NCBI GenBank assembly: GCA_947589545.1
Contig: CANQBA010000016.1
Span: 1 to 60,477, forward strand
DNA: 60,477 nucleotides
DNA from: an uncultured Oscillospiraceae bacterium
Lineage (GTDB): Bacteria; Bacillota; Clostridia; Oscillospirales; Oscillospiraceae
Direction: 5' to 3'
Shown here piece after piece: positions 1 to 60,477 of this stretch; the stretch's first letter is position 1; every line of letters begins with the position of its first letter. Made by a program: the position numbers and the translations under genes. Under the pieces are notes generated by a model. It was not told the DNA's origin and made no database searches. It saw nothing but the letters and a program-made list of their open reading frames with translations.

Positions 1-73
1 GTGGATTCGAACCACCGAAGGCATCGCCAGCAGATTTACAGTCTGTCCCCTTTGGCCACTCGGGAACTCCTCC
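1..73 (-). tRNA. tRNA-Tyr (GTA), partial at window edge, duplicate copy
   Basis: The minus strand reads a class II tRNA with anticodon GTA. It is the same gene as at 3612-3696, but its last 12 bases (3' acceptor strand and CCA) lie outside the window. The copy sits on the far side of the inserted element from the intact tRNA-Thr, so it probably lost its original upstream promoter. Whether it is still expressed cannot be judged here. Confidence 0.85.
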
Positions 74-85
74 GTATTCAGTTTC

Positions 86-132
86 TGGAGCTGGTGGACG
101 GATTCGAACCCCCGACCTGCTGATTACAAATC
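86..132 (-). pseudogene. 3' fragment of tRNA-Thr (TGT) left by integration
   Basis: This stretch matches the 3' 47 bases of the intact tRNA-Thr at 3709-3784: CCA end, T-arm, variable region and anticodon loop. It then diverges at 133. The 5' half is missing, so it cannot make a tRNA. It marks the left junction of the integrated element. Confidence 0.9.
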
Positions 133-245
133 GCTTTCGCTATAAAAATCCGGGCATTTCTAAGGCTTTCCGCCCCTTTTTCCTCCGAAATCAGCAGCTC
201 GTCCATGCTGTTTGCTCCACTGTTTCCACCCGCAAATATCGTCCA

Positions 246-306
246 GTGGGTCAACTTGTGGGTCAGCCCACCTTCCATGCGGAAAGTGGGCTGGACGATT
301 CGGATA
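246..306 (+). repeat. Left-arm repeat module (possible integrase arm sites)
   Basis: GTGGGTCA occurs at 246-253 and 258-265, then GACGATTCGGATA at 294-306. The same order, orientation and near-identical spacing occur at the other end of the element (3480-3539). Between the second GGGTCA and the 13-mer lies a small hairpin (GCCCAC/GTGGGC). Arm-type binding sites of lambda-like and Tn916-like integrases are arranged this way, so arm sites are the likely role; this is inference. Confidence 0.55.
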
Positions 307-462
307 ACTCCCCGAAGGAGGGGCAAAAAAGCGATTCGATGATTGCATAGTAACTCCAAGCAGCAGAAAAGTCAAGTATTCAAAAACTGGACCGCTATAA
401 GCAAAAAGAGCCTTTTTCCTCTGCCATACGCCTGTCGTATAAAAGAAAATTAATCTTCGTCA

Positions 463-807
463 TCAATTCTCCCGATTGGCTTTTTCCAACTCCCGGCGCA
501 AACGCGGAATATCCTCGGAAACAGTATCCCAAACGATCCGCAATTCTACACCGGAATATCCGTGGACGATTCGGTTCCGCATCCCGTAAATTTGCCGCCA
601 CGGGATTGCCGGAAAGGCCTCCTTAGCGGCATCGCTCAAGGAGTTTTTTGCCAGCTCCCCGATTGGCATCAGATTGAACACCGTGGCTTCCACGCGCATG
701 GGGTTGGCCTCAAAGTCGGAAAGGGAGGTGCAGTCTTTGCAATACCTCAACACCGCCTCCGTGTGTTCCTGAAGCTTACGCAGTACCCTGCGATCTTTAT
801 CGTCCAT
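463..807 (-). CDS. HEPN-domain toxin, HepT-like (DUF86)
   Basis: This 114-residue protein is the likely RNase toxin of a HEPN/MNT module. The family motif R-x4-H-x-Y is present at R77-H82-Y84 (RNRIVHGY), which is the predicted ribonuclease site and the tyrosine that the partner is known to AMPylate in studied homologues. The start at 807 is chosen because it lies just inside the end of the upstream nucleotidyltransferase gene (11-base overlap); a longer reading to 873 would run deep into that gene. The usual length for the family is 110-140 residues. In the element it may act in stabilisation or defence. Confidence 0.85.
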   Translation of the reverse strand: MDDKDRRVLRKLQEHTEAVLRYCKDCTSLSDFEANPMRVEATVFNLMPIGELAKNSLSDAAKEAFPAIPWRQIYGMRNRIVHGYSGVELRIVWDTVSEDIPRLRRELEKANREN

Positions 808-1096
808 AGATCGGCACCCCGCTTTCACGAATCTCACGGTCGATTCTGGAGCCGCTGTCGATTTGCCTGACATCCAACAGATCGACCGGGGTCTCCAGAG
901 ATGAGGCTACGTCCTCCAAAAGCCCAAAAAACGCCAGACCGCGAAGCCCGCTGTCCACAAGGATGTCCACATCACTGCGCGGCGTCGCGGTTCCTTTCGC
1001 GTACGAGCCGAAAAGCACGGCCTGTCTGACGCCGTTCCGCTCGAAAATAGGCGTCAGGAGCTCCTTCAGTTCAGGAACGGTATAAACCTTGCTCAT
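797..1096 (-). CDS. MNT-family nucleotidyltransferase antitoxin, MntA-like
   Basis: This 99-residue minimal nucleotidyltransferase carries G30-S31-x10-D42-x-D44, the family's metal and nucleotide binding motif, and a third acidic strand later (TPVDLLDV). In characterised HEPN/MNT pairs the MNT protein adds AMP to the toxin's tyrosine and neutralises it. It is first in the two-gene operon and overlaps the HEPN gene by 11 bases, so the two are translationally coupled. An AT-rich stretch at 1130-1170 upstream is the likely promoter region, but no clear -35/-10 pair is visible. Confidence 0.88.
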   Translation of the reverse strand: MSKVYTVPELKELLTPIFERNGVRQAVLFGSYAKGTATPRSDVDILVDSGLRGLAFFGLLEDVASSLETPVDLLDVRQIDSGSRIDREIRESGVPIYGR

Positions 1097-1429
1097 GCGG
1101 ACACTCCTCTCTTCGCAATGATGTCAACGATTGGCTACTTGCCTACGATATAGTATAGCATAAAAGCGTATAAAAAGCAACTCGCGATTGTGACAGTGAT
1201 GCTATCCAACAAATATTCCTCTGCCGTATGCCATCAACCACAGCCCCTCAAATTCTGCGGTGGACCCCCTGCAATTTTTGGAGGGGAATAGTATTAACAA
1301 GACGTAGAGCAACAAATATAAAGCCCTTCCAAACGGCCTTCAGCGCGCGGTTTCTCCGTTTTGCCGATACGGTTTCTCTCGACTTTTCCGCCCCTCTGCG
1401 GTATTGTGTGTTGCCAAGGAGTGATGAAA

Positions 1430-1705
1430 ATGGAGAATCTAATCAACGAACTCTATTACGGCAACATCCGCCCGGTCGAGCAAATAGGTGGGCTCACAGC
1501 GGAAGCTACGGCTATCATGAAGCGGGTGCATGAGAACGAGGACAAGCTGGAAGCAAGCCTCAACGAGCAGGAAAAGGAGCTGCTTCACACCAGCCAGAAT
1601 GACCGCCTTGATGTCACCTGTATCATCGAGGAAAAACGCTTCCGTGAAGCCTTTATCCTTGGGGCGAGATTGATGGTTGAAATCCTCACAGGAGGCCCTA
1701 AATAA
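1430..1705 (+). CDS. DUF6809-like small protein
   Basis: This 91-residue acidic, helical protein begins MENLINELYYGNIRP. It resembles small proteins of the DUF6809 type often found in Firmicutes mobile elements; the function is unknown. The start at 1430 is chosen over 1424 because AAGGAG at 1416-1421 sits 8 bases before 1430 but only 2 before 1424. It lies between the divergent toxin-antitoxin operon and the integrase and is probably element cargo or a regulator. The family assignment comes from memory of the motif. Confidence 0.7.
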   Translation: MENLINELYYGNIRPVEQIGGLTAEATAIMKRVHENEDKLEASLNEQEKELLHTSQNDRLDVTCIIEEKRFREAFILGARLMVEILTGGPK

Positions 1706-2236
1706 TTGCGGGAGTTCCCCGCAAAAGGCAAAATGCGTGGTTGGTTGTTTCCTGCCGGCAAGGTAGTTATACCATAAGGGGCTCAAACCGTCAACAGGCT
1801 TAACAACGCCGTGAGGGCGTTGTTGGGCCTGTACGCGATTTTATGGCAGAGGGTAAGAAACGTCACCTCCGGTGCAGTAAAAGGCCGTGTTGCGCGTTTG
1901 TGCGCGAAAAGAATTTTCCTCTCTGCACATAATTCTCCAGCTTCGGGAGGGCAACGCTGAAGCGAATTTCCGGCCCTTTTTCAAGGGAAAAAGGCCGTTC
2001 GATTGTCATGAGATAGTCATGAGTGCAGAGGAAAAACTCTCCCGTTTGGGAGAGGCAAGCATCGCATTTGTCTGTACACCGGGCAAGCCCGGCGTCCGCC
2101 AAATGCTTTTCCGGGCGGTAGCCCGGACCCACTGAGAGCAAAAAATTATTCGTTTGTACACAATTTTCCACTGGCTATTTGGCCGCAAGGATGGTATGTT
2201 GTGTGTTTGCCAAAAAGGCGAAAGGAGATGCACAAC
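1706..2236. other. 530-base region without a convincing gene inside the element
   Basis: No reading frame here has a good ribosome site and a recognisable product. A frame starting at 2019 (38 codons) is possible but unsupported. The region holds hairpins: a perfect 9-bp stem at 1802-1824 (AACAACGCC, loop GTGAG), a GGCC(N)TTTTTC/GAAAAAGGCC hairpin near 1971-1996 and TCCGGGC/GCCCGGA near 2110-2127. It also has an inverted pair, TTTTCCTCTCTGCAC with GTGCAGAGGAAAA. It could hold a small RNA, a decayed gene or a recombination-accessory site. Confidence 0.5.
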
Positions 2237-3385
2237 ATGGTAAAACGCAGAGCCAACGGCGAGGGGAATATACGAAAGAGGCCGGACGGGAGATGGGAAG
2301 GACGGTATGTTGCGGGGCATGATGAAAACGGGAAGGCTATCCGCAAGAACGTCCTCGGCAGGACCCAAGCGGAGGTCAAGGAGAAGCTGAAGCAGGCCAT
2401 CGGGGAATGTGCAGAGGTTGACGTTGAACGGGCTGCGGAATACACGGTGGCTGCATGGGTCAGAACATGGTACGAGACGTACTCGAAACCGCACGTCAGG
2501 GAGAGTACGCAGAGGTTCTACGAGGACTACATTGAACACCATGTCGTACCGAGGATTGGCAACATTAAGCTGGCGAAGCTGACAGGGCGGGACATACAGA
2601 AGATGTACAACGACGTCAAAGCTAAAGGGCGAATCAGGAAAAAGTCAGACGGGGATACAAGCCTGAGCGTCAGTTACGTTCGTGGCCTGCACATGATGCT
2701 CCACAACTGCCTTGATCGGGCGGTGAGGGAACGGTTGATTGTCCGAAACCCTACGGAGGACTGTATTGTTCCCAAGCTCGAAAAGAAGGAAATGCACATC
2801 CTGCACCCGGAAGACATCAGCGCATACCTCAGAGAAGCAGAGAAACGGGGCGTTCTGGCGATGTTCTTCCTTGAATTGACCACAGGACTCCGCAAAGGAG
2901 AACTGGTTGCCCTCCTCTGGTCTGATCTCGACGAGAAGTCAATGACGCTGAACGTCTGCAAACAGGCCGTGGGGGTCAAGGGCGGAGGGGTGAAGGTTAC
3001 CCGCCCCAAAACGGAAACCTCCATTCGAAAAATCTCTCTGTCGCAGGAGACTATCGACGTCCTGAAACGGGAGCATGAGAAACACCCAGAACTTGAAATC
3101 ATGTTCCCCTCCCCGAAGACACTGGGTATGTACTACCCCGACTCCATCACCGCCATCCACAACAAAATCCTGAAGTCAGCCGGCCTCCCGCACATTCGCC
3201 TGCACGATCTGAGACATACCTTCGCAACCCTTGCGCTGCAAAACGGTGTGGACGTGAAAACCGTCTCCAGCATCCTCGGCCACTACGACGCAGGTTTCAC
3301 GCTCCGCACCTACACCCACGTCACCACAAAGATGCAGGAAGAAGCCGCCGCAACCATAGGCAAACTGATTGGGGCAAATGTATGA
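2237..3385 (+). CDS. int: Site-specific tyrosine recombinase (integrase)
   Basis: This 382-residue integrase of the phage/Tn916 type inserts and excises the element. An AP2-like arm-binding region lies at about 1-55, a core-binding SAM-like domain at about 70-175 and the catalytic domain after 185. The catalytic set is complete: R219 (TGLRKGE), K258, H323-x2-R326 (HDLRHTF), H349 (LGHYD) and nucleophile Y359. The start at 2237 has AAAGGAG at 2221-2227; the upstream ATG at 2228 touches the ribosome site and is unlikely. It faces the right repeat, as expected for an integrase beside its attachment site. Confidence 0.95.
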   Translation: MVKRRANGEGNIRKRPDGRWEGRYVAGHDENGKAIRKNVLGRTQAEVKEKLKQAIGECAEVDVERAAEYTVAAWVRTWYETYSKPHVRESTQRFYEDYIEHHVVPRIGNIKLAKLTGRDIQKMYNDVKAKGRIRKKSDGDTSLSVSYVRGLHMMLHNCLDRAVRERLIVRNPTEDCIVPKLEKKEMHILHPEDISAYLREAEKRGVLAMFFLELTTGLRKGELVALLWSDLDEKSMTLNVCKQAVGVKGGGVKVTRPKTETSIRKISLSQETIDVLKREHEKHPELEIMFPSPKTLGMYYPDSITAIHNKILKSAGLPHIRLHDLRHTFATLALQNGVDVKTVSSILGHYDAGFTLRTYTHVTTKMQEEAAATIGKLIGANV

Positions 3386-3413
3386 GCAAAAAACCACCCC
3401 GCCATAACTAAAA

Positions 3414-3444
3414 AAGGCCGTGGGACGCCAAATCCCACGGCCTT
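3414..3444 (-). terminator. Rho-independent terminator, best on minus strand
   Basis: A perfect 12-bp stem (AAGGCCGTGGGA, loop CGCCAAA) is followed on the minus strand by a T-run. It lies 28 bases after the integrase stop. On the plus strand there is no T-run, so it mainly stops transcription entering from the tRNA side; it may also shape the integrase mRNA end. Confidence 0.65.
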
Positions 3445-3479
3445 GTGCTATCCTATTCTTTCCGCTCCGAAATCCCGTT

Positions 3480-3539
3480 GGGGTCAGAAAGGGGTCAGAG
3501 GCGGTGATAGGCAAAAATGCGACATAGACGATTCGGATA
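3480..3539 (+). repeat. Right-arm repeat module (possible integrase arm sites)
   Basis: GGGGTCAGA occurs at 3480-3488 and 3491-3499, then GACGATTCGGATA at 3527-3539. It matches the left-end module at 246-306 in order, orientation and spacing (second GGGTCA to 13-mer, 34-35 bases). It sits between the integrase stop and the tRNA terminator, where arm sites would be expected. Confidence 0.55.
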
Positions 3540-3573
3540 GCTGATTTCTTCATCTTTCCATTCCCAGAAATAA

Positions 3574-3611
3574 CAAAGATCCCGATTTTGTTCTCAAAAT
3601 CGGGATCTTTG
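3574..3611 (-). terminator. Terminator of the tRNA-Thr/tRNA-Tyr operon
   Basis: A perfect 17-bp stem (CAAAGATCCCGATTTTG with loop AGAA on the minus strand) directly abuts the CCA end of tRNA-Tyr. A short T-rich stretch follows. It belongs to the element side of the junction, so the element seems to supply the terminator for the rebuilt tRNA operon. Confidence 0.75.
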
Positions 3612-3696
3612 TGGTGGAGGAGGGTGGATTCGAACCACCGAAGGCATCGCCAGCAGATTTACAGTCTGTCCCCTTTGGCCACTCGGGAACTCCTCC
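3612..3696 (-). tRNA. tRNA-Tyr (GTA)
   Basis: This is a complete class II tRNA of 85 bases: acceptor stem GGAGGAG/CTCCTCC, discriminator A, encoded CCA, anticodon GTA and a long variable arm. It lies 12 bases downstream of tRNA-Thr on the same strand and shares its transcript. Confidence 0.95.
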
Positions 3697-3755
3697 ATAT
3701 TCAGTTTCTGGAGCTGGTGGACGGATTCGAACCCCCGACCTGCTGATTACAAATC
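3624..3755. repeat. Right copy of the element-flanking direct repeat (att region)
   Basis: This is the partner of 1-132, with one mismatch in the spacer between the two tRNAs. Here identity ends inside an intact tRNA-Thr gene, so this end keeps the chromosomal 5' half of the tRNA while the element provides the 3' half and the following tRNA-Tyr. Confidence 0.9.
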
Positions 3756-3784
3756 AGCTGCTCTACCAGCTGAGCTACACCAGC
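3709..3784 (-). tRNA. tRNA-Thr (TGT)
   Basis: This is a complete 76-base tRNA: acceptor GCTGGTG/CACCAGC, anticodon TGT, encoded CCA. It is the integration target of the element at 1-3755 and is first gene of a two-tRNA operon with tRNA-Tyr. Its 3' half lies in the repeated att region. Confidence 0.95.
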
Positions 3785-3867
3785 GTTCCGCTCATCAGCA
3801 AGTGATATGATATCAAAAACCGCGGCTTTTGTCAACAATAATTTTTCGTTTTTTGAACAATTTCTTC

Positions 3868-3896
3868 TTGACAGTTTATAGCTATATAGCTATAAT
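3868..3896 (+). promoter_or_regulatory. sdpRI promoter with overlapping palindromic operator
   Basis: TTGACA at 3868-3873, a 17-base spacer and TATAAT at 3891-3896 form a consensus promoter. A perfect 18-bp palindrome, TATAGCTATATAGCTATA (3877-3894), fills the spacer and enters the -10. A repressor bound there would block RNA polymerase. The downstream ArsR-type protein is the obvious candidate, giving autorepression as in B. subtilis sdpRI. Confidence 0.85.
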
Positions 3897-3919
3897 AGAA
3901 AATAAAGAGGTGATTTTAA

Positions 3920-4213
3920 ATGGCGGAGGACTTTTTCGGGGCGCTGGCCAGTCCCTACCGGCGGGAGATCATACGTCTTTTAAAATGGCGGAGCCTGTCG
4001 GCGGGAGAGATCGCGGCGCACTTTGACATTGCCCAGCCGTCGGTATCGCGGCATTTGGACATTCTCAAGCAGGCGGAGATCGTCACCTGTGAGCGCAAGG
4101 CCAACCAGATGATCTACTCTCTCAACCTGTCGATGATGGACGAGATGTTCGTCCGTCTGGCCGATCTGCTCTCCGTGCCCCGTGAACAGCAGGAAAAGGA
4201 GGCGGAAATATGA
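3920..4213 (+). CDS. ArsR-family repressor, SdpR-like
   Basis: This 97-residue winged-helix regulator has a recognition helix around residues 34-53 (IAQPSVSRHLDILKQAEI), typical of ArsR proteins. I see no metal-binding CxC motif, in line with the SdpR/autorepressor branch. It has an AGAGGTGA ribosome site and overlaps the next gene by ATGA. Together with the SdpI-like gene it mirrors the B. subtilis sdpRI immunity operon, where membrane SdpI sequesters SdpR when toxin is present. That mechanism is known for B. subtilis and inferred here. Confidence 0.88.
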   Translation: MAEDFFGALASPYRREIIRLLKWRSLSAGEIAAHFDIAQPSVSRHLDILKQAEIVTCERKANQMIYSLNLSMMDEMFVRLADLLSVPREQQEKEAEI

Positions 4214-4839
4214 ACCCGGAGCGTGCAAAGCTGCTGATTGCCTTCCTCAGCGTCGCGGGAATTCTCGCTGTCCTCCTGGGGGGCGTCGTGGGGTGCGCTG
4301 TCGCCGGAGCTTGCACTGCGGTCATGATGGTGATCTACTTGAAAAACATCGCGGCCATCTCCAACATCTCCGAGGACAACCCCAAAGTCAGAACCCTGCG
4401 GGGCGTCACGGTCTTTTCGGCGGTCTATATGATCGCCGCCGTGCTCTTCGCCGTTGCCGTCAACAAAGGCATGTTCGACAGGCTTACGGAGAAAATGAGT
4501 CCCAAGGAGTTTGACACCGCCGTAAAGCTCCTGATGGCGGCGTTCCTGGCCCTGCCCATGGCGGTCTACGGCAACACGGCCCCCAAGCTGCCCTTCAACC
4601 GCTTCGCGGGACTGCGGCTCCCCTGGACGGTGCGGGATGAGCAGACGTGGCTCATCGCCCACCGTATTCTGGGCTATCTGTCCCTGCCGCTGGCGATCCT
4701 CCTCTTTGTCCCGGTGCGCGCCGGGATGAACTATGAGGACTACGCGAAATTCTGGTGGACTGGCGATCTTCTTCTGTGGATCGGGATCCCCGGGGTCGTT
4801 TCCGCCGTTTTTTACTGGAGAAAGTTCTCGGGAAGGTAA
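4210..4839 (+). CDS. SdpI-family membrane immunity protein
   Basis: This 209-residue membrane protein has about six hydrophobic segments. The first pair matches the DUF1648-like N-terminal region, and the C-terminal half carries the SdpI signature (GNTAPKLPFNRFAGLRLPWT around residues 121-140, followed by a DEQTW stretch). SdpI confers resistance to the SdpC killing factor in B. subtilis and signals to SdpR. No sdpC-like toxin gene is nearby, so it may protect against foreign toxins. It is translationally coupled to the repressor gene and followed by a strong terminator. Confidence 0.88.
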   Translation: MNPERAKLLIAFLSVAGILAVLLGGVVGCAVAGACTAVMMVIYLKNIAAISNISEDNPKVRTLRGVTVFSAVYMIAAVLFAVAVNKGMFDRLTEKMSPKEFDTAVKLLMAAFLALPMAVYGNTAPKLPFNRFAGLRLPWTVRDEQTWLIAHRILGYLSLPLAILLFVPVRAGMNYEDYAKFWWTGDLLLWIGIPGVVSAVFYWRKFSGR

Positions 4840-4865
4840 AAGCGGTCGAAAATTCCAAAATAACC

Positions 4866-4904
4866 GGATCCCCGGGGCCTTTCGTCCCCGGGGATCCGCG
4901 TTTT
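4866..4904 (+). terminator. Terminator after sdpRI
   Basis: A perfect 12-bp stem GGATCCCCGGGG with an 8-base loop is followed by GCGTTTT. It lies 26 bases after the SdpI-like stop and before the convergent acyl carrier protein gene, so it probably serves the plus-strand operon. Confidence 0.8.
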
Positions 4905-4918
4905 ATGGAAAATTTCTG

Positions 4919-5146
4919 TTATTTATTCAGCTTTTCCACCAGCTCGGCGAAATCGCCCACGGTCTGGATGTCCTCAAGGGAGTCCTGGGGGATCATGATG
5001 CCGAAGTGATCCTCCACCTCGGAGACGAACTCCACCAGATCCAGAGAATCGATGTCCAGGTCGGTGCGCAGATTGGTGGTGGCGGTGATGGTGTCGGCGT
5101 CCACATCCAGGACGCTGACCATGATGTCACGGATTTCTTCAAACAT
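4919..5146 (-). CDS. acpP: Acyl carrier protein
   Basis: This 75-residue acidic four-helix protein has the phosphopantetheine attachment motif D-S-L at about residues 33-35 (DIDSLDLVE). It carries acyl chains during fatty acid or specialised acyl synthesis. It lies 48 bases after khpB on the same strand, with GGAGGTACC as ribosome site, and is apparently the last gene of the rpmH-rnpA-yidD-yidC-khpB operon. No other fatty-acid gene is nearby. It could be the housekeeping ACP or an extra copy. Confidence 0.9.
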   Translation of the reverse strand: MFEEIRDIMVSVLDVDADTITATTNLRTDLDIDSLDLVEFVSEVEDHFGIMIPQDSLEDIQTVGDFAELVEKLNK

Positions 5147-5194
5147 ATTGGTACCTCCAATATAAATTAATAATGCCCTTTTTAACCCGTACTG

Positions 5195-6160
5195 TCAGTT
5201 CCACTCCCGAACCGTCTTGTCCACCGGGGGCTTCTCGGGGGCCTGGGGCGCGGCGGAGGGATAGGCGGGACGGGACGAATAGCCGTTCCCGGAGCGGCGC
5301 GGAGGCCGGCTGTCGCGGCGGTCATCCCTGCGCGGGCGGTCGTCCCTGCGGGACTGGTAGACGTCCTTGGGGGCCGTCTCCGGGTCGTAGGCCACCACCA
5401 CGCGGCGGTTGGGTTCCGTGCCGGTGGAATAGGTGGTGACGCCCTCGAAGTCCTGCAGGGCGGTGTGGATCACATGGCGCTCGTAGGCGTTCATGGGCTC
5501 CAGGGTCTGATTCCTGCGGTAGCGAATCACTCTGGCGGCGGTCTTGCGGGCAAGGCCGGTCAGGGCGTCGGCGCGCTTGGCGCGGTAATTCTCCGCGTCG
5601 ATGTTGACCCGGGTGCGCTCGTCGGAGCCCGAGTTCAGCACATAGTTGGTCAGGTGCTGAATGGCGTCCAGCGTCTCGCCCCGGCGGCCGATGAGGGCGC
5701 CCACACGCTCGCCGGACAGCTCCACGCAGATGGTGCCCGTCTCCGGGTCGATGACGGCGTCGGCTTTCGCCTCTACGCCCATGCGCTCAAAAAGGCCGTC
5801 CAGGAAGGCGCTCACCTTCTCCACATCCTCCGGTGTGGCGGGGGCGGCGGGCTTGCGCTCATGCTCCGCGGGGGCGGGCTTGGGCGCGGCCTTGGGAGCG
5901 GCGGGCTTCGCCGTGGCCTTGGGGGCCGCGGGCTTCGCCGCGGGACGGGGCGTGGGCTTGGGTTCCGGGATTGGCTCGGGATCCGGCTCCTCCCAGGTGA
6001 CCTTTATTTTGGCGGGGGAAGCGCCAAAGCCGAGAAAACCGGACTTGGCCCGCTCTAAGACCATGACCGACACGTCGTCCCGGCTCATGCCAAGCTCACG
6101 CAGGGCGTTGGCAATGGCGTCGTCCTCGGTGCGGCCGGTCGCCTCAATAGATTTTATCAT
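5195..6160 (-). CDS. khpB: RNA-binding protein KhpB (Jag/SpoIIIJ-associated)
   Basis: This 321-residue protein has three parts. Residues 1-55 form the Jag N-terminal domain (GRTEDDAIANAL, GFLGFGASPAK). Residues about 65-110 are a low-complexity Pro/Ala/Lys linker. After it come a KH domain (GERVGALIGRRGETLDAIQ) and an R3H domain (RRNQTLEPMNAYERHVIHT). A basic Arg/Pro-rich tail of about 60 residues follows. KhpB with KhpA binds RNA and affects cell division and envelope growth in other Firmicutes. Its start overlaps the yidC stop (ATGA). The long linker and tail make it larger than the B. subtilis protein (about 208 residues). Confidence 0.92.
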   Translation of the reverse strand: MIKSIEATGRTEDDAIANALRELGMSRDDVSVMVLERAKSGFLGFGASPAKIKVTWEEPDPEPIPEPKPTPRPAAKPAAPKATAKPAAPKAAPKPAPAEHERKPAAPATPEDVEKVSAFLDGLFERMGVEAKADAVIDPETGTICVELSGERVGALIGRRGETLDAIQHLTNYVLNSGSDERTRVNIDAENYRAKRADALTGLARKTAARVIRYRRNQTLEPMNAYERHVIHTALQDFEGVTTYSTGTEPNRRVVVAYDPETAPKDVYQSRRDDRPRRDDRRDSRPPRRSGNGYSSRPAYPSAAPQAPEKPPVDKTVREWN

Positions 6161-7500
6161 AAATCGTTCTCCTTATCGGACTGCGCCTCGGCGGCAGTCC
6201 CGTCTTTGTCGGTTTCGGGCTTGATTTCGGTCTCGGCGGCCTTCCGGAGCTTCTCCTTCACGGCCTCGTCCAGCTCCTCGTCGATGGAGGAGGTGTCGGC
6301 CACGGAGCCGTCCATGCCGTTAAAGGAATACCGGTCCGGATCGTAGCCCCGGCCGCGGGCAAAGGGGCGATCCCCCACGCGGCTGGGATTGTACTTCTCC
6401 CCGGCGTCGGGGTTCAGCGCCCGCTGATACTCCAGGGCCCGGCCGGCGGCCTCCTGCTTTTTCTTCTGCTGCTGTTTCTTCTTGGAGGTATTCTCGGTCT
6501 GGAGATTGTCGCTCTCCGCCCGGCGGCGCTCGGCCTCGGCCCGTTTGGCCTCCAGCTCCGCCTCCCTGGCCTTGCGGGCGGCCTCCTTCTCGGCGAAGTC
6601 AGCCAGCATGGTCTTGGAGTAGAGCTTGGTCAAAAACACGTCCACCAGGATACTGAACAGGGCGTTCACCATCCAGTACACACCCATGGCGGCGGGGAGG
6701 ACGAAGGCAAACCAAAGGCTCATGACAGGCCCCAGAAGGAGCATCATCATGGAGTTGGACTGCTTCTCCAGCGCCTCCACGTTGGCGCCGGGCAGATCCT
6801 TCTGGAGCTTGGTGGCGATCTTGGTGGAGAGCCACTGGAAGAAGGCGGTGATCACCGGGATCAAAAACAGCCCCAGGGCCGGCCACAGGGCCTTGAAGGA
6901 GGAGAAATCGAAGGTCCAGATGCGGAAATTCGGCACCGAGGACAGATCCAGTCCAAAAACGGTGAAGTTCATGGGCCGGAGCTTGTCCGAAAGGCCGGAG
7001 AAGGCCTCAAAGTTGTCGTTGATGAACTTGGTGGCGCTGATCTGGGACTGCAGGAGCTGGCGCACGTCAAAGCCCATCTCCGCCAGCTTCTTGGCGATGG
7101 CGCCCACCGCCTCGCCGCTCTTGGTGACCTCCACCAGCGCCTTGGGGACGCCCATCATGACGGTGAGCGGCTTGCGGATGGCCTGGTAGAGGGCGATGAG
7201 GATGGGGAACGGCAGCAGCGACCAGAGGCAGCCCGACATGGGGCTGACGCCGGCCTCCCGGTAGACCCGTTGCATCTCCTCGTTCATCTTCTGCTGGTTG
7301 GCGGCGTGCTTTTTCTGGATCTCCTGGATCTCGGGGTTCAGCAGCTGCTGGCGCATCATTCCCTTTTTGCTCTTCATCTGGAAGGGCATCAGGATCAGCT
7401 TCACGATGACGGTGAAGAGCACGATGGCGAAAAGATAGTTGTGGGTGATGTTGTAGAGGAACATCAGAAGCAGGCCAAAGGGCCTCGCTATGGTATCCAT
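6157..7500 (-). CDS. yidC: Membrane protein insertase YidC/OxaA
   Basis: This 447-residue protein inserts membrane proteins with or without SecYEG. An N-terminal membrane segment (FGLLLMFLYNI) and the conserved helix-loop region (LILMPFQMKSKKGMMRQQ, then a charged coiled hairpin) are followed by further membrane segments up to about residue 300. The remaining 130 residues form a long charged, coiled and disordered tail rich in Ala/Glu/Lys/Arg that could contact ribosomes. No lipobox is seen at the N-terminus. It sits in the classic rnpA-yidD-yidC-khpB order. Confidence 0.93.
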   Translation of the reverse strand: MDTIARPFGLLLMFLYNITHNYLFAIVLFTVIVKLILMPFQMKSKKGMMRQQLLNPEIQEIQKKHAANQQKMNEEMQRVYREAGVSPMSGCLWSLLPFPILIALYQAIRKPLTVMMGVPKALVEVTKSGEAVGAIAKKLAEMGFDVRQLLQSQISATKFINDNFEAFSGLSDKLRPMNFTVFGLDLSSVPNFRIWTFDFSSFKALWPALGLFLIPVITAFFQWLSTKIATKLQKDLPGANVEALEKQSNSMMMLLLGPVMSLWFAFVLPAAMGVYWMVNALFSILVDVFLTKLYSKTMLADFAEKEAARKAREAELEAKRAEAERRRAESDNLQTENTSKKKQQQKKKQEAAGRALEYQRALNPDAGEKYNPSRVGDRPFARGRGYDPDRYSFNGMDGSVADTSSIDEELDEAVKEKLRKAAETEIKPETDKDGTAAEAQSDKENDL

Positions 7501-7535
7501 TTGTTCACTCCCATCGGGTGTAGTTTTTTGTCCGC

Positions 7536-7748
7536 TCAGGGCACAGGGTCATAGGGATCCGATTTGTTGAAGGGATTGCAGCGCAGTATCCTCTTCAGGG
7601 CCAGCCAGCCGCCCTTGAGGGCGCCGTACTTTTCGATGGCCTCCATGGCGTAGGCCGAGCAGGTAGGATAAAACCGGCAACAGGGGGGACGGGCGGGCGA
7701 TATGCCCTCCCGGTAGACCCGGATCAGGAAAAGCAGGATCCTTTTCAT
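7536..7748 (-). CDS. yidD: Membrane protein insertion efficiency factor YidD
   Basis: This 70-residue protein shows the YidD signature: an amphipathic N-terminus, then [20 protein letters not shown] and RILRCNPF. YidD sits on the inner face of the membrane near YidC and improves insertion. Its start overlaps the rnpA stop by ATGA, and yidC begins 35 bases later. Confidence 0.93.
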
Positions 7749-8080
7749 CGCAAAAGCCCCAGTCTTTTCGCCAGCTCCAGAGCCTCCCGCTCCAGCACCC
7801 GGTAGGGCGCGGCGACGCCCCGGCCCCGGACCACGATCACCAGATCCACGCCCCGGCGGAATTTCCCCTCGTTGAGGCGGTAGACCTCCCGGAGCCTCCG
7901 GCGCACCTTGTTCCGGCGCACGGCCTTGCCCAGCTTTGCGCTGACGGTGATGCCCACCCGGTTATTTTCCCGTTCCCGGCGTTGGGCGTAGAGGACGAGA
8001 TGGGGCCCCACCGCGCTCTTCCCCTTGCGGTAGAGGCGGCGGAACTCAAAATTCTCCTTCAGGGAGGCGGAAAATTCCAT
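7745..8080 (-). CDS. rnpA: Ribonuclease P protein component
   Basis: This 111-residue basic protein is the protein subunit of RNase P, which removes 5' leaders from pre-tRNA. The family motif ([18 protein letters not shown]) lies at about residues 54-71, with an N-terminal [11 protein letters not shown] aromatic/basic patch. ATG 8080 is chosen over GTG 8086 because GAAGGTG sits at proper distance from it. It lies between rpmH and yidD, the usual place. Confidence 0.94.
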
Positions 8081-8167
8081 CAGCACACCTTCTCAACGCT
8101 CAACGCACATAAGGGCGAGGTGTCCCGCCCTTGAAAAACGCTGTTTGAAGATACCGCGAGCCCTTCA

Positions 8168-8302
8168 TCAGTGGGTCAGTCTCTGACGACCCTTGGCGCG
8201 GCGGCGGGCCAAAACCTTGCGGCCGTTGGCGGTAGCCATTCTCTTGCGGAAGCCGTGCTCCTTGGAGCGCTGAAGCTTCTTGGGCTGATAGGTTCTCTTC
8301 AT
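8168..8302 (-). CDS. rpmH: 50S ribosomal protein L34
   Basis: This 44-residue, very basic protein starts [20 protein letters not shown] and ends with [11 protein letters not shown], as L34 does. It heads the rnpA-yidD-yidC-khpB operon. A ribosome site (GGAGGTG) precedes it. In many Firmicutes dnaA lies just upstream and divergent; here the divergent gene is a dCMP deaminase instead. Confidence 0.97.
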
Positions 8303-8404
8303 CAGGTTACACCTCCATCAAAAAATTTGAATCTATACTCGACATCAGGCCATTGGCCTGAAGCAGTAGCAAATTCCCCCGCCGCATCCTGCGGCAGGAC
8401 TTAT

Positions 8405-8434
8405 ATTTTACCGTATCTATCCCCCGGTTGTCAA
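8405..8434 (-). promoter_or_regulatory. rpmH operon promoter
   Basis: On the minus strand TTGACA (8429-8434), 18 bases and TAAAAT (8405-8410) form a good promoter about 100 bases before rpmH. The leader contains small inverted repeats (CAGGCCA/TGGCCTG near 8345-8360 and CTGCCGCAGGATGCGGCGGG) that could matter for autoregulation. Confidence 0.7.
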
Positions 8435-8459
8435 CAAAAACTTTGCAAATGTGGAAAAA

Positions 8460-8480
8460 TAGCGCCAAAATAGCGCCAAA
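8460..8480. repeat. 11-base tandem repeat between divergent promoters
   Basis: TAGCGCCAAAA occurs twice in tandem (8460-8470 and 8471-8480, the last base trimmed). It lies midway between the rpmH promoter and the dCMP deaminase promoter. One helical turn of spacing suggests a protein binding site; the regulator is unknown. Confidence 0.5.
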
Positions 8481-8508
8481 CGGGCCGGCCCGCGCCCTCA
8501 AATTATAC

Positions 8509-8537
8509 TTGCACCTTCCTATACGATTTGTTATAAT
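8509..8537 (+). promoter_or_regulatory. Promoter of the dCMP deaminase operon
   Basis: TTGCAC at 8509-8514, a 17-base spacer and TATAAT at 8532-8537 precede the deaminase start by 40 bases. The promoter likely drives the deaminase and the XRE gene behind it. Confidence 0.8.
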
Positions 8538-8577
8538 ATTCCCAACAAATATAATAAACGCCGGGAGGGCTCAACAA

Positions 8578-9069
8578 ATGGACAGAACAGACAGAACCGA
8601 CAAGACCAACTACTACCTGGACATCGCCGAGACAGTGGCGGAGCGCTCCACCTGTATGCGCCGGCACTACGGGGCCATCATCGTCCGGGACGACGAGATC
8701 ATCTCCACCGGCTACAACGGCGCCCCCCGGGGGCGGAAGAACTGCGCCGACCTGGGCCACTGCCTGCGGGACACCCTTCAGATCCCCTCCGGGGAGCGGT
8801 ATGAGCTGTGCAGGGCCGTTCACGCCGAGCAGAACGCCATCATCTCCGCCTCCCGCCGGGACTGCATGGGCGCCACTCTGTATTTGGCGGGCCGCAACCC
8901 CAAGACTGGCCAGCTCCTCACCGACACCACTCCCTGCTCCATGTGCCGCCGGTTCATCATCAACGCCGGCATCCGCCGGGTGATCTGCCGGATCGGCGAG
9001 GCGGAGTATACCGTCACCGACGTGCGCGACTGGATCTTCAACGACGACTCCGTCGACCTGAAGGCGTGA
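8578..9069 (+). CDS. Deoxycytidylate deaminase, ComEB-like
   Basis: This 163-residue zinc deaminase probably converts dCMP to dUMP for dTTP synthesis. The zinc and catalytic motif HAEQNAI (about residue 82, preceded by CRAV) and the PCSMC motif (about residue 122) are both present. Allosteric-type dCMP deaminases have the extra insert seen around GYNGAPRGRKNC. The start at 8578 is preceded by GGGAGGG; an upstream in-frame ATG lacks a ribosome site and lies before the promoter. In B. subtilis the orthologue is named comEB. Confidence 0.9.
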   Translation: MDRTDRTDKTNYYLDIAETVAERSTCMRRHYGAIIVRDDEIISTGYNGAPRGRKNCADLGHCLRDTLQIPSGERYELCRAVHAEQNAIISASRRDCMGATLYLAGRNPKTGQLLTDTTPCSMCRRFIINAGIRRVICRIGEAEYTVTDVRDWIFNDDSVDLKA

Positions 9070-9079
9070 GGGCGGGGCC

Positions 9080-9370
9080 GTGGATCTGAAATTCCCCGAT
9101 ATCCTCACCGCTCTCCGCTCGGAGCGCGGGATCAGCCAGCGAAAGGCCGCCTCAGATCTGGGTATCTCCCAGGCGCTCCTGTCCCACTACGAAAACGGCA
9201 TCCGGGAGCCGCGGCTGGACTTTGTGGTGCGCGTCTGCGACTACTACAATGTCTCCGCCGACTATATGCTGGGCCGCTCCTTTGACGGATACCAGGAGTT
9301 CAAAAAGCTTGTGGGCCGCCTGACGGAGCTGTCCGCCGAGGCCAACCGCCTCATCGAAGAAATCCGGTAA
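9080..9370 (+). CDS. XRE-family transcriptional regulator
   Basis: This 96-residue protein starts at GTG 9080 and consists mainly of a Cro/C1 helix-turn-helix (residues about 7-62, GISQRKAASDLGISQALLSHYENG) with a short helical C-terminus. It lies 10 bases after the deaminase gene, so the two are probably co-transcribed. The target is unknown; the tandem repeat at 8460 could be its operator, which would be autoregulation (inference). Confidence 0.88.
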   Translation: MDLKFPDILTALRSERGISQRKAASDLGISQALLSHYENGIREPRLDFVVRVCDYYNVSADYMLGRSFDGYQEFKKLVGRLTELSAEANRLIEEIR

Positions 9371-9436
9371 CGCCCGCCCCGCGATAATACTGCCAAAAAG
9401 CGGCTCGCCGCCTTTCGGCAAAAGGAAACGTGACTT

Positions 9437-11242
9437 ATGACTGACCAATCTTTAATCCGCAATTTCTCCATCATCGCCCACGTGGACCATGGAAAGTCCA
9501 CGCTGTCCGACCGGCTCATCGAGCTCACCGGCGCGGTGCCCACCCGGGAGATGGAGGATCAGCTTCTGGACAACATGGATCTTGAGCGCGAGCACGGCAT
9601 CACCATCAAGGCCCGGGCCATCCGCTTAGAGTACAAGGCGGAGGACGGCAGGACCTATGTGCTGAACCTCATCGACACGCCGGGCCACGTGGACTTCGGC
9701 TACGAGGTCAGCCGCTCCCTGGCCGCCTGCGAGGGGGCCGTTCTGGTGGTGGACGCGGCCCAGGGCGTGGAGGCCCAAACCCTGGCCAACACCTATCTGG
9801 CCCTGGAGCACGAGCTGGAGATCGTGCCGGTGATCAACAAGATCGACCTGCCCGCCGCCGACCCCAAAAAGGCCAAGGAGGAGGTGGAGAACGTCATCGG
9901 CCTGGAGGCCATGGACGCCCCCGAGATCTCCGCCAAGCTGGGCACCAATGTGGAGGACGTCCTCCGGGCCGTCGTGGAGAAGGTGCCCGCGCCAAGCGGC
10001 GACCGGGAGGCCCCCCTCCGGGCGCTGATTTTCGACTCCCAGTACGACGCCTACCGGGGCGTGGTGGTGTATGTGCGGCTTATGGACGGCCAGCTCCACA
10101 CCGGCGACCGCATCCGCATGATGGCCTCCGGCGCGGAGTATGAGATCGTGGAGTGCGGCCACCTCCTGCCCAAGAGCTACCGGCCCGAGGAGGGCCTGTA
10201 TGCCGGGGAGGTGGGCTATTTTACCGCCTCCATCAAGAACGTCCGGGATACCCAGGTGGGCGACACCGTGACCCTGGCCGCCCGTCCCACCCCGGAGCCC
10301 CTGCCCGGCTACCGCCCCGCGCGGCAGATGGTCTACTGCGGCATCTACACCGAGGACGGCTCAAAATTCCCCGACCTCCGGGACGCCCTGGAGAAGCTTC
10401 AGCTCAACGATGCCTCTTTGAGCTTCGAGCCGGAGACCTCGGCGGCCCTGGGCTTCGGCTTCCGGTGCGGCTTTTTGGGGATGCTCCACATGGAGATCAT
10501 TCAGGAGCGCCTGGAGCGGGAGTTTGACCTGGATCTCATCACCACCCTGCCCTCCGTCATCTACGAGGTCACCAAAACCGACGGCACGGTGGTCATGGTG
10601 GACAACCCCCACAACTACCCCGATCCCTCCGCGATCCTGGAGACGCGGGAGCCCTTCGTGGCGGCCTCCATCATCACGCCGCCGGAATTTGTGGGCAACA
10701 TCATGCCCATGTGCCAGGAGCGCCGGGGCGAGTACCGGGATATGCAGTACCTGGACACCAACTTAGCGGAGCTGCGCTACTATATGCCCCTGGGCGAGAT
10801 CATCTACGACTTTTTCGACACCCTGAAGGCCAGGACCCGGGGCTACGCCTCCCTGGACTATGAGTTCGCCGAGTACCGCCCCTCGGATCTGGTGAAGGTG
10901 GATATGCTCTTAAACGGCGACCAGGTGGACGCCCTCTCCTTCATCGCCCACCGGGAAAAGGCGTACCCCAGAGCCCGGAAGCTGTGCGAAAAGCTGAAGG
11001 ACAACATCCCCCGCCAGCTCTTTGAGGTGCCCGTCCAGGCGGCCATCGGCGGGAAGATCATCGCCCGGGAGACGGTGAAGGCCCTCCGCAAGGACGTGCT
11101 GGCCAAGTGCTACGGCGGCGACATCACCCGCAAAAAGAAGCTCCTGGAGAAGCAAAAAGAGGGCAAGAAAAAAATGCGCCAGCTGGGTACCGTTCAGATC
11201 CCCACCGAAGCCTTTATGGCCGTCCTCAAGCTGGACGAGTAA
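9437..11242 (+). CDS. lepA: Elongation factor 4 (LepA)
   Basis: This 601-residue translational GTPase is thought to aid ribosome back-translocation or assembly. GTPase motifs are G1 AHVDHGKST (14-22), G3 DTPGH and G4 NKID. The EF4-specific C-terminal domain with the conserved [15 protein letters not shown] region is complete. It has a good AAAGGAAACG leader and lies 66 bases after the XRE gene. Length matches the family. Confidence 0.97.
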
Positions 11243-11267
11243 CGCCCTTTGCTTCTGTACAGGTTGG

Positions 11268-11296
11268 ATTATACCACGTGAACGCTTATTTGTCAA
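11268..11296 (-). promoter_or_regulatory. Strong minus-strand promoter after lepA
   Basis: On the minus strand TTGACA (11291-11296), 17 bases and TATAAT (11268-11273) with a TGG extension form a near-perfect promoter. It points into the 3' end of lepA, with no minus-strand gene ahead. A nearly identical module facing the other way lies at 16470-16498. Confidence 0.75.
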
Positions 11297-11330
11297 GTAA
11301 AAATATTATAAATTTAATTAATTTTTTATG

Positions 11331-11362
11331 AACAACCGCGGCCCCGTCGCCGCGGTTGTTTT
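11331..11362 (+). terminator. Hairpin between lepA and the GH2 gene
   Basis: A perfect 12-bp stem AACAACCGCGGC with loop CCCGTC is followed by TTTT only through the stem end (GTTGTTTTAAGG). It ends just before the GH2 ribosome site at about 11362-11368. It probably terminates lepA transcription but could instead sit in the GH2 leader. Confidence 0.6.
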
Positions 11363-11376
11363 AAGGAGGCCCTGCT

Positions 11377-13638
11377 ATGCGCGAGACTATCCCCCTCAAC
11401 GACAACTGGCGCTTCACAAAATGCGCCGCCGGCCTGCCCGATACTCTGCCGGAGGACTGGGAGCGCGTGGATCTGCCCCACACCTGGAACGGCGTAGACG
11501 GCCAGGGCGGGGCGGAGACCTATTACCGGGGCAGCTGCCTGTACGCCAGAGCCTTCCGGACGCCCCGCCAGCCCCTGGGCGGCGGGCGCGTCTATGTGGA
11601 GCTCCTGGCCGCCGGCCAGCAGGCCGCGGTGTACGTCAACGGCCGGATGGCCGCGGCCCACGAGGGCGGCTACTCCGCCTTCCGGGCGGATATCACGGAG
11701 CTTTGCGCGGCGGAGGGGGACAATCTGCTGGTGGTCAACTGCTCCAACGCGTACAGGGACGGGGTCTACCCCCAGACGGCGGACTTCACCTTCTACGGCG
11801 GCCTCTACCGGGGCGTAAATCTGATCTGCGTGCCGGAGACCCATTTCGACCTGGACACCTTCGGCGGCCCCGGCATAAAGGTGACGCCCCGGCCCGTGGA
11901 GGGCGGGGCGGTCTTCGCCGTGGAGAGCTTCGTCAAAAACGCCGGCCCCGACTACACGGTGCTGTACAGCATCGCCGGCGGCGACCGCCGCGAAGCGGCC
12001 TCCGGCGCAAGGCCCGCCGGGGAACCCGCCATAGAGCTCTTCGTCCCGGAGGCGCGGCTGTGGAGTCCCGGCGGTCCGTATCTCTACACCGTCACCGCCA
12101 CCCTCCAGTACCGGAACGAGGCGGTGGACGAGGTCATCGTCCGGGCCGGCGTCCGCTCCTTCTCCGTGGATCCCGGCCGGGGCTTTCTCCTGAACGGCGT
12201 CCCCACGCCCCTGCGGGGCGTCTCCCGCCACCAGGACCGGCTCTACAAGGGGAACGCCCTCAGCGCGGAGGAGCACCGGGAGGACGCCGCGCTCATAAAG
12301 GAGCTGGGGGCCAACGCCGTGCGGCTGGCCCATTACCAGCACAGCCAGGACTTTTACGACGCCTGCGACGAGCTGGGCCTGGTGGTCTGGGCGGAGATCC
12401 CCTTCATCAGCGTCTTCGACCCCGACCCGGCGGCCCATGAAAACTGCCTCCAGCAGCTGACGGAGCTGATCGTCCAGAACTACAACCACCCCTGTATCTG
12501 CTTCTGGGGTCTGGCCAACGAGATCACCATCGGCGGCATGAACGACAAGATCCCCGAAAATCTCCGGGCGCTGAACGCGCTGGCGAAAAGGCTGGATCCC
12601 ACGCGCCTGACCACCCTGGCGCATCTCTCCAACGTGCCCCGGGACAGCGTGATGCACACCATCCCCGACGTCATCGCCTACAACCACTACATGGGCTGGT
12701 ACGGCGGGCGCGTGGAGGACAACGGCCCCTGGCTGGACGAGTTTCACGCCGCCCGGCCGGAGCTGTGCCTGGGTCTTTCCGAGTACGGCTGCGAGGGCAT
12801 CCTCACCTACCACGGCCCGGAGCCAAAATGCAAGGATTACAGCGAGGAATACCAGGCCCTGTACCATGAGCATATGGCGAAGGTGATCGCGGAGCGCCCC
12901 TGGCTGTGGTGCTCCTTTGTGTGGAATATGTTCGACTTTGGCGCGGCCAACCGGGACGAGGGCGGCGTCCGGGGCCGGAACAACAAGGGCCTGGTCACCC
13001 TGGATCGAAAGACGAAAAAGGACGCCTACTACATCTACAAGGCGTACTGGAACCCGGAGCCCATGATCCATATCTGCGGCAAGCGCTGCGCCCAGCGGGC
13101 CGGGGAGACCACGGTCATCAAATTTTACACCAACGAGCCGGAGGCGAGGCTTTATATCAATAACGATCTGGTCTGGCAGCCGAAGGCGGCGGAGGGCCAG
13201 CGGGTCTTTGAACACACGGTAAAGCTGCGCCCCGGCCGGAATTGGATCACCGTCCGCACGCCCCACGCCGCCGACTCCACTACCATCGAGCGGGTAGACG
13301 CGGAACCGGCGGTCTACGCCCTCCCCGACGCCGGGGAGCGGGCCAAATTTACCGGGAACTGGTTTGAGAAGCTGGACGAAAGAGAGCGCACCGGGCCCCT
13401 CGCCTTCCCCGCCGGCCGGTACTCCGTCCGGGACACCTACGAGGCTCTTTGCGCCCACCCGGCGGCCTTCGCCGTCATCAACAAATACATGAAGCTGGCC
13501 ACCAACTTCCCCCTGACCCCCGGCGAGGGCAACTGGAAGCTGATCCACGACAAGTCGCCGGAGCAGCTCCGCGACCGCCTGCCGGAGGGCTTCCTGCAGG
13601 TGGTGAACCGGGAGCTGAATAAAATAGCGAAGCCGTGA
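11377..13638 (+). CDS. Glycoside hydrolase family 2 (beta-galactosidase-like)
   Basis: This 753-residue enzyme probably cleaves a beta-linked galactoside, glucuronide or mannoside. The N-terminal jelly-roll domain spans about 1-155, the Ig-like domain about 160-262 and the TIM barrel about 263-540. The catalytic acid/base is in the family motif LANE (N381-E382) and the likely nucleophile is E469 in SEYG. A C-terminal Ig-like region (DUF4982 type) follows, plus about 90 residues with no clear assignment. There is no signal peptide, so it acts on imported oligosaccharides. It stands alone, with no transporter nearby. Confidence 0.9.
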   Translation: MRETIPLNDNWRFTKCAAGLPDTLPEDWERVDLPHTWNGVDGQGGAETYYRGSCLYARAFRTPRQPLGGGRVYVELLAAGQQAAVYVNGRMAAAHEGGYSAFRADITELCAAEGDNLLVVNCSNAYRDGVYPQTADFTFYGGLYRGVNLICVPETHFDLDTFGGPGIKVTPRPVEGGAVFAVESFVKNAGPDYTVLYSIAGGDRREAASGARPAGEPAIELFVPEARLWSPGGPYLYTVTATLQYRNEAVDEVIVRAGVRSFSVDPGRGFLLNGVPTPLRGVSRHQDRLYKGNALSAEEHREDAALIKELGANAVRLAHYQHSQDFYDACDELGLVVWAEIPFISVFDPDPAAHENCLQQLTELIVQNYNHPCICFWGLANEITIGGMNDKIPENLRALNALAKRLDPTRLTTLAHLSNVPRDSVMHTIPDVIAYNHYMGWYGGRVEDNGPWLDEFHAARPELCLGLSEYGCEGILTYHGPEPKCKDYSEEYQALYHEHMAKVIAERPWLWCSFVWNMFDFGAANRDEGGVRGRNNKGLVTLDRKTKKDAYYIYKAYWNPEPMIHICGKRCAQRAGETTVIKFYTNEPEARLYINNDLVWQPKAAEGQRVFEHTVKLRPGRNWITVRTPHAADSTTIERVDAEPAVYALPDAGERAKFTGNWFEKLDERERTGPLAFPAGRYSVRDTYEALCAHPAAFAVINKYMKLATNFPLTPGEGNWKLIHDKSPEQLRDRLPEGFLQVVNRELNKIAKP

Positions 13639-13646
13639 CCCCGGCG

Positions 13647-14447
13647 GGGGAATAAGGTTGTCCGCCCTAACGGCGGACGGGAACTTGCTTTTCTCCTTTT
13701 GGATTTCCAAAAGGAGAAAAGACAGCAAAAGAGGAAAAGAAACCAGGGGAGGGATTTCGCTTTTCCCTCCCCTGAACCTCACCTTTGAAAGACGACCACA
13801 CAGGGGCTCGCCCGCAGGGAAGAGTAACGTATCTGTAGGGGCCGATGTGGTCATCGGCCCCTACGGTTACCCGGTTGCGACTTTCCGACGCATTACGTTA
13901 AACGCACCACACCTCCCGTACGGGCCGGACACCCGACCGGCCCATTCCTCGAATTCCCGACAATCTTTCGTCGTACGCCGTACGGGCCGCATTGGGGCCC
14001 CCATCGGGCTGTCGCCCGATGGGGAAAGGAGGAGCGAACCGTGCGAGTGAGCCCGAACACTTGCAGGGCGAGCCATCACCGGTTCCGCGGCGATGCCGGC
14101 GGCCCACGACTTCCCGGCGCATTTTGTTCAACGCACCCCATAGGGGTCGCCGTCCCCGGCGACCCGTCCCGGTTGACCTCCAGTCTTTCGTATATGCTGT
14201 AGGGGCCGCCTCTCTTGGCGGCCCGTAATTATAATATGCGGCAAAGCCGCAACCTTTTTGAATGGGATTCCCCGAAAATACGGCGGGCCGCCTGGAGAGG
14301 CGGCCCGTACGGCGTTGAAATTAAATTTCCGGGAATTCGAAGAAACGGGATTCGATGGCGCGGCATGCGGGCCGATGACCACATTGGCCCCTGTGTGGTC
14401 GTTTAGAAAAGCAAATCACCGTCCGCCGTTAAAGCGGACACCTTATT
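13647..14447. repeat. 800-bp non-coding array of palindromes with inverted ends
   Basis: No gene lies here. The two ends are inverted copies: about 42 bp (13651-13692 against 14406-14447) with one gap and about five mismatches, then a 16-bp exact inverted match (13792-13807 against 14387-14402). Inside are at least ten hairpins: for example a 15-bp stem at 13688-13721, a 13-bp stem GTAGGGGCCGATG at 13835-13864, and GGGCCGNN-type stems near 13922, 14144, 14204, 14285 and 14369. A leader module occurs as degenerate copies (13879-13912 and 14108-14141). A related hairpin unit occurs at about 40200. Confidence 0.75.
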
Positions 14448-14625
14448 TCCCCTCGTTTCTCGCCCTCACCGCCAGGCTGGAAAACACCAGCGCTGCGGCG
14501 CAGGGGGCCAGGACGGCCAGGGTGCTCATCTCGCCGCCGGAGCGGAAATACAGCACCGCCATGACCACGGTAAGGATCACGAACAGCGCCGTGACGATCC
14601 AGTAAAGAGTGCTGAGCTTTTTCAT
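14443..14625 (-). CDS. Small membrane protein, two hydrophobic helices
   Basis: This 60-residue protein has two membrane helices (about 8-27 and 37-52) and short charged ends. It begins 9 bases after the glnS stop and has an AGGCGG ribosome site, so it is probably co-transcribed with glnS. The family is not recognised. Its stop codon lies inside the terminal inverted repeat of the palindrome array. Confidence 0.65.
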   Translation of the reverse strand: MKKLSTLYWIVTALFVILTVVMAVLYFRSGGEMSTLAVLAPCAAALVFSSLAVRARNEGK

Positions 14626-14634
14626 ACGTCCGCC

Positions 14635-16302
14635 TCACTTTCTGAAGCTGTCCTTCAGCGCCACGGAGCGGTTGAAGACCGGCTTATCCGGGGTGGAGTC
14701 CTTATCCGCGGTGAAATACCCCAGGCGCAGGAACTGGAAGCCGTCGCCAGGCTTGGCCGTCCCCAGAGCCCGCTCGGCCTTGCAGCCGGTGACGGTCTCC
14801 AGACTGTCGGGACTTATATGCTCCACAAAAGCGTCCCCGTAGATGCCGGGCTCCGGGTCGGTAAAGAGCTTGTCGTAGAGCCGCGCCTCCATATCCACCG
14901 CCGTCCCGGCGTCCACCCAGTGGAGGGTGGCCCCCTTCACCTTCCGGCCGTCGGCGGGATCGCCGCCCCGGGAATCCGGGTCGTAGGTGCAGTGGATCGC
15001 GGTGACACGGCCGTTTTCGTCCTTTTCACAGCCGGTGCAGGCGATCAGGTACGCGCCCTTCAGGCGGCACTCCGGCCCGCCGGGGGTGAGCCGCTTGTAC
15101 TTGGGGGCGGGTGCCTCCATGAAGTCCTCCGCCTCCACCCACAGCTCCCGGGAGAAGCTGACAGGCCGGACGCCCGCCTCCGGGTCGGAGGGGTTGTTCT
15201 CCACCTCCACCGTCTCGGTTTTCCCCTGGGGGTAGTTGTCGATGATGAGCTTTACCGGGCGCAGAACGGCCATCCGCCGGGGCGCGTGGGCGTTGAGGTC
15301 GTCCCGGAGGCAGGACTCCAGCAGGGCGTACTCCACGGTGCTGGAGACCTTGGCCACGCCGATCTTGTCGGTGAAGGCCAGGATGGAGGCGGGGGTATAG
15401 CCCCGGCGGCGCAGGCCGCACAGGGTGGGCATCCGGGGGTCGTCCCAGCCGGAGACATAGCCCTCCTCCACCAGTCTGCGGAGCATACGCTTGGACATGA
15501 CGGTGTTGGTGATGCCCAGGCGCGCAAACTCGATCTGCCGGGGCTTCGAGGGTACGTCCACGTTGTTGATGACCCAGTCGTACAGGGGCCGGTGATCCTC
15601 ATATTCCAGGGAGCACAGGGAGTGGGTGATGCCCTCCAGGGCGTCCTGGATGGGGTGGGCGAAGTCGTACATGGGGTAGATACACCACTTTGTCCCCTGG
15701 CGGTGGTGCTCGATATAGCGGATGCGGTACAGCACCGGGTCGCGCATGTTGAAGTTGCCGCTGGCCAGGTCGATTTTGGCCCGGAGTGTATATCTCCCCT
15801 CAGGGAACTCCCCCGCCTTCATCCGCGCAAAGAGCTCCAGGGATTCCTCGATGGGCCTGTCGCGCCAGGGGGAGCGGGCGGGGGTGTTCACGTCCCCCCG
15901 GTATTCGGCGAATTTCTCGGGCGGCAGCTCGCAGACGTAGGCCAGACCCTTTTTGATGAGGCCCACGGCCAGCTCGTAGGTCTTTTCAAAATAGTCCGAG
16001 CCGTAGAAAAACCGGTCGTCCCAGTCAAAGCCCAGCCAGTGGATGTCCTCCTTGATGGCGTCCACGTACTCCGTGTCCTCCTTGGCGGGGTTGGTGTCGT
16101 CCATGCGGAGGTTGCAGATGCCGCCGAAGCGCCGGGCCGTGCCGAAGTCGATGCACAGCGCCTTGCAGTGGCCGATGTGCAGATAGCCGTTGGGCTCCGG
16201 CGGGAAACGGGTGTGTACCCGCATCCCCGCAAAGCGCCCGCCGGGCGCGATATCCTCCGCCACAAACGCCTCGATAAAATTCCTGCTTTCAAAATCGCCC
16301 AT
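14635..16302 (-). CDS. glnS: Glutaminyl-tRNA synthetase
   Basis: This 555-residue class I synthetase charges tRNA-Gln. The HIGH motif is in PEPNGYLHIGHCKAL (about residues 36-50), and the KMSKS loop appears as VMSKRML (about residue 265). A C-terminal beta-barrel anticodon domain completes the usual length. ATG 16302 is chosen because AAAGGA lies 8 bases before it; ATG 16311 overlaps that site. Many Clostridia lack GlnRS and use GatCAB, so this gene probably has a bacterial transfer history; that is general knowledge, not shown here. Confidence 0.95.
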   Translation of the reverse strand: MGDFESRNFIEAFVAEDIAPGGRFAGMRVHTRFPPEPNGYLHIGHCKALCIDFGTARRFGGICNLRMDDTNPAKEDTEYVDAIKEDIHWLGFDWDDRFFYGSDYFEKTYELAVGLIKKGLAYVCELPPEKFAEYRGDVNTPARSPWRDRPIEESLELFARMKAGEFPEGRYTLRAKIDLASGNFNMRDPVLYRIRYIEHHRQGTKWCIYPMYDFAHPIQDALEGITHSLCSLEYEDHRPLYDWVINNVDVPSKPRQIEFARLGITNTVMSKRMLRRLVEEGYVSGWDDPRMPTLCGLRRRGYTPASILAFTDKIGVAKVSSTVEYALLESCLRDDLNAHAPRRMAVLRPVKLIIDNYPQGKTETVEVENNPSDPEAGVRPVSFSRELWVEAEDFMEAPAPKYKRLTPGGPECRLKGAYLIACTGCEKDENGRVTAIHCTYDPDSRGGDPADGRKVKGATLHWVDAGTAVDMEARLYDKLFTDPEPGIYGDAFVEHISPDSLETVTGCKAERALGTAKPGDGFQFLRLGYFTADKDSTPDKPVFNRSVALKDSFRK

Positions 16303-16339
16303 ATGCGTCATCCTTTCGCTTTCGCTTGCTTTGGAGCTT

Positions 16340-16367
16340 ATTATATCAAAACTGGGGCCAAAGTCAA
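16340..16367 (-). promoter_or_regulatory. glnS promoter
   Basis: On the minus strand TTGACT (16362-16367), 16 bases and TATAAT (16340-16345) lie about 40 bases before the glnS start. Confidence 0.75.
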
Positions 16368-16400
16368 GGAAAATCCGGCCCCGGGCGTTAGTCTTCTGCT

Positions 16401-16430
16401 ATAAAAATCTCCCGCCGGCGTGGCGGGAGA
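16401..16430 (-). terminator. Terminator of the prs-pth transcript
   Basis: On the minus strand a 9-bp stem (TCTCCCGCC, loop ACGCC, GGCGGGAGA) is followed by TTTTTAT. It lies about 90 bases after the pth stop. Confidence 0.85.
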
Positions 16431-16469
16431 GAAGGCTTAAAATTTTTTCTTAAAATTAATTATTTTTAC

Positions 16470-16498
16470 TTGACAAATGCTTTTCCATGTGGTATAAT
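16470..16498 (+). promoter_or_regulatory. Strong plus-strand promoter facing the end of pth
   Basis: TTGACA (16470-16475), 17 bases and TATAAT (16493-16498) with a TGG extension form a near-consensus promoter. The next feature on the plus strand is the antisense of pth, so no obvious gene is served. Its -35 region (TATTTTTACTTGACAAAT) and -10 region (GTGGTATAAT) are identical to those of the inverted copy at 11268-11296. Confidence 0.75.
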
Positions 16499-16520
16499 AT
16501 CTATAGTCCCGGAAAAGGAC

Positions 16521-17108
16521 TCAGCCGTTGAAGCGGTTCATGGCCTCGGCGGCGCCCTTTGTGATGACGCTCGCCACGGCGTCGGCGGCACGGGAGGCGG
16601 TTTTCAGGATCGTCTCGGCGTCCTCGTCGTGGAAAACCGACAGCACCCAGTCCACCAGCTGCCAGTCCGGGGGCACCCTGCCCACGCCCAGGCGCACGCG
16701 GGGGAAATTCTCGCCGCCGCACTTGGCGATGATGTCCTTCAGGCCGTTGTGACCGCCGGCGGAGCCGGAGGGGCGCACCCGGAGGCGGCCCAGCTCCAGG
16801 TTCACGTCGTCGGAGACCACGACTACGCGCTCCGGGGGGAGCTTATAAAACCGCATGGCCTCGGAGACGGCGTCGCCGGACAGGTTCATGAAGGTCTGGG
16901 GCTTCATGAGCAGCACCTTCCGGCCCTCCAGCTGGCAAACCCCCGTCAGCGCGTGGAATTTTGACCGGTCGATGGCCACGGTATGCTTTTTGGAAAAGGC
17001 GTCGGCGGTGAGAAAGCCCGCGTTGTGGCGGGTCATCTCGTACTTAAGGCCCGGATTGCCCAGGAACACGGCGATCCACTCCACGCCGGAGGGTCTGCTG
17101 AAAAGCAT
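16521..17108 (-). CDS. pth: Peptidyl-tRNA hydrolase
   Basis: This 195-residue enzyme recycles peptidyl-tRNA dropped from ribosomes. GNPG (17-20), catalytic H28 in MTRHNAGF, KPQTFMNLSG and the GGHNGLK motif are all present. The N-terminus is about 8 residues longer than usual before WIAVFLGNPG. It lies 77 bases after prs and shares its strand and terminator. Confidence 0.95.
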   Translation of the reverse strand: MLFSRPSGVEWIAVFLGNPGLKYEMTRHNAGFLTADAFSKKHTVAIDRSKFHALTGVCQLEGRKVLLMKPQTFMNLSGDAVSEAMRFYKLPPERVVVVSDDVNLELGRLRVRPSGSAGGHNGLKDIIAKCGGENFPRVRLGVGRVPPDWQLVDWVLSVFHDEDAETILKTASRAADAVASVITKGAAEAMNRFNG

Positions 17109-17140
17109 AAATGACTCCTTTTCTGGCTAATATCACAAAT

Positions 17141-17164
17141 TCCCTCCCCCAGGAAGGGGAGGGA
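17141..17164. other. Hairpin between prs and pth
   Basis: A perfect 9-bp stem (TCCCTCCCC, loop CAGGAA, GGGGAGGGA) lies in the 77-base spacer. No T-run follows on either strand, so it is more likely an mRNA processing or stability element than a terminator. Confidence 0.5.
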
Positions 17165-17185
17165 GCGGAAGCGATGGTTTTTGGC

Positions 17186-18145
17186 TTATTTGTAGAGGGT
17201 GGACATGGAGACCTCCTCATACACCCTGTCGATGGCCTCGGCGAACATGGGGGCGATGGAGAGGAACTTGATCTTGTCGCACTTTTTCGACTCGATCTCG
17301 GGGATGGAATCCAGCAGCACCAGCTCCTTGATATAGCTGGCGCTGATGCGCTCGATGGCGGGGCCGGACAGGACGGCGTGGGAGGCGCAGGCGTAGACGT
17401 TTTTCGCCCCGCCGATCTCCACCAGGGCCTTGGCGGCGCCGCACAGGGAGCCGGCGGTGTCCACCATATCGTCAAAGAGGATCACGTCCATATCCCTGAC
17501 AGAGCCGATGATGTTCATGACCTCGGACTGGTTGGCGCGCTCGCGGCGCTTGTCCACAATGGCCAGGTTCAGCCCCAGGCGGTGGGCGAAATTCCGGGCG
17601 CGGGCCACGCTGCCCACATCGGGGGAGACTACCATGACGCCGGGGTTGCCCTCCCCGAACATTTTGGCGTAATAATCGGCAAAAATTGGCGCCCCAGCCA
17701 GATTATCCACGGGTATGTCAAAAAATCCCTGGATCTGGGGGGCGTGTAAATCCATGGTCAGCACACGGTCGGCGCCGGCGGAGGCGATCAGATTGGCAAC
17801 GAGCTTGGCAGAGATGGGGTCGTGGCTCTTGGCCTTGCGATCCTGGCGGGCGTAGCCGAAATAGGGCATCACAGCGGTGATGCGTCCGGCGGAGGCGCGG
17901 CGGCAGGCGTCGATCATCACAAGGAGCTCCATCAGGTTGTCGTTGACGGGGGCGCAGGTGGACTGCACCAGGAACACATCGGAACCGCGCACCGTCTCGT
18001 AGAGGGACAGCGACACCTCGCCGTCAGAGAAGTGAGTCACGGTCATGTCGCCCAGGCGGGTGCCCATGTTGCGGCAGATGGCCTCGGCCAGGGTACGGTT
18101 GGAATTTCCGCAGAAAATCTTGATATCCTTGCCATGCGAGATCAT
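17186..18145 (-). CDS. prs: Ribose-phosphate pyrophosphokinase
   Basis: This 319-residue enzyme makes PRPP from ribose 5-phosphate and ATP for nucleotide, His and Trp synthesis. It shows the class I features: PYFGYARQDRK, MDLHAPQIQGFF, the PDVGSVARAR stretch and the PRPP loop ILFDDMVDTAGS. Length matches the family. It lies upstream of pth, a common Firmicutes pairing (prs-pth). Confidence 0.96.
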   Translation of the reverse strand: MISHGKDIKIFCGNSNRTLAEAICRNMGTRLGDMTVTHFSDGEVSLSLYETVRGSDVFLVQSTCAPVNDNLMELLVMIDACRRASAGRITAVMPYFGYARQDRKAKSHDPISAKLVANLIASAGADRVLTMDLHAPQIQGFFDIPVDNLAGAPIFADYYAKMFGEGNPGVMVVSPDVGSVARARNFAHRLGLNLAIVDKRRERANQSEVMNIIGSVRDMDVILFDDMVDTAGSLCGAAKALVEIGGAKNVYACASHAVLSGPAIERISASYIKELVLLDSIPEIESKKCDKIKFLSIAPMFAEAIDRVYEEVSMSTLYK

Positions 18146-18266
18146 AGGGGTGCCCTCCGATCGTTTTTGGTTTTGGTACTTTCATTCTAACACAAACGCG
18201 GCGGAAAGTGGTGACAAAAAAGAGAGAAAGTTTCGACAGTTTTCGGTCAAATCCCCCTACGAGAAT

Positions 18267-18956
18267 TTATAGCGTTAAAACCGCAAAGACATGCAGTGTC
18301 CCGTCTGAGACACGAAAGCGCACGTCGAAGCCGCCGTAGGTGAGGCCGTATTCCCGGCCGGGATCGGACTGGTAGGAGGGGCGCGGGTCGTGGGAGAGGA
18401 TCTCCAGGAGCGCCAGACGTTTCTCCTCCGGCAGCAGGGCGGCCAGCTCCGGCGGCAGCTCCACCTTCAGGCGTCTCTCCGGCAGGGCGTCGGTGTAGCC
18501 GCCCAGAGCGTCGGGGCGTGCGTCGGCGTAGGGCAGGTAGGGCTTTATGTCGAAGATGGGCGTGCCGTCGGTCATATCCGCGCCGGAGACCAGCAGGGCG
18601 GGGCCGTCGGCGGCGTCCCACTCCACCCGCAGGAGACGGACGCAGGAGAGGCCCACCGGGTTGGGCCGGAAGGGGGAGCGGGTGGCAAAGACGCCCATGC
18701 GCCGGTTGCCCCCCAGGCGCGGGGGCCGGACGGTGGGAGACCAGCCCGTCTGCCGCACCCGGTCGAAGCGCCAGAGCAGCCAGAGATGGGAAAACCCCTC
18801 GATGCCCCGGAGGGCGTCGGGATTGCGGTATTCCGGCTCGAAGACCACCCGGGAGCGGACGTGCTCCGCCAGCCCCGCCTGGCGGGGAACGCCGAATTTT
18901 TCGGTAAAATCGCACCGGAGACGCGCGATGACGTTCACGGCAAAGGTTTCGGGCAT
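18267..18956 (-). CDS. trmO: tRNA t6A37 methyltransferase, TrmO/TsaA family
   Basis: This 229-residue protein probably adds the N6-methyl group to t6A at position 37 of tRNA-Thr, using S-adenosylmethionine. The hallmark GVFATRSPFRPNPVGLS lies at about residues 90-106 and DIKPYLPYAD at about 138-147. The C-terminal extension of roughly 80 residues matches the bacterial long form. ATG 18956 is chosen over an upstream TTG because of GGGAAGTGG spacing. Confidence 0.88.
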   Translation of the reverse strand: MPETFAVNVIARLRCDFTEKFGVPRQAGLAEHVRSRVVFEPEYRNPDALRGIEGFSHLWLLWRFDRVRQTGWSPTVRPPRLGGNRRMGVFATRSPFRPNPVGLSCVRLLRVEWDAADGPALLVSGADMTDGTPIFDIKPYLPYADARPDALGGYTDALPERRLKVELPPELAALLPEEKRLALLEILSHDPRPSYQSDPGREYGLTYGGFDVRFRVSDGTLHVFAVLTL

Positions 18957-18995
18957 CAAACCACTTCCCTTACTCCGGTTTTGGCTGTTATATTG

Positions 18996-19024
18996 ATTAT
19001 ACCCGAAAACGCGGCTTCTGTCCA
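18996..19024 (-). promoter_or_regulatory. trmO promoter
   Basis: On the minus strand TGGACA (19019-19024), 17 bases and TATAAT (18996-19001) lie 40 bases before trmO. Confidence 0.7.
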
Positions 19025-19054
19025 GTGAAAAGCGTCATCCGCGCCGGGACGGGC

Positions 19055-19083
19055 TTGTCAATCGGTTTTTTATGGCTTATAAT
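19055..19083 (+). promoter_or_regulatory. Promoter of the two flavoprotein genes
   Basis: TTGTCA (19055-19060), 17 bases and TATAAT (19078-19083) precede the first flavoprotein gene by 36 bases. It is divergent from the trmO promoter. Confidence 0.8.
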
Positions 19084-19118
19084 CAGGGAAAAGATTTATA
19101 ACGAAGGGAGGGCGCGGC

Positions 19119-20321
19119 GTGGAGATCGTTGTCATCGGCGGCGGGGCGTCGGGCCTGGCCGCGGCCATAGAGGCGGCGAAATACGGGAGCGTCACCGTCC
19201 TGGAGCGGAGCGAGCGGGTGGGCCGGAAGCTGGCCGTCACCGGCAACGGACGGTGCAATCTGACAAATCTCTACCTGACCCCGGAGCGCTACCACGGGGA
19301 GGCGCCGGCCTTCGCCCGCCCCGCCCTGGAGCGGTTCGGCGTGGAGGACACCCTGGCGTTCTTCCGCGAGCTGGGCCTGGTGACCGTGGCGGAGCCCTCC
19401 GGGCGGGTCTATCCCCATTCCGACCAGGCCGGGAGCGTGGTGGACGTCCTGCGCTTTGGGGCGCGGGAGCGGGGCGTAAGGCTCCTCTGCGGGGAGGGGG
19501 TGCTGGAGATCCGCCGGTGGAAGGGCGGCTTTACGGTGCTGACAGCCGGCGGTTCCTACCGGGCGGACAGGGTGATCGCGGCCCCCGGCGGCGCGGCGTG
19601 CCCCCGGGCCGGGGGGACGGAGGAGGGATACCGCCTGCTGACTAGCCTGGGACACACCGGGACGGCGCTCCGGCCCTCCCTTGTCCAGCTGAAGACGGAG
19701 AACGGCTTTACCCGGCCCCTGAAGGGCGTCCGGGCGGACGCCGGGGTGCGGGTGATTGGCCGGGGCGGGACGCTGGCGGAGAGCGCCGGGGAGGTGCAGT
19801 TCACTGACTACGGCGTGTCGGGGCCGGCGATTTTTGAGGTCTCCCGGGCCGCCGCCGCGGCGGACAGGTGCGTCCTGCGGCTGGATCTTTTGCGGCGCGT
19901 CGGGACGGAGGAATTGATCTCGCTTCTGGAAAAGCGGTGTGAGACGGCCCTGACGGTGGAAAATCTGCTGACAGGCATTTTGCACAACAAGCTGGGCCGC
20001 ACCGTGCTTACGCATCTGGGGTACGCCCTGCAAACGCCCCTGAAAGCGCTGAAGGCGGGGGATATGCGCGGGATCGCCGGGGCGGTCAAGGCGGTGGAGC
20101 TGCCCGTCACCGGCACCATGGGCATGGAGGGGGCCCAAGTCACCGCCGGGGGCATCCGCACGGCGGAATTTGACCCCATGACGTTGGAGAGCCGCCTTGT
20201 CCCGGGCCTCTTCGCCTGCGGCGAGGTGCTGGATGTGGACGGGGACTGCGGCGGCTACAATCTCCAGTGGGCCTGGAGCTCGGGCCGGCTGGCGGGGAAT
20301 CTGGGGGAGCTTACATGCTGA
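19119..20321 (+). CDS. NAD(P)/FAD-dependent oxidoreductase, HI0933/BaiN-like
   Basis: This 400-residue flavoprotein has an N-terminal FAD-binding Rossmann motif (VVIGGGASGLAAAIEAA, 4-20) and the family stretch GRKLAVTGNGRCNLTN (about 37-52). The C-terminal part contains GGYNLQWAWSSGRLAG, which closes the FAD site. In gut Clostridia one member, BaiN, was reported to act in bile acid dehydroxylation, but most members are uncharacterised and this one stands without bai genes. Its stop overlaps the next gene by 7 bases. Confidence 0.85.
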   Translation: MEIVVIGGGASGLAAAIEAAKYGSVTVLERSERVGRKLAVTGNGRCNLTNLYLTPERYHGEAPAFARPALERFGVEDTLAFFRELGLVTVAEPSGRVYPHSDQAGSVVDVLRFGARERGVRLLCGEGVLEIRRWKGGFTVLTAGGSYRADRVIAAPGGAACPRAGGTEEGYRLLTSLGHTGTALRPSLVQLKTENGFTRPLKGVRADAGVRVIGRGGTLAESAGEVQFTDYGVSGPAIFEVSRAAAAADRCVLRLDLLRRVGTEELISLLEKRCETALTVENLLTGILHNKLGRTVLTHLGYALQTPLKALKAGDMRGIAGAVKAVELPVTGTMGMEGAQVTAGGIRTAEFDPMTLESRLVPGLFACGEVLDVDGDCGGYNLQWAWSSGRLAGNLGELTC

Positions 20322-21898
20322 GAGTGAGAGAGCTGTCCGTCCCCGTGGGGGAGGACGGGCGCGGAGCTGTACTGCGGGCCGCGGCCGGGGAGCTGGGCGT
20401 CCCGGAGGGGGAGATCCGGGAGCTGAAGCTCTGCCGCCGGTCGGTGGACGCCCGGAAGAAGAACGATATCCGCCTCATCTATACCGTGGACGTGACCCTC
20501 TGCGGGGACGAGGCGGCGGTTTTGCGCCGCTGCCGGAACGGGAAGGCCGCGCCGGCGGAGGACTATGTCTATACCGTCCCCACCGGCGGGGAGCGGCTCT
20601 CCCGGCGGCCCGTCATCGCGGGCTTCGGCCCGGCGGGGATGTTCGCGGGGCTTGTGCTGGCCCTGGCCGGGGCCAGACCGCTGATCCTGGAACGGGGCCG
20701 GGACGTGGAGGCCCGGGCGCGGGACGTGGAGCGGTTCTGGAGCACGGGGATCCTGGATCCCGGCTCCAACGTGCAGTTCGGCGAGGGCGGGGCCGGGGCC
20801 TTCTCCGACGGGAAGCTGAACACCGGCACGAAAAACCCCCGGATCCAGTGGGTGCTGGACCGTTTCGTGGAGTTCGGGGCAAGGGAGAACGTGGCGTATG
20901 ACGCCAAGCCCCACGTGGGCACGGACCGGCTGAGGCCGGTGGTGAAAAATCTGCGGGAGCGGATCGTGGCTCTGGGGGGCGAGGTGCGCTTCGGCGCGGC
21001 GCTGACGGGCATCCGCGCGGAGCGGGGCCGGGTCACGGGCATCACCGTCAACGGCACCGAGGAGCTTTTCTGCGACGATCTCCTGCTGGCCGTAGGCCAC
21101 AGCGCCAGAGACACCTTCGCCCTGCTTCACGGCCTGGGCGTGCCCATGGAGCCCAAGCCCTTCGCCATGGGGGCCCGGATCGAGCACAGCCAGCGGGCTC
21201 TGGACAGGTGCCAATACGGATCCCTGGCGGGTCACCCGGCCCTGGGTGCGGCGGATTACAAGCTGGCGGTGCACACCCCCCGGGGGAGCGCATACACCTT
21301 CTGCATGTGCCCCGGCGGGTACGTGGTGGCCGCCGCCTCGGAGGCGGGCGGGGTATGTACCAACGGCATGAGCTGTTCCGGCCGGGACGGGGCGAACGCC
21401 AATTCCGCGCTCCTGGTGGGCCTGGACACGGCGGATTTCCCCTACCCTGGCGTTCTGGGGGGCGTGGAATGGCAGCGGGAGCTGGAGCGCAGGGCCTTTG
21501 AGGCCGCGGGGGGCTATTTTGCCCCGGCCCAGACCGTGGGGGATTTTCTGGGGAACCCCGCCGCGCCCTCGATAGAGCCCACCTACAGGCCGGGGGTGCG
21601 CCGTACCGACCTCCACACGGTTTTGCCGGAGCGCATCACGGCGGCCATGGAGCTGGCCCTGCCGGAGCTGGGGCGGAAGCTGCCGGTCTTTCGTGACATG
21701 GGCGCGGTGCTCACCGGGCCGGAGACGCGCAGCTCCTCGCCGGTGCGGATCCTGCGGGACGGCGCCCGCCAGTCGCCCCTCCGGGGCCTGTGGCCCTGCG
21801 GGGAGGGGGCCGGCTACGCCGGGGGCATCACCTCCGCCGCCGTAGACGGGATGATGACCGCCGAGGCGGTGCTGAACGGCGGGCAGGGAGAGGCTTAG
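20315..21898 (+). CDS. FAD-dependent dehydrogenase (COG2509 type)
   Basis: This 527-residue protein starts with a 90-residue alpha/beta region (MLRVRELSVPVGED), then a dinucleotide-binding motif AGFGPAGMFAGLVLA (about 103-117). The middle contains EGGAGAFSDGKLNTGTKNP, a signature of this uncharacterised family, and the end has GEGAGYAGGITSAAVDG. ATG 20315, with GGGGGAG upstream, overlaps the preceding stop, so the genes are translationally coupled. The substrate is unknown. Confidence 0.85.
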   Translation: MLRVRELSVPVGEDGRGAVLRAAAGELGVPEGEIRELKLCRRSVDARKKNDIRLIYTVDVTLCGDEAAVLRRCRNGKAAPAEDYVYTVPTGGERLSRRPVIAGFGPAGMFAGLVLALAGARPLILERGRDVEARARDVERFWSTGILDPGSNVQFGEGGAGAFSDGKLNTGTKNPRIQWVLDRFVEFGARENVAYDAKPHVGTDRLRPVVKNLRERIVALGGEVRFGAALTGIRAERGRVTGITVNGTEELFCDDLLLAVGHSARDTFALLHGLGVPMEPKPFAMGARIEHSQRALDRCQYGSLAGHPALGAADYKLAVHTPRGSAYTFCMCPGGYVVAAASEAGGVCTNGMSCSGRDGANANSALLVGLDTADFPYPGVLGGVEWQRELERRAFEAAGGYFAPAQTVGDFLGNPAAPSIEPTYRPGVRRTDLHTVLPERITAAMELALPELGRKLPVFRDMGAVLTGPETRSSSPVRILRDGARQSPLRGLWPCGEGAGYAGGITSAAVDGMMTAEAVLNGGQGEA

Positions 21899-21925
21899 CG
21901 TAATATCCGTTTAAATAAGACATTC

Positions 21926-21974
21926 GCGGCGGTCTTTTTACATCCTCGGGCGAGGACGCGAAAAAAGCCGCCGC
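21926..21974. terminator. Terminator between convergent genes
   Basis: GCGGCGGTCTTTTT pairs with AAAAAAGCCGCCGC (one internal mismatch) around a smaller inner hairpin (CCTCG GGCG CGAGG type). It serves the convergent flavoprotein operon and the YcxB-like gene. Confidence 0.7.
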
Positions 21975-21997
21975 AAATTGAAGGTTTCGATTCAGTA

Positions 21998-22507
21998 TTA
22001 TTTGCTCCACTCCTGAATGAGCCGCAGGACGTCCTCCTTTGTCCCCTGGGTAAAGCCGTCCAGGGCGATCATGACGCCCAGCTTGCCGGTATTCTGGATG
22101 ATCATCAGGTGCGCCGTCTCCAGCGTTCTGGTCACGTCCTCGTAGTTTACGATCAGCGGATCCACGGTGGTCAGCACCTCCATGCGATCCTCATAGAACC
22201 GGGTGACCCGCTCCATCTCGCCTGCGGAGCGCTCCCTCATGGCCTTCCAGCCCTTTTTGATGCGGCTCCGGGGGAGGAACACCGACAGATAGAGCACCAC
22301 CAGCGCCAGGGCGAAGGTCTCGATGAGGACGGGGATCAGGTTGCCGCCCTTCCAGAGGATATAGGCGGCCACGGCGGCCCACACAGCGGCCAGGAAAATC
22401 AGGATCTTTTTCAGGGCGGGGCCGTAGTCCAGATCGATCAGGCGCTTCATTCCCTCCCGGAAAAGCTCCTCGGTGACGGTAAATTTGTTCTCGGCGATCA
22501 GCTTCAT
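21998..22507 (-). CDS. YcxB-like membrane protein
   Basis: This 169-residue protein has two adjacent membrane helices (about 34-50 and 57-76). A cytoplasmic domain follows, ending in a stretch typical of the YcxB family (YEDVTRTLETAHLMIIQ, then ALDGFTQGTKEDVLRLI). The function is not known. It begins 9 bases after the degV stop, so it is in the degV operon. Confidence 0.75.
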   Translation of the reverse strand: MKLIAENKFTVTEELFREGMKRLIDLDYGPALKKILIFLAAVWAAVAAYILWKGGNLIPVLIETFALALVVLYLSVFLPRSRIKKGWKAMRERSAGEMERVTRFYEDRMEVLTTVDPLIVNYEDVTRTLETAHLMIIQNTGKLGVMIALDGFTQGTKEDVLRLIQEWSK

Positions 22508-22516
22508 CCCGGAACC

Positions 22517-23359
22517 TCACTTTCTGTAGAAAAGGACGCCCAGCGTCCCCGGCCCGCAGTGGCAGGAGACGGTACACCCGGCGCGGGTGTGGATGATCTC
22601 CTGAAAGGGCGCCAGCTCCCGGACGGTGCGCTCGGCAAGGGCGCGGCACTCCTCGTCCACGCCGGAGTCGGTGATAAAGATCCGCCGCGTGTCCACGGTG
22701 GAGGGATCGGCAAGCCTGTCCCGGATGTACGCCTCGATGCAGGCGGAAAGCCGGCCACGGTATTTTTTGCCCACGCCCATGGCGCCGTCCTTCACATAGA
22801 TGCAGGGGTGGAGCCTCAAAAGATTGGCCCCCAGGGCCGCCAGGGCCGTACAACGTCCGCCCCGGCGCAGATAGTCCAGGGTATCCACCACGAAGCTCAC
22901 GTCCAGCTTCTCCCGCTTTTCGTCCAAAAGACGCTTGATCTCGCCGGCCTCTACGCCGGCCTCCGCCAGCTCGCAGGCGTCCAGCACCAGGTGACCGATG
23001 CCGGTGGAGAGATTTTTGCTGTCCACCACATAGACGTTTCCCAACTCCTGGGCGGCGATGCAGGCGTTCTGATAGCAGGAGGACATCTGCGCGCTGATGG
23101 TGAAGTGGACGATGGCGTCGCACTCCCGCAAAAGCGCCCCGAATACGTCCAGATAGTCCTGGACGTTCACGGCGGAGGTGGCGCCCAGCTGTCCGCAGGC
23201 GGCGATCTTCCCGTAAAGCTCGTCGGGCGTGATCTCCGTCCCGTCCTTGTACATGCCCCCCGCCACACTGACGGACAGGGGCGTCACGGTGATGCCCCTC
23301 TGGGCTACCAGCTCCGGGGACAGGTCGCATGTGCTGTCGGCGGTTATCTTTATTTTCAC
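22517..23359 (-). CDS. DegV family fatty-acid-binding protein
   Basis: This 280-residue two-domain protein begins KITADSTCDLSPELVAQRGI, the DegV signature, and later has HFTISAQMSSCYQNA, which lines the lipid site in the family. Characterised relatives (FakB) bind a fatty acid and present it to the kinase FakA for phosphorylation. No fakA gene is in the window. It is first gene of a short operon with the YcxB-like gene. Confidence 0.92.
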   Translation of the reverse strand: MKIKITADSTCDLSPELVAQRGITVTPLSVSVAGGMYKDGTEITPDELYGKIAACGQLGATSAVNVQDYLDVFGALLRECDAIVHFTISAQMSSCYQNACIAAQELGNVYVVDSKNLSTGIGHLVLDACELAEAGVEAGEIKRLLDEKREKLDVSFVVDTLDYLRRGGRCTALAALGANLLRLHPCIYVKDGAMGVGKKYRGRLSACIEAYIRDRLADPSTVDTRRIFITDSGVDEECRALAERTVRELAPFQEIIHTRAGCTVSCHCGPGTLGVLFYRK

Positions 23360-23390
23360 AGGCAGTACCCCCTAAAACGCGTATATTGGC

Positions 23391-23419
23391 ATTATATTCT
23401 TTTGTATCCCGCCTGTCAA
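23391..23419 (-). promoter_or_regulatory. degV promoter
   Basis: On the minus strand TTGACA (23414-23419), 17 bases and TATAAT (23391-23396) match consensus fully. They lie 32 bases before the degV start. Confidence 0.85.
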
Positions 23420-23476
23420 GCGCCAAGGCGGCCCCGGGCGCTCACCGTGCGCAGGCCTTATTTGACGGATCCGTTC

Positions 23477-24034
23477 TTATTCCCGGGCGGCCAGAATGGA
23501 CTCCATGTTGTCCAGGATGAATTTCTGCGCCTCCCGGTTATACAGCACCACGTCATAGGGCCCGTTCTGCCCCTGGCGGTGCTCCAGGCGGATCCCCAGG
23601 CTCTCGCCGAAAGGCGTGGGCCGCTTGCTCTGCTTGCCGCCGGCATCCGTGACGGTCTGCAGGGCGCCGGCGTCTGTCAGGAAGGCGGTGATGTCCCGGT
23701 AGCACAGCTTTTTCATATTGTCACCGGCTGTCAGGGCGTCGATCCTCTGGGTGATCTTGGTGACGGGCAGGGGCTCCGGCGGGAATTCATAGCGATCCAG
23801 CTGCTCCCGGGTGATATGGAACGGCGTCTTTTTCCCCTTTTTGATTTTGGCGGCCACGCCCCCGGCGGCCGCCACCTGGCCCAGCACCTCCTCTACGTAG
23901 AGGAGGCACCGGCAGATGTGTATGTTATTCAAGACGCTGTCGTCGCTCACGTCCGCGCCGGTGATGGGATCCCGGCCTCTGGCCAGCATCCCGATATACT
24001 CCCTGGCGGTTGTCAATTTATCAAGCTCGTTCAT
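23477..24034 (-). CDS. Conserved protein of unknown function
   Basis: This 185-residue soluble protein is not recognised. It has a helical N-terminus (MNELDKLTTAREYIGMLARG), a mid part rich in charged residues and a C-terminal portion with predicted strands (GESLGIRLEHRQGQNGPYDVVLYN). There are no membrane segments, signal peptide or obvious metal motif. ATG 24034 is chosen for length; an upstream extension to 24202 has no supporting ribosome site and would overlap the GH105 gene end. It is probably monocistronic. Confidence 0.75.
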   Translation of the reverse strand: MNELDKLTTAREYIGMLARGRDPITGADVSDDSVLNNIHICRCLLYVEEVLGQVAAAGGVAAKIKKGKKTPFHITREQLDRYEFPPEPLPVTKITQRIDALTAGDNMKKLCYRDITAFLTDAGALQTVTDAGGKQSKRPTPFGESLGIRLEHRQGQNGPYDVVLYNREAQKFILDNMESILAARE

Positions 24035-24156
24035 CTGTCGCGCCTCCCATTCATTGTATCCGGCTCCCGGCCCGGGCCGGGAAAGGAAATCCCGCGCATT
24101 TCGGGCTCGAAAGCGCGGGATACGGTATGATTCCGGTGTCAGGCGGGTCCTTCCGC

Positions 24157-25299
24157 TCACTCGTCGTCCAGCTCGTGGCTGAGAAGATGCTCGGTGTAGC
24201 ACATGAGGAAGGGGGCCACGCCCTTGGCGTCGTTCTCCACGATGGGCTCGGAGATATAATACGCGAAGGAGCCGTCCCGGCGGCGGTTGTTCTCCGGCCC
24301 CAGGCCGGCCACCAGGCAGATGCCGCCCAGGTTCAGCTTGCCGTCCCGCTCGGTGAGGTACCGGTCGCAGATGGAGCGGAAAATGGCCTCGCCCCGGGGG
24401 CAGTAGTTGTAGTCCAGGATCCCCAGGCGCGCGCCCTTCAGGAAGAAATAGGCCACCATGGCGCTGCCGGAGGTCTCGGGGTAGTTGCCCTCCCGGCCCA
24501 CCTGGTTAGGCACCTGGTAGAGCATACCGGATTCGTGGTCGATATAGGGCAGGAGGTTTTTGGCCAGCTCACGGGCGATGGAGATCATCTCGTCCTTGAA
24601 ATCGTCGTGGCCGGGGGCGATGTAGCTGATCACATCCACCAGGGCGGCGGCGAACCAGCCCAGGGAGCGCAGCCAGGGGTTTTGGGATTTTCCGTCCGGG
24701 CCGGCCCAGAACGCCTTGCCGGAGGCGTCGTAGCCGTGGCGGTAGAGGCCCGTCTTGGGATCCAGCATCTTCTCGTGGACGGTGTGGAACTGGCGGCGGA
24801 TATCCTCATAGCCGGCGCAGTCTTCAAACTCCGTGGTGTAGCGGGTGTAGAACACCTGGGCCATATAGAGGCCGTCCAGCCACACCTGGTTGGGATAGAT
24901 GGCCTTGTGCCAGAAGCTGCCCTCGACGGTTCTGGGCTGGCGGAGGATCTGGCCGTGAAGATACTCCATGGCCTTGCGGTACTTCTCCTTGTGGGTGGCG
25001 GCGTACAGGTCGAACAGAACACGGCCCTCGCAGATGTTGTCCAGGTTGTAGTCCTCCTCGGAGTAGCCCAGGATGGAGCCGTCCTCGTGGACGTAGAAAT
25101 CGATGAAGTTGTCCACGAAGTCAAAATACCTCTTCTCGCCGGTGATGGCGTAGAGGTTCAGAAGGGAGATCATCATACAGCCGTCGATGTAGTTCCAGCC
25201 GTTGATCTTGCCCTCCTTGATCTTTTCGATGTTCCACAGCGGCGTGCTGGGGGTGGAGTCCGCCATTACGCGCTCCACATAGCGTTCAATGGTGTTCAT
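24157..25299 (-). CDS. Unsaturated rhamnogalacturonyl hydrolase, GH105
   Basis: This 380-residue alpha/alpha-barrel enzyme is expected to remove the unsaturated uronic acid left by pectate or rhamnogalacturonan lyases. GH88/105 features are visible: the WLDGLYMA segment with the catalytic Asp, LRSLGWFAAALVD, and the C-terminal RRDGSFAYYISEPIVENDAKGVAPF block. There is no signal peptide, so it works in the cytoplasm on imported disaccharides. It is last in a run with kduI and an isomerase. Its product, a dehydro-deoxy uronate, is the kind of substrate KduI handles. Confidence 0.92.
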   Translation of the reverse strand: MNTIERYVERVMADSTPSTPLWNIEKIKEGKINGWNYIDGCMMISLLNLYAITGEKRYFDFVDNFIDFYVHEDGSILGYSEEDYNLDNICEGRVLFDLYAATHKEKYRKAMEYLHGQILRQPRTVEGSFWHKAIYPNQVWLDGLYMAQVFYTRYTTEFEDCAGYEDIRRQFHTVHEKMLDPKTGLYRHGYDASGKAFWAGPDGKSQNPWLRSLGWFAAALVDVISYIAPGHDDFKDEMISIARELAKNLLPYIDHESGMLYQVPNQVGREGNYPETSGSAMVAYFFLKGARLGILDYNYCPRGEAIFRSICDRYLTERDGKLNLGGICLVAGLGPENNRRRDGSFAYYISEPIVENDAKGVAPFLMCYTEHLLSHELDDE

Positions 25300-25371
25300 C
25301 AGGTGACCTCCATAAAATAATTTACCCGGAAACGGCCCCGCGCGGCGAAGGGCACGGGGCCAAAAGACGTC

Positions 25372-26214
25372 TTACTTCAGATCCTGGGTGGGGATGCCGT
25401 CCATATCGTCAAAGTCCTGGTTCTCGCCGCACATACCCCAGATGAAGGTGTAGTTGGCGGTGCCCACGCCGGAGTGGATGGACCAGCTGGGGGAGATGAC
25501 GGCCTCCTCGTTGTGCATCACCAGATGGCGGGTCTCCTGGGGCTGGCCCATCATGTGGAACACGCACTGGTCGGGGGCGACCTCGAAGTACATATAGACC
25601 TCCATCCGGCGCTCGTGGGTGTGGCTGGGCATGGTGTTCCAGACGTTGCCGGGCAGCAGGGCGGTCATGCCCATGCTAAGCTGGCAGCTCTCGCACACGG
25701 CGGGGTGGATGTACTGGCGCAGGATGCGCTCGTTCACCGTCTCCTGGCTGCCCAGATGGTTGTAGCGGGCCTTCTCCATGGGGATCAGAACCGTGGGGCA
25801 GGTGCGGTGGGCGGGGCTGGAATTGACGTAGAACTTGGCGGGGTTTGCCTTGTCGGCGGACTTGAACACCAGCTCCCTGGTGCCCATGCCCACATAGATG
25901 CCGTCCTTGGTGCCCACCTTATACTCCACGCCGTCCAGTACCATGACGCCGGGGCCGCCGATATTGATGGCGCCCAGCTCCCGGCGCTCCAGGAAATAGG
26001 GGGCGGCCAGCTCCTTGAAGGAGCCCAGAACCAGATCCTCCTCCACCGGCATGATGCCGCCGGCGATGATGCGGTCCTGGTGGGAGTAGGTCAGGTTGAT
26101 GGAATCGGGCTCAAAGATGTGGGAGATGTGATAGTGCCGGCGCAGGTCGGCGGTGTCGTAATGCTTGGAATCGTCGGGATGGTTGGCGTAACGGACGTCA
26201 AAGTTGATCTTCAT
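25372..26214 (-). CDS. kduI: 5-keto-4-deoxyuronate isomerase
   Basis: This 280-residue bicupin interconverts 5-dehydro-4-deoxy-D-glucuronate and 3-deoxy-D-glycero-2,5-hexodiulosonate in pectin and alginate breakdown. Metal-binding residues are visible in [15 protein letters not shown] (about 197-211) and in [17 protein letters not shown] near the C-terminus. ATG 26214 follows a GAGGAAC leader; the length equals the family norm. It lies between the TIM-barrel isomerase and GH105. The next pathway genes (kduD, kdgK, kdgA) are not in the window. Confidence 0.94.
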
Positions 26215-26248
26215 GGTGATGTTCCTCCTCGTATAGTAATTAAGCAAA

Positions 26249-27094
26249 TTAAACGGTTTCCCAAATGTCTCTTACTGTCTTCACGGCGAAGGGGATGTCC
26301 TCCCCCGTGGTACCCTCCAGCACCAGGATGGCGTCGGGGTTGGAGGCCTTGATCCGGCTGAGGATGGCCCGCTTGTCCAGATCTCCCTTGCCGAAGCCCA
26401 CCTGCCGGGGGGCGGCGCCGCCGTCGCCCAGGAGACAGTCCTTGATGTGGAAGAATTTGATCCTCCGGCCGAAGAGCTCCAGGCCCCGGTCAAGGATAGA
26501 CAAGTAATCGCGCTGATTGTCCGCGTCCATGTAATTGTAGAGGTCGAAGGTGACATAGACGTTGGGCCGTCCCATACGGCGGATGACCTCGTCGAGCACG
26601 TCCGGGCTCCAGCAGACGTGGCCCGCCGCGCCCTCCATGGCGATGTACACCTCATTTTCCGCGGCGATATCCGCCAGACGCCCGAAGGTGTCCGCCACAA
26701 GAGCGTAAGCCTCCTCGGTGCGGTTTTTGGGGTTGTACGTCCACTTGTCGTCGTTGTAGGAGCCCGTCTCGCTGCCCACATACATACAGCCGAAGCGGCG
26801 CGCCACCCGCAGATAATCCGCAAAGATTTCGAAGCACCGCCGGGCCTTGGCTCTGTCGGAGTGGACGGGGTTGAAGTAAGCGCCCAGAAGGGCCGGCGAA
26901 GCGCCGCCCAGGTTCAGGGCCCGGCCGATCTCCCCGGCCCGCTCGGGCGTTATGGCGCCGGGGGCGTAGGGGATGTCGTCGTAGGACTTATAACACACCA
27001 GCTGCAGACCGTCCAGCCCCAGCTCCTTCACTCTGGCGATAATGTCCTCCGTGCCCTTGACGCCCAGGTCGTGGCCGCGAATACAAAGCATCAT
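26249..27094 (-). CDS. Sugar phosphate isomerase/epimerase-like TIM barrel
   Basis: This 281-residue xylose-isomerase-like/AP-endonuclease-2 TIM barrel probably acts on a keto sugar or uronate. Acidic and His metal ligands of the fold are apparent: E in MEGAAGH, D in [10 protein letters not shown] in [11 protein letters not shown] and E in [10 protein letters not shown]. The start at 27094 has GGAGG ten bases upstream. It heads the isomerase-kduI-GH105 operon, so the substrate is likely a pectin-derived sugar, but the exact reaction cannot be told. Confidence 0.85.
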
Positions 27095-27174
27095 GGTTCC
27101 GTAACCTCCCCAGTTTAAGCAGTTTGTCAAAAAAATCAAATTCGGGCTTTTTGCGAATGTTTGTCACCTTAACC

Positions 27175-27203
27175 ATTATACACCGCCCGATAAGCCGTGG
27201 CAA
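27175..27203 (-). promoter_or_regulatory. Promoter of the isomerase-kduI-GH105 operon
   Basis: On the minus strand TTGCCA (27198-27203), 17 bases and TATAAT (27175-27180) lie 80 bases before the isomerase start, in the gap after the AraC gene. A non-consensus -35 suits activation by the neighbouring AraC-type protein (inference). Confidence 0.7.
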
Positions 27204-27226
27204 TAGTTAATTTCGACAGAAGATAT

Positions 27227-28000
27227 TCATTTTTCGGAGGTGGGCTCCTCCCCGCCCTGGCGGCACCGCTTGGCGAACGCGGAGGGGGAACAGCCGAAGT
27301 GCTTGTTGAAGACCCGGGAGAAGTAGAGGGGGTCGGAGTAGCCGCACATCTCCGCCACCTCGGCCACGGAGTAGTCCCGGCTCCAGGTGGAGGAGAGCAT
27401 CCCCTCGGCCTTTTTCATCCGCAGGCCGGTCATATACTCCAAGGGGGTGACGCCCACCTCTTTTTTGAAGAGCTTCCGGAGGTAGTCGTAGTGGAAGGGC
27501 AGCTCCCGGATGGCGGCGTCCAGGGCGAAATCCGGCTGGGTGTAGCTGTGCATGATGGCGTAGCGGATCTGCTCCACGGGCTCGGAGAAGCCGGAATTGG
27601 ACAGGCTCACCATGATGTAGCTGGCGATCAGATCCCCCAGGGCCTCCAGCACCAGCTCGCGCTTGGTGATGTCGGACTGGTAGTAATATTTCGCCTCGCT
27701 GAAGGCGAACAGGAACCGCCCCTCCGGGTCGCCGGAGACCTTGAAGGCGCTCTTGCTGTGGAAAGCCGGAGTGTCCATGCGCATGTGAATATTTGTGAAG
27801 CCGTCGGCGCTGGAATTGGCGTGGAGGAGCCGGGGCGGGATCGCCACCGTGTCCCCGGTCTTATAGGCGATGACGGAGCCGTTTTCAAAGGCGAAGGATC
27901 CCTCGCCGCCGGTGCAGTAGACCAGCTCCCACTCCTCGTGGGCGTGCCAGAGCACGTCGTAGGTCTTGGGATGCTCGCCCATATACAGGATGGAATTCAT
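27227..28000 (-). CDS. AraC-family regulator with cupin-like sensor domain
   Basis: This 257-residue regulator has an N-terminal cupin-type sensor (HAHEEWELVYCTGGEG through IPPRLLHAN, about 19-58) and a C-terminal pair of HTH motifs (about 155-250, ending CGYSDPLYFSRVFNKHFGCSPSAF). It is translationally coupled to the esterase gene (ATGA at 27997-28000). It lies just before the isomerase-kduI-GH105 operon and probably activates it in response to a uronate or pectin oligomer. The ligand is inferred from context. Confidence 0.9.
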   Translation of the reverse strand: MNSILYMGEHPKTYDVLWHAHEEWELVYCTGGEGSFAFENGSVIAYKTGDTVAIPPRLLHANSSADGFTNIHMRMDTPAFHSKSAFKVSGDPEGRFLFAFSEAKYYYQSDITKRELVLEALGDLIASYIMVSLSNSGFSEPVEQIRYAIMHSYTQPDFALDAAIRELPFHYDYLRKLFKKEVGVTPLEYMTGLRMKKAEGMLSSTWSRDYSVAEVAEMCGYSDPLYFSRVFNKHFGCSPSAFAKRCRQGGEEPTSEK

Positions 28001-28854
28001 TGTTTTTCCCCTTCGTCGTGTATTCTGAGCCCCTTCTCCGCGAAGAACCGGAGCATGGCCCCGTACCACTCCGGCACGTCGGCGCTGATCTCCGGCAGGG
28101 CATAGCTGGGGAAGACCAGCTCATCCGCCACGGAGAGCCCGTGCTGGCCGTGGGCGTAGACGTGCAGGGCGAAGGGGACGCCCGCCTCCTCCAGCGCCGC
28201 CGCCACCAGAAGGGAGCTGCGGCAGGGGACGGAGCCGTCGTCCCGGGTGTGCCAGAGGAACACGGGGCACATGTCGGGCCGCACCAGCCGGTCGATGCTG
28301 AGGCGATCCGCCAGCTCTTTGTCCCCGCCGGAGACGTTCTCCATGCTCCCGGCGTGGGTGCGGCCGCGGCTGAGGGCCACGGGGTAGCAGAGGCCCAGGG
28401 CGTCGGGCCGGATCTGTTCGGGGGCGGCGATGTCCGCCACCTCCGGCGCGTCGAACATGGTGCCCAGGGTGCCGCACAGGTGTCCCCCGGCGGAGAAGCC
28501 CACCGCCGCCACCATATGGGGATCCACGCCGTTTTTTTCGGCGTTGTCCCGGATGAACCGCATAGCCGCGGCGGCCTCCCGCAGGGCCGTGGGGAAGACA
28601 TGGGGGGCGCAGCTGTACACCAGCACGTACGCCGCCCACCCCCGGGCGGTGAACTGGAGGGCCACGGGCTCGGCCTCCCGGGCGGAGCAGTATTCGTAGC
28701 CGCCGCCGGGCAGGATCAGCACCGCGGGGCGCAGGCGCTTTTTGACGCCCCACAGCTCCGCCTCATGGGGCAGATAGCAGGTCAGCTCCGCCGCCGCGCC
28801 CCGGGGGCGCTCCAGACCCGTCTCCTGATAGATGTCATAGCAGTCGATCCGCAT
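27997..28854 (-). CDS. Alpha/beta hydrolase, acetyl esterase-like
   Basis: This 285-residue esterase of the hormone-sensitive-lipase/BD-FAE type may remove acetyl or other acyl groups from pectic or xylan fragments. It has the oxyanion loop LPGGGY (48-53), nucleophile S121 in GFSAGGH, the acidic residue in WHTRDDGSVP and the catalytic His in YAHGQHGLS. There is no signal peptide. ATG 28854 has AAGGAG upstream. It is first in a two-gene unit with the AraC regulator. Confidence 0.88.
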   Translation of the reverse strand: MRIDCYDIYQETGLERPRGAAAELTCYLPHEAELWGVKKRLRPAVLILPGGGYEYCSAREAEPVALQFTARGWAAYVLVYSCAPHVFPTALREAAAAMRFIRDNAEKNGVDPHMVAAVGFSAGGHLCGTLGTMFDAPEVADIAAPEQIRPDALGLCYPVALSRGRTHAGSMENVSGGDKELADRLSIDRLVRPDMCPVFLWHTRDDGSVPCRSSLLVAAALEEAGVPFALHVYAHGQHGLSVADELVFPSYALPEISADVPEWYGAMLRFFAEKGLRIHDEGEKQ

Positions 28855-28937
28855 GGTCTTTTTCTCCTTCGTTCCGTGCCGGCATTTCCGGCCCAATTCA
28901 TCCATATGGCTTTTCCGAAAAGTCCATTCTAAGGCTA

Positions 28938-28966
28938 ATAATACCTTAAAATTTCCCAGCCGTCAA
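28938..28966 (-). promoter_or_regulatory. Promoter of the esterase-AraC unit
   Basis: On the minus strand TTGACG (28961-28966), 17 bases and TATTAT (28938-28943) lie about 85 bases before the esterase start. Confidence 0.7.
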
Positions 28967-29015
28967 GAGCTTTTCCGTTTTTCCCTTTCGCTTTACCGCC
29001 GCAAATCAAAAAAAC

Positions 29016-29046
29016 ATCCGCCTCTTATCGAGGCGGATATTTTTTA
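29016..29046. terminator. Bidirectional terminator after the purine permease gene
   Basis: A perfect 9-bp stem ATCCGCCTC with loop TTATC has an A-run before and ATTTTTT after it. It ends the minus-strand permease transcript and can also work on the plus strand. Confidence 0.85.
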
Positions 29047-29073
29047 AGACTTTTCCTGTTGCGGAAGGCCGGC

Positions 29074-30516
29074 TCAGATGGCCAGGAAGAACTTCACCAG
29101 GAACAGGGCGGAGATGACGTAGGTGAGGACGGACACGTCCTTGGCCTTGCCGGTAAAGACCTTGATGACGGTGTAGGTGATGAGGCCCAGGCCGATGCCG
29201 TGGCCGATGGAGCCGGAGATGGGCATGGCCAGCAGCATGATAAACACGGGGGCGGCGATAGCCATGTCGTTGAAGTCGATGTTCTTGATGCCGCTGAGCA
29301 TCAGGATGCCCACATAGATGAGAGCGGCGGAGGTGGCGGCGGCGGGGATGATGGCGGCGATGGGGCTGATGAAGATGCAGGCCAGGAACAGGATGCCGGT
29401 GGTGAGAGCGGTGAGGCCGGTGCGGCCGCCGGCCTCCACGCCGGAGGCGGACTCCACGAAGGTGGTGACGGTGGAGGTGCCGGTGCAGGCGCCCACCACG
29501 GTACCCACGGCGTCGGAGAGCAGCGTCTCACGCATCTTGGGCATGTTGCCGTTCTTGTCGGTCATCCCGGCGCGGTTGGCGGTGGCGAGAACGGTGCCGA
29601 TGGTGTCGAACATATCGATGATGCAGAAGGTCACCACCAGCAGAATGACGGTGCCCCAGCCGACCTTGGCGAGGGTGGCGAAATCAAACTTGAAGAGGGT
29701 GGTCTTGGCCATATCGCCGAAGGGGGGCAGCCAGTTGGCGGTCTTGAGGCTCGCGAAGGGGTTCTGCTTCAGGAAAAGGGCCTGTCCCGCCCAGTTGAGG
29801 ACGGAAGCGCCCAGCATACCCACCAGCACCGCGCCCTTCATCTTGTAGTGGGCCAGAACGATGATGAGGAAGAGGCCGATGAACATGGTGACCACGGTGA
29901 GAACCATGGCGGGCCAGTAATCGCCCAGGGCGTCCTTGGCGGAGCTGGCGGACAGCGCGCCGAAGAAGTCACGCATGACGTAATTCTCGCTGGAGGCGCC
30001 CACGCCGGCGTTGGAGCCGAAGCCGATGTTCATCAGCATCAGGCCGATGCCGGGGCCGATGCCCAGGCGGACGCCGAGAGGAATAGCCTCCACGATCTTC
30101 TGGCGGATATTGAAGACGGAGAGGAGCACGAACACGATACCTTCAACGAGGATGATGCACAGGCCCGCCTGAAGTCCGGCCAGCATGGTGCATCCGGCTG
30201 CGCCGGCGATCTGGGCGATGACAACGGCGAAATAGCTGTTGAGGCCCATGCCGGGGGCCAGCGCGAAGGGCTTGTTTGCCAGGAACGCCATGCAGAACAT
30301 AGCCACGGCGGAGGCCAGGCAGGTGGCCATAAAGACGCCGTTCCACGCCGCGAAGCCGTCGTCACCGAAGCCCCCGAAAGCGCCCTGACCGAAGCCGACG
30401 ATCAGGTTGGGGTTCAGCGCGATGATGTACGCCATCGTCATGAAGGTAGTAAGACCGGCTACGATCTCGGTGCGGACGGTGGTGCCGTTTTGCTTGAGCT
30501 TGAAGATTTTCTCCAT
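29074..30516 (-). CDS. NCS2 purine permease (AzgA/PbuG type)
   Basis: This 480-residue protein has 12-14 membrane segments and probably takes up adenine, hypoxanthine or guanine with protons. The family motif FMTMAYIIALNPNLI lies at about residues 25-39, and GIGPGIGLMLMNIGFGSNAGVG in the middle is typical of AzgA-like permeases. ATG 30516 has an AGGAGGGT site; an extension to 30585 lacks one. It is divergent from a phosphoribosyltransferase gene, in keeping with purine salvage. Confidence 0.92.
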   Translation of the reverse strand: MEKIFKLKQNGTTVRTEIVAGLTTFMTMAYIIALNPNLIVGFGQGAFGGFGDDGFAAWNGVFMATCLASAVAMFCMAFLANKPFALAPGMGLNSYFAVVIAQIAGAAGCTMLAGLQAGLCIILVEGIVFVLLSVFNIRQKIVEAIPLGVRLGIGPGIGLMLMNIGFGSNAGVGASSENYVMRDFFGALSASSAKDALGDYWPAMVLTVVTMFIGLFLIIVLAHYKMKGAVLVGMLGASVLNWAGQALFLKQNPFASLKTANWLPPFGDMAKTTLFKFDFATLAKVGWGTVILLVVTFCIIDMFDTIGTVLATANRAGMTDKNGNMPKMRETLLSDAVGTVVGACTGTSTVTTFVESASGVEAGGRTGLTALTTGILFLACIFISPIAAIIPAAATSAALIYVGILMLSGIKNIDFNDMAIAAPVFIMLLAMPISGSIGHGIGLGLITYTVIKVFTGKAKDVSVLTYVISALFLVKFFLAI

Positions 30517-30826
30517 ATGTACCCTCCTAAAGTATTTCTCTGCAGCCGGTGAAAAACAAAATCGGCGTGCGAACTTTATTCTCACGCCTTGCCGTTTTTC
30601 ATCAACTTAAGATAGGATTAAGATACCACATTTTTCATCAAATTTCCACGGGATTCTTGAAAATTGTTAAATTTCTTTGAATTTTTGGAGGCTTGACCAA
30701 AACGTCCCCCTCTCCGGGGCCCGCCTTGTGCATTTTTATTCACAATTTCTTTGACTACCTTGAAAAACGGTGCTATAATGTTCCGTGGGAAGGTTTCCCT
30801 AAGAAAATAAATGGAGTGACGGACAA
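30517..30826. promoter_or_regulatory. Divergent regulatory region, permease and phosphoribosyltransferase
   Basis: A plus-strand promoter is clear: TTGACT (30751-30756), 17 bases, TATAAT (30774-30779) with a TGC extension. On the permease side the leader carries a hairpin (GGCGTG/CACGCC, about 30572-30593). I looked for a purine riboswitch core on both strands and did not find its conserved loops. The permease -10 is not obvious. Confidence 0.6.
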
Positions 30827-31381
30827 ATGACATACGAGCTCAAGGTCGCGGGGCTGAAGCGGGATCTGACCATCTGCCCCCTGAACGAAAATCTGTCCAT
30901 AGCCGGCTTTGTCATCTTCGGCGACGTGGAGCTGACCTGCGCCTGCGCCAAAGCGCTGCTTAAGAAGGCCCCGGCCTACGACTACATGGTGGCGCCGGAG
31001 GCCAAGGCCATCCCCCTGATCCACGAGATGGCCAAGCAGGCCGGGAGGAACGACTACTTCCTGGTGCGCAAAAAGGCCAAGGCCTACATGCACAACGTCT
31101 TTAAGGTGGAGGATCACTCCATCACCACCGAGGGCACCCAGTACCTCTATATGGACGGCGACGACGCCGCCAAAATGCGGGGCAAGCGCGTCATCATCGT
31201 CGACGACGTCATCTCCACCGGCGGGTCCATCGCGGCGGTGGAGGAGCTGGTGCGCGCCGCCGGCGGCATCGTGGCCGCCAAGATGGCCGTCCTGGCCGAG
31301 GGCGACGCCGCCAAGCGGGACGATATCATCTTCCTGGAGCATCTGCCCCTCTTTGACGGCAAGGGCAACCCCATTGCCTGA
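30827..31381 (+). CDS. Phosphoribosyltransferase, adenine/purine type
   Basis: This 184-residue protein has the PRPP-binding motif VIIVDDVISTGGS (about 124-136) and an N-terminal half similar to adenine phosphoribosyltransferases (DYMVAPEAKAIPLIHEMA, then YFLVRKKAKAYM). It probably converts a purine base and PRPP to the mononucleotide. Divergent location next to an NCS2 permease supports purine salvage. Adenine or xanthine specificity cannot be settled from motifs alone. Confidence 0.88.
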   Translation: MTYELKVAGLKRDLTICPLNENLSIAGFVIFGDVELTCACAKALLKKAPAYDYMVAPEAKAIPLIHEMAKQAGRNDYFLVRKKAKAYMHNVFKVEDHSITTEGTQYLYMDGDDAAKMRGKRVIIVDDVISTGGSIAAVEELVRAAGGIVAAKMAVLAEGDAAKRDDIIFLEHLPLFDGKGNPIA

Positions 31382-31440
31382 AAGCGTAAGCGCCCCGTTT
31401 TTCCGGCGCATATATCCCCGGCTTCCGGCCGGCAAAAAAG

Positions 31441-31471
31441 AACCCTGGAGCGAAACCGCTCCAGGGTTTTT
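31441..31471 (+). terminator. Terminator after the phosphoribosyltransferase gene
   Basis: A perfect 12-bp stem AACCCTGGAGCG with loop AAAC is followed by TTT. An A-run precedes it, so it also serves tRNA-Val on the minus strand. Confidence 0.85.
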
Positions 31472-31473
31472 GG

Positions 31474-31550
31474 TGGTGGACGATACAGGACTTGAACCTG
31501 TGACCCTCCGCACGTCAAGCGGATGCTCATACCAGCTGAGCTAATCGTCC
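31474..31550 (-). tRNA. tRNA-Val (GAC)
   Basis: This is a complete 77-base tRNA: acceptor GGACGAT/ATCGTCC, anticodon GAC, encoded CCA. It converges with the phosphoribosyltransferase gene and shares the hairpin at 31441-31471 as terminator. Confidence 0.93.
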
Positions 31551-31644
31551 GTCAGCGTTACTTATTCTACCGCAGAAGCGGGGGCTTGTCAACACTTTTT
31601 TTGCCATACGGGAAAAATATTTTTTAAAAATGCGAAAATAATGC

Positions 31645-31673
31645 TTGCAATTTTGGGGCTGTGATGCTATTAT
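31645..31673 (+). promoter_or_regulatory. tRNA-Arg promoter
   Basis: TTGCAA (31645-31650), 17 bases and TATTAT (31668-31673) with a TGC extension lie 28 bases before tRNA-Arg. Confidence 0.8.
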
Positions 31674-31700
31674 AGTAGGGCGCTCGGGAGAGTGCGGTAT

Positions 31701-31777
31701 GCGCCTGTAGCTCAGCTGGATAGAGTGCGCGGCTACGAACCGCGAGACCGGGGGTTCGAGTCCCTTCAGGCGTACCA
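31701..31777 (+). tRNA. tRNA-Arg (ACG)
   Basis: This is a complete 77-base tRNA: acceptor GCGCCTG/CAGGCGT (one G-T pair), anticodon ACG and encoded CCA. The A34 is normally deaminated to inosine by TadA to read CGU/CGC/CGA. A terminator follows at once. Confidence 0.95.
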
Positions 31778-31781
31778 AAAA

Positions 31782-31807
31782 AACCGCCCATATGGGCGGT
31801 TTTTTTG
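31782..31807 (+). terminator. tRNA-Arg terminator
   Basis: The self-complementary stem AACCGCCCATATGGGCGGTT is followed by a T-run. It begins 4 bases after the CCA end. Confidence 0.9.
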
Positions 31808-31913
31808 CTGTCGAAAAAGCCCTGACGGGCTTTTTCCGGCAAAGGGAACGTGCGGGATTTTTCCCGACGCGCATATCGCCGGGAAAATTGAATTTGAGTT
31901 TTTTGACAAGTTG
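31806..31913. repeat. Short form of a dispersed intergenic repeat
   Basis: Two blocks lie here: a hairpin GAAAAAGCCC TGAC GGGCTTTTTC with AAAGGGAACGTGCGGG, and GGGATTTTTCCCGACGC through TTGAATTTGAGTTTTTTGAC. Both recur, reverse-complemented and in the same relative order, at 40117-40425, where about 190 bases separate them. A weaker partial match to the second block lies at 27123-27150. Confidence 0.75.
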
Positions 31914-31940
31914 AAAGCAGCCCTTTCGGGCTGCTTTTTT
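31914..31940. terminator. Bidirectional hairpin at the end of the DHHW gene
   Basis: A perfect 10-bp stem AAAGCAGCCC TTTC GGGCTGCTTT is followed by TTT on the plus strand. On the minus strand it lies 13 bases after the DHHW-protein stop but has only a short T stretch. Confidence 0.7.
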
Positions 31941-31952
31941 GTGTCTTGGCGG

Positions 31953-33155
31953 TCATTCGATGTTCCCGTTTCCGAAAAGGCTCAGGAGCTGCTCGTAGTC
32001 CCTGACGCACACCACCACCTGGGGGCGCTGTGCCTCCACATACGAGAGCAGAGGCATCTCAGTATAGCCGCGCAAATCGATGGTATACGTCGTGTCGAAG
32101 CTAAAATACATCAGCGTCTCCAAAAGGTTGGTGAAGCTGTCCCCGTAGATGAGCAGGGACGGGAGCTGGGGCCGGTCGGTGCTGATGACCGTCTCGGGGA
32201 TATCCCCGCCCATGTAAAAGCCGTATTGCAGGGTCTCGCTGTCGCTTGCCGGAAAGCTGAACACCGACGGGGCGACCTCCTGCCCGTTGTCCCGGCGGGT
32301 AAAGGGGACGCTCTCCAGCGGCTCCAGATAGGACAGACGCTCGCCGGTGTCCCACAGGCCCAGAAGCTTCCGGCCCCGGGAGCCCAAAAAGCTGTTGGGC
32401 AGGGTCGTGAGCCTGGCGTTTTCGCCGGTCAGGGCCTCAAGCTCCAGCCCTGTCCGGCTCTCCAGGGTGCGCAGGATCTCCCGGTACGCCGAAAGGCACC
32501 CCGCCAGCGTCCAGTGGTGATCCGTGGCAGACATATAGTCCGCCGGATCGCCGTCCCGGCTCCAAACCTCGCCCACGTCCAGCCAGGGGACGTTCTGGCT
32601 GTCCAGAGCAGAGAAAAAGAGCTCCTTCGACAGCGCCGTATACGCCTCCCGGTTGTTCAGCCAGCCGGGGTACCGCTGGGCAAAATACGCGTAGTGACTG
32701 GGGACGGCCACATACAAAAACGTCCCGCCCCAGCTCTCCGTCAGCCGCGCCAGCCGGCCCAGCCTTTCCGCCTCCTGGGCGGCGCAGTCCGCCATCGCCT
32801 GCTCGTCCGGCTTTTCATATTCGTTATAGGCCAACAGTATGTCTTTCTCCACCACCACATCGTTGACCACCGGGCGGTGCAGAAGCTCCAAATCGATCCA
32901 GGTGGAGAGGCCCAGCGCGTATTTGCGCCCCGCGGCGTTGTCGCACAGGTGCTTTTCCAGCTCCTGAAAATACGTCCCGTCCACAACGGCCTCCCGGGTG
33001 AGGGCGGGGCGCGGCGTCAGGGAGCGGTTCTCAAAATACGACCAGAACGCCTTGGGCCGCAGGGCCGTCCAGAGGGCGGCCAGAAGGAAAAAGGCGCACA
33101 CCAGGCACAAAAAGACCGTGTCCCAGGTGTTTTTCATGCTTCGTTTCTGTTTCAT
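31953..33155 (-). CDS. DHHW-family (AlgX/DltD-like) protein partner of an MBOAT
   Basis: This 400-residue protein has one N-terminal membrane segment (about 13-30) and an extracytoplasmic SGNH-like domain. The family motif ATDHHWT lies near residue 210, and IYGDSFTNLL near 335 holds the presumed catalytic Ser. Such proteins transfer an acyl group, delivered by a partner MBOAT, onto a cell-surface polymer. It starts 10 bases after the MBOAT stop with a GGAG site. The polymer is unknown; no dlt or alg genes accompany it. Confidence 0.88.
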   Translation of the reverse strand: MKQKRSMKNTWDTVFLCLVCAFFLLAALWTALRPKAFWSYFENRSLTPRPALTREAVVDGTYFQELEKHLCDNAAGRKYALGLSTWIDLELLHRPVVNDVVVEKDILLAYNEYEKPDEQAMADCAAQEAERLGRLARLTESWGGTFLYVAVPSHYAYFAQRYPGWLNNREAYTALSKELFFSALDSQNVPWLDVGEVWSRDGDPADYMSATDHHWTLAGCLSAYREILRTLESRTGLELEALTGENARLTTLPNSFLGSRGRKLLGLWDTGERLSYLEPLESVPFTRRDNGQEVAPSVFSFPASDSETLQYGFYMGGDIPETVISTDRPQLPSLLIYGDSFTNLLETLMYFSFDTTYTIDLRGYTEMPLLSYVEAQRPQVVVCVRDYEQLLSLFGNGNIE

Positions 33156-33165
33156 AAGCTTCTCC

Positions 33166-34554
33166 TCAAAACTGCGCGTAGAGGAACGGATTAAAGGAGC
33201 CGTCCATCAGCGCCATATAGCAAAGGGCCAGCACCGCCAGGGCCGCCAGGGAGGCGGTCAGGGAGCGCGCGCCGGGTTTGACCCTCCGGGACAGCAGATC
33301 CTTCAGAGGGACGCAGGCCAGAAGCCCCGCCGCCCATTCCGGCCAGTACTCCAACAGCAGGTAGGTGGTGCGCCCGTCCTCCGGCCCGCACCCGATACCG
33401 AACAGATTGCCGATCACGGACACGGCCTCCCGGGCCGTACCCGCCCGGAAGAACATCCACCCCACGATCACCGCCAGCATCGTCACCGCCCACCGGCAAA
33501 AGCCGGGGAGCTTTTCAAGCCGGCGTCCCCACAGGAAGCGCTCTCCCAGCAAAAGCAGGCCGTACCAGCAGCCCCACAGGACAAAGGTCCATTTGGCCCC
33601 GTGCCACAGGCCGGTCAGGAGCCACACGGCCAGGATGTTGAAGATGTACCGCCCGGTTCCGGCGCGGTTCCCGCCCAGGGGGATGTAGATGTAATCCCGG
33701 AACCACCGGGACAGAGACATATGCCACCGCCGCCAGAACTCCTTGACCGAGCGGGACAGATAGGGCCGGTCAAAGTTCTCCGGGAGGTGGAAGCCAAACA
33801 CGTTCCCCAACCCCAGGGCCATATCGGAGTAGCCGGAGAAGTCAAAGAAGATCTCCAGGGTATAGGCCAGGGCCCCCACCCACGCAAGGCCGGCGGACAG
33901 GGGTGTTGGGCCCGCAAAGGCCTTTCCGGCGATTTGGGCGAAGGTGTTGGCCAGCAGGACTTTTTTCCCCAGGCCGAAGCAAAAGCGCCGCGCCCCGGCG
34001 GCGAACAGCTCCACCGATTCCCTCCGGCAGTCGATCTCCGCCTCCATCTCCCGGTATCTGACGATGGGCCCGGCCACAAGATGGGGGAAGAAGAAGAGAT
34101 AGAGCGCCAGCTTCACGGGGTTTTTCTGCGCGGTGGCGTTCCCACGGCGGATATCCACCAGGTAGCTTATCCCCTGAAAGGTGTAAAAGGAGATCCCCGC
34201 CGGCAGCAATCCCGCCGGCACGGGAAGGGTCACGCCCAGAGCCCGGGCGGCCCCGGTGAAGACCCCGGCGTATTTGTACACGCCAAGCAGGAGCAGGTTC
34301 GCGACGATGGCGGCGGTACAGCCCCACTTCCCTCCCCTGCCGGGCCGGCCCGCCGCGAGACCGCCCAGGTAGCTTAAGAGGAAGGCGGCGCAGAGCACGG
34401 GGATCAGCCGCAGGCCCCCCGCGGCGTAAAAGAGCACGCTGAAGGCCGCCAGGAGCGCGTTGCGCGTCTGGCGGAACCGGGCGGGGATCAGAAAATACAC
34501 CGCCCCCACCAGCGGCAGAAAACCGAATAAAAAGAGAAATGTTGAAAGCTCCAT
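33166..34554 (-). CDS. MBOAT family O-acyltransferase (AlgI/DltB-like)
   Basis: This 462-residue membrane protein has about 11 membrane segments. The family signatures are FDFSGYSDMALGLG, FWRRWHMSLSRWFRDYIYIP and the catalytic-His stretch LLTGLWHGAKWTF. It moves an acyl group, usually acetyl, across the membrane for transfer to a surface glycan. ATG 34554 is chosen with AAGG six bases upstream rather than GTG 34560. It forms a two-gene operon with the DHHW protein. Confidence 0.93.
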   Translation of the reverse strand: MELSTFLFLFGFLPLVGAVYFLIPARFRQTRNALLAAFSVLFYAAGGLRLIPVLCAAFLLSYLGGLAAGRPGRGGKWGCTAAIVANLLLLGVYKYAGVFTGAARALGVTLPVPAGLLPAGISFYTFQGISYLVDIRRGNATAQKNPVKLALYLFFFPHLVAGPIVRYREMEAEIDCRRESVELFAAGARRFCFGLGKKVLLANTFAQIAGKAFAGPTPLSAGLAWVGALAYTLEIFFDFSGYSDMALGLGNVFGFHLPENFDRPYLSRSVKEFWRRWHMSLSRWFRDYIYIPLGGNRAGTGRYIFNILAVWLLTGLWHGAKWTFVLWGCWYGLLLLGERFLWGRRLEKLPGFCRWAVTMLAVIVGWMFFRAGTAREAVSVIGNLFGIGCGPEDGRTTYLLLEYWPEWAAGLLACVPLKDLLSRRVKPGARSLTASLAALAVLALCYMALMDGSFNPFLYAQF

Positions 34555-34741
34555 AGGCACCTTACCAAACTGTAAAATTTTTATTTATGACGGGCCCCTC
34601 CCCTGCCCCCTCATACTATATAGACTTCCTTCCGCGAAAAACGCAACAAAAAAGCGACAGGGCGCGTTTTTCCCGTTTTCCTGTTGCGGAACGGCGATTT
34701 TGGCGTTTATTTATGTAGAAAAGCGGAGGAGAGATATCAGC

Positions 34742-35320
34742 ATGACATTCCCGTTACAACCGTTTTTCCGGCCGTCCGGGGACAGGGAGTTCATTCTTTC
34801 CGTATATGACGAGTACGCGCGGCTGATGTACTACATCGTCCGCCAGTACACCGCCGAAGCGGATTTACAAAACGACATTGTCCAGGAGAGCCTGCTCCAT
34901 CTGATCCGAAACGCGTCCACCCTGCGGGGCCTTGATCCCCCGGCACTCTCCACATACATCGTGACCACCGTGAAAAACGTGGCCATCGACACCTTGCGGA
35001 AGGAGAAGCGGATCCGGGAGCACACGGTGGAGCTGGACGACGAGGCCGTGCAGGAGCTGGCCTCCCCGGAGCCCACCCCGGACGAGCTGATGGCGGCGCT
35101 GGAGGACAAGGGGCGGCTGGCCGAGGCGCTGGCGAGCCTCCCGGAGGACGAGCGCCTCCTTCTGGAGCAAAAATACTTTCTGGGCAGCTCGGATCAGGAG
35201 CTGGCGCGGTTTTTCCGTTGCAAACCCGGGAGCGTACGGATGAAGCTCACCAGGGCCCGCCGGCATATGCTGCGCATTTTGAGGGAGGACAGGGGGGACG
35301 ACGGCGATGACGAAGCGTGA
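34742..35320 (+). CDS. ECF-type RNA polymerase sigma factor
   Basis: This 192-residue sigma-70 family protein has region 2 at about 20-95 (VYDEYARLMYYIVRQY, DLQNDIVQESLLHLI) and region 4 at about 120-185 (LPEDERLLLEQKYFLGSSDQELARFF). ATG 34742 has GGAGGA upstream; a longer reading from 34460 runs into the divergent MBOAT gene. It overlaps the anti-sigma gene by 14 bases. The inducing signal and target promoters are not apparent. Confidence 0.9.
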   Translation: MTFPLQPFFRPSGDREFILSVYDEYARLMYYIVRQYTAEADLQNDIVQESLLHLIRNASTLRGLDPPALSTYIVTTVKNVAIDTLRKEKRIREHTVELDDEAVQELASPEPTPDELMAALEDKGRLAEALASLPEDERLLLEQKYFLGSSDQELARFFRCKPGSVRMKLTRARRHMLRILREDRGDDGDDEA

Positions 35321-36050
35321 ACGGTTGATGGACCAGTACGAGGACGCCGCGTTCGCCCTTGTGATGGACGAGATCGCGGCCTCGGAGGGCGAGGAATATC
35401 TGAAACTCAACAGGCGGCTGAAGGACGACCCGGCCGCCGCCGTCCCGGAAAGCGCCAGACGCCGGGCCCAAAGGGCCGTCGGCAGGGCCTTCCGAAAAGC
35501 GAGAGCCGCTTCCGCCGCCAAATGCTTTTGCAGGGCGGCAACCAGGGCTGCGGTGCTCTTTCTCATCCTTTCGGCGGTCTTTGGCATCGCGCTTACCGCC
35601 TCCGCCGGTTTTCGGGCCTCCGCGTACCGGTTTGTCACGAGGGTTTTTGACGACCATTTTGAGTACAGCTTTGAAGGCGGCGGGGAGGACGGGGAGGCGA
35701 AGCCTTATACCGCCTTTCACCTCGGCTGGCTGCCGGAGGGGTACCTGTTTTGCCAGGGCGGGCAAGGGCCCGTATCCTACAGTGAGACCTATCAAAATCT
35801 CGACGGAGAGTATCTGAACGTGGCTCTTGCTTCGTTAAGCTCCACCGGCGTCGACTACATCGACGCGGAGGGCGCCGTCCTGAGGCAGGAAACCGTGAAG
35901 GGGTATGAGGTGACGATATTTTATAAGGATTATCTGCAGGCCGTCATCCCGCTCCCGGAAAGCCGCCAGATGCTCCACCTTCTCGCCTCTTCATCGGAGT
36001 TCCCGCTTGAGGCGCTGATCAAAATCATTGAAAACATGACGCTGACCTGA
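35307..36050 (+). CDS. Membrane anti-sigma factor with DUF4367-like domain
   Basis: This 247-residue protein has a cytoplasmic N-terminal region of about 80 residues, one membrane helix (about 81-100, AAVLFLILSAVFGIALTA) and an extracytoplasmic DUF4367-type domain (FHLGWLPEGY near 132). Overlap with the sigma gene supports an anti-sigma role, holding the ECF factor at the membrane. No zinc HxxxCxxC motif is visible in the N-terminal part, so it is not a classical ZAS anti-sigma. Confidence 0.8.
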   Translation: MTKRERLMDQYEDAAFALVMDEIAASEGEEYLKLNRRLKDDPAAAVPESARRRAQRAVGRAFRKARAASAAKCFCRAATRAAVLFLILSAVFGIALTASAGFRASAYRFVTRVFDDHFEYSFEGGGEDGEAKPYTAFHLGWLPEGYLFCQGGQGPVSYSETYQNLDGEYLNVALASLSSTGVDYIDAEGAVLRQETVKGYEVTIFYKDYLQAVIPLPESRQMLHLLASSSEFPLEALIKIIENMTLT

Positions 36051-36122
36051 TCCCGGACGCTTAGGTTTGTGTTGCTATTTCCTCCCTTTTGTGCTATCCT
36101 TTGAGGAAGCGGGGGTGAGGCT

Positions 36123-36905
36123 ATGCGAAATTCCATGGACGAGGTGCTGGAGACGGCGGTGGACGCGGGGCATATCCTGCTGGAGTCCGGCGCCGAGATC
36201 TTCCGGGTAGAGGAGACTATGCGGCGGATCTGCACCTATTTCGGCGTGGATGAGAGCCACGAGGAATTTTTCGTGCTGGCAAACGGTCTTTTCGCCACGG
36301 GCACCACGGAGAAGGGACACTTTGCAAAGGTGAAGCAGAGCCGCGTCACCGGGGCGCGGCTGTCCAAGGTGGTGGCCATCAACCAGATGTCCCGCCAGAT
36401 CGAGCAGGGAAAATACACCCTGCCTGAGGTGAAGCGGGAGCTGGAGCGGATTCGGAACATCCCCGAACCGCCCAAATGGCTCCAGATCCTCTCCGCCGGT
36501 CTGGGCTCCGCGGCCTTCTGCTGCATGTTCGGCGGCGGGCCGGTGGACTGCGCGGCGTCCTGTCTGGCGGGGCTGATCCTCTACGCCTTCGTGCTGTACG
36601 TTTCCGCGCCCCATATGTCCAAGATCTCCGGGAACCTTATCGGTGGGGCGCTGGCGACGGTGGTGTGTCTACTGTGCTATAAGGTGGGCTTCGGCCGGGA
36701 TCTGGGCCACATGATCATCGGCGGCATCATCCCGCTGGTGCCGGGGCTGGCCTTTACCAACGGCATCCGGGACATCGCCGACGGGGACTATATCTCCGGG
36801 GCGGTGCGGCTTTTGGACGCTCTGCTGGTCTTTTTGTGCATCGCCGTGGGCGTGGGTGTGGTGTTCACCATCTACCGCCATATTCTGGGAGGTGTGCCGC
36901 TGTGA
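36123..36905 (+). CDS. Threonine/serine exporter family protein, ThrE N-domain
   Basis: This 260-residue protein corresponds to the N-terminal half of ThrE (PF06738). A soluble start holds the family stretch LLESGAEIFRVEETM, followed by about five membrane helices including GGIIPLVPGLAFTNGIRD. It overlaps the next gene by GTGA. In Corynebacterium a single fused ThrE exports threonine and serine; here the two halves are separate genes, as usual in Firmicutes. Confidence 0.9.
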   Translation: MRNSMDEVLETAVDAGHILLESGAEIFRVEETMRRICTYFGVDESHEEFFVLANGLFATGTTEKGHFAKVKQSRVTGARLSKVVAINQMSRQIEQGKYTLPEVKRELERIRNIPEPPKWLQILSAGLGSAAFCCMFGGGPVDCAASCLAGLILYAFVLYVSAPHMSKISGNLIGGALATVVCLLCYKVGFGRDLGHMIIGGIIPLVPGLAFTNGIRDIADGDYISGAVRLLDALLVFLCIAVGVGVVFTIYRHILGGVPL

Positions 36906-37342
36906 CACTGTTCATCCATTTTCTGGCCGCCGCCGTGGGCACCGTGGCCTTCGCCCTCATTTTCGACGTGCCCCGCCGCTTCTATCCCCTGTGCGCCCTC
37001 ATCGGCGGGCTGGGCTTCTTCCTGGCGGAGCTTCTGATGACGTTGGGCCTGTCCCAGACGGAGGCCACCTTCTTGGCCACCATGGTGGTGACGCTCTCCT
37101 CCCGCGTCTCCGCCGTGTGGCAGAAATGCCCGGTCACCGTGTTCCTCATCGCCGGCATCATCCCGCTGGTGCCCGGCGCGGGCGTCTACTGGACGGCCTA
37201 TTACCTGATCATGAACAACACCGCCGAGGCCCTGACGCGCGGCTTCACCGCCGTGCGGGTGGCCGTAGCCATCGTTCTGGGCATCGTTTTGATGCTGGAG
37301 ATCCCCAACCGGGTCTTTACCGGAAGGAAAAAGGCAAAATAA
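36902..37342 (+). CDS. Threonine/serine exporter family protein, ThrE C-domain
   Basis: This 146-residue protein has about five membrane helices matching the ThrE_2 domain (PF12821), including the motif IAGIIPLVPGAGVYWTAYY that mirrors the partner's GGIIPLVPG. It starts at GTG 36902 overlapping the partner's stop, with GGAGGTG upstream. Together the two likely form one exporter. Confidence 0.88.
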   Translation: MTLFIHFLAAAVGTVAFALIFDVPRRFYPLCALIGGLGFFLAELLMTLGLSQTEATFLATMVVTLSSRVSAVWQKCPVTVFLIAGIIPLVPGAGVYWTAYYLIMNNTAEALTRGFTAVRVAVAIVLGIVLMLEIPNRVFTGRKKAK

Positions 37343-37360
37343 AATGCACCAAACTGACCA

Positions 37361-37384
37361 AAGAGCGGACAAACGTCCGCTCTT
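37361..37384. terminator. Hairpin between convergent thrE and murC
   Basis: A perfect 10-bp stem AAGAGCGGAC AAAC GTCCGCTCTT lies between the convergent genes. T-runs are weak on both strands. Confidence 0.65.
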
Positions 37385-37403
37385 GCGCGTTACAGCCGGA
37401 TTC

Positions 37404-38783
37404 TCATTTGTCAATTAATTTGTCGCACACGGTGTAGATATTCCCCGCGCCCACGGTGAGAACTACGTCCCCCGGATGGGCCTCCCGGCGCAGACATTCG
37501 GTAAGCTCGTCGAAGGTGGGGCAGAAGACGGCCCCGGGGATGGCGGCGGCCAGGTCGGCGGAGGAGATGCCGATGGTGTTCTGCTCCCGGGCCGCGAAGA
37601 TTTCGGCCAGGTACACCTTGTCGGCGCGGGAGAGCTCGGCGGCGAAGTCGTCAAACAGGGCCTTGGTGCGGGAGTAGGTGTGGGGCTGGAAGGCCAGGAT
37701 CACCCGCCCGTCGGTGATGGCGTGGACGGCGTCCAGCAGGGCCCGGAGCTCGCCGGGGTGGTGGGCGTAGTCGTCGTAGACCCGGGCACCGTTCACCGTG
37801 CCCTTGAACTCAAAGCGCCGGGCGGCGCCCCGGAAGGCGGTCAGGCCCCGGGATACGGCCTCGCCGGGGATGCCCAACTCGATGGCCGCGGCGGCGGCGG
37901 CCAGGGCGTTTTTCACGTTGTGGACGCCGGGAATAGCCAGGTCGATGTGGCAGTAGGTCTTCATTTTATACACCACGTCAAAATGGCTGACGCCGTTCTC
38001 CCACCGGAGATTTTTCGCCCGGATATCCGCCAGGGGGGAGAAGCCGAAGGTCACCACCCGGCGGCGGATGCCGTCGATGGCGGACATGGTGTTCTCATCG
38101 TCGATGTTGGCGATCACCGCGCCGGAGCCGCTGGGCACCAGCTGGGCAAACTTGCGGAAGGACTTTTTCACGTCCTCCAGATCCTTGAAATAGTCCAGAT
38201 GGTCGGCCTCGATGTCAAGGATCACAGCCAAGGTGGGGAAAAAGCTGAGGAAGGAGTCGTAATACTCGCAGGACTCCAGAACGATGGTGTCCCCACGGCC
38301 CACCCGGTAGCCGGAGTGCAGGAGGGCCAGGGTGCCGCCGATCATCACCGTGGGATCCATCCTGGCGGCCATGAGGATATGGGTGCACATGGAGGTGGTG
38401 GTGGTCTTCCCGTGGGTGCCGGAGATGCACAGAGCGTTTTTGTAGTGGCGCATGATGCACCCCCAGGCCTCGGCCCGCTCAAAGACGGGGATCCCGTTGT
38501 CCCTGGCATACTCGATCTCGGGGTTGTCGTCGTGGGCGGCGGCTGTGCGGATGACGAAGGCCGCGCCGGTGACGTTCTCGCTCCTGTGGCCGATGAACAC
38601 GGTAATGCCCTGCTCCCGGAGCTGCCGCACCGTCTCGCTCTCGTTGATGTCCGATCCCGTCACCGGAACGCCCCTGTCAAAGAGCACCTTGGCCAGCGGC
38701 GACATGGAGACGCCGCCGATGCCGATCAGATGGCACCGGCGCTTCTCAAGGATAAGCTTTTCAAGCTCGGAAATTCTGTCCAT
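37404..38783 (-). CDS. murC: UDP-N-acetylmuramate-L-alanine ligase
   Basis: This 459-residue cytoplasmic enzyme adds L-Ala to UDP-MurNAc in peptidoglycan synthesis. An N-terminal Rossmann motif (GIGGVSMSPLAK, 21-32), the ATP loop SGTHGKTTTT (121-130) and the central ligase motif YDDYAHHPGE are present. ATG 38783 is used; the longer reading to 38816 would cross the promoter. It is monocistronic and divergent from cca. Confidence 0.96.
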   Translation of the reverse strand: MDRISELEKLILEKRRCHLIGIGGVSMSPLAKVLFDRGVPVTGSDINESETVRQLREQGITVFIGHRSENVTGAAFVIRTAAAHDDNPEIEYARDNGIPVFERAEAWGCIMRHYKNALCISGTHGKTTTTSMCTHILMAARMDPTVMIGGTLALLHSGYRVGRGDTIVLESCEYYDSFLSFFPTLAVILDIEADHLDYFKDLEDVKKSFRKFAQLVPSGSGAVIANIDDENTMSAIDGIRRRVVTFGFSPLADIRAKNLRWENGVSHFDVVYKMKTYCHIDLAIPGVHNVKNALAAAAAAIELGIPGEAVSRGLTAFRGAARRFEFKGTVNGARVYDDYAHHPGELRALLDAVHAITDGRVILAFQPHTYSRTKALFDDFAAELSRADKVYLAEIFAAREQNTIGISSADLAAAIPGAVFCPTFDELTECLRREAHPGDVVLTVGAGNIYTVCDKLIDK

Positions 38784-38803
38784 ACTTGCACCTGATAAAA
38801 AGA

Positions 38804-38853
38804 TTGAAATTGACATACGAGGTAATTATAATACAGTTGAGGGAAGAATACAA
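38804..38853. promoter_or_regulatory. Overlapping divergent promoters of cca and murC
   Basis: For cca (plus): TTGAAA 38804-38809, 17 bases, TATAAT 38827-38832. For murC (minus): TTGTAT 38848-38853, 17 bases, TATAAT 38825-38830. The two -10 boxes overlap in the octamer ATTATAAT, so polymerase probably cannot use both at once. Confidence 0.7.
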
Positions 38854-38901
38854 CAGGAATTTCGGATTTCCCGTTCATATTTCCCAAAAGGGGGTGGGGG
38901 C

Positions 38902-40062
38902 GTGCCTGAATACATACTGGAAATCCTCCGGCGGCTGACGGAGGCGGGCTTTTCCGCCTACGCCGTGGGCGGCTGTGTCCGGGATACGCTGATGGGCCGT
39001 CCGCCCCACGATTGGGACGTGGCAACGTCGGCCTCCTGCGCCCAGGTGGCGGCGCTTTTTGAGAGGACCGTCCCCACGGGCCTCAAATACGGCACCGTCA
39101 CCGTCCTCCTGCCGGGGGGACAGGCGGAGGTCACTACCTTCCGGCGGGACGGGGCGTATCGGAACGGCCGCCGGCCCGAGAGCGTGGAATTTGTCTCCGA
39201 CCTTAAGGAGGATCTGAGCCGCCGGGACTTTACGGTGAACGCCATGGCGATGGACGCCCAGGGGCGGATCGTGGATCTCTTTGGGGGCCGGGAGGATCTT
39301 GCCCGCGGCGTTATCCGCTGTGTGGGGGAGCCGGAGCGAAGGTTTTCCGAGGACGCCCTGCGGATGCTCAGGGCCGTGCGCTTTTCCGCCCAGCTGAGCT
39401 TCTCCGTCGAGCCCGCGACTCTGGCCGCCCTGCGCCGCATGGCGCCTCTGGCGGAGAAGCTGTCGGCGGAGCGGGTGCTGGCGGAGCTTCAAAAGACGCT
39501 TTTGTCCCCCAGGCCCGAAGCGGCGGCGCTGATGATAGAGTATGGCCTTTTAGGGCGGTTTATGACTGAAAACAGCAAAATCAACGCCGGCGTTCTGGCC
39601 GGCGCCCCGGAGGAGCTGCGGACGGCGGTCTTTGCCCTGCTGGTACGCGCCGCCGGCGGCTCAGAGGACGCGGCGGAGCTTCTGCGCGCCCTGCGCGCGC
39701 CCGCCCGGGAGGTGAAGCTGGCGGGGGAGGCGTGGACGGTTTACCAGCGGCTCTCCGAGGCGCCGGAGGACGGGGAGATCCTTCACGCCCTGGTATGCCA
39801 CAGCGTCCGGCCCGTGCTGGCGGCCTGCGCCGCCCGCGGCGTCTACGAAAGAGCGGAGGCGCTGGCGGAGGCCCACCGGTACGTCCGCCCCCCGGAGCTG
39901 GCCGTCAGAGGGTCGGAGCTGGCCGCCCTGGGCCTGGAGCGGGAGGCCATCGCCCGCGCCCTGCTGGCTCTGGCCCTGGCCGTCACCGACGGGGAGATTC
40001 CCAATACGAGGGCGGCGCTGACGGAATACGCGGAGCGAAAGCTGCGGCTTCCGGAGAAATAA
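38902..40062 (+). CDS. cca: CCA tRNA nucleotidyltransferase
   Basis: This 386-residue class II enzyme repairs or adds the tRNA 3' CCA. The catalytic head AVGGCVRDTLMGRPPHDWDV (21-40) contains the metal Asp pair D37/D39. The RRDFTVNAMA motif and the ERFSEDALRMLRA-like stretch (RRFSEDALRMLRAVRFS) follow. It starts at GTG 38902 after a G-rich ribosome site; earlier in-frame starts lie inside murC. Several tRNAs in the window already encode CCA, so repair is its likely main role. Confidence 0.92.
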   Translation: MPEYILEILRRLTEAGFSAYAVGGCVRDTLMGRPPHDWDVATSASCAQVAALFERTVPTGLKYGTVTVLLPGGQAEVTTFRRDGAYRNGRRPESVEFVSDLKEDLSRRDFTVNAMAMDAQGRIVDLFGGREDLARGVIRCVGEPERRFSEDALRMLRAVRFSAQLSFSVEPATLAALRRMAPLAEKLSAERVLAELQKTLLSPRPEAAALMIEYGLLGRFMTENSKINAGVLAGAPEELRTAVFALLVRAAGGSEDAAELLRALRAPAREVKLAGEAWTVYQRLSEAPEDGEILHALVCHSVRPVLAACAARGVYERAEALAEAHRYVRPPELAVRGSELAALGLEREAIARALLALALAVTDGEIPNTRAALTEYAERKLRLPEK

Positions 40063-40085
40063 CCGGCACGCCGAATTGACGCAAA

Positions 40086-40425
40086 AAACCGGAAGTGGTG
40101 AACACTTCCGATTTCAGCTTGTCAAAAAACTCAAATTCAATATTTTTCCCGATGACATGTGCGTCGGGAAAAATCCCTTTTATCGCATAAGCGTGCTAAT
40201 GGGGCCCCATTCGGGCTGTCGCCCGGATGGGAGAGGACGTCCGACGCCTGCGCCTGAGCCCGAATACTTGGAGGGCGAGGTTAAGCGGCATCGGTTAGGA
40301 CGAGGGTGCGCGCAGGGCGACGGCAGGACAATTTTCTCTGAATTTCGCAAAATTCAGAGAAAATTGCCCGCACGTTCCCTTTGTCGGAAAAAGCCCCTCA
40401 GGGCTTTTTCCGACAGTCTCAAACC
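40086..40425. repeat. Long form of a mosaic hairpin-rich intergenic repeat
   Basis: There is no gene here. The outer blocks (40117-40175 and 40361-40415) are reverse-complement copies of the two blocks at 31806-31913. Between them lies a second unit: GGGCTGTCGCCCG with GGGCGAG and a 17-bp stem-loop at about 40329-40366 (CAATTTTCTCTGAATTT). Part of this unit matches 13999-14100 in the palindrome array. Hairpins with GGAAGTG/CACTTCC bracket the whole (40090-40110 and 40421-40448). Confidence 0.75.
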
Positions 40426-40456
40426 GGAAGTGTTTTCCACTTCCGGTTTTATTTTT
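40421..40456 (+). terminator. Hairpin with T-run beside the thrS stop
   Basis: A 12-bp stem AAACCGGAAGTG with loop TTTTC is followed by TATTTTT on the plus strand. It lies just past the thrS stop and may end cca transcription as well as protect the thrS 3' end. Confidence 0.7.
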
Positions 40457-40465
40457 GCCTTACTC

Positions 40466-42223
40466 TCAGATCAGATTCTCCCTGGAGCGGGTCTTGATCT
40501 CCTCCATGAGCTTCGCGGTAAAGTCGTCAAAGCTCATAGCGCCCTTGTCGCCTGTGAGAGTGCGGACGGCCACCATGCCGCTCTCCGCCTCCTTGTCGCC
40601 GGCCACCAGCAGATAGGGGATCTTCTGCCCACGGGCCTCCACGATCTTCTTGCCCAGCTTCTCGTTCCGAAGGTCGGCCTCGGCCCGGACGCCCATGGCG
40701 TCAAGCTTGGCCACCAGCTCGTTGGCGTAGCTGTCGGTGCGGTCGGTGATGGTCAGCACCCGCACCTGCACCGGGGCCAGCCAGGTGGGGAACGCACCGG
40801 CGAAATGCTCGGTGATGACGCCGATGAACCGTTCGATGGAGCCCAAAACCACCCGGTGGATCATGACGGGGCGGTGCTTCTGCCCATCCTCGCCGGTATA
40901 CTCCAGCTCGAAGCGCTCCGGCAGCTGGCTGTCCAGCTGGATGGTGCCGCACTGCCAGGTGCGGCCCAGGGAGTCCGCCAGATGGAAGTCCAGCTTGGGC
41001 CCGTAAAAGGCGCCGTCGCCCTCGTTGACGGTGTAGCTCTTGCCCATGGCGGTGATGGCGGCCTTCAGGATGTCCTGGTTGCGTTCCCACTCCTCCACGG
41101 TGCCGATGTGATCCTCCGGCATGGTGGACAGCTCGATCTCATAGGTGAGGCCGAAGACGGAGTAGACCTCGTCAAAGAGCCGCACCGTCTCCTGGATGAC
41201 GTCCTGCATCTGATCCCGGATCATAAAGACATGGGCGTCGTCCTGGGTGAAGCACCGGACGCGGAACAGCCCGTGGAGAGCGCCGGAGAGCTCGTGGCGG
41301 TGGACTAAGCCCAGCTCGCCCACCCGCAGGGGCAGATCGCGGTAGGAGTGGGGCTCGGACTTGTAGACCAGCATACCGCCGGGGCAGTTCATGGGCTTGA
41401 TGGCGTAGTCCTCGTCGTCGATGACGGTGGTGTACATGTTCTGCTTATAGTGATCCCAGTGGCCGGAGCGCTCCCAGAGCTTCCGGTTCAGGATGACGGG
41501 GGTGGAGATCTCCACATAACCGTACTTCTTGTGGACCTCGCGCCAATACTCCAAAAGGGTGTTGCGCAGCACCATGCCCTTGGGCAGGAAGAAGGGGAAG
41601 CCGGGGCCCTCGTCCCGGAGCATGAAGAGGCCCAGTTCCTTACCCAATTTCCGGTGGTCGCGGCGCTTGGCCTCCTCGATGCGGGTCAGGTACGCGTCCA
41701 GCTCCTCCTTTTTGGGGTAGGCCACGCCGTAGATGCGCTGGAGCGTCTCGCGGCTTGAATCGCCCCGCCAGTAGGCGGCGTTGCAGGCGGTGAGCTTCAG
41801 GGCGTTGCCCTTGACCCGCCCCGTGGAGTCCAGGTGCGGGCCGGCGCACAGGTCAGTAAATTCGCCCTGCTTATAAAAGCTGATGGTTACGCCCTCGGGC
41901 AGATCGTTGATGAGCTCCACCTTAAAGGGCTCGTCCGCCATCAGCTTCAGGGCCTCCTCCCGGGGCAGCTCAAAGCGCTCGATCTTCAGCTTCTCCTTGC
42001 AGATCTTGCGCATCTCCGCCTCGATTTTCTCCAGGTGCTCCGGGGTGAAGGCGAAGGGGGCGTAGAGGTCGTAATACCAGCCCTCGTCGATGGCGGGGCC
42101 GATGGCCAGCTTCACCTCCGGCCACAGGCGCTTCACGGCCTGGGCCATGATGTGGGAGCAGGAGTGCCAGTAGGTGTGGCGGTATTCGGGATTTTCAAAG
42201 GTGTACAGATTTTCTTCGGACAT
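40466..42223 (-). CDS. thrS: Threonyl-tRNA synthetase
   Basis: This 585-residue class II synthetase charges tRNA-Thr. It lacks the N-terminal TGS domain and starts directly in the editing domain (HTYWHSCSHIMAQAVKRLWPE, with the HxxxH zinc/editing motif). The catalytic core has FFLPKGMVLRNTLLEYWR, NCPGGMLVYKS and RVLGSIERFIG-like motif 3. The C-terminal anticodon domain is complete. ATG 42223 has a GGAGC site; upstream reading is T-box leader. The missing TGS domain makes it shorter than the 640-residue B. subtilis enzyme. Confidence 0.95.
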   Translation of the reverse strand: MSEENLYTFENPEYRHTYWHSCSHIMAQAVKRLWPEVKLAIGPAIDEGWYYDLYAPFAFTPEHLEKIEAEMRKICKEKLKIERFELPREEALKLMADEPFKVELINDLPEGVTISFYKQGEFTDLCAGPHLDSTGRVKGNALKLTACNAAYWRGDSSRETLQRIYGVAYPKKEELDAYLTRIEEAKRRDHRKLGKELGLFMLRDEGPGFPFFLPKGMVLRNTLLEYWREVHKKYGYVEISTPVILNRKLWERSGHWDHYKQNMYTTVIDDEDYAIKPMNCPGGMLVYKSEPHSYRDLPLRVGELGLVHRHELSGALHGLFRVRCFTQDDAHVFMIRDQMQDVIQETVRLFDEVYSVFGLTYEIELSTMPEDHIGTVEEWERNQDILKAAITAMGKSYTVNEGDGAFYGPKLDFHLADSLGRTWQCGTIQLDSQLPERFELEYTGEDGQKHRPVMIHRVVLGSIERFIGVITEHFAGAFPTWLAPVQVRVLTITDRTDSYANELVAKLDAMGVRAEADLRNEKLGKKIVEARGQKIPYLLVAGDKEAESGMVAVRTLTGDKGAMSFDDFTAKLMEEIKTRSRENLI

Positions 42224-42254
42224 GTTTTTCGCTCCTTTCAATGGTTGGGGCAAA

Positions 42255-42495
42255 TAAAAATTCACCCCTGAAGGTTCAGGGGTGAAGTAAAGATACTCCA
42301 CGGTTCCACCCTGCTTACGGATAGTGTGCCCAAAATCCGTCGCTTTGCGCGGGCTGTAACGGGCCTGCCCGTCCCGGTCCTCCCGGGCGGCTCGGGAGCG
42401 GTCTCCCCGATCCGGCCACAGGGCGCTTCCACCTTTCGCGCCCCTCTCTGGGTGGCTTTTGAACGGTTCGTTCTCCGTCAACGCTATTTTATGTG
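42255..42495 (-). ncRNA. T-box riboswitch controlling thrS
   Basis: On the minus strand the leader shows the stem I features AGAGAG and GGTGGAAG, then the T-box GGGTGGAACCGTGGAG (42296-42311). The terminator stem TTCACCCCTGAA (42261-42286) with a T-run follows. Uncharged tRNA-Thr binding would favour the antiterminator. A possible specifier is ACC (Thr) at 42400-42402 in GAGACCGC; that choice is tentative. Confidence 0.9.
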
Positions 42496-42524
42496 ATTTT
42501 ATCACCCTTTTTCCCCCGTGTCAA
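42496..42524 (-). promoter_or_regulatory. thrS promoter
   Basis: On the minus strand TTGACA (42519-42524), 17 bases and TAAAAT (42496-42501) lie directly before the T-box leader. Confidence 0.85.
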
Positions 42525-42576
42525 GCGGCGCGTTCAGAAAACGCGCAATTTCCTTCTCCGTTCCCGGGATCGCCGT

Positions 42577-44220
42577 CTATTCCCGCCGGAACGGCGCCCG
42601 CGCTTCCTTTACCGAGCCGCCCTCCATGGTCATGATCCGGTCATACTGCTGTGTAAGCCCGTCCCGGATCCTGTGGGTGACGGTCAGGAGCGTCAGCTCC
42701 TTCATGTCCAAAAGCTCCCGCTCGATCTCGTTGGCGGTGGATACGTCGATGGCCGAAACGCCCTCGTCCAGAAAGAGCACCGTTACATTCCGTATCAGCG
42801 CTCTGGCCAGCGCAATGCGCTGGCGCTCTCCGCCGGACAGCTTCGCGCCGTTTTCCCCACATTCCCCGTCCAGCCCGCCGGGAATATTCCCCAAAAAGCC
42901 CTCGACGTCCGAAAGCCGGACGGCCCGCGCCAGCTCATCCTCCGGGAAATCCTCTCCCAGGCAGATGTTAAAGCGCAGGGTGTCGTTGAAGATAAACGTG
43001 TTTTGGTGAATGACGGCCACAAGCCTTCGAAGCCCCTCCGGGTCGATATCGTGAAGCTCCACGCCGTCGTAGCGGACAGCCCCTTGATAGTTGGCGAAGC
43101 TTCCGGTCAGGAGCCGGATCAGTGTGGATTTTCCGCAGCCGCTCCGGCCAATCAGCGCCACCTTTTCGCTTTTACGGATCGTCATGCTGAGATTTTCGAC
43201 CACCGGGATATCCGCCTTATACCGAAAGGACAGGCCGCTGATCTCCAGGGCGTTTTCCAGCCGCGCCGGCTCTGTGCCGGTAAATTCCTTCCGGTCATCG
43301 TCAATGATATTTAACAGCAGCTTTATATTTTCCCTGTTCCCCAAAAGGAGTGGCAGCATCTGGGCGTAGACGGTCAGGCAGCTGCTGAAAAAGCCGAACA
43401 GCGAGACGAACAGCACCAGCGTACCGACAGTGACCTCGCCCCGCGCGGCCATGGTACCGGCTGTGAAGAAGGTAACGACCCAGGCGAGCCTGTCCATGAA
43501 CCGCCCGATGTTTTCAAGCTCCGCGATGGCAACGCCCATCCTTTTGTCCATGCGCGCCACGTCCGCGCTGGCCTTCAGGAACCGCCGGCGCAGATGCGGG
43601 AAGGCCCCGTAAGAGGCGGCCGCCTCATGCCCGTTCAGGGCCTCCTTGAGCTCTATGCTCATGGCGGCCTTGAGCTCCACGCCCTCGGTCATGAGCCTCC
43701 CGAGCTTTTTGTTAAAAAGGAGCGGCAGGATCATGGAAAGGCCGCCGCAGAGGACGGATAAGGCCGCCAACAGCGGACTGTACCAAATCATGATCCCCAG
43801 CACAGCCAAGGCGGAGACGCCATAGCTGATGAGGAAAAAGACCGGCCGCGTCAGGTTCTGAACGACCGTCCCCACGGTGCTGTCGATATACGACAGATAG
43901 ACCGCCGTGTCCTTCTCCGCGAAACGGGCGACAGGCCGGCGCATAACGCCGTCGTACAGGTCGTTCCGCAGGCTCTCCCAGAACCTGGCGGTAAACCATT
44001 TTTCACTGATGCCGTCCAGGAAACAGCCCGCCGCGATCCCCATAACAGCGACGCCCGCCGCCCACAAAAGCTTCAGAAAGCCCGAAAGGTCACCCGACAC
44101 GATAAGGTCGATCATCCTCTGCTCCAAAATCGCGGACAGGGGCGTTAAGAGCTGTGTCAGGATGCCAAGAGAGATCGCCGCGGCTGCCAGCCCGCGATGT
44201 TTTTTAAAATAACGAAGCAT
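42577..44220 (-). CDS. ABC transporter, fused permease and ATPase
   Basis: This 547-residue half-transporter has six membrane segments in about 1-310 and a nucleotide-binding domain after 330. Walker A is GRSGCGKST, the signature LSGGERQRIALARAL, Walker B VLFLDEG and the H-loop VTHRI. It probably works as a dimer exporting a peptide, lipid or drug. Walker B is followed by G where most exporters have A (DEG versus DEA), but the catalytic Glu is kept. It starts right after the XRE gene stop (no gap), so that regulator probably controls it. Confidence 0.9.
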   Translation of the reverse strand: MLRYFKKHRGLAAAAISLGILTQLLTPLSAILEQRMIDLIVSGDLSGFLKLLWAAGVAVMGIAAGCFLDGISEKWFTARFWESLRNDLYDGVMRRPVARFAEKDTAVYLSYIDSTVGTVVQNLTRPVFFLISYGVSALAVLGIMIWYSPLLAALSVLCGGLSMILPLLFNKKLGRLMTEGVELKAAMSIELKEALNGHEAAASYGAFPHLRRRFLKASADVARMDKRMGVAIAELENIGRFMDRLAWVVTFFTAGTMAARGEVTVGTLVLFVSLFGFFSSCLTVYAQMLPLLLGNRENIKLLLNIIDDDRKEFTGTEPARLENALEISGLSFRYKADIPVVENLSMTIRKSEKVALIGRSGCGKSTLIRLLTGSFANYQGAVRYDGVELHDIDPEGLRRLVAVIHQNTFIFNDTLRFNICLGEDFPEDELARAVRLSDVEGFLGNIPGGLDGECGENGAKLSGGERQRIALARALIRNVTVLFLDEGVSAIDVSTANEIERELLDMKELTLLTVTHRIRDGLTQQYDRIMTMEGGSVKEARAPFRRE

Positions 44221-45048
44221 CTATTTGCCCCCCTTGGCGCGGCCCCTCTTATCGGCGATGAGCCGGACGCCCTCCGTCTCCATAGCCGCGAGACGCGCCG
44301 CCGCCAACAGCGGTATGACCGCTCCGTTTATATTCACGGCATAAGCCGCGGTGTCGCCCTCCTCCGTTTCAAGCGTCAGCTCCTCCGCAAGCTTGTGTTC
44401 GGTGAATTGTCGCAGGATCTCCTCCGCCTCGCCGCGCTCGATCCCGGCCAGCTTCGCCAGCACGCCGGCGGTGCGGTGCCGGGGCGCCTCGCCGTACAGC
44501 CTGATCAGCATCGTCAGCGCGTTGGGCGATGACAAAAGGCCGAACAGCCCGGCCGCCTCCCGGCCGGCGGAGAGAAGGCCGGCAAAATCCCCGCCCCAGG
44601 CGGCGGACAGAAACGACTGCCCCCCGGACAAGATCGCCGTGATGAATCCATCCTCGGCGATGCAGACCGTCTCCCCCGCGCTGTCCTGGACGCTGTGAAA
44701 GTCCACCAGTCCCGCCACCTTGTCCAGGCACCCGTAAAGCGCCGTTTTGCGCAGGAGCGAAACGATGAGTTCCAGGCGTTTTTCTTCCGGCAGGGAGGCG
44801 ATAGTGCTCCTGACCGTCTCCTCTATGTCCTCCCGCCGCGTATCGCACCGGCCGAACAGCGCGTCCACCGTCACGCCCAAAACGTCGGACAGCGCCGGCA
44901 GCAACGAAATGTCCGGCGTCCCCCCGCTCTCCCACTGGGAGACGGCGGAGCTGCTGACGCCGATGGCCTCGCCCAGCTCCCTCTGCGTAAGCCCCTTCTC
45001 TTTTCTGTATTTCAGGATCTGCTCGCCGACAATAGAATAACTCATCAT
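44221..45048 (-). CDS. XRE-family regulator with large C-terminal domain
   Basis: This 275-residue protein has an N-terminal Cro/C1 helix-turn-helix (about 8-65, GLTQRELGEAIGVSSSAVSQWESG). The C-terminal part of about 200 residues, including a segment with winged-helix-like character (TAGVLAKLAGIERGEAEEILRQF), may sense a ligand. Two ATG codons are adjacent (45048 and 45045), with AGGAGG just upstream. It is co-transcribed with the ABC transporter. A repeated TTAAGCGGCGCTT-like motif upstream (45092-45104 and 45124-45136) may be its operator. Confidence 0.85.
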   Translation of the reverse strand: MMSYSIVGEQILKYRKEKGLTQRELGEAIGVSSSAVSQWESGGTPDISLLPALSDVLGVTVDALFGRCDTRREDIEETVRSTIASLPEEKRLELIVSLLRKTALYGCLDKVAGLVDFHSVQDSAGETVCIAEDGFITAILSGGQSFLSAAWGGDFAGLLSAGREAAGLFGLLSSPNALTMLIRLYGEAPRHRTAGVLAKLAGIERGEAEEILRQFTEHKLAEELTLETEEGDTAAYAVNINGAVIPLLAAARLAAMETEGVRLIADKRGRAKGGK

Positions 45049-45222
45049 GCGCCCTCCTTTAAGCTACGCTTATAGCATAGCACAAGCGCCGCTTAATAAC
45101 AACGAGCGCGCTCTAAAGAAAAGTTAAGCGGCACTTTCCTTATCCGAACGGAATACGCCGCCTGGTGGGGACGGAAAGCCTCTTTTTCAGAAAAATCCCC
45201 CCTTTTCACGGCTTTTCCGGGC

Positions 45223-45251
45223 TTGTCAGCATGGGAAATCGGGATTATAAT
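45223..45251 (+). promoter_or_regulatory. xylB promoter
   Basis: TTGTCA (45223-45228), 17 bases and TATAAT (45246-45251) lie 55 bases before xylB. Confidence 0.8.
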
Positions 45252-45305
45252 GGAACAAAACCCTTCCCCGCCGTGGGGAGACGCTTTTAGACAGGAGGGA
45301 ACATC

Positions 45306-46784
45306 ATGCATTACTATATCGGCATCGACCTGGGCACCTCGGCGGTGAAGCTGCTGCTGGTAGATGAAGCAGGAATTGTTGTTGGAGAGGTAACAACGGA
45401 GTATCCCATCAGCTTCCCCCACCCCGGTTGGAGCGAGCAGGAGCCGGCGGACTGGTGGAGCGCCGTGCTGGCGGGGGTGCCGGAGCTCGTCTCCGGCGTT
45501 GACGCCAATGAGGTGCGCGGCATCGGCCTGGGCGGCCAGATGCACGGCCTGGTGGCATTGGACGAGCGGGATAATGTGATCCGCCCCGCCATTTTGTGGA
45601 ACGACGGGCGCACCGCCAAAGAGACGGATTATCTCAATGAGGTGGTGGGCCGGGACAAATTGAGCCGGTACACCGCCAACATCGCCTTTGCCGGATTTAC
45701 CGCCCCGAAGATCCTCTGGATGCTGGAAAACGAGCCGGATAACTTCGCCCGCATTTCAAAAATCATGCTCCCCAAGGACTACCTGGTCTACAAGATGACC
45801 GGCGTCCATGCCACGGATTACTCCGACGCTTCGGGGATGCTCCTGTTGGACGTTCAACATAAACGCTGGTCAAAAGAGATGCTGGACATCTGCGGCGTCA
45901 CGGAGGCCCAGCTGCCGAGGCTCTACGAAAGCTGGCAGGCTGTGGGCAATTTGAAACCCGACGTGGCCGCCGCCTTCGGCCTGCCCGAAAGCGTCCTTGT
46001 CTGCGCCGGGGCCGGGGACAACGCCGCCGCGGCGGTAGGAACCGGGACTGTGGGCGCGGGGGGCTGCAACATCTCTCTCGGCACCTCCGGCACCGTGTTC
46101 ATTTCCTCGGACAAGTTCGGCGTAGACCCCCACAACGCGCTCCACTCCTTCGCCCACGCGGACGGGGGATATCACCTGATGGGCTGTATGCTCTCGGCCG
46201 CCTCCTGTAACAAGTGGTGGATGGATGATATTTCAAATGACACGGACTATTCCGCCGAACAGGCAAAGATCGACGACGCTAAATTAGGCCGCAACCACGT
46301 CTACTTCCTGCCCTACCTCATGGGCGAGCGCAGTCCGATAAACGACACGAACGCCCGGGGCACATTCACCGGCCTTACCATGGACACCAGCCACGCGGAC
46401 ATGACCCAGGCGGTGCTGGAGGGCGTGGCCTTCGCCATCCGGGACAGCTTCGAGGTGGCCAAGAGCCTGGGAATTAACATCCCCCGATCCAACATCTGCG
46501 GCGGCGGGGCCAAGTCGCCCCTGTGGCGCAAGATTTTAGCCAACGTCCTGGGCATTCCTCTCGATATGGTCGCCACGGAACAGGGCCCCGGCTACGGCGG
46601 CGCGATCCTGGCCATGGTGGCGGACGGGAAATATTCCTCCGTCCAGGAGGCGTGCAAAGCTCTGGTGACCGTGGCCTCCACCACGGAACCCGACCCGGCG
46701 CTGACACAGCTCTACGACGATCGGTACGGCCAATTCAAGGAAATCTATCCCGCTATGAAGGGCCTGTTTGCACGCCTCCTGTAA
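45306..46784 (+). CDS. xylB: Xylulokinase
   Basis: This 492-residue FGGY-family kinase phosphorylates D-xylulose for the pentose phosphate pathway. It begins YYIGIDLGTSAVKLLLVDEAG (phosphate loop 1). It has GLGGQMHGLV and ILWNDGRT, typical of XylB substrate recognition, and a C-terminal GGGAKSPLWRKILANVLG. Length matches the family. No xylose isomerase or transporter is adjacent; a DUF4867 gene lies 1.1 kb downstream. Confidence 0.92.
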   Translation: MHYYIGIDLGTSAVKLLLVDEAGIVVGEVTTEYPISFPHPGWSEQEPADWWSAVLAGVPELVSGVDANEVRGIGLGGQMHGLVALDERDNVIRPAILWNDGRTAKETDYLNEVVGRDKLSRYTANIAFAGFTAPKILWMLENEPDNFARISKIMLPKDYLVYKMTGVHATDYSDASGMLLLDVQHKRWSKEMLDICGVTEAQLPRLYESWQAVGNLKPDVAAAFGLPESVLVCAGAGDNAAAAVGTGTVGAGGCNISLGTSGTVFISSDKFGVDPHNALHSFAHADGGYHLMGCMLSAASCNKWWMDDISNDTDYSAEQAKIDDAKLGRNHVYFLPYLMGERSPINDTNARGTFTGLTMDTSHADMTQAVLEGVAFAIRDSFEVAKSLGINIPRSNICGGGAKSPLWRKILANVLGIPLDMVATEQGPGYGGAILAMVADGKYSSVQEACKALVTVASTTEPDPALTQLYDDRYGQFKEIYPAMKGLFARLL

Positions 46785-46847
46785 CGACCGGGGGCCCGGC
46801 TTTCGCCGCGCCCCCTTGATGTTTTCGCGTGCCCCACGCGGGAAAAA

Positions 46848-47769
46848 TCACATCCCCGCCAGCTCTCTGGCCCGGCCCAGCCGTTCCCGGGGGCCTCTCA
46901 GCTCGTGGACATAGCCCCGCTTGGCGAGCCAGTCGATGACCCGCTCCCAGGCCAGGGTCTCTTGGGCGTACAGGCCCTGCCGGTGCAGGCACTCCGCCTG
47001 GGAATATAGGGGATCCGCCGCCTCGGGATCCAGCTCCAGGGCTTTTTCCCAGTATTGGGCGGCGTCCTCATACCGCGCAAGCGCGGCGCAGGCGTCCCCG
47101 GCGTAGATGTTGAACGGTGCGCCGGGCTCCCCCAATACCTCCCGCGCCCGCTGAAAGACCTCCAGCACCTGCCCGTACCGTCCGGCCCAGTAGAGCGCCG
47201 CCGCCATACTCAGCAGACGCGCCGGATCCTCCGGCGCCTGCTCCAGTCGTTCCTTCTCCTCCCTGACAGCCTCCTCCCCACGGCCGACAGCGGCCAGGAG
47301 GTGGATGCGCTGCTGCCGCGCGCTCCTGGCGGCGTTGTCCTCCGGCCCGGTCAAAAGCGCCTCGTACTGCTTCAGGGCAACGTCCCGGCAGTCGGCCATC
47401 CGGTACTCATGCAGGACGCCGTAGGCGCGGACGTCGTCGCGGGTATAGGCCCCGGATTTGAGCAGCTTTTTGAACTCCGCCTCGGCCCGGATAAAATCGT
47501 CCCGGTCGTGACTGGCCTCGTAGACCGCCAGAAGCCGCTGGGCACTGTTTTCATAGACGCCCCCCCGCCGGACGGAACAGCTCGTCGATGGTCACATCGA
47601 AAAGCGCCGCGATGGCCGGGAGGGTCAGCGTGTCCGGCACCGTGGCCCCCATCTCCCACTTGGAGCCAGCCTGGAAGGTGAGGTTCAGCGCCCGGGCAAG
47701 CTGCTCCTGGCTCATTTGCCGCCCCTCCCGCAGACGGCGGATGTTTTTTCCGAGATTGGATCCCAGCAT
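46848..47769 (-). pseudogene. XRE regulator with TPR repeats, frameshifted at a seven-base run
   Basis: The gene starts at 47769 with a helix-turn-helix (IRRLREGRQMSQEQLARALN). It reads to FDVTIDELFRPAGG and then stops at 47551 because of one extra base in a run of seven C (47560-47566; G on the coding strand). Dropping one base gives ...GGVYENSAQRLLAVYEASHD..., which runs in frame into the downstream coding part (MADCRDVALKQYEALL...) with TPR-like repeats to 46848. The intact protein would be about 307 residues. It may be a pseudogene, a phase-variable gene or an assembly error. Confidence 0.8.
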
Positions 47770-47919
47770 AAATTGTGCCTCCTTTGCTTTTCGGGCCCGT
47801 GATGTCATTATGGCACAACCGCGTATGGCGCGCAATAACCTCTCGAGAGGCGCCGGTTCAACCGGGTGTTGAGACGCCGCTTCTTTGTTAAAAAATCACT
47901 TTTGAGGTGAGAAAAAAAT

Positions 47920-48555
47920 ATGAAGATCTACTCCGTTTACGACCCCGAATTCAAACCCTATGGCCGCGTCCTGGAGGGCTACGACACCACCTGCCTCATG
48001 AACGCCGCGAAAACTATCCCCCTCCCTGTGGAGGGCGTGGCCTATGAGCCCAGCATCCCGGCGCTGGAGGCCACCTGCAATTATGCCGAGTTCCAAAATA
48101 ATTTCTACGGCGGGATGCCCGTGGAAATCGGCATGTGTTGGGGTTGGAACACCCGGCTCAACTGCCTGGAGTACCACCGGGACAGCGAGCTGAACATCGG
48201 CGTGGGGGAATATATCCTCCTGGTGGCGCGGCTCGACGAGGCGGAGAACGGCGTGCTGGACACCGCCAAGGTCAAGGTCTTTAAGGCCCCCGGCGGGGCT
48301 CCCGTGGAGGTCTATGCCACCACGCTCCACTACGCCCCGTGCAGTGTGACATCCGGAGAACCCTTCCGTGTGGCCATCGTTCTGCCACGCGGCACCAACT
48401 TCCCCGCGCCCGCCATCACTCCCAAGAACGCCGAGGACACGTACATGACCGCACGGAACAAGTGGCTTCTGGCCCACCCGGACTCTGACGAGGCCAAATC
48501 CGGCGCGCATATCGGCCTGACAGGCGAGAATATCGACATCGCCCCGCTGATCTGA
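47920..48555 (+). CDS. DUF4867-like protein
   Basis: This 211-residue soluble protein resembles the DUF4867 family, cupin-like proteins found near sugar-use genes in gut Firmicutes. It begins MKIYSVYDPEFKPYGRVL and has YGGMPVEIGMCWGWNTRLNCLEYH and EVYATTLHYAPC, with His/Cys residues that could bind metal. The function is unknown; a role in pentose or ketose metabolism with xylB is an inference from location. It has a GAGGTGAG ribosome site. Confidence 0.75.
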   Translation: MKIYSVYDPEFKPYGRVLEGYDTTCLMNAAKTIPLPVEGVAYEPSIPALEATCNYAEFQNNFYGGMPVEIGMCWGWNTRLNCLEYHRDSELNIGVGEYILLVARLDEAENGVLDTAKVKVFKAPGGAPVEVYATTLHYAPCSVTSGEPFRVAIVLPRGTNFPAPAITPKNAEDTYMTARNKWLLAHPDSDEAKSGAHIGLTGENIDIAPLI

Positions 48556-48613
48556 ACGTGTGGGGGATTTGTCGCGCAATCTATCTATCGAATCGCACGA
48601 ATTTCGCGACCGG

Positions 48614-48657
48614 ATAACGTTAAAGGAGGCCAAACAAACGGCCTCCTTTAACGTTAT
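48614..48657. terminator. Long perfect hairpin between convergent genes
   Basis: An 18-bp perfect stem ATAACGTTAAAGGAGGCC with loop AAACAAAC lies between the DUF4867 gene and spoVAC and covers the spoVAC stop codon. It can act in both directions despite weak T-runs. Confidence 0.75.
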
Positions 48658-49097
48658 ATCAGCTTAAACAGAACCAATATAATGCCATAGACGATGCTGG
48701 ACGCGATGCCGAAGACGATGACCGGGCCGGCAATGATGAACATTTTGGCGGCGGTGCCTGTGATAAACCCCTCGGTCTTGAATTCCAGCGCCGGGGAGAC
48801 AACGGAATTGGCAAATCCCGTGATAGGCACCAGGGTGCCGGCGCCGGCAAATTTGGCGATGTTGTCGTAGATCCCCACGCCGGTGAGCAGCGCGCCCACC
48901 AGAACGAGGATGACGCTCTCCGCCGTGGCGGCGTTCTCCTCGGAGAGGCCGGCGGCACCCAGGCCGTCCAGCAGTCCCTGCCCGATACAACAGATGATCC
49001 CGCCCACCAGGAACGCCTTCAGGGCGTTGGGGATCAGCTTGGAATTGGGGGTCTTCTTTTTTACGTATTCGGCGTACTCCTTGTTTGTCATTTTCAT
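48654..49097 (-). CDS. spoVAC: Stage V sporulation protein AC
   Basis: This 147-residue membrane protein has about four helices and the family start MTNKEYAEYVKKKTPNSKLI. SpoVA proteins form the channel that moves dipicolinic acid into the forespore and out at germination. ATG 49097 is chosen for the GAGGTGG site. The usual partners spoVAD and spoVAE are not adjacent; here the gene stands alone behind the ribosomal cluster. Confidence 0.85.
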   Translation of the reverse strand: MKMTNKEYAEYVKKKTPNSKLIPNALKAFLVGGIICCIGQGLLDGLGAAGLSEENAATAESVILVLVGALLTGVGIYDNIAKFAGAGTLVPITGFANSVVSPALEFKTEGFITGTAAKMFIIAGPVIVFGIASSIVYGIILVLFKLI

Positions 49098-49126
49098 GAC
49101 TGCCACCTCACTTTTCATTTCGGGTC

Positions 49127-49155
49127 TATTTTTTCCGGTGAGCGCGGCATTATAC
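49127..49155 (-). promoter_or_regulatory. Possible forespore (sigma F/G) promoter of spoVAC
   Basis: On the minus strand GTATA (49151-49155), 14 bases and GGAAAAAATA (49127-49136) resemble the sigma F/G pattern (GYATA, about 15, GGnnAnAnT). It lies 30 bases before spoVAC. This is a weak call by eye. Confidence 0.4.
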
Positions 49156-49181
49156 TTATACTACTAATACCCAATTAAAAT

Positions 49182-49205
49182 AAAACCCCGCCGTGGCGGG
49201 GTTTT
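49182..49205. terminator. Terminator ending the ribosomal operon after rplQ
   Basis: Stem AAAACCCCGC, loop CGTG and GCGGGGTTTT has T/A runs on both sides and lies 8 bases after the rplQ stop. It should separate spoVAC from ribosomal transcription. Confidence 0.85.
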
Positions 49206-49212
49206 GTTGGTT

Positions 49213-49554
49213 TTACACCAATTCGATGACAGCCATTTCGGCCGCGTCGCCGCGCCGGGCGCCGGTGCGGGTCACGCGGGTGTAGCCGCCCTCGCGGGAG
49301 GCGTACTTGGGGGCCAGCTCCTTGAAGATCTTGGTGACCACGTCCTCACGGGTGATGAACTCCAGGGCCTGGCGGCGGGAGGCAAGGGTGTCGTTCTTGC
49401 CAAGGGTTATCATCTTCTCGGCAAGAGGCTGGATCTCCTTGGCGCGGGTGAAGGTCGTCTCCATCCTACCCTTGTCCAGGAAATCGGTGACCATCTGGCG
49501 AAGCATGGCTTTGCGCTGGTCGGTAGTCCTGCCGAGCTTACGGGTTCCGGGCAT
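49213..49554 (-). CDS. rplQ: 50S ribosomal protein L17
   Basis: This 113-residue protein starts [20 protein letters not shown], the L17 signature, and ends with the [17 protein letters not shown] motif. It is last in the ribosomal cluster, 25 bases after rpoA, the usual alpha-operon end. Confidence 0.97.
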
Positions 49555-49579
49555 ATTCTTTCTCCTCCTTGTTTAAGGA

Positions 49580-50536
49580 TCAGTTGTTGTCGTCGCTGGC
49601 CAGGGACAGACCCATCATTGCCAGCTTGTGGACGACCTCCTCCAGGGACTTGTGGCCCAGGTTGCGAACCTTGATCATCTCGGATTCGGTCTTGGAGATA
49701 AGCTCCTCCACGGTGTTGATATTGGCGCGCTTGAGGCAGTTGAAGCTCCGAACGGAGAGATCCAGCTCCTCGATGGTCATCTCCAGAACCTTGTCGCGCT
49801 GTGTCTCGCTCTTCTCCACGATCAAAGACTTGGAGCCCGCGGATTCGGAGAGGTTGGTAAACAGCGTGAAATGGTCGCAGAGGATCTTGGCGCCCATGCT
49901 GACGGCGTCCCTGGCGGTGGTGGTCTTGTCCGTCCAGACTTCCAGGGTCAGCTTATCGAAATCGGTCATATTGCCAACGCGGGTATTCTCCACGGTATAA
50001 TTGACCTTGAGTACCGGCGTGTAGATGGAGTCCACGGGGATGACGCCGATGACCTGTTGCGTCTGGCTCTGCTTATTGCGCTCGGCGCTGACATAGCCCC
50101 GGCCGTGGTTCATGGTCAGCTCCATGCGCAGCTGGGCGTCCGGCCCGAGGGTGGCGATGTGAAGCTCGGGGTTGAGGATCTCCACCTCCGCGTCGGCCTT
50201 GATGTCGCCCGCGGTGACCTCGCCCTCGCCAATGGCCTCGATGTAGACGGTCTTCTCACCCTCGCTGTGAAGCTTGGCGATGATGCTCTTCAAATTGAGG
50301 ACGATCTCGGTCACATCCTCCTTGACGCCGGGGATGGTGCTGAACTCATGCTGTACGCCGGAGATCTTGACGCTTGTCACCGCTGTTCCGGGCAGTGACG
50401 AGAGGAGTATTCTTCTCAGAGAGTTTCCCAACGTAATGCCGTAGCCGCGCTCCAGGGGCTCCACCACATACTTGCCGTAGGACGGGTCTTCCGGATTCTC
50501 GATGCACTCAATACGCGGCTTTTCAATTTCAATCAC
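49580..50536 (-). CDS. rpoA: RNA polymerase alpha subunit
   Basis: This 318-residue subunit nucleates RNA polymerase assembly. The N-terminal domain ([20 protein letters not shown]) holds the dimer contacts. The C-terminal domain ([21 protein letters not shown]) contacts UP elements and activators. A flexible linker joins them at about 235-250. It lies between rpsD and rplQ. Confidence 0.98.
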
Positions 50537-50689
50537 TAAACTTTACCCTCCTTAATAATTCGGCGCTTGCGCGCTGTGTGCGGATTTCCAAATGAGGGTT
50601 TTACCAGGGCGCGTCCGGGAAATCGCGTGCCTTTGTCCAACGCGGCGGGTTTGTCCAACGCGTTGACGGGCGCCGCCTGGCGTAACGGA

Positions 50690-51304
50690 TTACTTGGAAT
50701 AGAGCTCGACGATAAGCTGCTCCTCAACAGGCAGATCGATGTCCTCGCGGGCGGGCATGGTCAGAACCTTGCCCTGAAGCTTGGAAAGATCCTTCTCGAG
50801 CCACTTCGGAGGGGGCGGGAGAACCACCGCGTCCTCGCCGGTGAGGCGCTTGAACATGGCGCTCTGACGGCTCTTCTCACAGACCTCGATGACATCGCCC
50901 GGCTTTACCAGGTAGGAGGGAATGTCAACTCTCTTGCCGTTGACGTTGAAATGACCGTGGTTCACGGCCTGACGGGCCTCGCGGCGGGTCATGGCGAACC
51001 CGAGACGGTAAATGACGTTGTCCAGACGGCGCTCGATGGTGGTCAGCAGCACCTCGCCGGTCTGGCCGGGGGCCTTGGCGGCCTTTTCATAGTAGGTGCG
51101 GAACTGCTTCTCCAGGATGCCGTATACGAACTTGACCTTCTGCTTCTCATTGAGCTGCATGGCGTACTCGCCCTGCTTGCGGCGCATCTGACCCTTGGGG
51201 TTGCGGATGGTGTCGGACTTGGTCTTGGCGGTATAGCCCATGTAAGCAGGAGAAATGCCCAGCGCCTTGCAGCGCTTTACGATGGGCTGCATATTCTTTG
51301 CCAT
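50690..51304 (-). CDS. rpsD: 30S ribosomal protein S4
   Basis: This 204-residue S4 has the S4 RNA-binding domain (RLDNVIYRLGFAMTRREARQAVNHGHF) at about 100-165. The N-terminal region lacks the zinc Cys set seen in some S4 paralogues and is of the zinc-free type. It lies 24 bases after rpsK. The 153-base spacer to rpoA holds a short repeat (TTTGTCCAACGCG twice). Confidence 0.97.
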   Translation of the reverse strand: MAKNMQPIVKRCKALGISPAYMGYTAKTKSDTIRNPKGQMRRKQGEYAMQLNEKQKVKFVYGILEKQFRTYYEKAAKAPGQTGEVLLTTIERRLDNVIYRLGFAMTRREARQAVNHGHFNVNGKRVDIPSYLVKPGDVIEVCEKSRQSAMFKRLTGEDAVVLPPPPKWLEKDLSKLQGKVLTMPAREDIDLPVEEQLIVELYSK

Positions 51305-51328
51305 AGTAAATACTTCCTCCTTCTTCGA

Positions 51329-51730
51329 TCACACGCGGCGACGCTTGGGCGGCCGGCAGCCGTTGTGGGCGATGGGCGTGACGTCCTTGATCATGGTGAC
51401 CTCAAGGCCAACGGTCTGGAGGGCGCGGATGGCGGCCTCACGTCCCGAGCCGGGGCCCTTGACAAAGACTTCGACGGTCTTCAGGCCGTGCTCCATGGCC
51501 GCCTTGGCGGCGGTCTCGGCGGCGGTCTGCGCCGCGAAGGGGGTGCTCTTCTTGCTTCCGCGGAAGCCCATTCCGCCGGCGGAGGCCCAGGAGAGGGCGT
51601 TGCCGAAGGAATCGGTCACGGTGACCATGGTGTTGTTGAAGCTGGAGCTGATATGCACCTGGCCCTTTTCTATGTTCTTGCGCTCGCGGCGGCGGGTACG
51701 GACGACCTTGCCTTTTGTGTTTCCTGCCAT
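51329..51730 (-). CDS. rpsK: 30S ribosomal protein S11
   Basis: This 133-residue S11 shows [20 protein letters not shown] and the conserved C-terminal [12 protein letters not shown]. It is part of the small-subunit platform and lies 15 bases after rpsM. Confidence 0.98.
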
Positions 51731-51745
51731 AGTGATATCCCTCCC

Positions 51746-52114
51746 TTACTTCTTCTTGTTCGCGATGGTACGCTTCGGGCCCTTCCGGGTACGGGCGTTT
51801 GTTTTGCTTCTCTGGCCGCGGACGGGCAGGCCCCTTCTGTGACGGGTGCCGCGATAGCAGCCGATCTCGGTGAGGCGCTTGATGTCCAAGGCCACCTGGC
51901 GGCGAAGATCGCCCTCCACCACATAGTGGTGGTCGATGCACTCACGAAGAGCCGCCTCCTGGGCCTCGGTCAGATCCTTCACGCGGGTGTCGGGATCGAT
52001 GCCGGTCTGCTCCAAAATCTTCTTCGCGCTGGTCCTGCCGATGCCGTAAACGTAAGTGAGGCCAATCTCGATCCGCTTCTCACGGGGCAGGTCAACGCCG
52101 GAAATTCTTGCCAT
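51746..52114 (-). CDS. rpsM: 30S ribosomal protein S13
   Basis: This 122-residue S13 starts [20 protein letters not shown] and ends with the basic tail that contacts P-site tRNA ([19 protein letters not shown]). It heads the alpha-operon segment rpsM-rpsK-rpsD-rpoA-rplQ. Confidence 0.98.
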
Positions 52115-52258
52115 ACTTTATGACCATTCCTTTCAAGTCTTTGTTCATGTCATGTTGGTTAGACGCGATGATTCACGATTGATTTTGCGTTCTGGCGCGG
52201 CGGTGACGGCGTCTGTGCTTACACCGGGAACGCGGTCAGGGCGCAAAAGGCGCGGAAA

Positions 52259-52387
<129 letters not shown>

Positions 52388-52397
52388 CTATTGCGGG

Positions 52398-52616
52398 TTA
52401 TTTTGTGCGCCATGTGATCCTGCCGCGGGTCAGGTCATAGGGGCTCATCTGCACCGTGACCTTGTCGCCGGGGAGGATCCTGATGAAGTTCATACGGAGC
52501 TTACCGGAGATATGGGCAAGGATGATATGTCCGTTTCCGATATCAACGTTGAACATCGTGTTGGGCAGGGATTCGACGACCGTGCCCTCCAGCTCGATAA
52601 CGTCATCTTTCGCCAT
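52398..52616 (-). CDS. infA: Translation initiation factor IF-1
   Basis: This 72-residue OB-fold protein starts [19 protein letters not shown] and has the typical [18 protein letters not shown]. It binds the ribosomal A site during initiation. It lies 3 bases after the KOW-protein gene. Confidence 0.98.
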
Positions 52617-52619
52617 GCT

Positions 52620-52898
52620 TCATACCTCCTTATTTCCTTCGCCGGCCTTCTCGGCCAGCGCGCGCCGAAGCTCGCTGTTGGTCACCTTCTCACCGGAGCG
52701 GAGCTTCAGGTCGACTCTGTCGGTACCGCGCTCCACGCGCTTGAGGTGCTTGAGCTTCTTTTTCTTAGGCTTTTCCAGTCTTCTGTCCCGTCCGTTGACG
52801 ATGTAGGCGTACTCCCCGTCGGTAGAGCTGACGAAGAACAGCTCGCCGGCGTCGCGCCCGGCCAGGGAACGGACAACATCGGCTTTTTCGATGGCCAT
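52620..52898 (-). CDS. KOW-domain RNA-binding protein (L14e/L27e-like)
   Basis: This 92-residue basic protein has an N-terminal KOW-like barrel (VVRSLAGRDAGELFFVSS) and a lysine-rich middle (EKPKKKKLKHLKR). Genes of this type lie between map and infA in many Clostridia and are thought to bind the ribosome or rRNA; the precise role is unknown. It is tightly packed with map (1-base gap) and infA (3-base gap), so it is co-translated with core translation genes. Confidence 0.88.
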   Translation of the reverse strand: MAIEKADVVRSLAGRDAGELFFVSSTDGEYAYIVNGRDRRLEKPKKKKLKHLKRVERGTDRVDLKLRSGEKVTNSELRRALAEKAGEGNKEV

Positions 52899-52899
52899 G

Positions 52900-53661
52900 T
52901 CAACCCTCCGGTTCGGGGACCGTCAGGATCTCCGGGTCGCCGTCGGTGATAAGGACGGTGTTCTCATAGTGCGCAGCGCGGGAGCCGTCGCGGGTCACCG
53001 CCGTCCAGCCGTCCTTCAGGACTCTGACCGGCCAATCCCCCGCCGCCACCATGGGCTCGATACAGATGGTCATGCCCCGTACCAGCCTTGCCCCGTGTCC
53101 GGGGCGGCCGAAGTTGGGAACCTCCGGCTCCTCGTGCATCTCGACGCCGATGCCGTGACCGACGTAGTCACGGATGACGGAAAAACCATTTGCCTCCACA
53201 AACTGTTGGACGGCCGCGCTGATATCGGAGACCCGGTAACCGGGCCGGGCGAATTTCAGCCCCTCGTAAAACGCCTGCCTAGTGATTGACAGGAGCTTCA
53301 CGTCCTCATCGCACCGCGCCTTTCCCGCTATGAAGGTCGCCGCGCAATCCCCGATATAGCCCTCGAAGCCCACGTCCAGGTCGATGCTGACCAGGTCGCC
53401 GTCTTGGATGACCCGTTTGCCGGGGATCCCGTGAACCACCACCTCGTTGACGGAGATGCAGGTGGCCGCCGGATACCCGCAGTACCCTATGCAGGTGGGG
53501 ATTGCGTGCTGGGATCGGATAAATGCCTCTACCTCTTTGTCTATTGCTTGGGTTGTCGCGCCGGGGACTGCCAATTTGCCCGCCAGATCGCGGGCCGCCG
53601 CGGCGATCGCCCCTGCTCGGCGCATTTTTTCAATTTCCCGGGGAGTTTTTACGCGTATCAT
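52900..53661 (-). CDS. map: Methionine aminopeptidase, type I
   Basis: This 253-residue enzyme removes the N-terminal Met. The five metal ligands are recognisable: D in SIDLDVGFEGYIGDCAATF (two Asp), H in YVGHGIGVEMHEEP, E in ICIEPMV and E near the end (AAHYENTVLI). It lies 2 bases after adk. Confidence 0.97.
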   Translation of the reverse strand: MIRVKTPREIEKMRRAGAIAAAARDLAGKLAVPGATTQAIDKEVEAFIRSQHAIPTCIGYCGYPAATCISVNEVVVHGIPGKRVIQDGDLVSIDLDVGFEGYIGDCAATFIAGKARCDEDVKLLSITRQAFYEGLKFARPGYRVSDISAAVQQFVEANGFSVIRDYVGHGIGVEMHEEPEVPNFGRPGHGARLVRGMTICIEPMVAAGDWPVRVLKDGWTAVTRDGSRAAHYENTVLITDGDPEILTVPEPEG

Positions 53662-53663
53662 AC

Positions 53664-54299
53664 TCAGTTGATCCCCAGGGCCTCGAACACTTTATGGGAG
53701 GTGGCCTCGATGGTGGCCTCCCCCTTCACCGTCACCAGCTTGCCCCGGGACTTGTAGTAGTCCAGCAGGGGCTCGGTCTGGGCGTGGTATACCGCGAGGC
53801 GGCTCTGAACCGTCTCGGGCAGGTCATCCTTGCGGATGGTGAGCTTTCCGCCGCAGGCATCGCAGACGCCCTCCACCTTGGGGGGATTGCTCTCCACATG
53901 GTAGGTGGCGGAGCAGACGCTGCAGGTGCGGCGGCCGGACATGCGCTTTGTGATGACCTCGTCGGGGACGTCGATGCACAGGGCGCAGTCCACACAGATG
54001 CCATTGGCCTCCAGGGCGTCGGCCTGGGCGACTGTACGGGGCACACCGTCAAGGATGTACCCGTTCTTGCAGTCGTCGCGGGCCACGCGCTCGGCCACGA
54101 TGCCGATGATCACGTCGTCGGGCACCAGCTGGCCAGCCTCAATGATGGTCTTGGCCCGAAGTCCCACGGGCGTGCCCTCCCGGACAGCCGCCCGCAGGAT
54201 GTTGCCTGTGGAAATGGTGGGAATTTCAAGCTTGCGGGAGATAATGTCCGCCTGGGTGCCTTTTCCGGCGCCGGGGGCTCCTAAAAGTATGAGTTTCAT
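53664..54299 (-). CDS. adk: Adenylate kinase, zinc-binding long form
   Basis: This 211-residue kinase balances AMP, ADP and ATP. The P-loop [11 protein letters not shown] (7-17) and the DGVPRT motif are present. The LID domain holds a Cys4 zinc site (CSVC...CDAC), typical of Gram-positive long-form enzymes. It lies between secY and map, the usual Firmicutes order. Confidence 0.97.
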
Positions 54300-54314
54300 A
54301 CCATGCTCCTTTAA

Positions 54315-55619
54315 TTATTCAAGAAATCCCTTGTAGTTGCGCATGATGAGCTGGGCCTCCAGCGCCTTCACAGTCTCCAGCGCCACGCCCACGACGATGA
54401 TGAGGGAGGTGCCGCCGATGGCGATCCCCGTATTGGAGGCCGTCTGGGAGATGGCGCCCACGATCAGGGGAACCAGCGCGATGATGGCAAGGTAAATGGC
54501 GCCGAAGAGGGTCACCTTATTGAGCACCTTGGAAATGAACGCGCTGGTGGGCTTGCCGGGACGGAAGCCGGGGATATATCCGCCGTTCTTCATCAGGTTA
54601 TTGGAGACCTCGATGGGGTTGAACTGGATGGTGGAGTAGAAGTAGCTGAAGAAGATGATCAGCAGGAAGTAGATGATCATATAGAGGGCGCTCTTCTGAT
54701 TGAAGAGTCCCAGGAAGGTGCCCCAGCCGCCGCCGGAATTTTCGGTCTTGCCGAAGAACATGCCGATGGTGGCGGGCAGGGAGGCGATGGAGCCGGCGAA
54801 GATCACGGGGAGAACGCCGGACATGTTGACCTTCAAAGGCAGGTGGGTGGACTGGCCGCCGTAGATCTTCCGGCCCACAACGCGCTTGGAGTACATCACG
54901 GGGATGCGCCGCTCGGCGTTGGTGACGATGACGATCAGGACGATCATGGCAAGGCCGCCCAGGATCATCAGGGGATAGGCCACATAGATCTTCCAGCTGC
55001 CGCCGTGGATCAGGTTGGTGACCATGTTGACCACGGTGTTGGGAACCCTGGCGATGATGCCGGCGAAGAGGATGACGGAGATACCGTTGCCGATACCGAA
55101 CTCCGTGATCTGCTCGCCCATCCACATAACAAGGCAGGAGCCAGCCACCAGGGTAGCCACGATGACGATGGCGGGCCACGCGCCGGTGTTGCTCATCAGG
55201 TTGTTGGTGGAGAGGATCACATAGTAGCCGTAGGCCTGCAGCAGGGCGATGGCCACGGTGGAATAGCGGGTGATGTTCTCCAGCTTCTTTTTGCCCTCTT
55301 CGCCGCCCTCCTTGGACATACGCTCCAGGGCGGGGATGGCGATGGTGAGAAGCTGGATGATGATGCTGGCGTTGATATACGGCTGTATGCTCAGGGCGAA
55401 GATGGTGCCGTACTGGAACGCCGAGCCGCTCATGACGTTATAGAGGCCAAGAATGGTGTTGTTGAGGGAAGAGGTAAAATACTGGCTCAGAAGGGCGTTG
55501 TTGATATTCGGCACGGGAATGGCGTTGCCAAGCCGGAAAAGCAGAATAACGAACAGGGTGAAAAGGAGCTTTTTGCGGATCTCCTCCACCTTCCACGCGT
55601 TCTTTAATGTCTGCAGCAC
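54315..55619 (-). CDS. secY: Protein translocase subunit SecY
   Basis: This 434-residue channel protein has ten membrane segments. The plug helix region and family stretches (FGIGNGISVILFAGI, ANNLMKNGGYIPGFRPG-like) are present. It exports unfolded proteins with SecE/G and SecA, and YidC (6157-7500) works with it. It lies 1 base after rplO. Confidence 0.97.
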   Translation of the reverse strand: MLQTLKNAWKVEEIRKKLLFTLFVILLFRLGNAIPVPNINNALLSQYFTSSLNNTILGLYNVMSGSAFQYGTIFALSIQPYINASIIIQLLTIAIPALERMSKEGGEEGKKKLENITRYSTVAIALLQAYGYYVILSTNNLMSNTGAWPAIVIVATLVAGSCLVMWMGEQITEFGIGNGISVILFAGIIARVPNTVVNMVTNLIHGGSWKIYVAYPLMILGGLAMIVLIVIVTNAERRIPVMYSKRVVGRKIYGGQSTHLPLKVNMSGVLPVIFAGSIASLPATIGMFFGKTENSGGGWGTFLGLFNQKSALYMIIYFLLIIFFSYFYSTIQFNPIEVSNNLMKNGGYIPGFRPGKPTSAFISKVLNKVTLFGAIYLAIIALVPLIVGAISQTASNTGIAIGGTSLIIVVGVALETVKALEAQLIMRNYKGFLE

Positions 55620-55620
55620 C

Positions 55621-56082
55621 TCACTTCACCTCGGCCTTCCCACCGATCTCCTCGGCCTTTCCGCCGGCGGCCTCGATCTTGGCCTTTGCCGACTCAGAGA
55701 ATTTTACGGCCTTCACGGTGAGCTTCTTGGTCAGCTCGCCGTTGCCGATGACCTTGATGCCGTACTTGACGCCGGAGAGGATGCCGGCCTTCTCCAAGGC
55801 CTCCACATCCACGGTGTCGCCGTTCTCAAAACGGTTGAGCATGGAGACGTTCACCGCGTCCAGCGGTTTCGCGAAGATGTTGTTGAAGCCTCTCTTGGGG
55901 ATGCGGCGGGCCAGGGGCATCTGGCCGCCTTCAAAGCCCACGCGGACTCCGCCGCCGGAACGGGCCTTCTGGCCCTTGTGGCCGCGTCCGCCGGTCTTGC
56001 CGTTGCCGGAGCCGATGCCGCGGCCCTTCCTCCAGGCCTTTGCGGTGGAGCCGGCGGCGGGAGAAAGATCGTTTATATTCAT
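55621..56082 (-). CDS. rplO: 50S ribosomal protein L15
   Basis: This 153-residue L15 has the Gly/Arg-rich N-terminal tail ([20 protein letters not shown]) and a C-terminal domain ending in Ala/Lys-rich sequence. It lies 13 bases after rpmD. Confidence 0.97.
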
Positions 56083-56095
56083 TCCGCGAACCTCC

Positions 56096-56278
56096 TTATT
56101 TCTCTTCCGTGACCTGAAGGAGGTAGCCGATCTTGGCGATCTTACCTCTGGTCTGGGGATTGTCGGGCTGAGTGGTGGTGTCGCCTATCTTCCGAAGGCC
56201 GAGGGACTCGGCGGTGGCGATATGCTTGGCGATCCGGCCGTTGAGGCTCTTGACGAGCTTGATGTTGATGTTAGCCAT
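56096..56278 (-). CDS. rpmD: 50S ribosomal protein L30
   Basis: This 60-residue bacterial-type L30 starts [20 protein letters not shown] and contains the family stretch [20 protein letters not shown]. It lies between rpsE and rplO. Confidence 0.97.
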
Positions 56279-56292
56279 TTCAAAAGTCCTCC

Positions 56293-56823
56293 TTAGCCCA
56301 GGATCTCTTCGGGCGCCTTGCCGCGGGTGGCGGCCACCTGCTGAACGTCACGGAGGGACTTGAGGCCCTTCATGGTAGCGGCGACCACGTTGGCGGGGTT
56401 GTTGCTCCGAAGGCACTTGGTACGGATGTCGGTGATGCCGGCGGCCTCCACGACCGCGCGGACAGCGCCGCCGGCGATAACGCCGGTACCGGCGGGAGCG
56501 GGCTTCAAAAGAACGCGGCCCGCGCCGAATTCACCGATGACCTCATGGGGGATGGTGCCGCCCTTGAGGGTGATGTGGGTGAAGTTCTTCTTGGCATCCT
56601 CGATGCCCTTGCGGATGGCCTCGGAGACCTCGGCGGCCTTGCCGAGCCCGAAGCCCACCTTGCCCTTGCCGTCGCCCACGACGACCAGCGCGGAGAACTT
56701 CATGATGCGTCCGCCCTTGACGGTCTTGGAAACGCGGTTGAGGGAGACGACCTTTTCGATATACTCGCTCTTGACCTCTTCACGGTCGCGGCGGTTTCCT
56801 CTTTGATTGCTGCTGTAAGGCAT
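56293..56823 (-). CDS. rpsE: 30S ribosomal protein S5
   Basis: This 176-residue S5 has the N-terminal double-stranded RNA-binding domain ([21 protein letters not shown]) and the C-terminal [19 protein letters not shown]. It helps decoding fidelity. It lies 20 bases after rplR. Confidence 0.98.
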
Positions 56824-56843
56824 GTTTTCGTTCCCTCCCTGCG

Positions 56844-57203
56844 TTAAAAGTTGAGTCCACCCTCACGGGCGCCCTCGGCCAGCTCCTGGACGCGGCCGTG
56901 ATAGATATAGCCGCCGCGGTCGAAGACCACGTCCTCTATTCCCTTGGCCTTTGCCCGCTCGGCAATGAGCTTGCCCACCTTGCGGGCGCCCTCCTTGTTG
57001 GAGCCGGAACCTTCAAAATCCTTTTCAACGGATGAGGCGGCGGCCAGCGTGATGCCGTTGACGTCGTCGATGAGCTGGGCGTATATATGCCTCTCACTGC
57101 GGAATACGTTGAGTCTGGGGCAATCCGGCGTGCCGGAAATCTTCGCTCTGACTCTCTTGTGGCGCTTTAAGCGCTGCGCTTTTGTATCAGGTCTGTTGAT
57201 CAT
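56844..57203 (-). CDS. rplR: 50S ribosomal protein L18
   Basis: This 119-residue L18 binds 5S r[24 protein letters not shown]-like N-terminal sequence and the C-terminal [20 protein letters not shown] are typical. It lies 16 bases after rplF. Confidence 0.97.
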
Positions 57204-57219
57204 TTAGGCACACCTCCTT

Positions 57220-57759
57220 TTATTTACCAGTCTTGCCTTCTTTGCGGCGAATGACTTCGTCCGCGTACTTGATGCCCTTGCCCTTATAGGGTTCCGGGGG
57301 CCTCTTGTTCCTGACATCCGCGGCGAACTGGCCTACAAGCTGCTTGTCGACGCCGTGGATGACCACCTGGTTGGGATTGGGGACGTCGATGCCGATGCCC
57401 TCGATCTCCGGGACGATGACCTGGTGGGAATACCCCAGGTTCATGACCAGGTTCTTGCCCTCCTTGGCCGCGCGGTAGCCGACGCCGTTGATCTCCAGCG
57501 TCTTGGAATACTCGTGGGTCACGCCGTGAACCATGTTGGCCAGGAGCGTACGGGTAAGACCGTGGAGGCTGCGCTCGGTCTTCTCATCGTTGGGGCGCTT
57601 CACATGGATGACGGCGCCGTCCTTCTCGATGGTCATCTCGGGACGCAGTGCTTTGGTGATGGTACCCTTGGGCCCTTTGACGGTGACCACGTTGCCTTCG
57701 GCGACGGTCACCTCCACGCCCGCGGGGATGGCAATGGGAGCTCTACCGATTCTGGACAT
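57220..57759 (-). CDS. rplF: 50S ribosomal protein L6
   Basis: This 179-residue L6 has two similar domains. MSRIGRAPIAIPAGVEV starts the first, and the conserved C-terminal RPPEPYKGKGIKYADEVIRR closes the second. It lies 15 bases after rpsH. Confidence 0.98.
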   Translation of the reverse strand: MSRIGRAPIAIPAGVEVTVAEGNVVTVKGPKGTITKALRPEMTIEKDGAVIHVKRPNDEKTERSLHGLTRTLLANMVHGVTHEYSKTLEINGVGYRAAKEGKNLVMNLGYSHQVIVPEIEGIGIDVPNPNQVVIHGVDKQLVGQFAADVRNKRPPEPYKGKGIKYADEVIRRKEGKTGK

Positions 57760-57774
57760 ATTCTTCTACCTCCC

Positions 57775-58170
57775 TTACCATACGAAAGCCAGGACTTCGC
57801 CGCCGACATGCTCCTTACGGGCCTGCTTGTCGGTCATGATGCCCTTGGATGTGGAAATAATGGCTGTACCAAGTCCCTTGAGGACGTAGGGGATCTCGTC
57901 GGTGCCGGCGTAATAACGCAGGCCGGGCTTGGAGACACGGCGGAGACCCTGAATAACGCGCTCGTTGCCGTTGTACTTCAGGGTGACCTTGATGACTCCC
58001 TGTCCGCCGTCGGGGGTAACCTGGAAGCCCTTGATGTATCCCTCGTCAAGCAGGATCTGGGCAATGGCCTTCTTCATATTTGAGCAGGGGATGTCCACAG
58101 TGGGGTGCTTTGCGGAGTTGGCGTTCCTGATACGGGTCAGCATATCCGCAATGGGATCGGTGATTTGCAT
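57775..58170 (-). CDS. rpsH: 30S ribosomal protein S8
   Basis: This 131-residue S8 starts [20 protein letters not shown] and ends with [20 protein letters not shown] and [12 protein letters not shown] 58170 has AAGGAGG upstream. An unusual 262-base gap separates it from rpsN, where most relatives have under 40 bases. Confidence 0.97.
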
Positions 58171-58189
58171 GTTGAGTTTTTCCTCCTTG

Positions 58190-58430
58190 ATCAGAGTTAC
58201 CGTCCGTCTCCGGTACGGTTCAGGCGGCGAGGTATCCACGGCAATATTGCGATTGCCGCGGACCTTTCGCCATCCTATAAACAATGTTTCAATGCGTCTG
58301 ACCGAAAAGCTCTCAGACGCTTCTCAGACGCTGTGGCGGATTGGTAAAGATTTTTTTGCAAGACAAAGCGCGCAAGCGAAGCTGTATTAAAATACAGCGA
58401 GTGAAGCGCAACGCAGTATTGCGGAAAAAG
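58190..58430. repeat. Repeat-like insert between rpsN and rpsH
   Basis: No gene is found here. The stretch holds a hairpin GCTGTATT AA AATACAGC (58379-58396) amid GCGCAAGCGAAGC and GAGTGAAGCGCAACGC. There is also an 11-base tandem repeat TCTCAGACGCT (about 58311-58332). This composition differs from the operon and looks like a small mobile intergenic repeat that is tolerated inside the ribosomal operon. Confidence 0.6.
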
Positions 58431-58432
58431 AT

Positions 58433-58618
58433 TCACCAAGACGCTTTTTTGACGCCGGGGATCTCGCCCTTATAGGCCAGCTCTCTGAAGCAGATACGGC
58501 AGATGCCGTAGTTGCGAAGGTACGCGTGGGGCCTGCCGCAGATCTTGCAGCGGTTGTAGCGGCGGGTGGAGAACTTGGGGTCGCGCTGCTGCTTGAGGAT
58601 CATCGATTTCTTAGCCAT
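58433..58618 (-). CDS. rpsN: 30S ribosomal protein S14, zinc type
   Basis: This 61-residue short S14 has the zinc motif [20 protein letters not shown] (Cys at about 24, 27, 40 and 43). This form replaces the longer zinc-free S14 in many Firmicutes. It lies 15 bases after rplE and before the repeat insert. Confidence 0.97.
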
Positions 58619-58633
58619 ACTATTTCTCCTCCC

Positions 58634-59233
58634 TTAGTTTCTGTAGAACGGAGCGCCCAGGAGGCTGAGAAGCTCGCGGGCCTCCTCGTCTGTCTTGGCG
58701 GTAGTGCACATGACGATGTCCATACCGCGGATCTTATCGATCTTGTCGTAGTCGATCTCGGGGAAGATCAGCTGCTCCTTGATGCCCAGGGCGTAGTTGC
58801 CGCGCCCGTCAAAGGAGTTGGGGTTGATGCCGTGGAAGTCGCGCACACGGGGCAGGGCCACGTTAAAGAGCCTGTCCAGGAACTCCCACATACGGTCACG
58901 GCGGAGGGTGACCTTCACGCCGATGCTCATGCCTTCGCGGATCTTGAAGTTAGCCACGGACTTGCGGGCCTTGGTAACGACGGCGTGCTGGCCGGCGATG
59001 GCGGAGATCTCCTTCACCACGGAATCCACGACCTTGGCGTTGTCCTTGGCGTCGCCGCAGCCCACGTTGATGACGATCTTGTCAAGGCGGGGGATCTGCA
59101 TGACGCTCTTGTAGCCGAACTTCTTCATGAGGGCGGGGGCGATCTCGGACTGGTATTTCGCCTTCAGGTTGGGGACCCTCTTGGCGGGCGCCTCGACGGG
59201 GGTCTCGGCGGCCTTTGCTTTCTTTTCAGCCAT
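58634..59233 (-). CDS. rplE: 50S ribosomal protein L5
   Basis: This 199-residue L5 binds 5S rRNA and P-site tRNA. It carries an N-terminal Ala/Lys-rich extension of about 20 residues ([17 protein letters not shown]) not found in most L5. The core ([20 protein letters not shown]) is normal. ATG 59233 is chosen over TTG 59239 for ribosome-site spacing. Confidence 0.96.
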
Positions 59234-59253
59234 GTTCAATCACTCCTCCTCTC

Positions 59254-59559
59254 TCAGATGGCCGCGCCGCACTTTTTGCAGGCGCGGACTTTCTTGTCGC
59301 CGTCCATCTTGTGGGCGACGCGGGTGGGCTTGCCGCACTTGGGGCAGACGAGCATGACCTTGGAGACATAGATGGGGGTCTCCTTCTTGATGATGCCGCT
59401 CTGCTCCTCCTGACGGCGGGCCTTCTGGTGGCGCTTGGCAACGTTCACGCCCTCCACGATGACCTTGCGGCCCTCGGGATCGGCGGAGAGAACCTTGCCC
59501 TGCTTGCCCTTGTCCTTGCCGGACAGGACGACGACTGTATCGTTGGTTTTAATGTTCAT
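59254..59559 (-). CDS. rplX: 50S ribosomal protein L24
   Basis: This 101-residue L24 has the KOW motif (DTVVVLSGKDKGKQGKVL) and a C-terminal CPKCGKPTRV...CKKC pair of Cys, suggesting zinc binding. It initiates 50S assembly. It lies 13 bases after rplN. Confidence 0.97.
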   Translation of the reverse strand: MNIKTNDTVVVLSGKDKGKQGKVLSADPEGRKVIVEGVNVAKRHQKARRQEEQSGIIKKETPIYVSKVMLVCPKCGKPTRVAHKMDGDKKVRACKKCGAAI

Positions 59560-59572
59560 GTTCCGGACCTCC

Positions 59573-59941
59573 TCATATGACTTCGGGAGCCAGAGACAGG
59601 ATCTTCATATAGTCCTTGTCGCGCAGCTCTCTGGCCACCGGCCCGAAGATACGGGTACCGACGGGGTTCTTGTCGTCGCGGATCAGCACCGCCGCGTTCT
59701 CATCGAAGCGGACATAGGTGCCGTCGGCGCGGCGGACGCCCTTGGCGGAGCGGACGATGACGGCCTTGACCACGTCGCCCTTCTTCACCTGGCCGCCGGG
59801 GGCGGCCTTGCGGACGGAGGCGACGATCACGTCGCCGATATTGCCCCACTTGCGCTTGGCGCCGCCAAGCACGCGGATGCACTTGATCTCCTTGGCGCCG
59901 GTGTTGTCGGCGACCTTCAGATAACTTTCCTGCTGTATCAT
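59573..59941 (-). CDS. rplN: 50S ribosomal protein L14
   Basis: This 122-residue L14 starts [20 protein letters not shown] and ends with [20 protein letters not shown]. It lies 13 bases after rpsQ. Confidence 0.98.
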
Positions 59942-59954
59942 TTATGCCGCCTCC

Positions 59955-60218
59955 TTATTTCGCCTTTTCCACGATCTCAACAAGGCGCCATCTCTTATCC
60001 TTGGACAGGGGACGGGTCTCCATGACGCGGACGGTGTCGCCGACGCCGCACTCATTCTTCTCGTCATGGGCCTTGAGCTTGTATGTCCTCTTGACGATCT
60101 TCTTGTAGAGGGGGTGGGGAACGCGGTCAGCGATGGCCACCACGATGGTCTTGTCCATCTTGTCGGATACGACCTTGCCCACCAGGGTCTTTCTGGAAGA
60201 TGTTCTAACTTCACTCAT
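59955..60218 (-). CDS. rpsQ: 30S ribosomal protein S17
   Basis: This 87-residue S17 has the OB-fold family stretch [18 protein letters not shown] and the later [16 protein letters not shown]. It lies 13 bases after rpmC. Confidence 0.98.
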
Positions 60219-60231
60219 CTAAGCTTCCTCC

Positions 60232-60426
60232 TCACTGCTCGAGCGACTTTTCGCGGATTATCGTCTGGACTCGGGCAATATCCTTCTTGACAAGGGATAT
60301 CCTGACAGGATTGTCGAGCTGATTGGTGGCGTGCTGCATACGGAGTGTGAACAGATCCTTCTTCAGATCCGCCAGCTTCGCGTTCAGCTCCGCCTCGCTC
60401 ATCTTTCTGACTTCTTTTGCCTTCAT
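60232..60426 (-). CDS. rpmC: 50S ribosomal protein L29
   Basis: This 64-residue L29 starts MKAKEVRKMSEAELNAKLAD and is an all-helical protein near the exit tunnel. ATG 60426 is 5 bases after the rplP stop. An upstream extension would read into rplP. Confidence 0.96.
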   Translation of the reverse strand: MKAKEVRKMSEAELNAKLADLKKDLFTLRMQHATNQLDNPVRISLVKKDIARVQTIIREKSLEQ

Positions 60427-60431
60427 CTCAT

Positions 60432-60477
60432 TCACCCTCCTCGGTCTCACGGGCGACTATCTTTGTCTTGCAGGGCA
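60432..60477 (-). CDS. rplP: 50S ribosomal protein L16, 3' end only
   Basis: The last 14 codons (CKTKIVARETEEGE then stop) match the L16 C-terminus, and the position before rpmC is the S10 operon order. The rest of the gene lies outside the window. Confidence 0.85.

Follow-up and report, generated by a model that had tools for sequence, protein, structure and literature searches.

A candidate integrative element that appears to rebuild a tRNA-Thr/tRNA-Tyr operon with a carried Thr 3' part, tRNA-Tyr and terminator

The window, that is, the whole stretch of DNA analysed here, is the entire contig C16 of genome G000 (60,477 nucleotides), and its base 1 is a contig end. The genome, from an uncultured Oscillospiraceae bacterium, comprises 3.83 Mb in 148 contigs. 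Close relatives of the integrase described below are found mostly in Oscillospiraceae assemblies named 'Lapin', a name from which the habitat is probably the rabbit gut. At the left end of the window, a 3.6-kb element sits between two copies of a direct repeat, and the locus contains the following features.

1..73, minus strand: tRNA-Tyr, displaced copy, positions 1-73; its 3' end lies past the contig end and no complete tRNA-Thr lies ahead of it
74..85, minus strand: spacer of the displaced copy (74 G versus 3697 A)
86..132, minus strand: displaced Thr 3' part, anticodon at 126-128; identity with 3709-3755 ends at 132
133..310, no strand: conserved left end of the element family
246..265, plus strand: pair of direct GTGGGTCA repeats, 12 bp apart; candidate integrase sites of the left arm
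264..293, minus strand: 13-bp hairpin whose stem varies between copies by paired changes (judged by eye from single-copy folds)
347..375, minus strand: promoter-like TTGACT-17-TACTAT (9/12 consensus), outward toward the displaced Thr 3' part and Tyr
463..873, minus strand: HepT-like protein, HEPN ribonuclease toxin family (Pfam PF01934, 78.7 bits, cut-off 23.5)
797..1096, minus strand: MNT-type nucleotidyltransferase, antitoxin family (Pfam PF18765 and PF01909, over cut-off)
1430..1705, plus strand: DUF6809 protein (profile match; the same stretch recurs in sister elements)
2237..3385, plus strand: tyrosine integrase, 382 aa (Pfam PF00589, 78.6 bits, cut-off 27.1; PF14659)
3480..3497, plus strand: GGGGTCA repeat pair at 269 and 258 bp from the core; candidate right arm-type sites
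3574..3611, minus strand: terminator of the tRNA operon, 17-bp stem, read as element-carried
3612..3696, minus strand: tRNA-Tyr (GTA), promoter-proximal, read as element-borne (ARAGORN)
3697..3708, minus strand: spacer, read as element-borne
3709..3784, minus strand: complete tRNA-Thr (TGT), anticodon at 3749-3751; 5' part read as host, 3' part from the anticodon loop as element-borne
3807..3835, minus strand: host promoter of the tRNA operon, TTGACA-17-TATCAT (11/12 consensus bases)

On the minus strand, the order is promoter (3835-3807), tRNA-Thr(TGT), tRNA-Tyr and terminator (3611-3574). ARAGORN calls both tRNA genes (3612-3696 and 3709-3784), so that the target tRNA-Thr is again a complete gene, and a promoter pattern similar to that at 3835-3807 also lies upstream in relatives. 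Rfam returned three tRNA matches and one miRNA match over the terminator palindrome, the latter below the gathering score. The sequence-only reading had claimed a repeat of at least 132 bp that includes the Thr 3' half and the downstream Tyr, and the alignment confirms it. Bases 1-132 repeat 3624-3755 with 99.24% identity (E 5.5e-62) and a single mismatch, 74G/3697A. The repeat runs from the anticodon stem-loop of tRNA-Thr(TGT), where it stops at tRNA position 30, across the spacer and into tRNA-Tyr; the left copy holds 47 nt of Thr, the 12-nt spacer and Tyr positions 1-73. The mismatch itself was correctly read, but it does not polarise the two copies as had been proposed, because both forms are present in other species. 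For the same reason, we rejected this base as a clock.

The cargo of the element is small. The HepT-like and MNT-type genes form a predicted toxin-antitoxin-family pair by Pfam, with NCBIfam scores that fall below the cut-off of 60 (33.3 bits against HepT and 49.5 bits against MntA). The integrase stop codon lies 226 bases from tRNA-Tyr, and no further ORF of at least 150 aa was found in the element except one antisense to the integrase region. Among the four ORFs of the window element that were searched, only the integrase matches PHROGs and none is a relaxase; a MobL relaxase adjoins the integrase in contig C45 of the same genome and in the related genome G019. The window genome holds 10 more full-length integrase copies (88-94%), one of them with an internal stop. 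A phage origin was considered and rejected, as only 2 of 2,769 matching phage records stand at 60-80% identity and the remainder below 60%. Plasmid records gave 1 of 632 at 60-80%, located 7.4 kb from the nearest tRNA, and in viral contigs 8 stretches matched a pattern, none of which encodes a relative.

Six tRNA-Tyr matches in the window genome were taken as five loci, one of them being split between C45 and C16; any tRNA-Tyr of another sequence class was sought with two patterns only, and a seventh pattern match, in C12, was not called as a tRNA. All five loci adjoin a Thr 3' part, and only the copy at 3612-3696 follows a complete Thr gene and a promoter. The displaced copies differ from this active copy by 1, 2, 1 and 0 bases. 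C45 provides the only other contig end in the genome that is cut inside tRNA-Tyr, and its end overlaps that of C16 over exactly 61 bases. Past the overlap, C45 runs on into a terminator and a same-family integrase (94%). Hence, the left neighbour of the window is probably a second element and not empty chromosome, and the join that we infer between both contigs would make the locus part of a tandem array. Such a fragmented assembly, with C45 and C16 both ending inside tRNA-Tyr, might also suggest an assembly or binning artefact at the repeat. We find this scarcely credible, as the same layout occurs within single contigs in G030:C48, G019:C21 and C53. G030:C48 (L098) carries two tandem elements on one contig.

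G019 offers a second, distant case. Its element spans 22.2 kb, is complete on one contig (G019:C21) and codes for an integrase 65% identical to that of the window, together with a MobL relaxase, type I restriction genes and a GmrSD-type nuclease. The repeat measures 371 bp (99.5%) and extends from the Thr anticodon loop through a 189-nt spacer and Tyr to the hairpin, ending just past the terminator. A second complete Thr(TGT) gene with a promoter lies on G019:C6 and is cut off there, just at its 3' end, by the end of the contig; a point against the operon-rebuilding reading, it may represent a second operon or a stray contig. A further explanation to be weighed is that the tRNA operon was duplicated, segmentally or in tandem, and that no site-specific integration took place, given that direct repeats of tRNA genes can arise in this way and that base 1 is a contig end. 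This account is very improbable. The repeat is not the far-reaching segmental duplication that would have spoken against the original interpretation, since it ends at tRNA position 30 and, in G019, just past the terminator. Moreover, the duplicated part lacks the Thr 5' half and the promoter in these copies, the G019 element is contiguous, and the same element left end with paired repeats starts from the anticodon loop in 28 of the 35 left junctions described below.

Relatives were also surveyed for tRNA-Tyr content (threshold E 1e-12). An integrase match (E 1e-100 or better) is present in 21 of 34 genus genomes. In the 13 integrase-free genomes, we found two tRNA-Tyr genes in none, one in 8 and none at all in 5; among the 21 integrase-bearing genomes, at least two were found in 7, one in 10 and none in 4. 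These counts are lower bounds, because the genomes are fragmented and many contigs break at the repeat. Relatives without the element that already carry two tRNA-Tyr genes, the other outcome that would have contradicted the sequence-only reading, are thus absent from the integrase-free set. No empty site with both flanks was found when the C16, C23 and G019 flanks were compared or searched across the genus, nor was any pair of genomes with and without the element found to share both flanks. A circular form or an excised site was likewise not seen. Upstream arsR/sdpI DNA is common to the window genome and G022, whose contig begins inside Thr, and an element end in G022 (L100) retains a stub of about 9 Tyr bases, as read by eye. 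At E 1e-20, the left flank of C23 matches no DNA of the other 33 genus genomes, and by eye it holds methylase-like ORFs; given these features, C23 was not accepted as old chromosome.

The comparison covered 35 distinct left junctions along with 27 complete genes. Junction and complete gene part ways at the anticodon loop of the tRNA, and the family left end begins there in 28 of the 35; in the remaining 7 there is a single repeat, foreign sequence or a partial gene (L113). A hybrid copy at C53:4302 combines the Thr(CGT) base at position 34 with a Thr(TGT)/Tyr-type 3' part, which places the switch between positions 34 and 42, so that the wobble base belongs to the 5' half. More distant family members target Thr(GGT) (3) or Val(CAC) (4) and break again at the anticodon loop.

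The nature of the target goes along with the nature of the carried tail. Allowing up to 4 substitutions in the Thr pattern and considering loci with enough sequence, Tyr follows 33 of 33 distinct Thr(TGT) copies (19 complete genes and 14 halves) versus none of 36 Thr(CGT) copies; at the latter, only the Thr 3' half is restored by the sister elements. One more Thr(TGT) half stops at a contig end, and G027:C62, a candidate Tyr-less Thr(TGT) counter-example, was rejected because its contig stops exactly at the Thr 3' end. The Thr(CGT) site, used by the same integrase family, is a natural control for Tyr carriage; in C49, three tandem integrases of this family lie at a single-gene Thr(CGT) site. 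In this sense, the contrast between both sites indicates that what the element carries as a tail depends on the transcription unit it targets. Gene order, repeat and this control together support the earlier claim that the element supplies a second tRNA-Tyr and a 17-bp-stem terminator, keeping the host operon whole.

Across nine operons, eight of them with a family right end or remnant downstream (by eye) and one, in G025, without, the upstream 60 bases show 66% mean ungapped identity versus 96% in the spacer and 99.7% in Tyr. This contrast fits tails that would spread with the elements, while tRNA conservation and upstream indels also contribute to it. On an integrase tree built from 59 of 72 records (duplicates, copies with stops and those below 55% were dropped), the Tyr label requires 7 changes, at least 3 of them forced by well-supported branches; the bootstrap is unsettled and G019 sits on a long branch. 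The origin or exchange of Tyr-carrying right ends was thus probably not a single event.

Both ends of the element carry GGGTCA-type repeat pairs, which could be arm-type integrase sites. Such a pair occurs twice in the window, against 0.02 expected. At left ends, GKGGGTCA repeats lie near +118 and +130, and 28 of the 35 distinct left junctions have the two of them. The distances of the right-end pairs differ between sites. At the CGT site, they are 133-134/123-124 bp in 17 of 23 right ends (one of them single-site), 124/113-114 in 5 and 172/162 in 1. Among the Tyr elements, all close ones whose core is readable (9 of 9) show 268-270/258-259 bp, a tenth being cut by a contig end, and G019 has its pair at 379/367. 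The right arm therefore measures 258-270 bp in Tyr elements versus 113-134 bp in 22 of 23 CGT right ends, so that the tail roughly doubles its length and leaves the left arm unmoved. We dropped the idea of helical phasing after a rough look, as the distances (113-134, 162-172, 258-270 and 367-379) fit no single turn length.

The carried terminator appears to be maintained as a structure. A stem of 17 pairs is kept in 12 distinct element terminators, with pairing in 93.6% of cells, a level that none of 500 shuffles reaches. Nineteen cells carry changes on both sides, where shuffling gives 6.1 on average (0/500 as high), and 5 pairs are changed on both sides (16/500); further pair types do not rise above the shuffles (137/500). 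This set was picked by eye as the element type, excluding native and other terminators, and relatedness alone can raise covariation scores.

Altogether, the anatomy of the locus, the repeats, their recurrence, the site specificity and the distant case of G019 argue for a tRNA-targeted element that rebuilds the Thr-Tyr operon with a carried Thr 3' part, Tyr and terminator, and we consider this reading very probably correct. The element's own tyrosine integrase would insert it into the leading gene of the operon, tRNA-Thr(TGT), at the anticodon loop. The attachment segment would extend past the Thr 3' end to cover the spacer, the whole tRNA-Tyr and the terminator. After insertion, the host promoter and the Thr 5' part would read into the Thr 3' part, Tyr and terminator of the element; the old Thr 3' part and Tyr would be shifted to its far end, and the operon would stay whole. 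Presumably the extra Tyr answers a functional need, and an insertion lacking it would be harmful.

On the other hand, Tyr could be passenger homology, acquired with host DNA in an ancestral mis-excision, its identity kept for pairing or by drift and the displaced Tyr expressed from an outward promoter. Of 35 left junctions, 24 do have a TTGACT-17-TACTAT-type site that faces the displaced tail, and three of the four displaced Tyr copies lie within 0-1 base of the active one, the fourth within 2. However, the outward site is found at the CGT site as well (15/20, versus 9/15 at TGT), where no Tyr lies beyond it, and hence it need not serve Tyr. In addition, the terminator stems are maintained by paired changes, Tyr is missing from none of the 33 TGT copies, and Tyr right ends occur in separate integrase branches. 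We regard passenger homology as unlikely. Within the operon-rebuilding reading that we prefer, the promoter-like site might still express the displaced Tyr and so lessen the need for a spare copy.

A more far-reaching idea, possible although we hold it doubtful, is that the working tRNA-Tyr of the host has become mobile property. Serial insertions would replace the active Tyr, and displaced copies would start decaying (0-2 changes; the stub of about 9 bases in a relative). Loss of the element would then be lethal, an addiction via an essential tRNA, and the outward left-end promoter would be an earlier, weaker safeguard.

A likeness to this arrangement exists in phage HP1 of Haemophilus, on which Hauser and Scocca reportedly published in 1990 and whose host tRNA cluster we take to be Leu-Lys. 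The HP1 record (U24159, first 4 kb checked) annotates attP at 251-694 and has a complete tRNA-Lys at 356-431; ahead of it we read by eye a Leu-type tRNA 3' half, which ARAGORN does not call. As in the window element, the attachment segment thus contains half of the target tRNA and the whole next tRNA, and the sequence-only reading erred in knowing of no precedent for restoring the next tRNA too. HP1 differs in being a complete phage, whereas the window element, with no phage gene besides the integrase, has small cargo, tandem arrays and five Tyr loci in one genome. As far as the accessible part of the source goes, tRNA-targeted islands and IMEs generally restore the tRNA 3' end, and they share with our element the tyrosine integrase, the anticodon-loop exchange, the restored 3' part and the retained host promoter; here, the restored part also covers a second gene and a terminator (PMC8371274). 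In tRNA-dependent lysogeny of mycobacteriophages, according to the available excerpt, an element-borne tRNA likewise compensates for the tRNA lost on integration, but the target remains disrupted and its isotype is provided by a separate tRNA, unlike the rebuilt target and different downstream tRNA in line seen here (PMC10865867). Dehalococcoides ssrA islands resemble the window in their tandem arrangement and att repeats at one RNA gene; they differ, in the portion of that paper available, by 20-bp repeats of a single gene end and the integrase DsiB, with a tRNA-like locus inside the islands and no second RNA gene described as restored in line (PMC3146451). Tycheposons share the tRNA border and the tyrosine recombinase, and the part of the article at hand describes no restoration of a tRNA operon tail (PMC10872708). 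By titles and abstracts, with limited subscription coverage that leaves absence unproven, we recognised no two-gene tRNA tail restored by an element in the literature.

As far as this literature shows, a non-phage family with parallel one-gene and two-gene tails may be new, as may five Tyr loci in one genome and a promoter-linked tRNA-Tyr that is apparently element-borne. The finding would extend the rule of tRNA 3' end restoration to the end of the transcription unit, including a second tRNA and a terminator. One integrase family acting at one-gene and two-gene sites would constitute a natural experiment on the cost of cutting a tRNA operon. Moreover, whether the recombination complex tolerates roughly double the right-arm length becomes testable within the same family.

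The left end of the window element carries a conserved hairpin (positions 264-293) that shows paired changes between copies. Close to it, at 347-375, lies an outward-facing promoter-like site that is kept in 24 of the 35 left junctions compared, and which is also present at junctions with no tRNA-Tyr beyond them. Hairpin and promoter-like site together possibly represent a small RNA or a regulator of att.

Between their ends, the sister elements on other contigs of this genome carry varied cargo (L011 on C23, L013/L014 on C45, L009 on C53 and L012 on C49). According to a Pfam search of 19 ORF proteins from these loci, 7 of which had no match, this cargo is partly defence-like. Matches comprised Abi_2, DarT with an ADP-ribosylglycohydrolase, a TOTE primase-helicase, a MobL relaxase, an M48 peptidase and an AAA ATPase. 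By eye, the minus strand at C45:29683-30456, situated 3' of one integrase copy and between this integrase and the element end, looks like a Cu-Zn superoxide dismutase.

A different repeat family was noted at C80, C28, C23:31290 and C127, as well as at C53:4299 and C49:3312. At all these sites it seems to adjoin the CCA 3' end of the tRNA exactly, and to separate the integrase and terminator of the first family from the tRNA. As a guess, this second family may correspond to elements whose integrases come in pairs, as at C45:10052/11206, C60 and C68.

In G019, a genome of the same genus with a more distant Tyr-carrying element, C6:1-127 (L089) holds another complete Thr(TGT) gene, the second in this genome, together with a promoter; the contig end cuts it at its 3' end. 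In other Clostridia, distant integrases (57-59%) have the anticodon loop of tRNA-Val(CAC) as their site (L135, L137, L140 and L143); in L135 and L137, this tRNA is the final gene of a Met-Glu-Val cluster.
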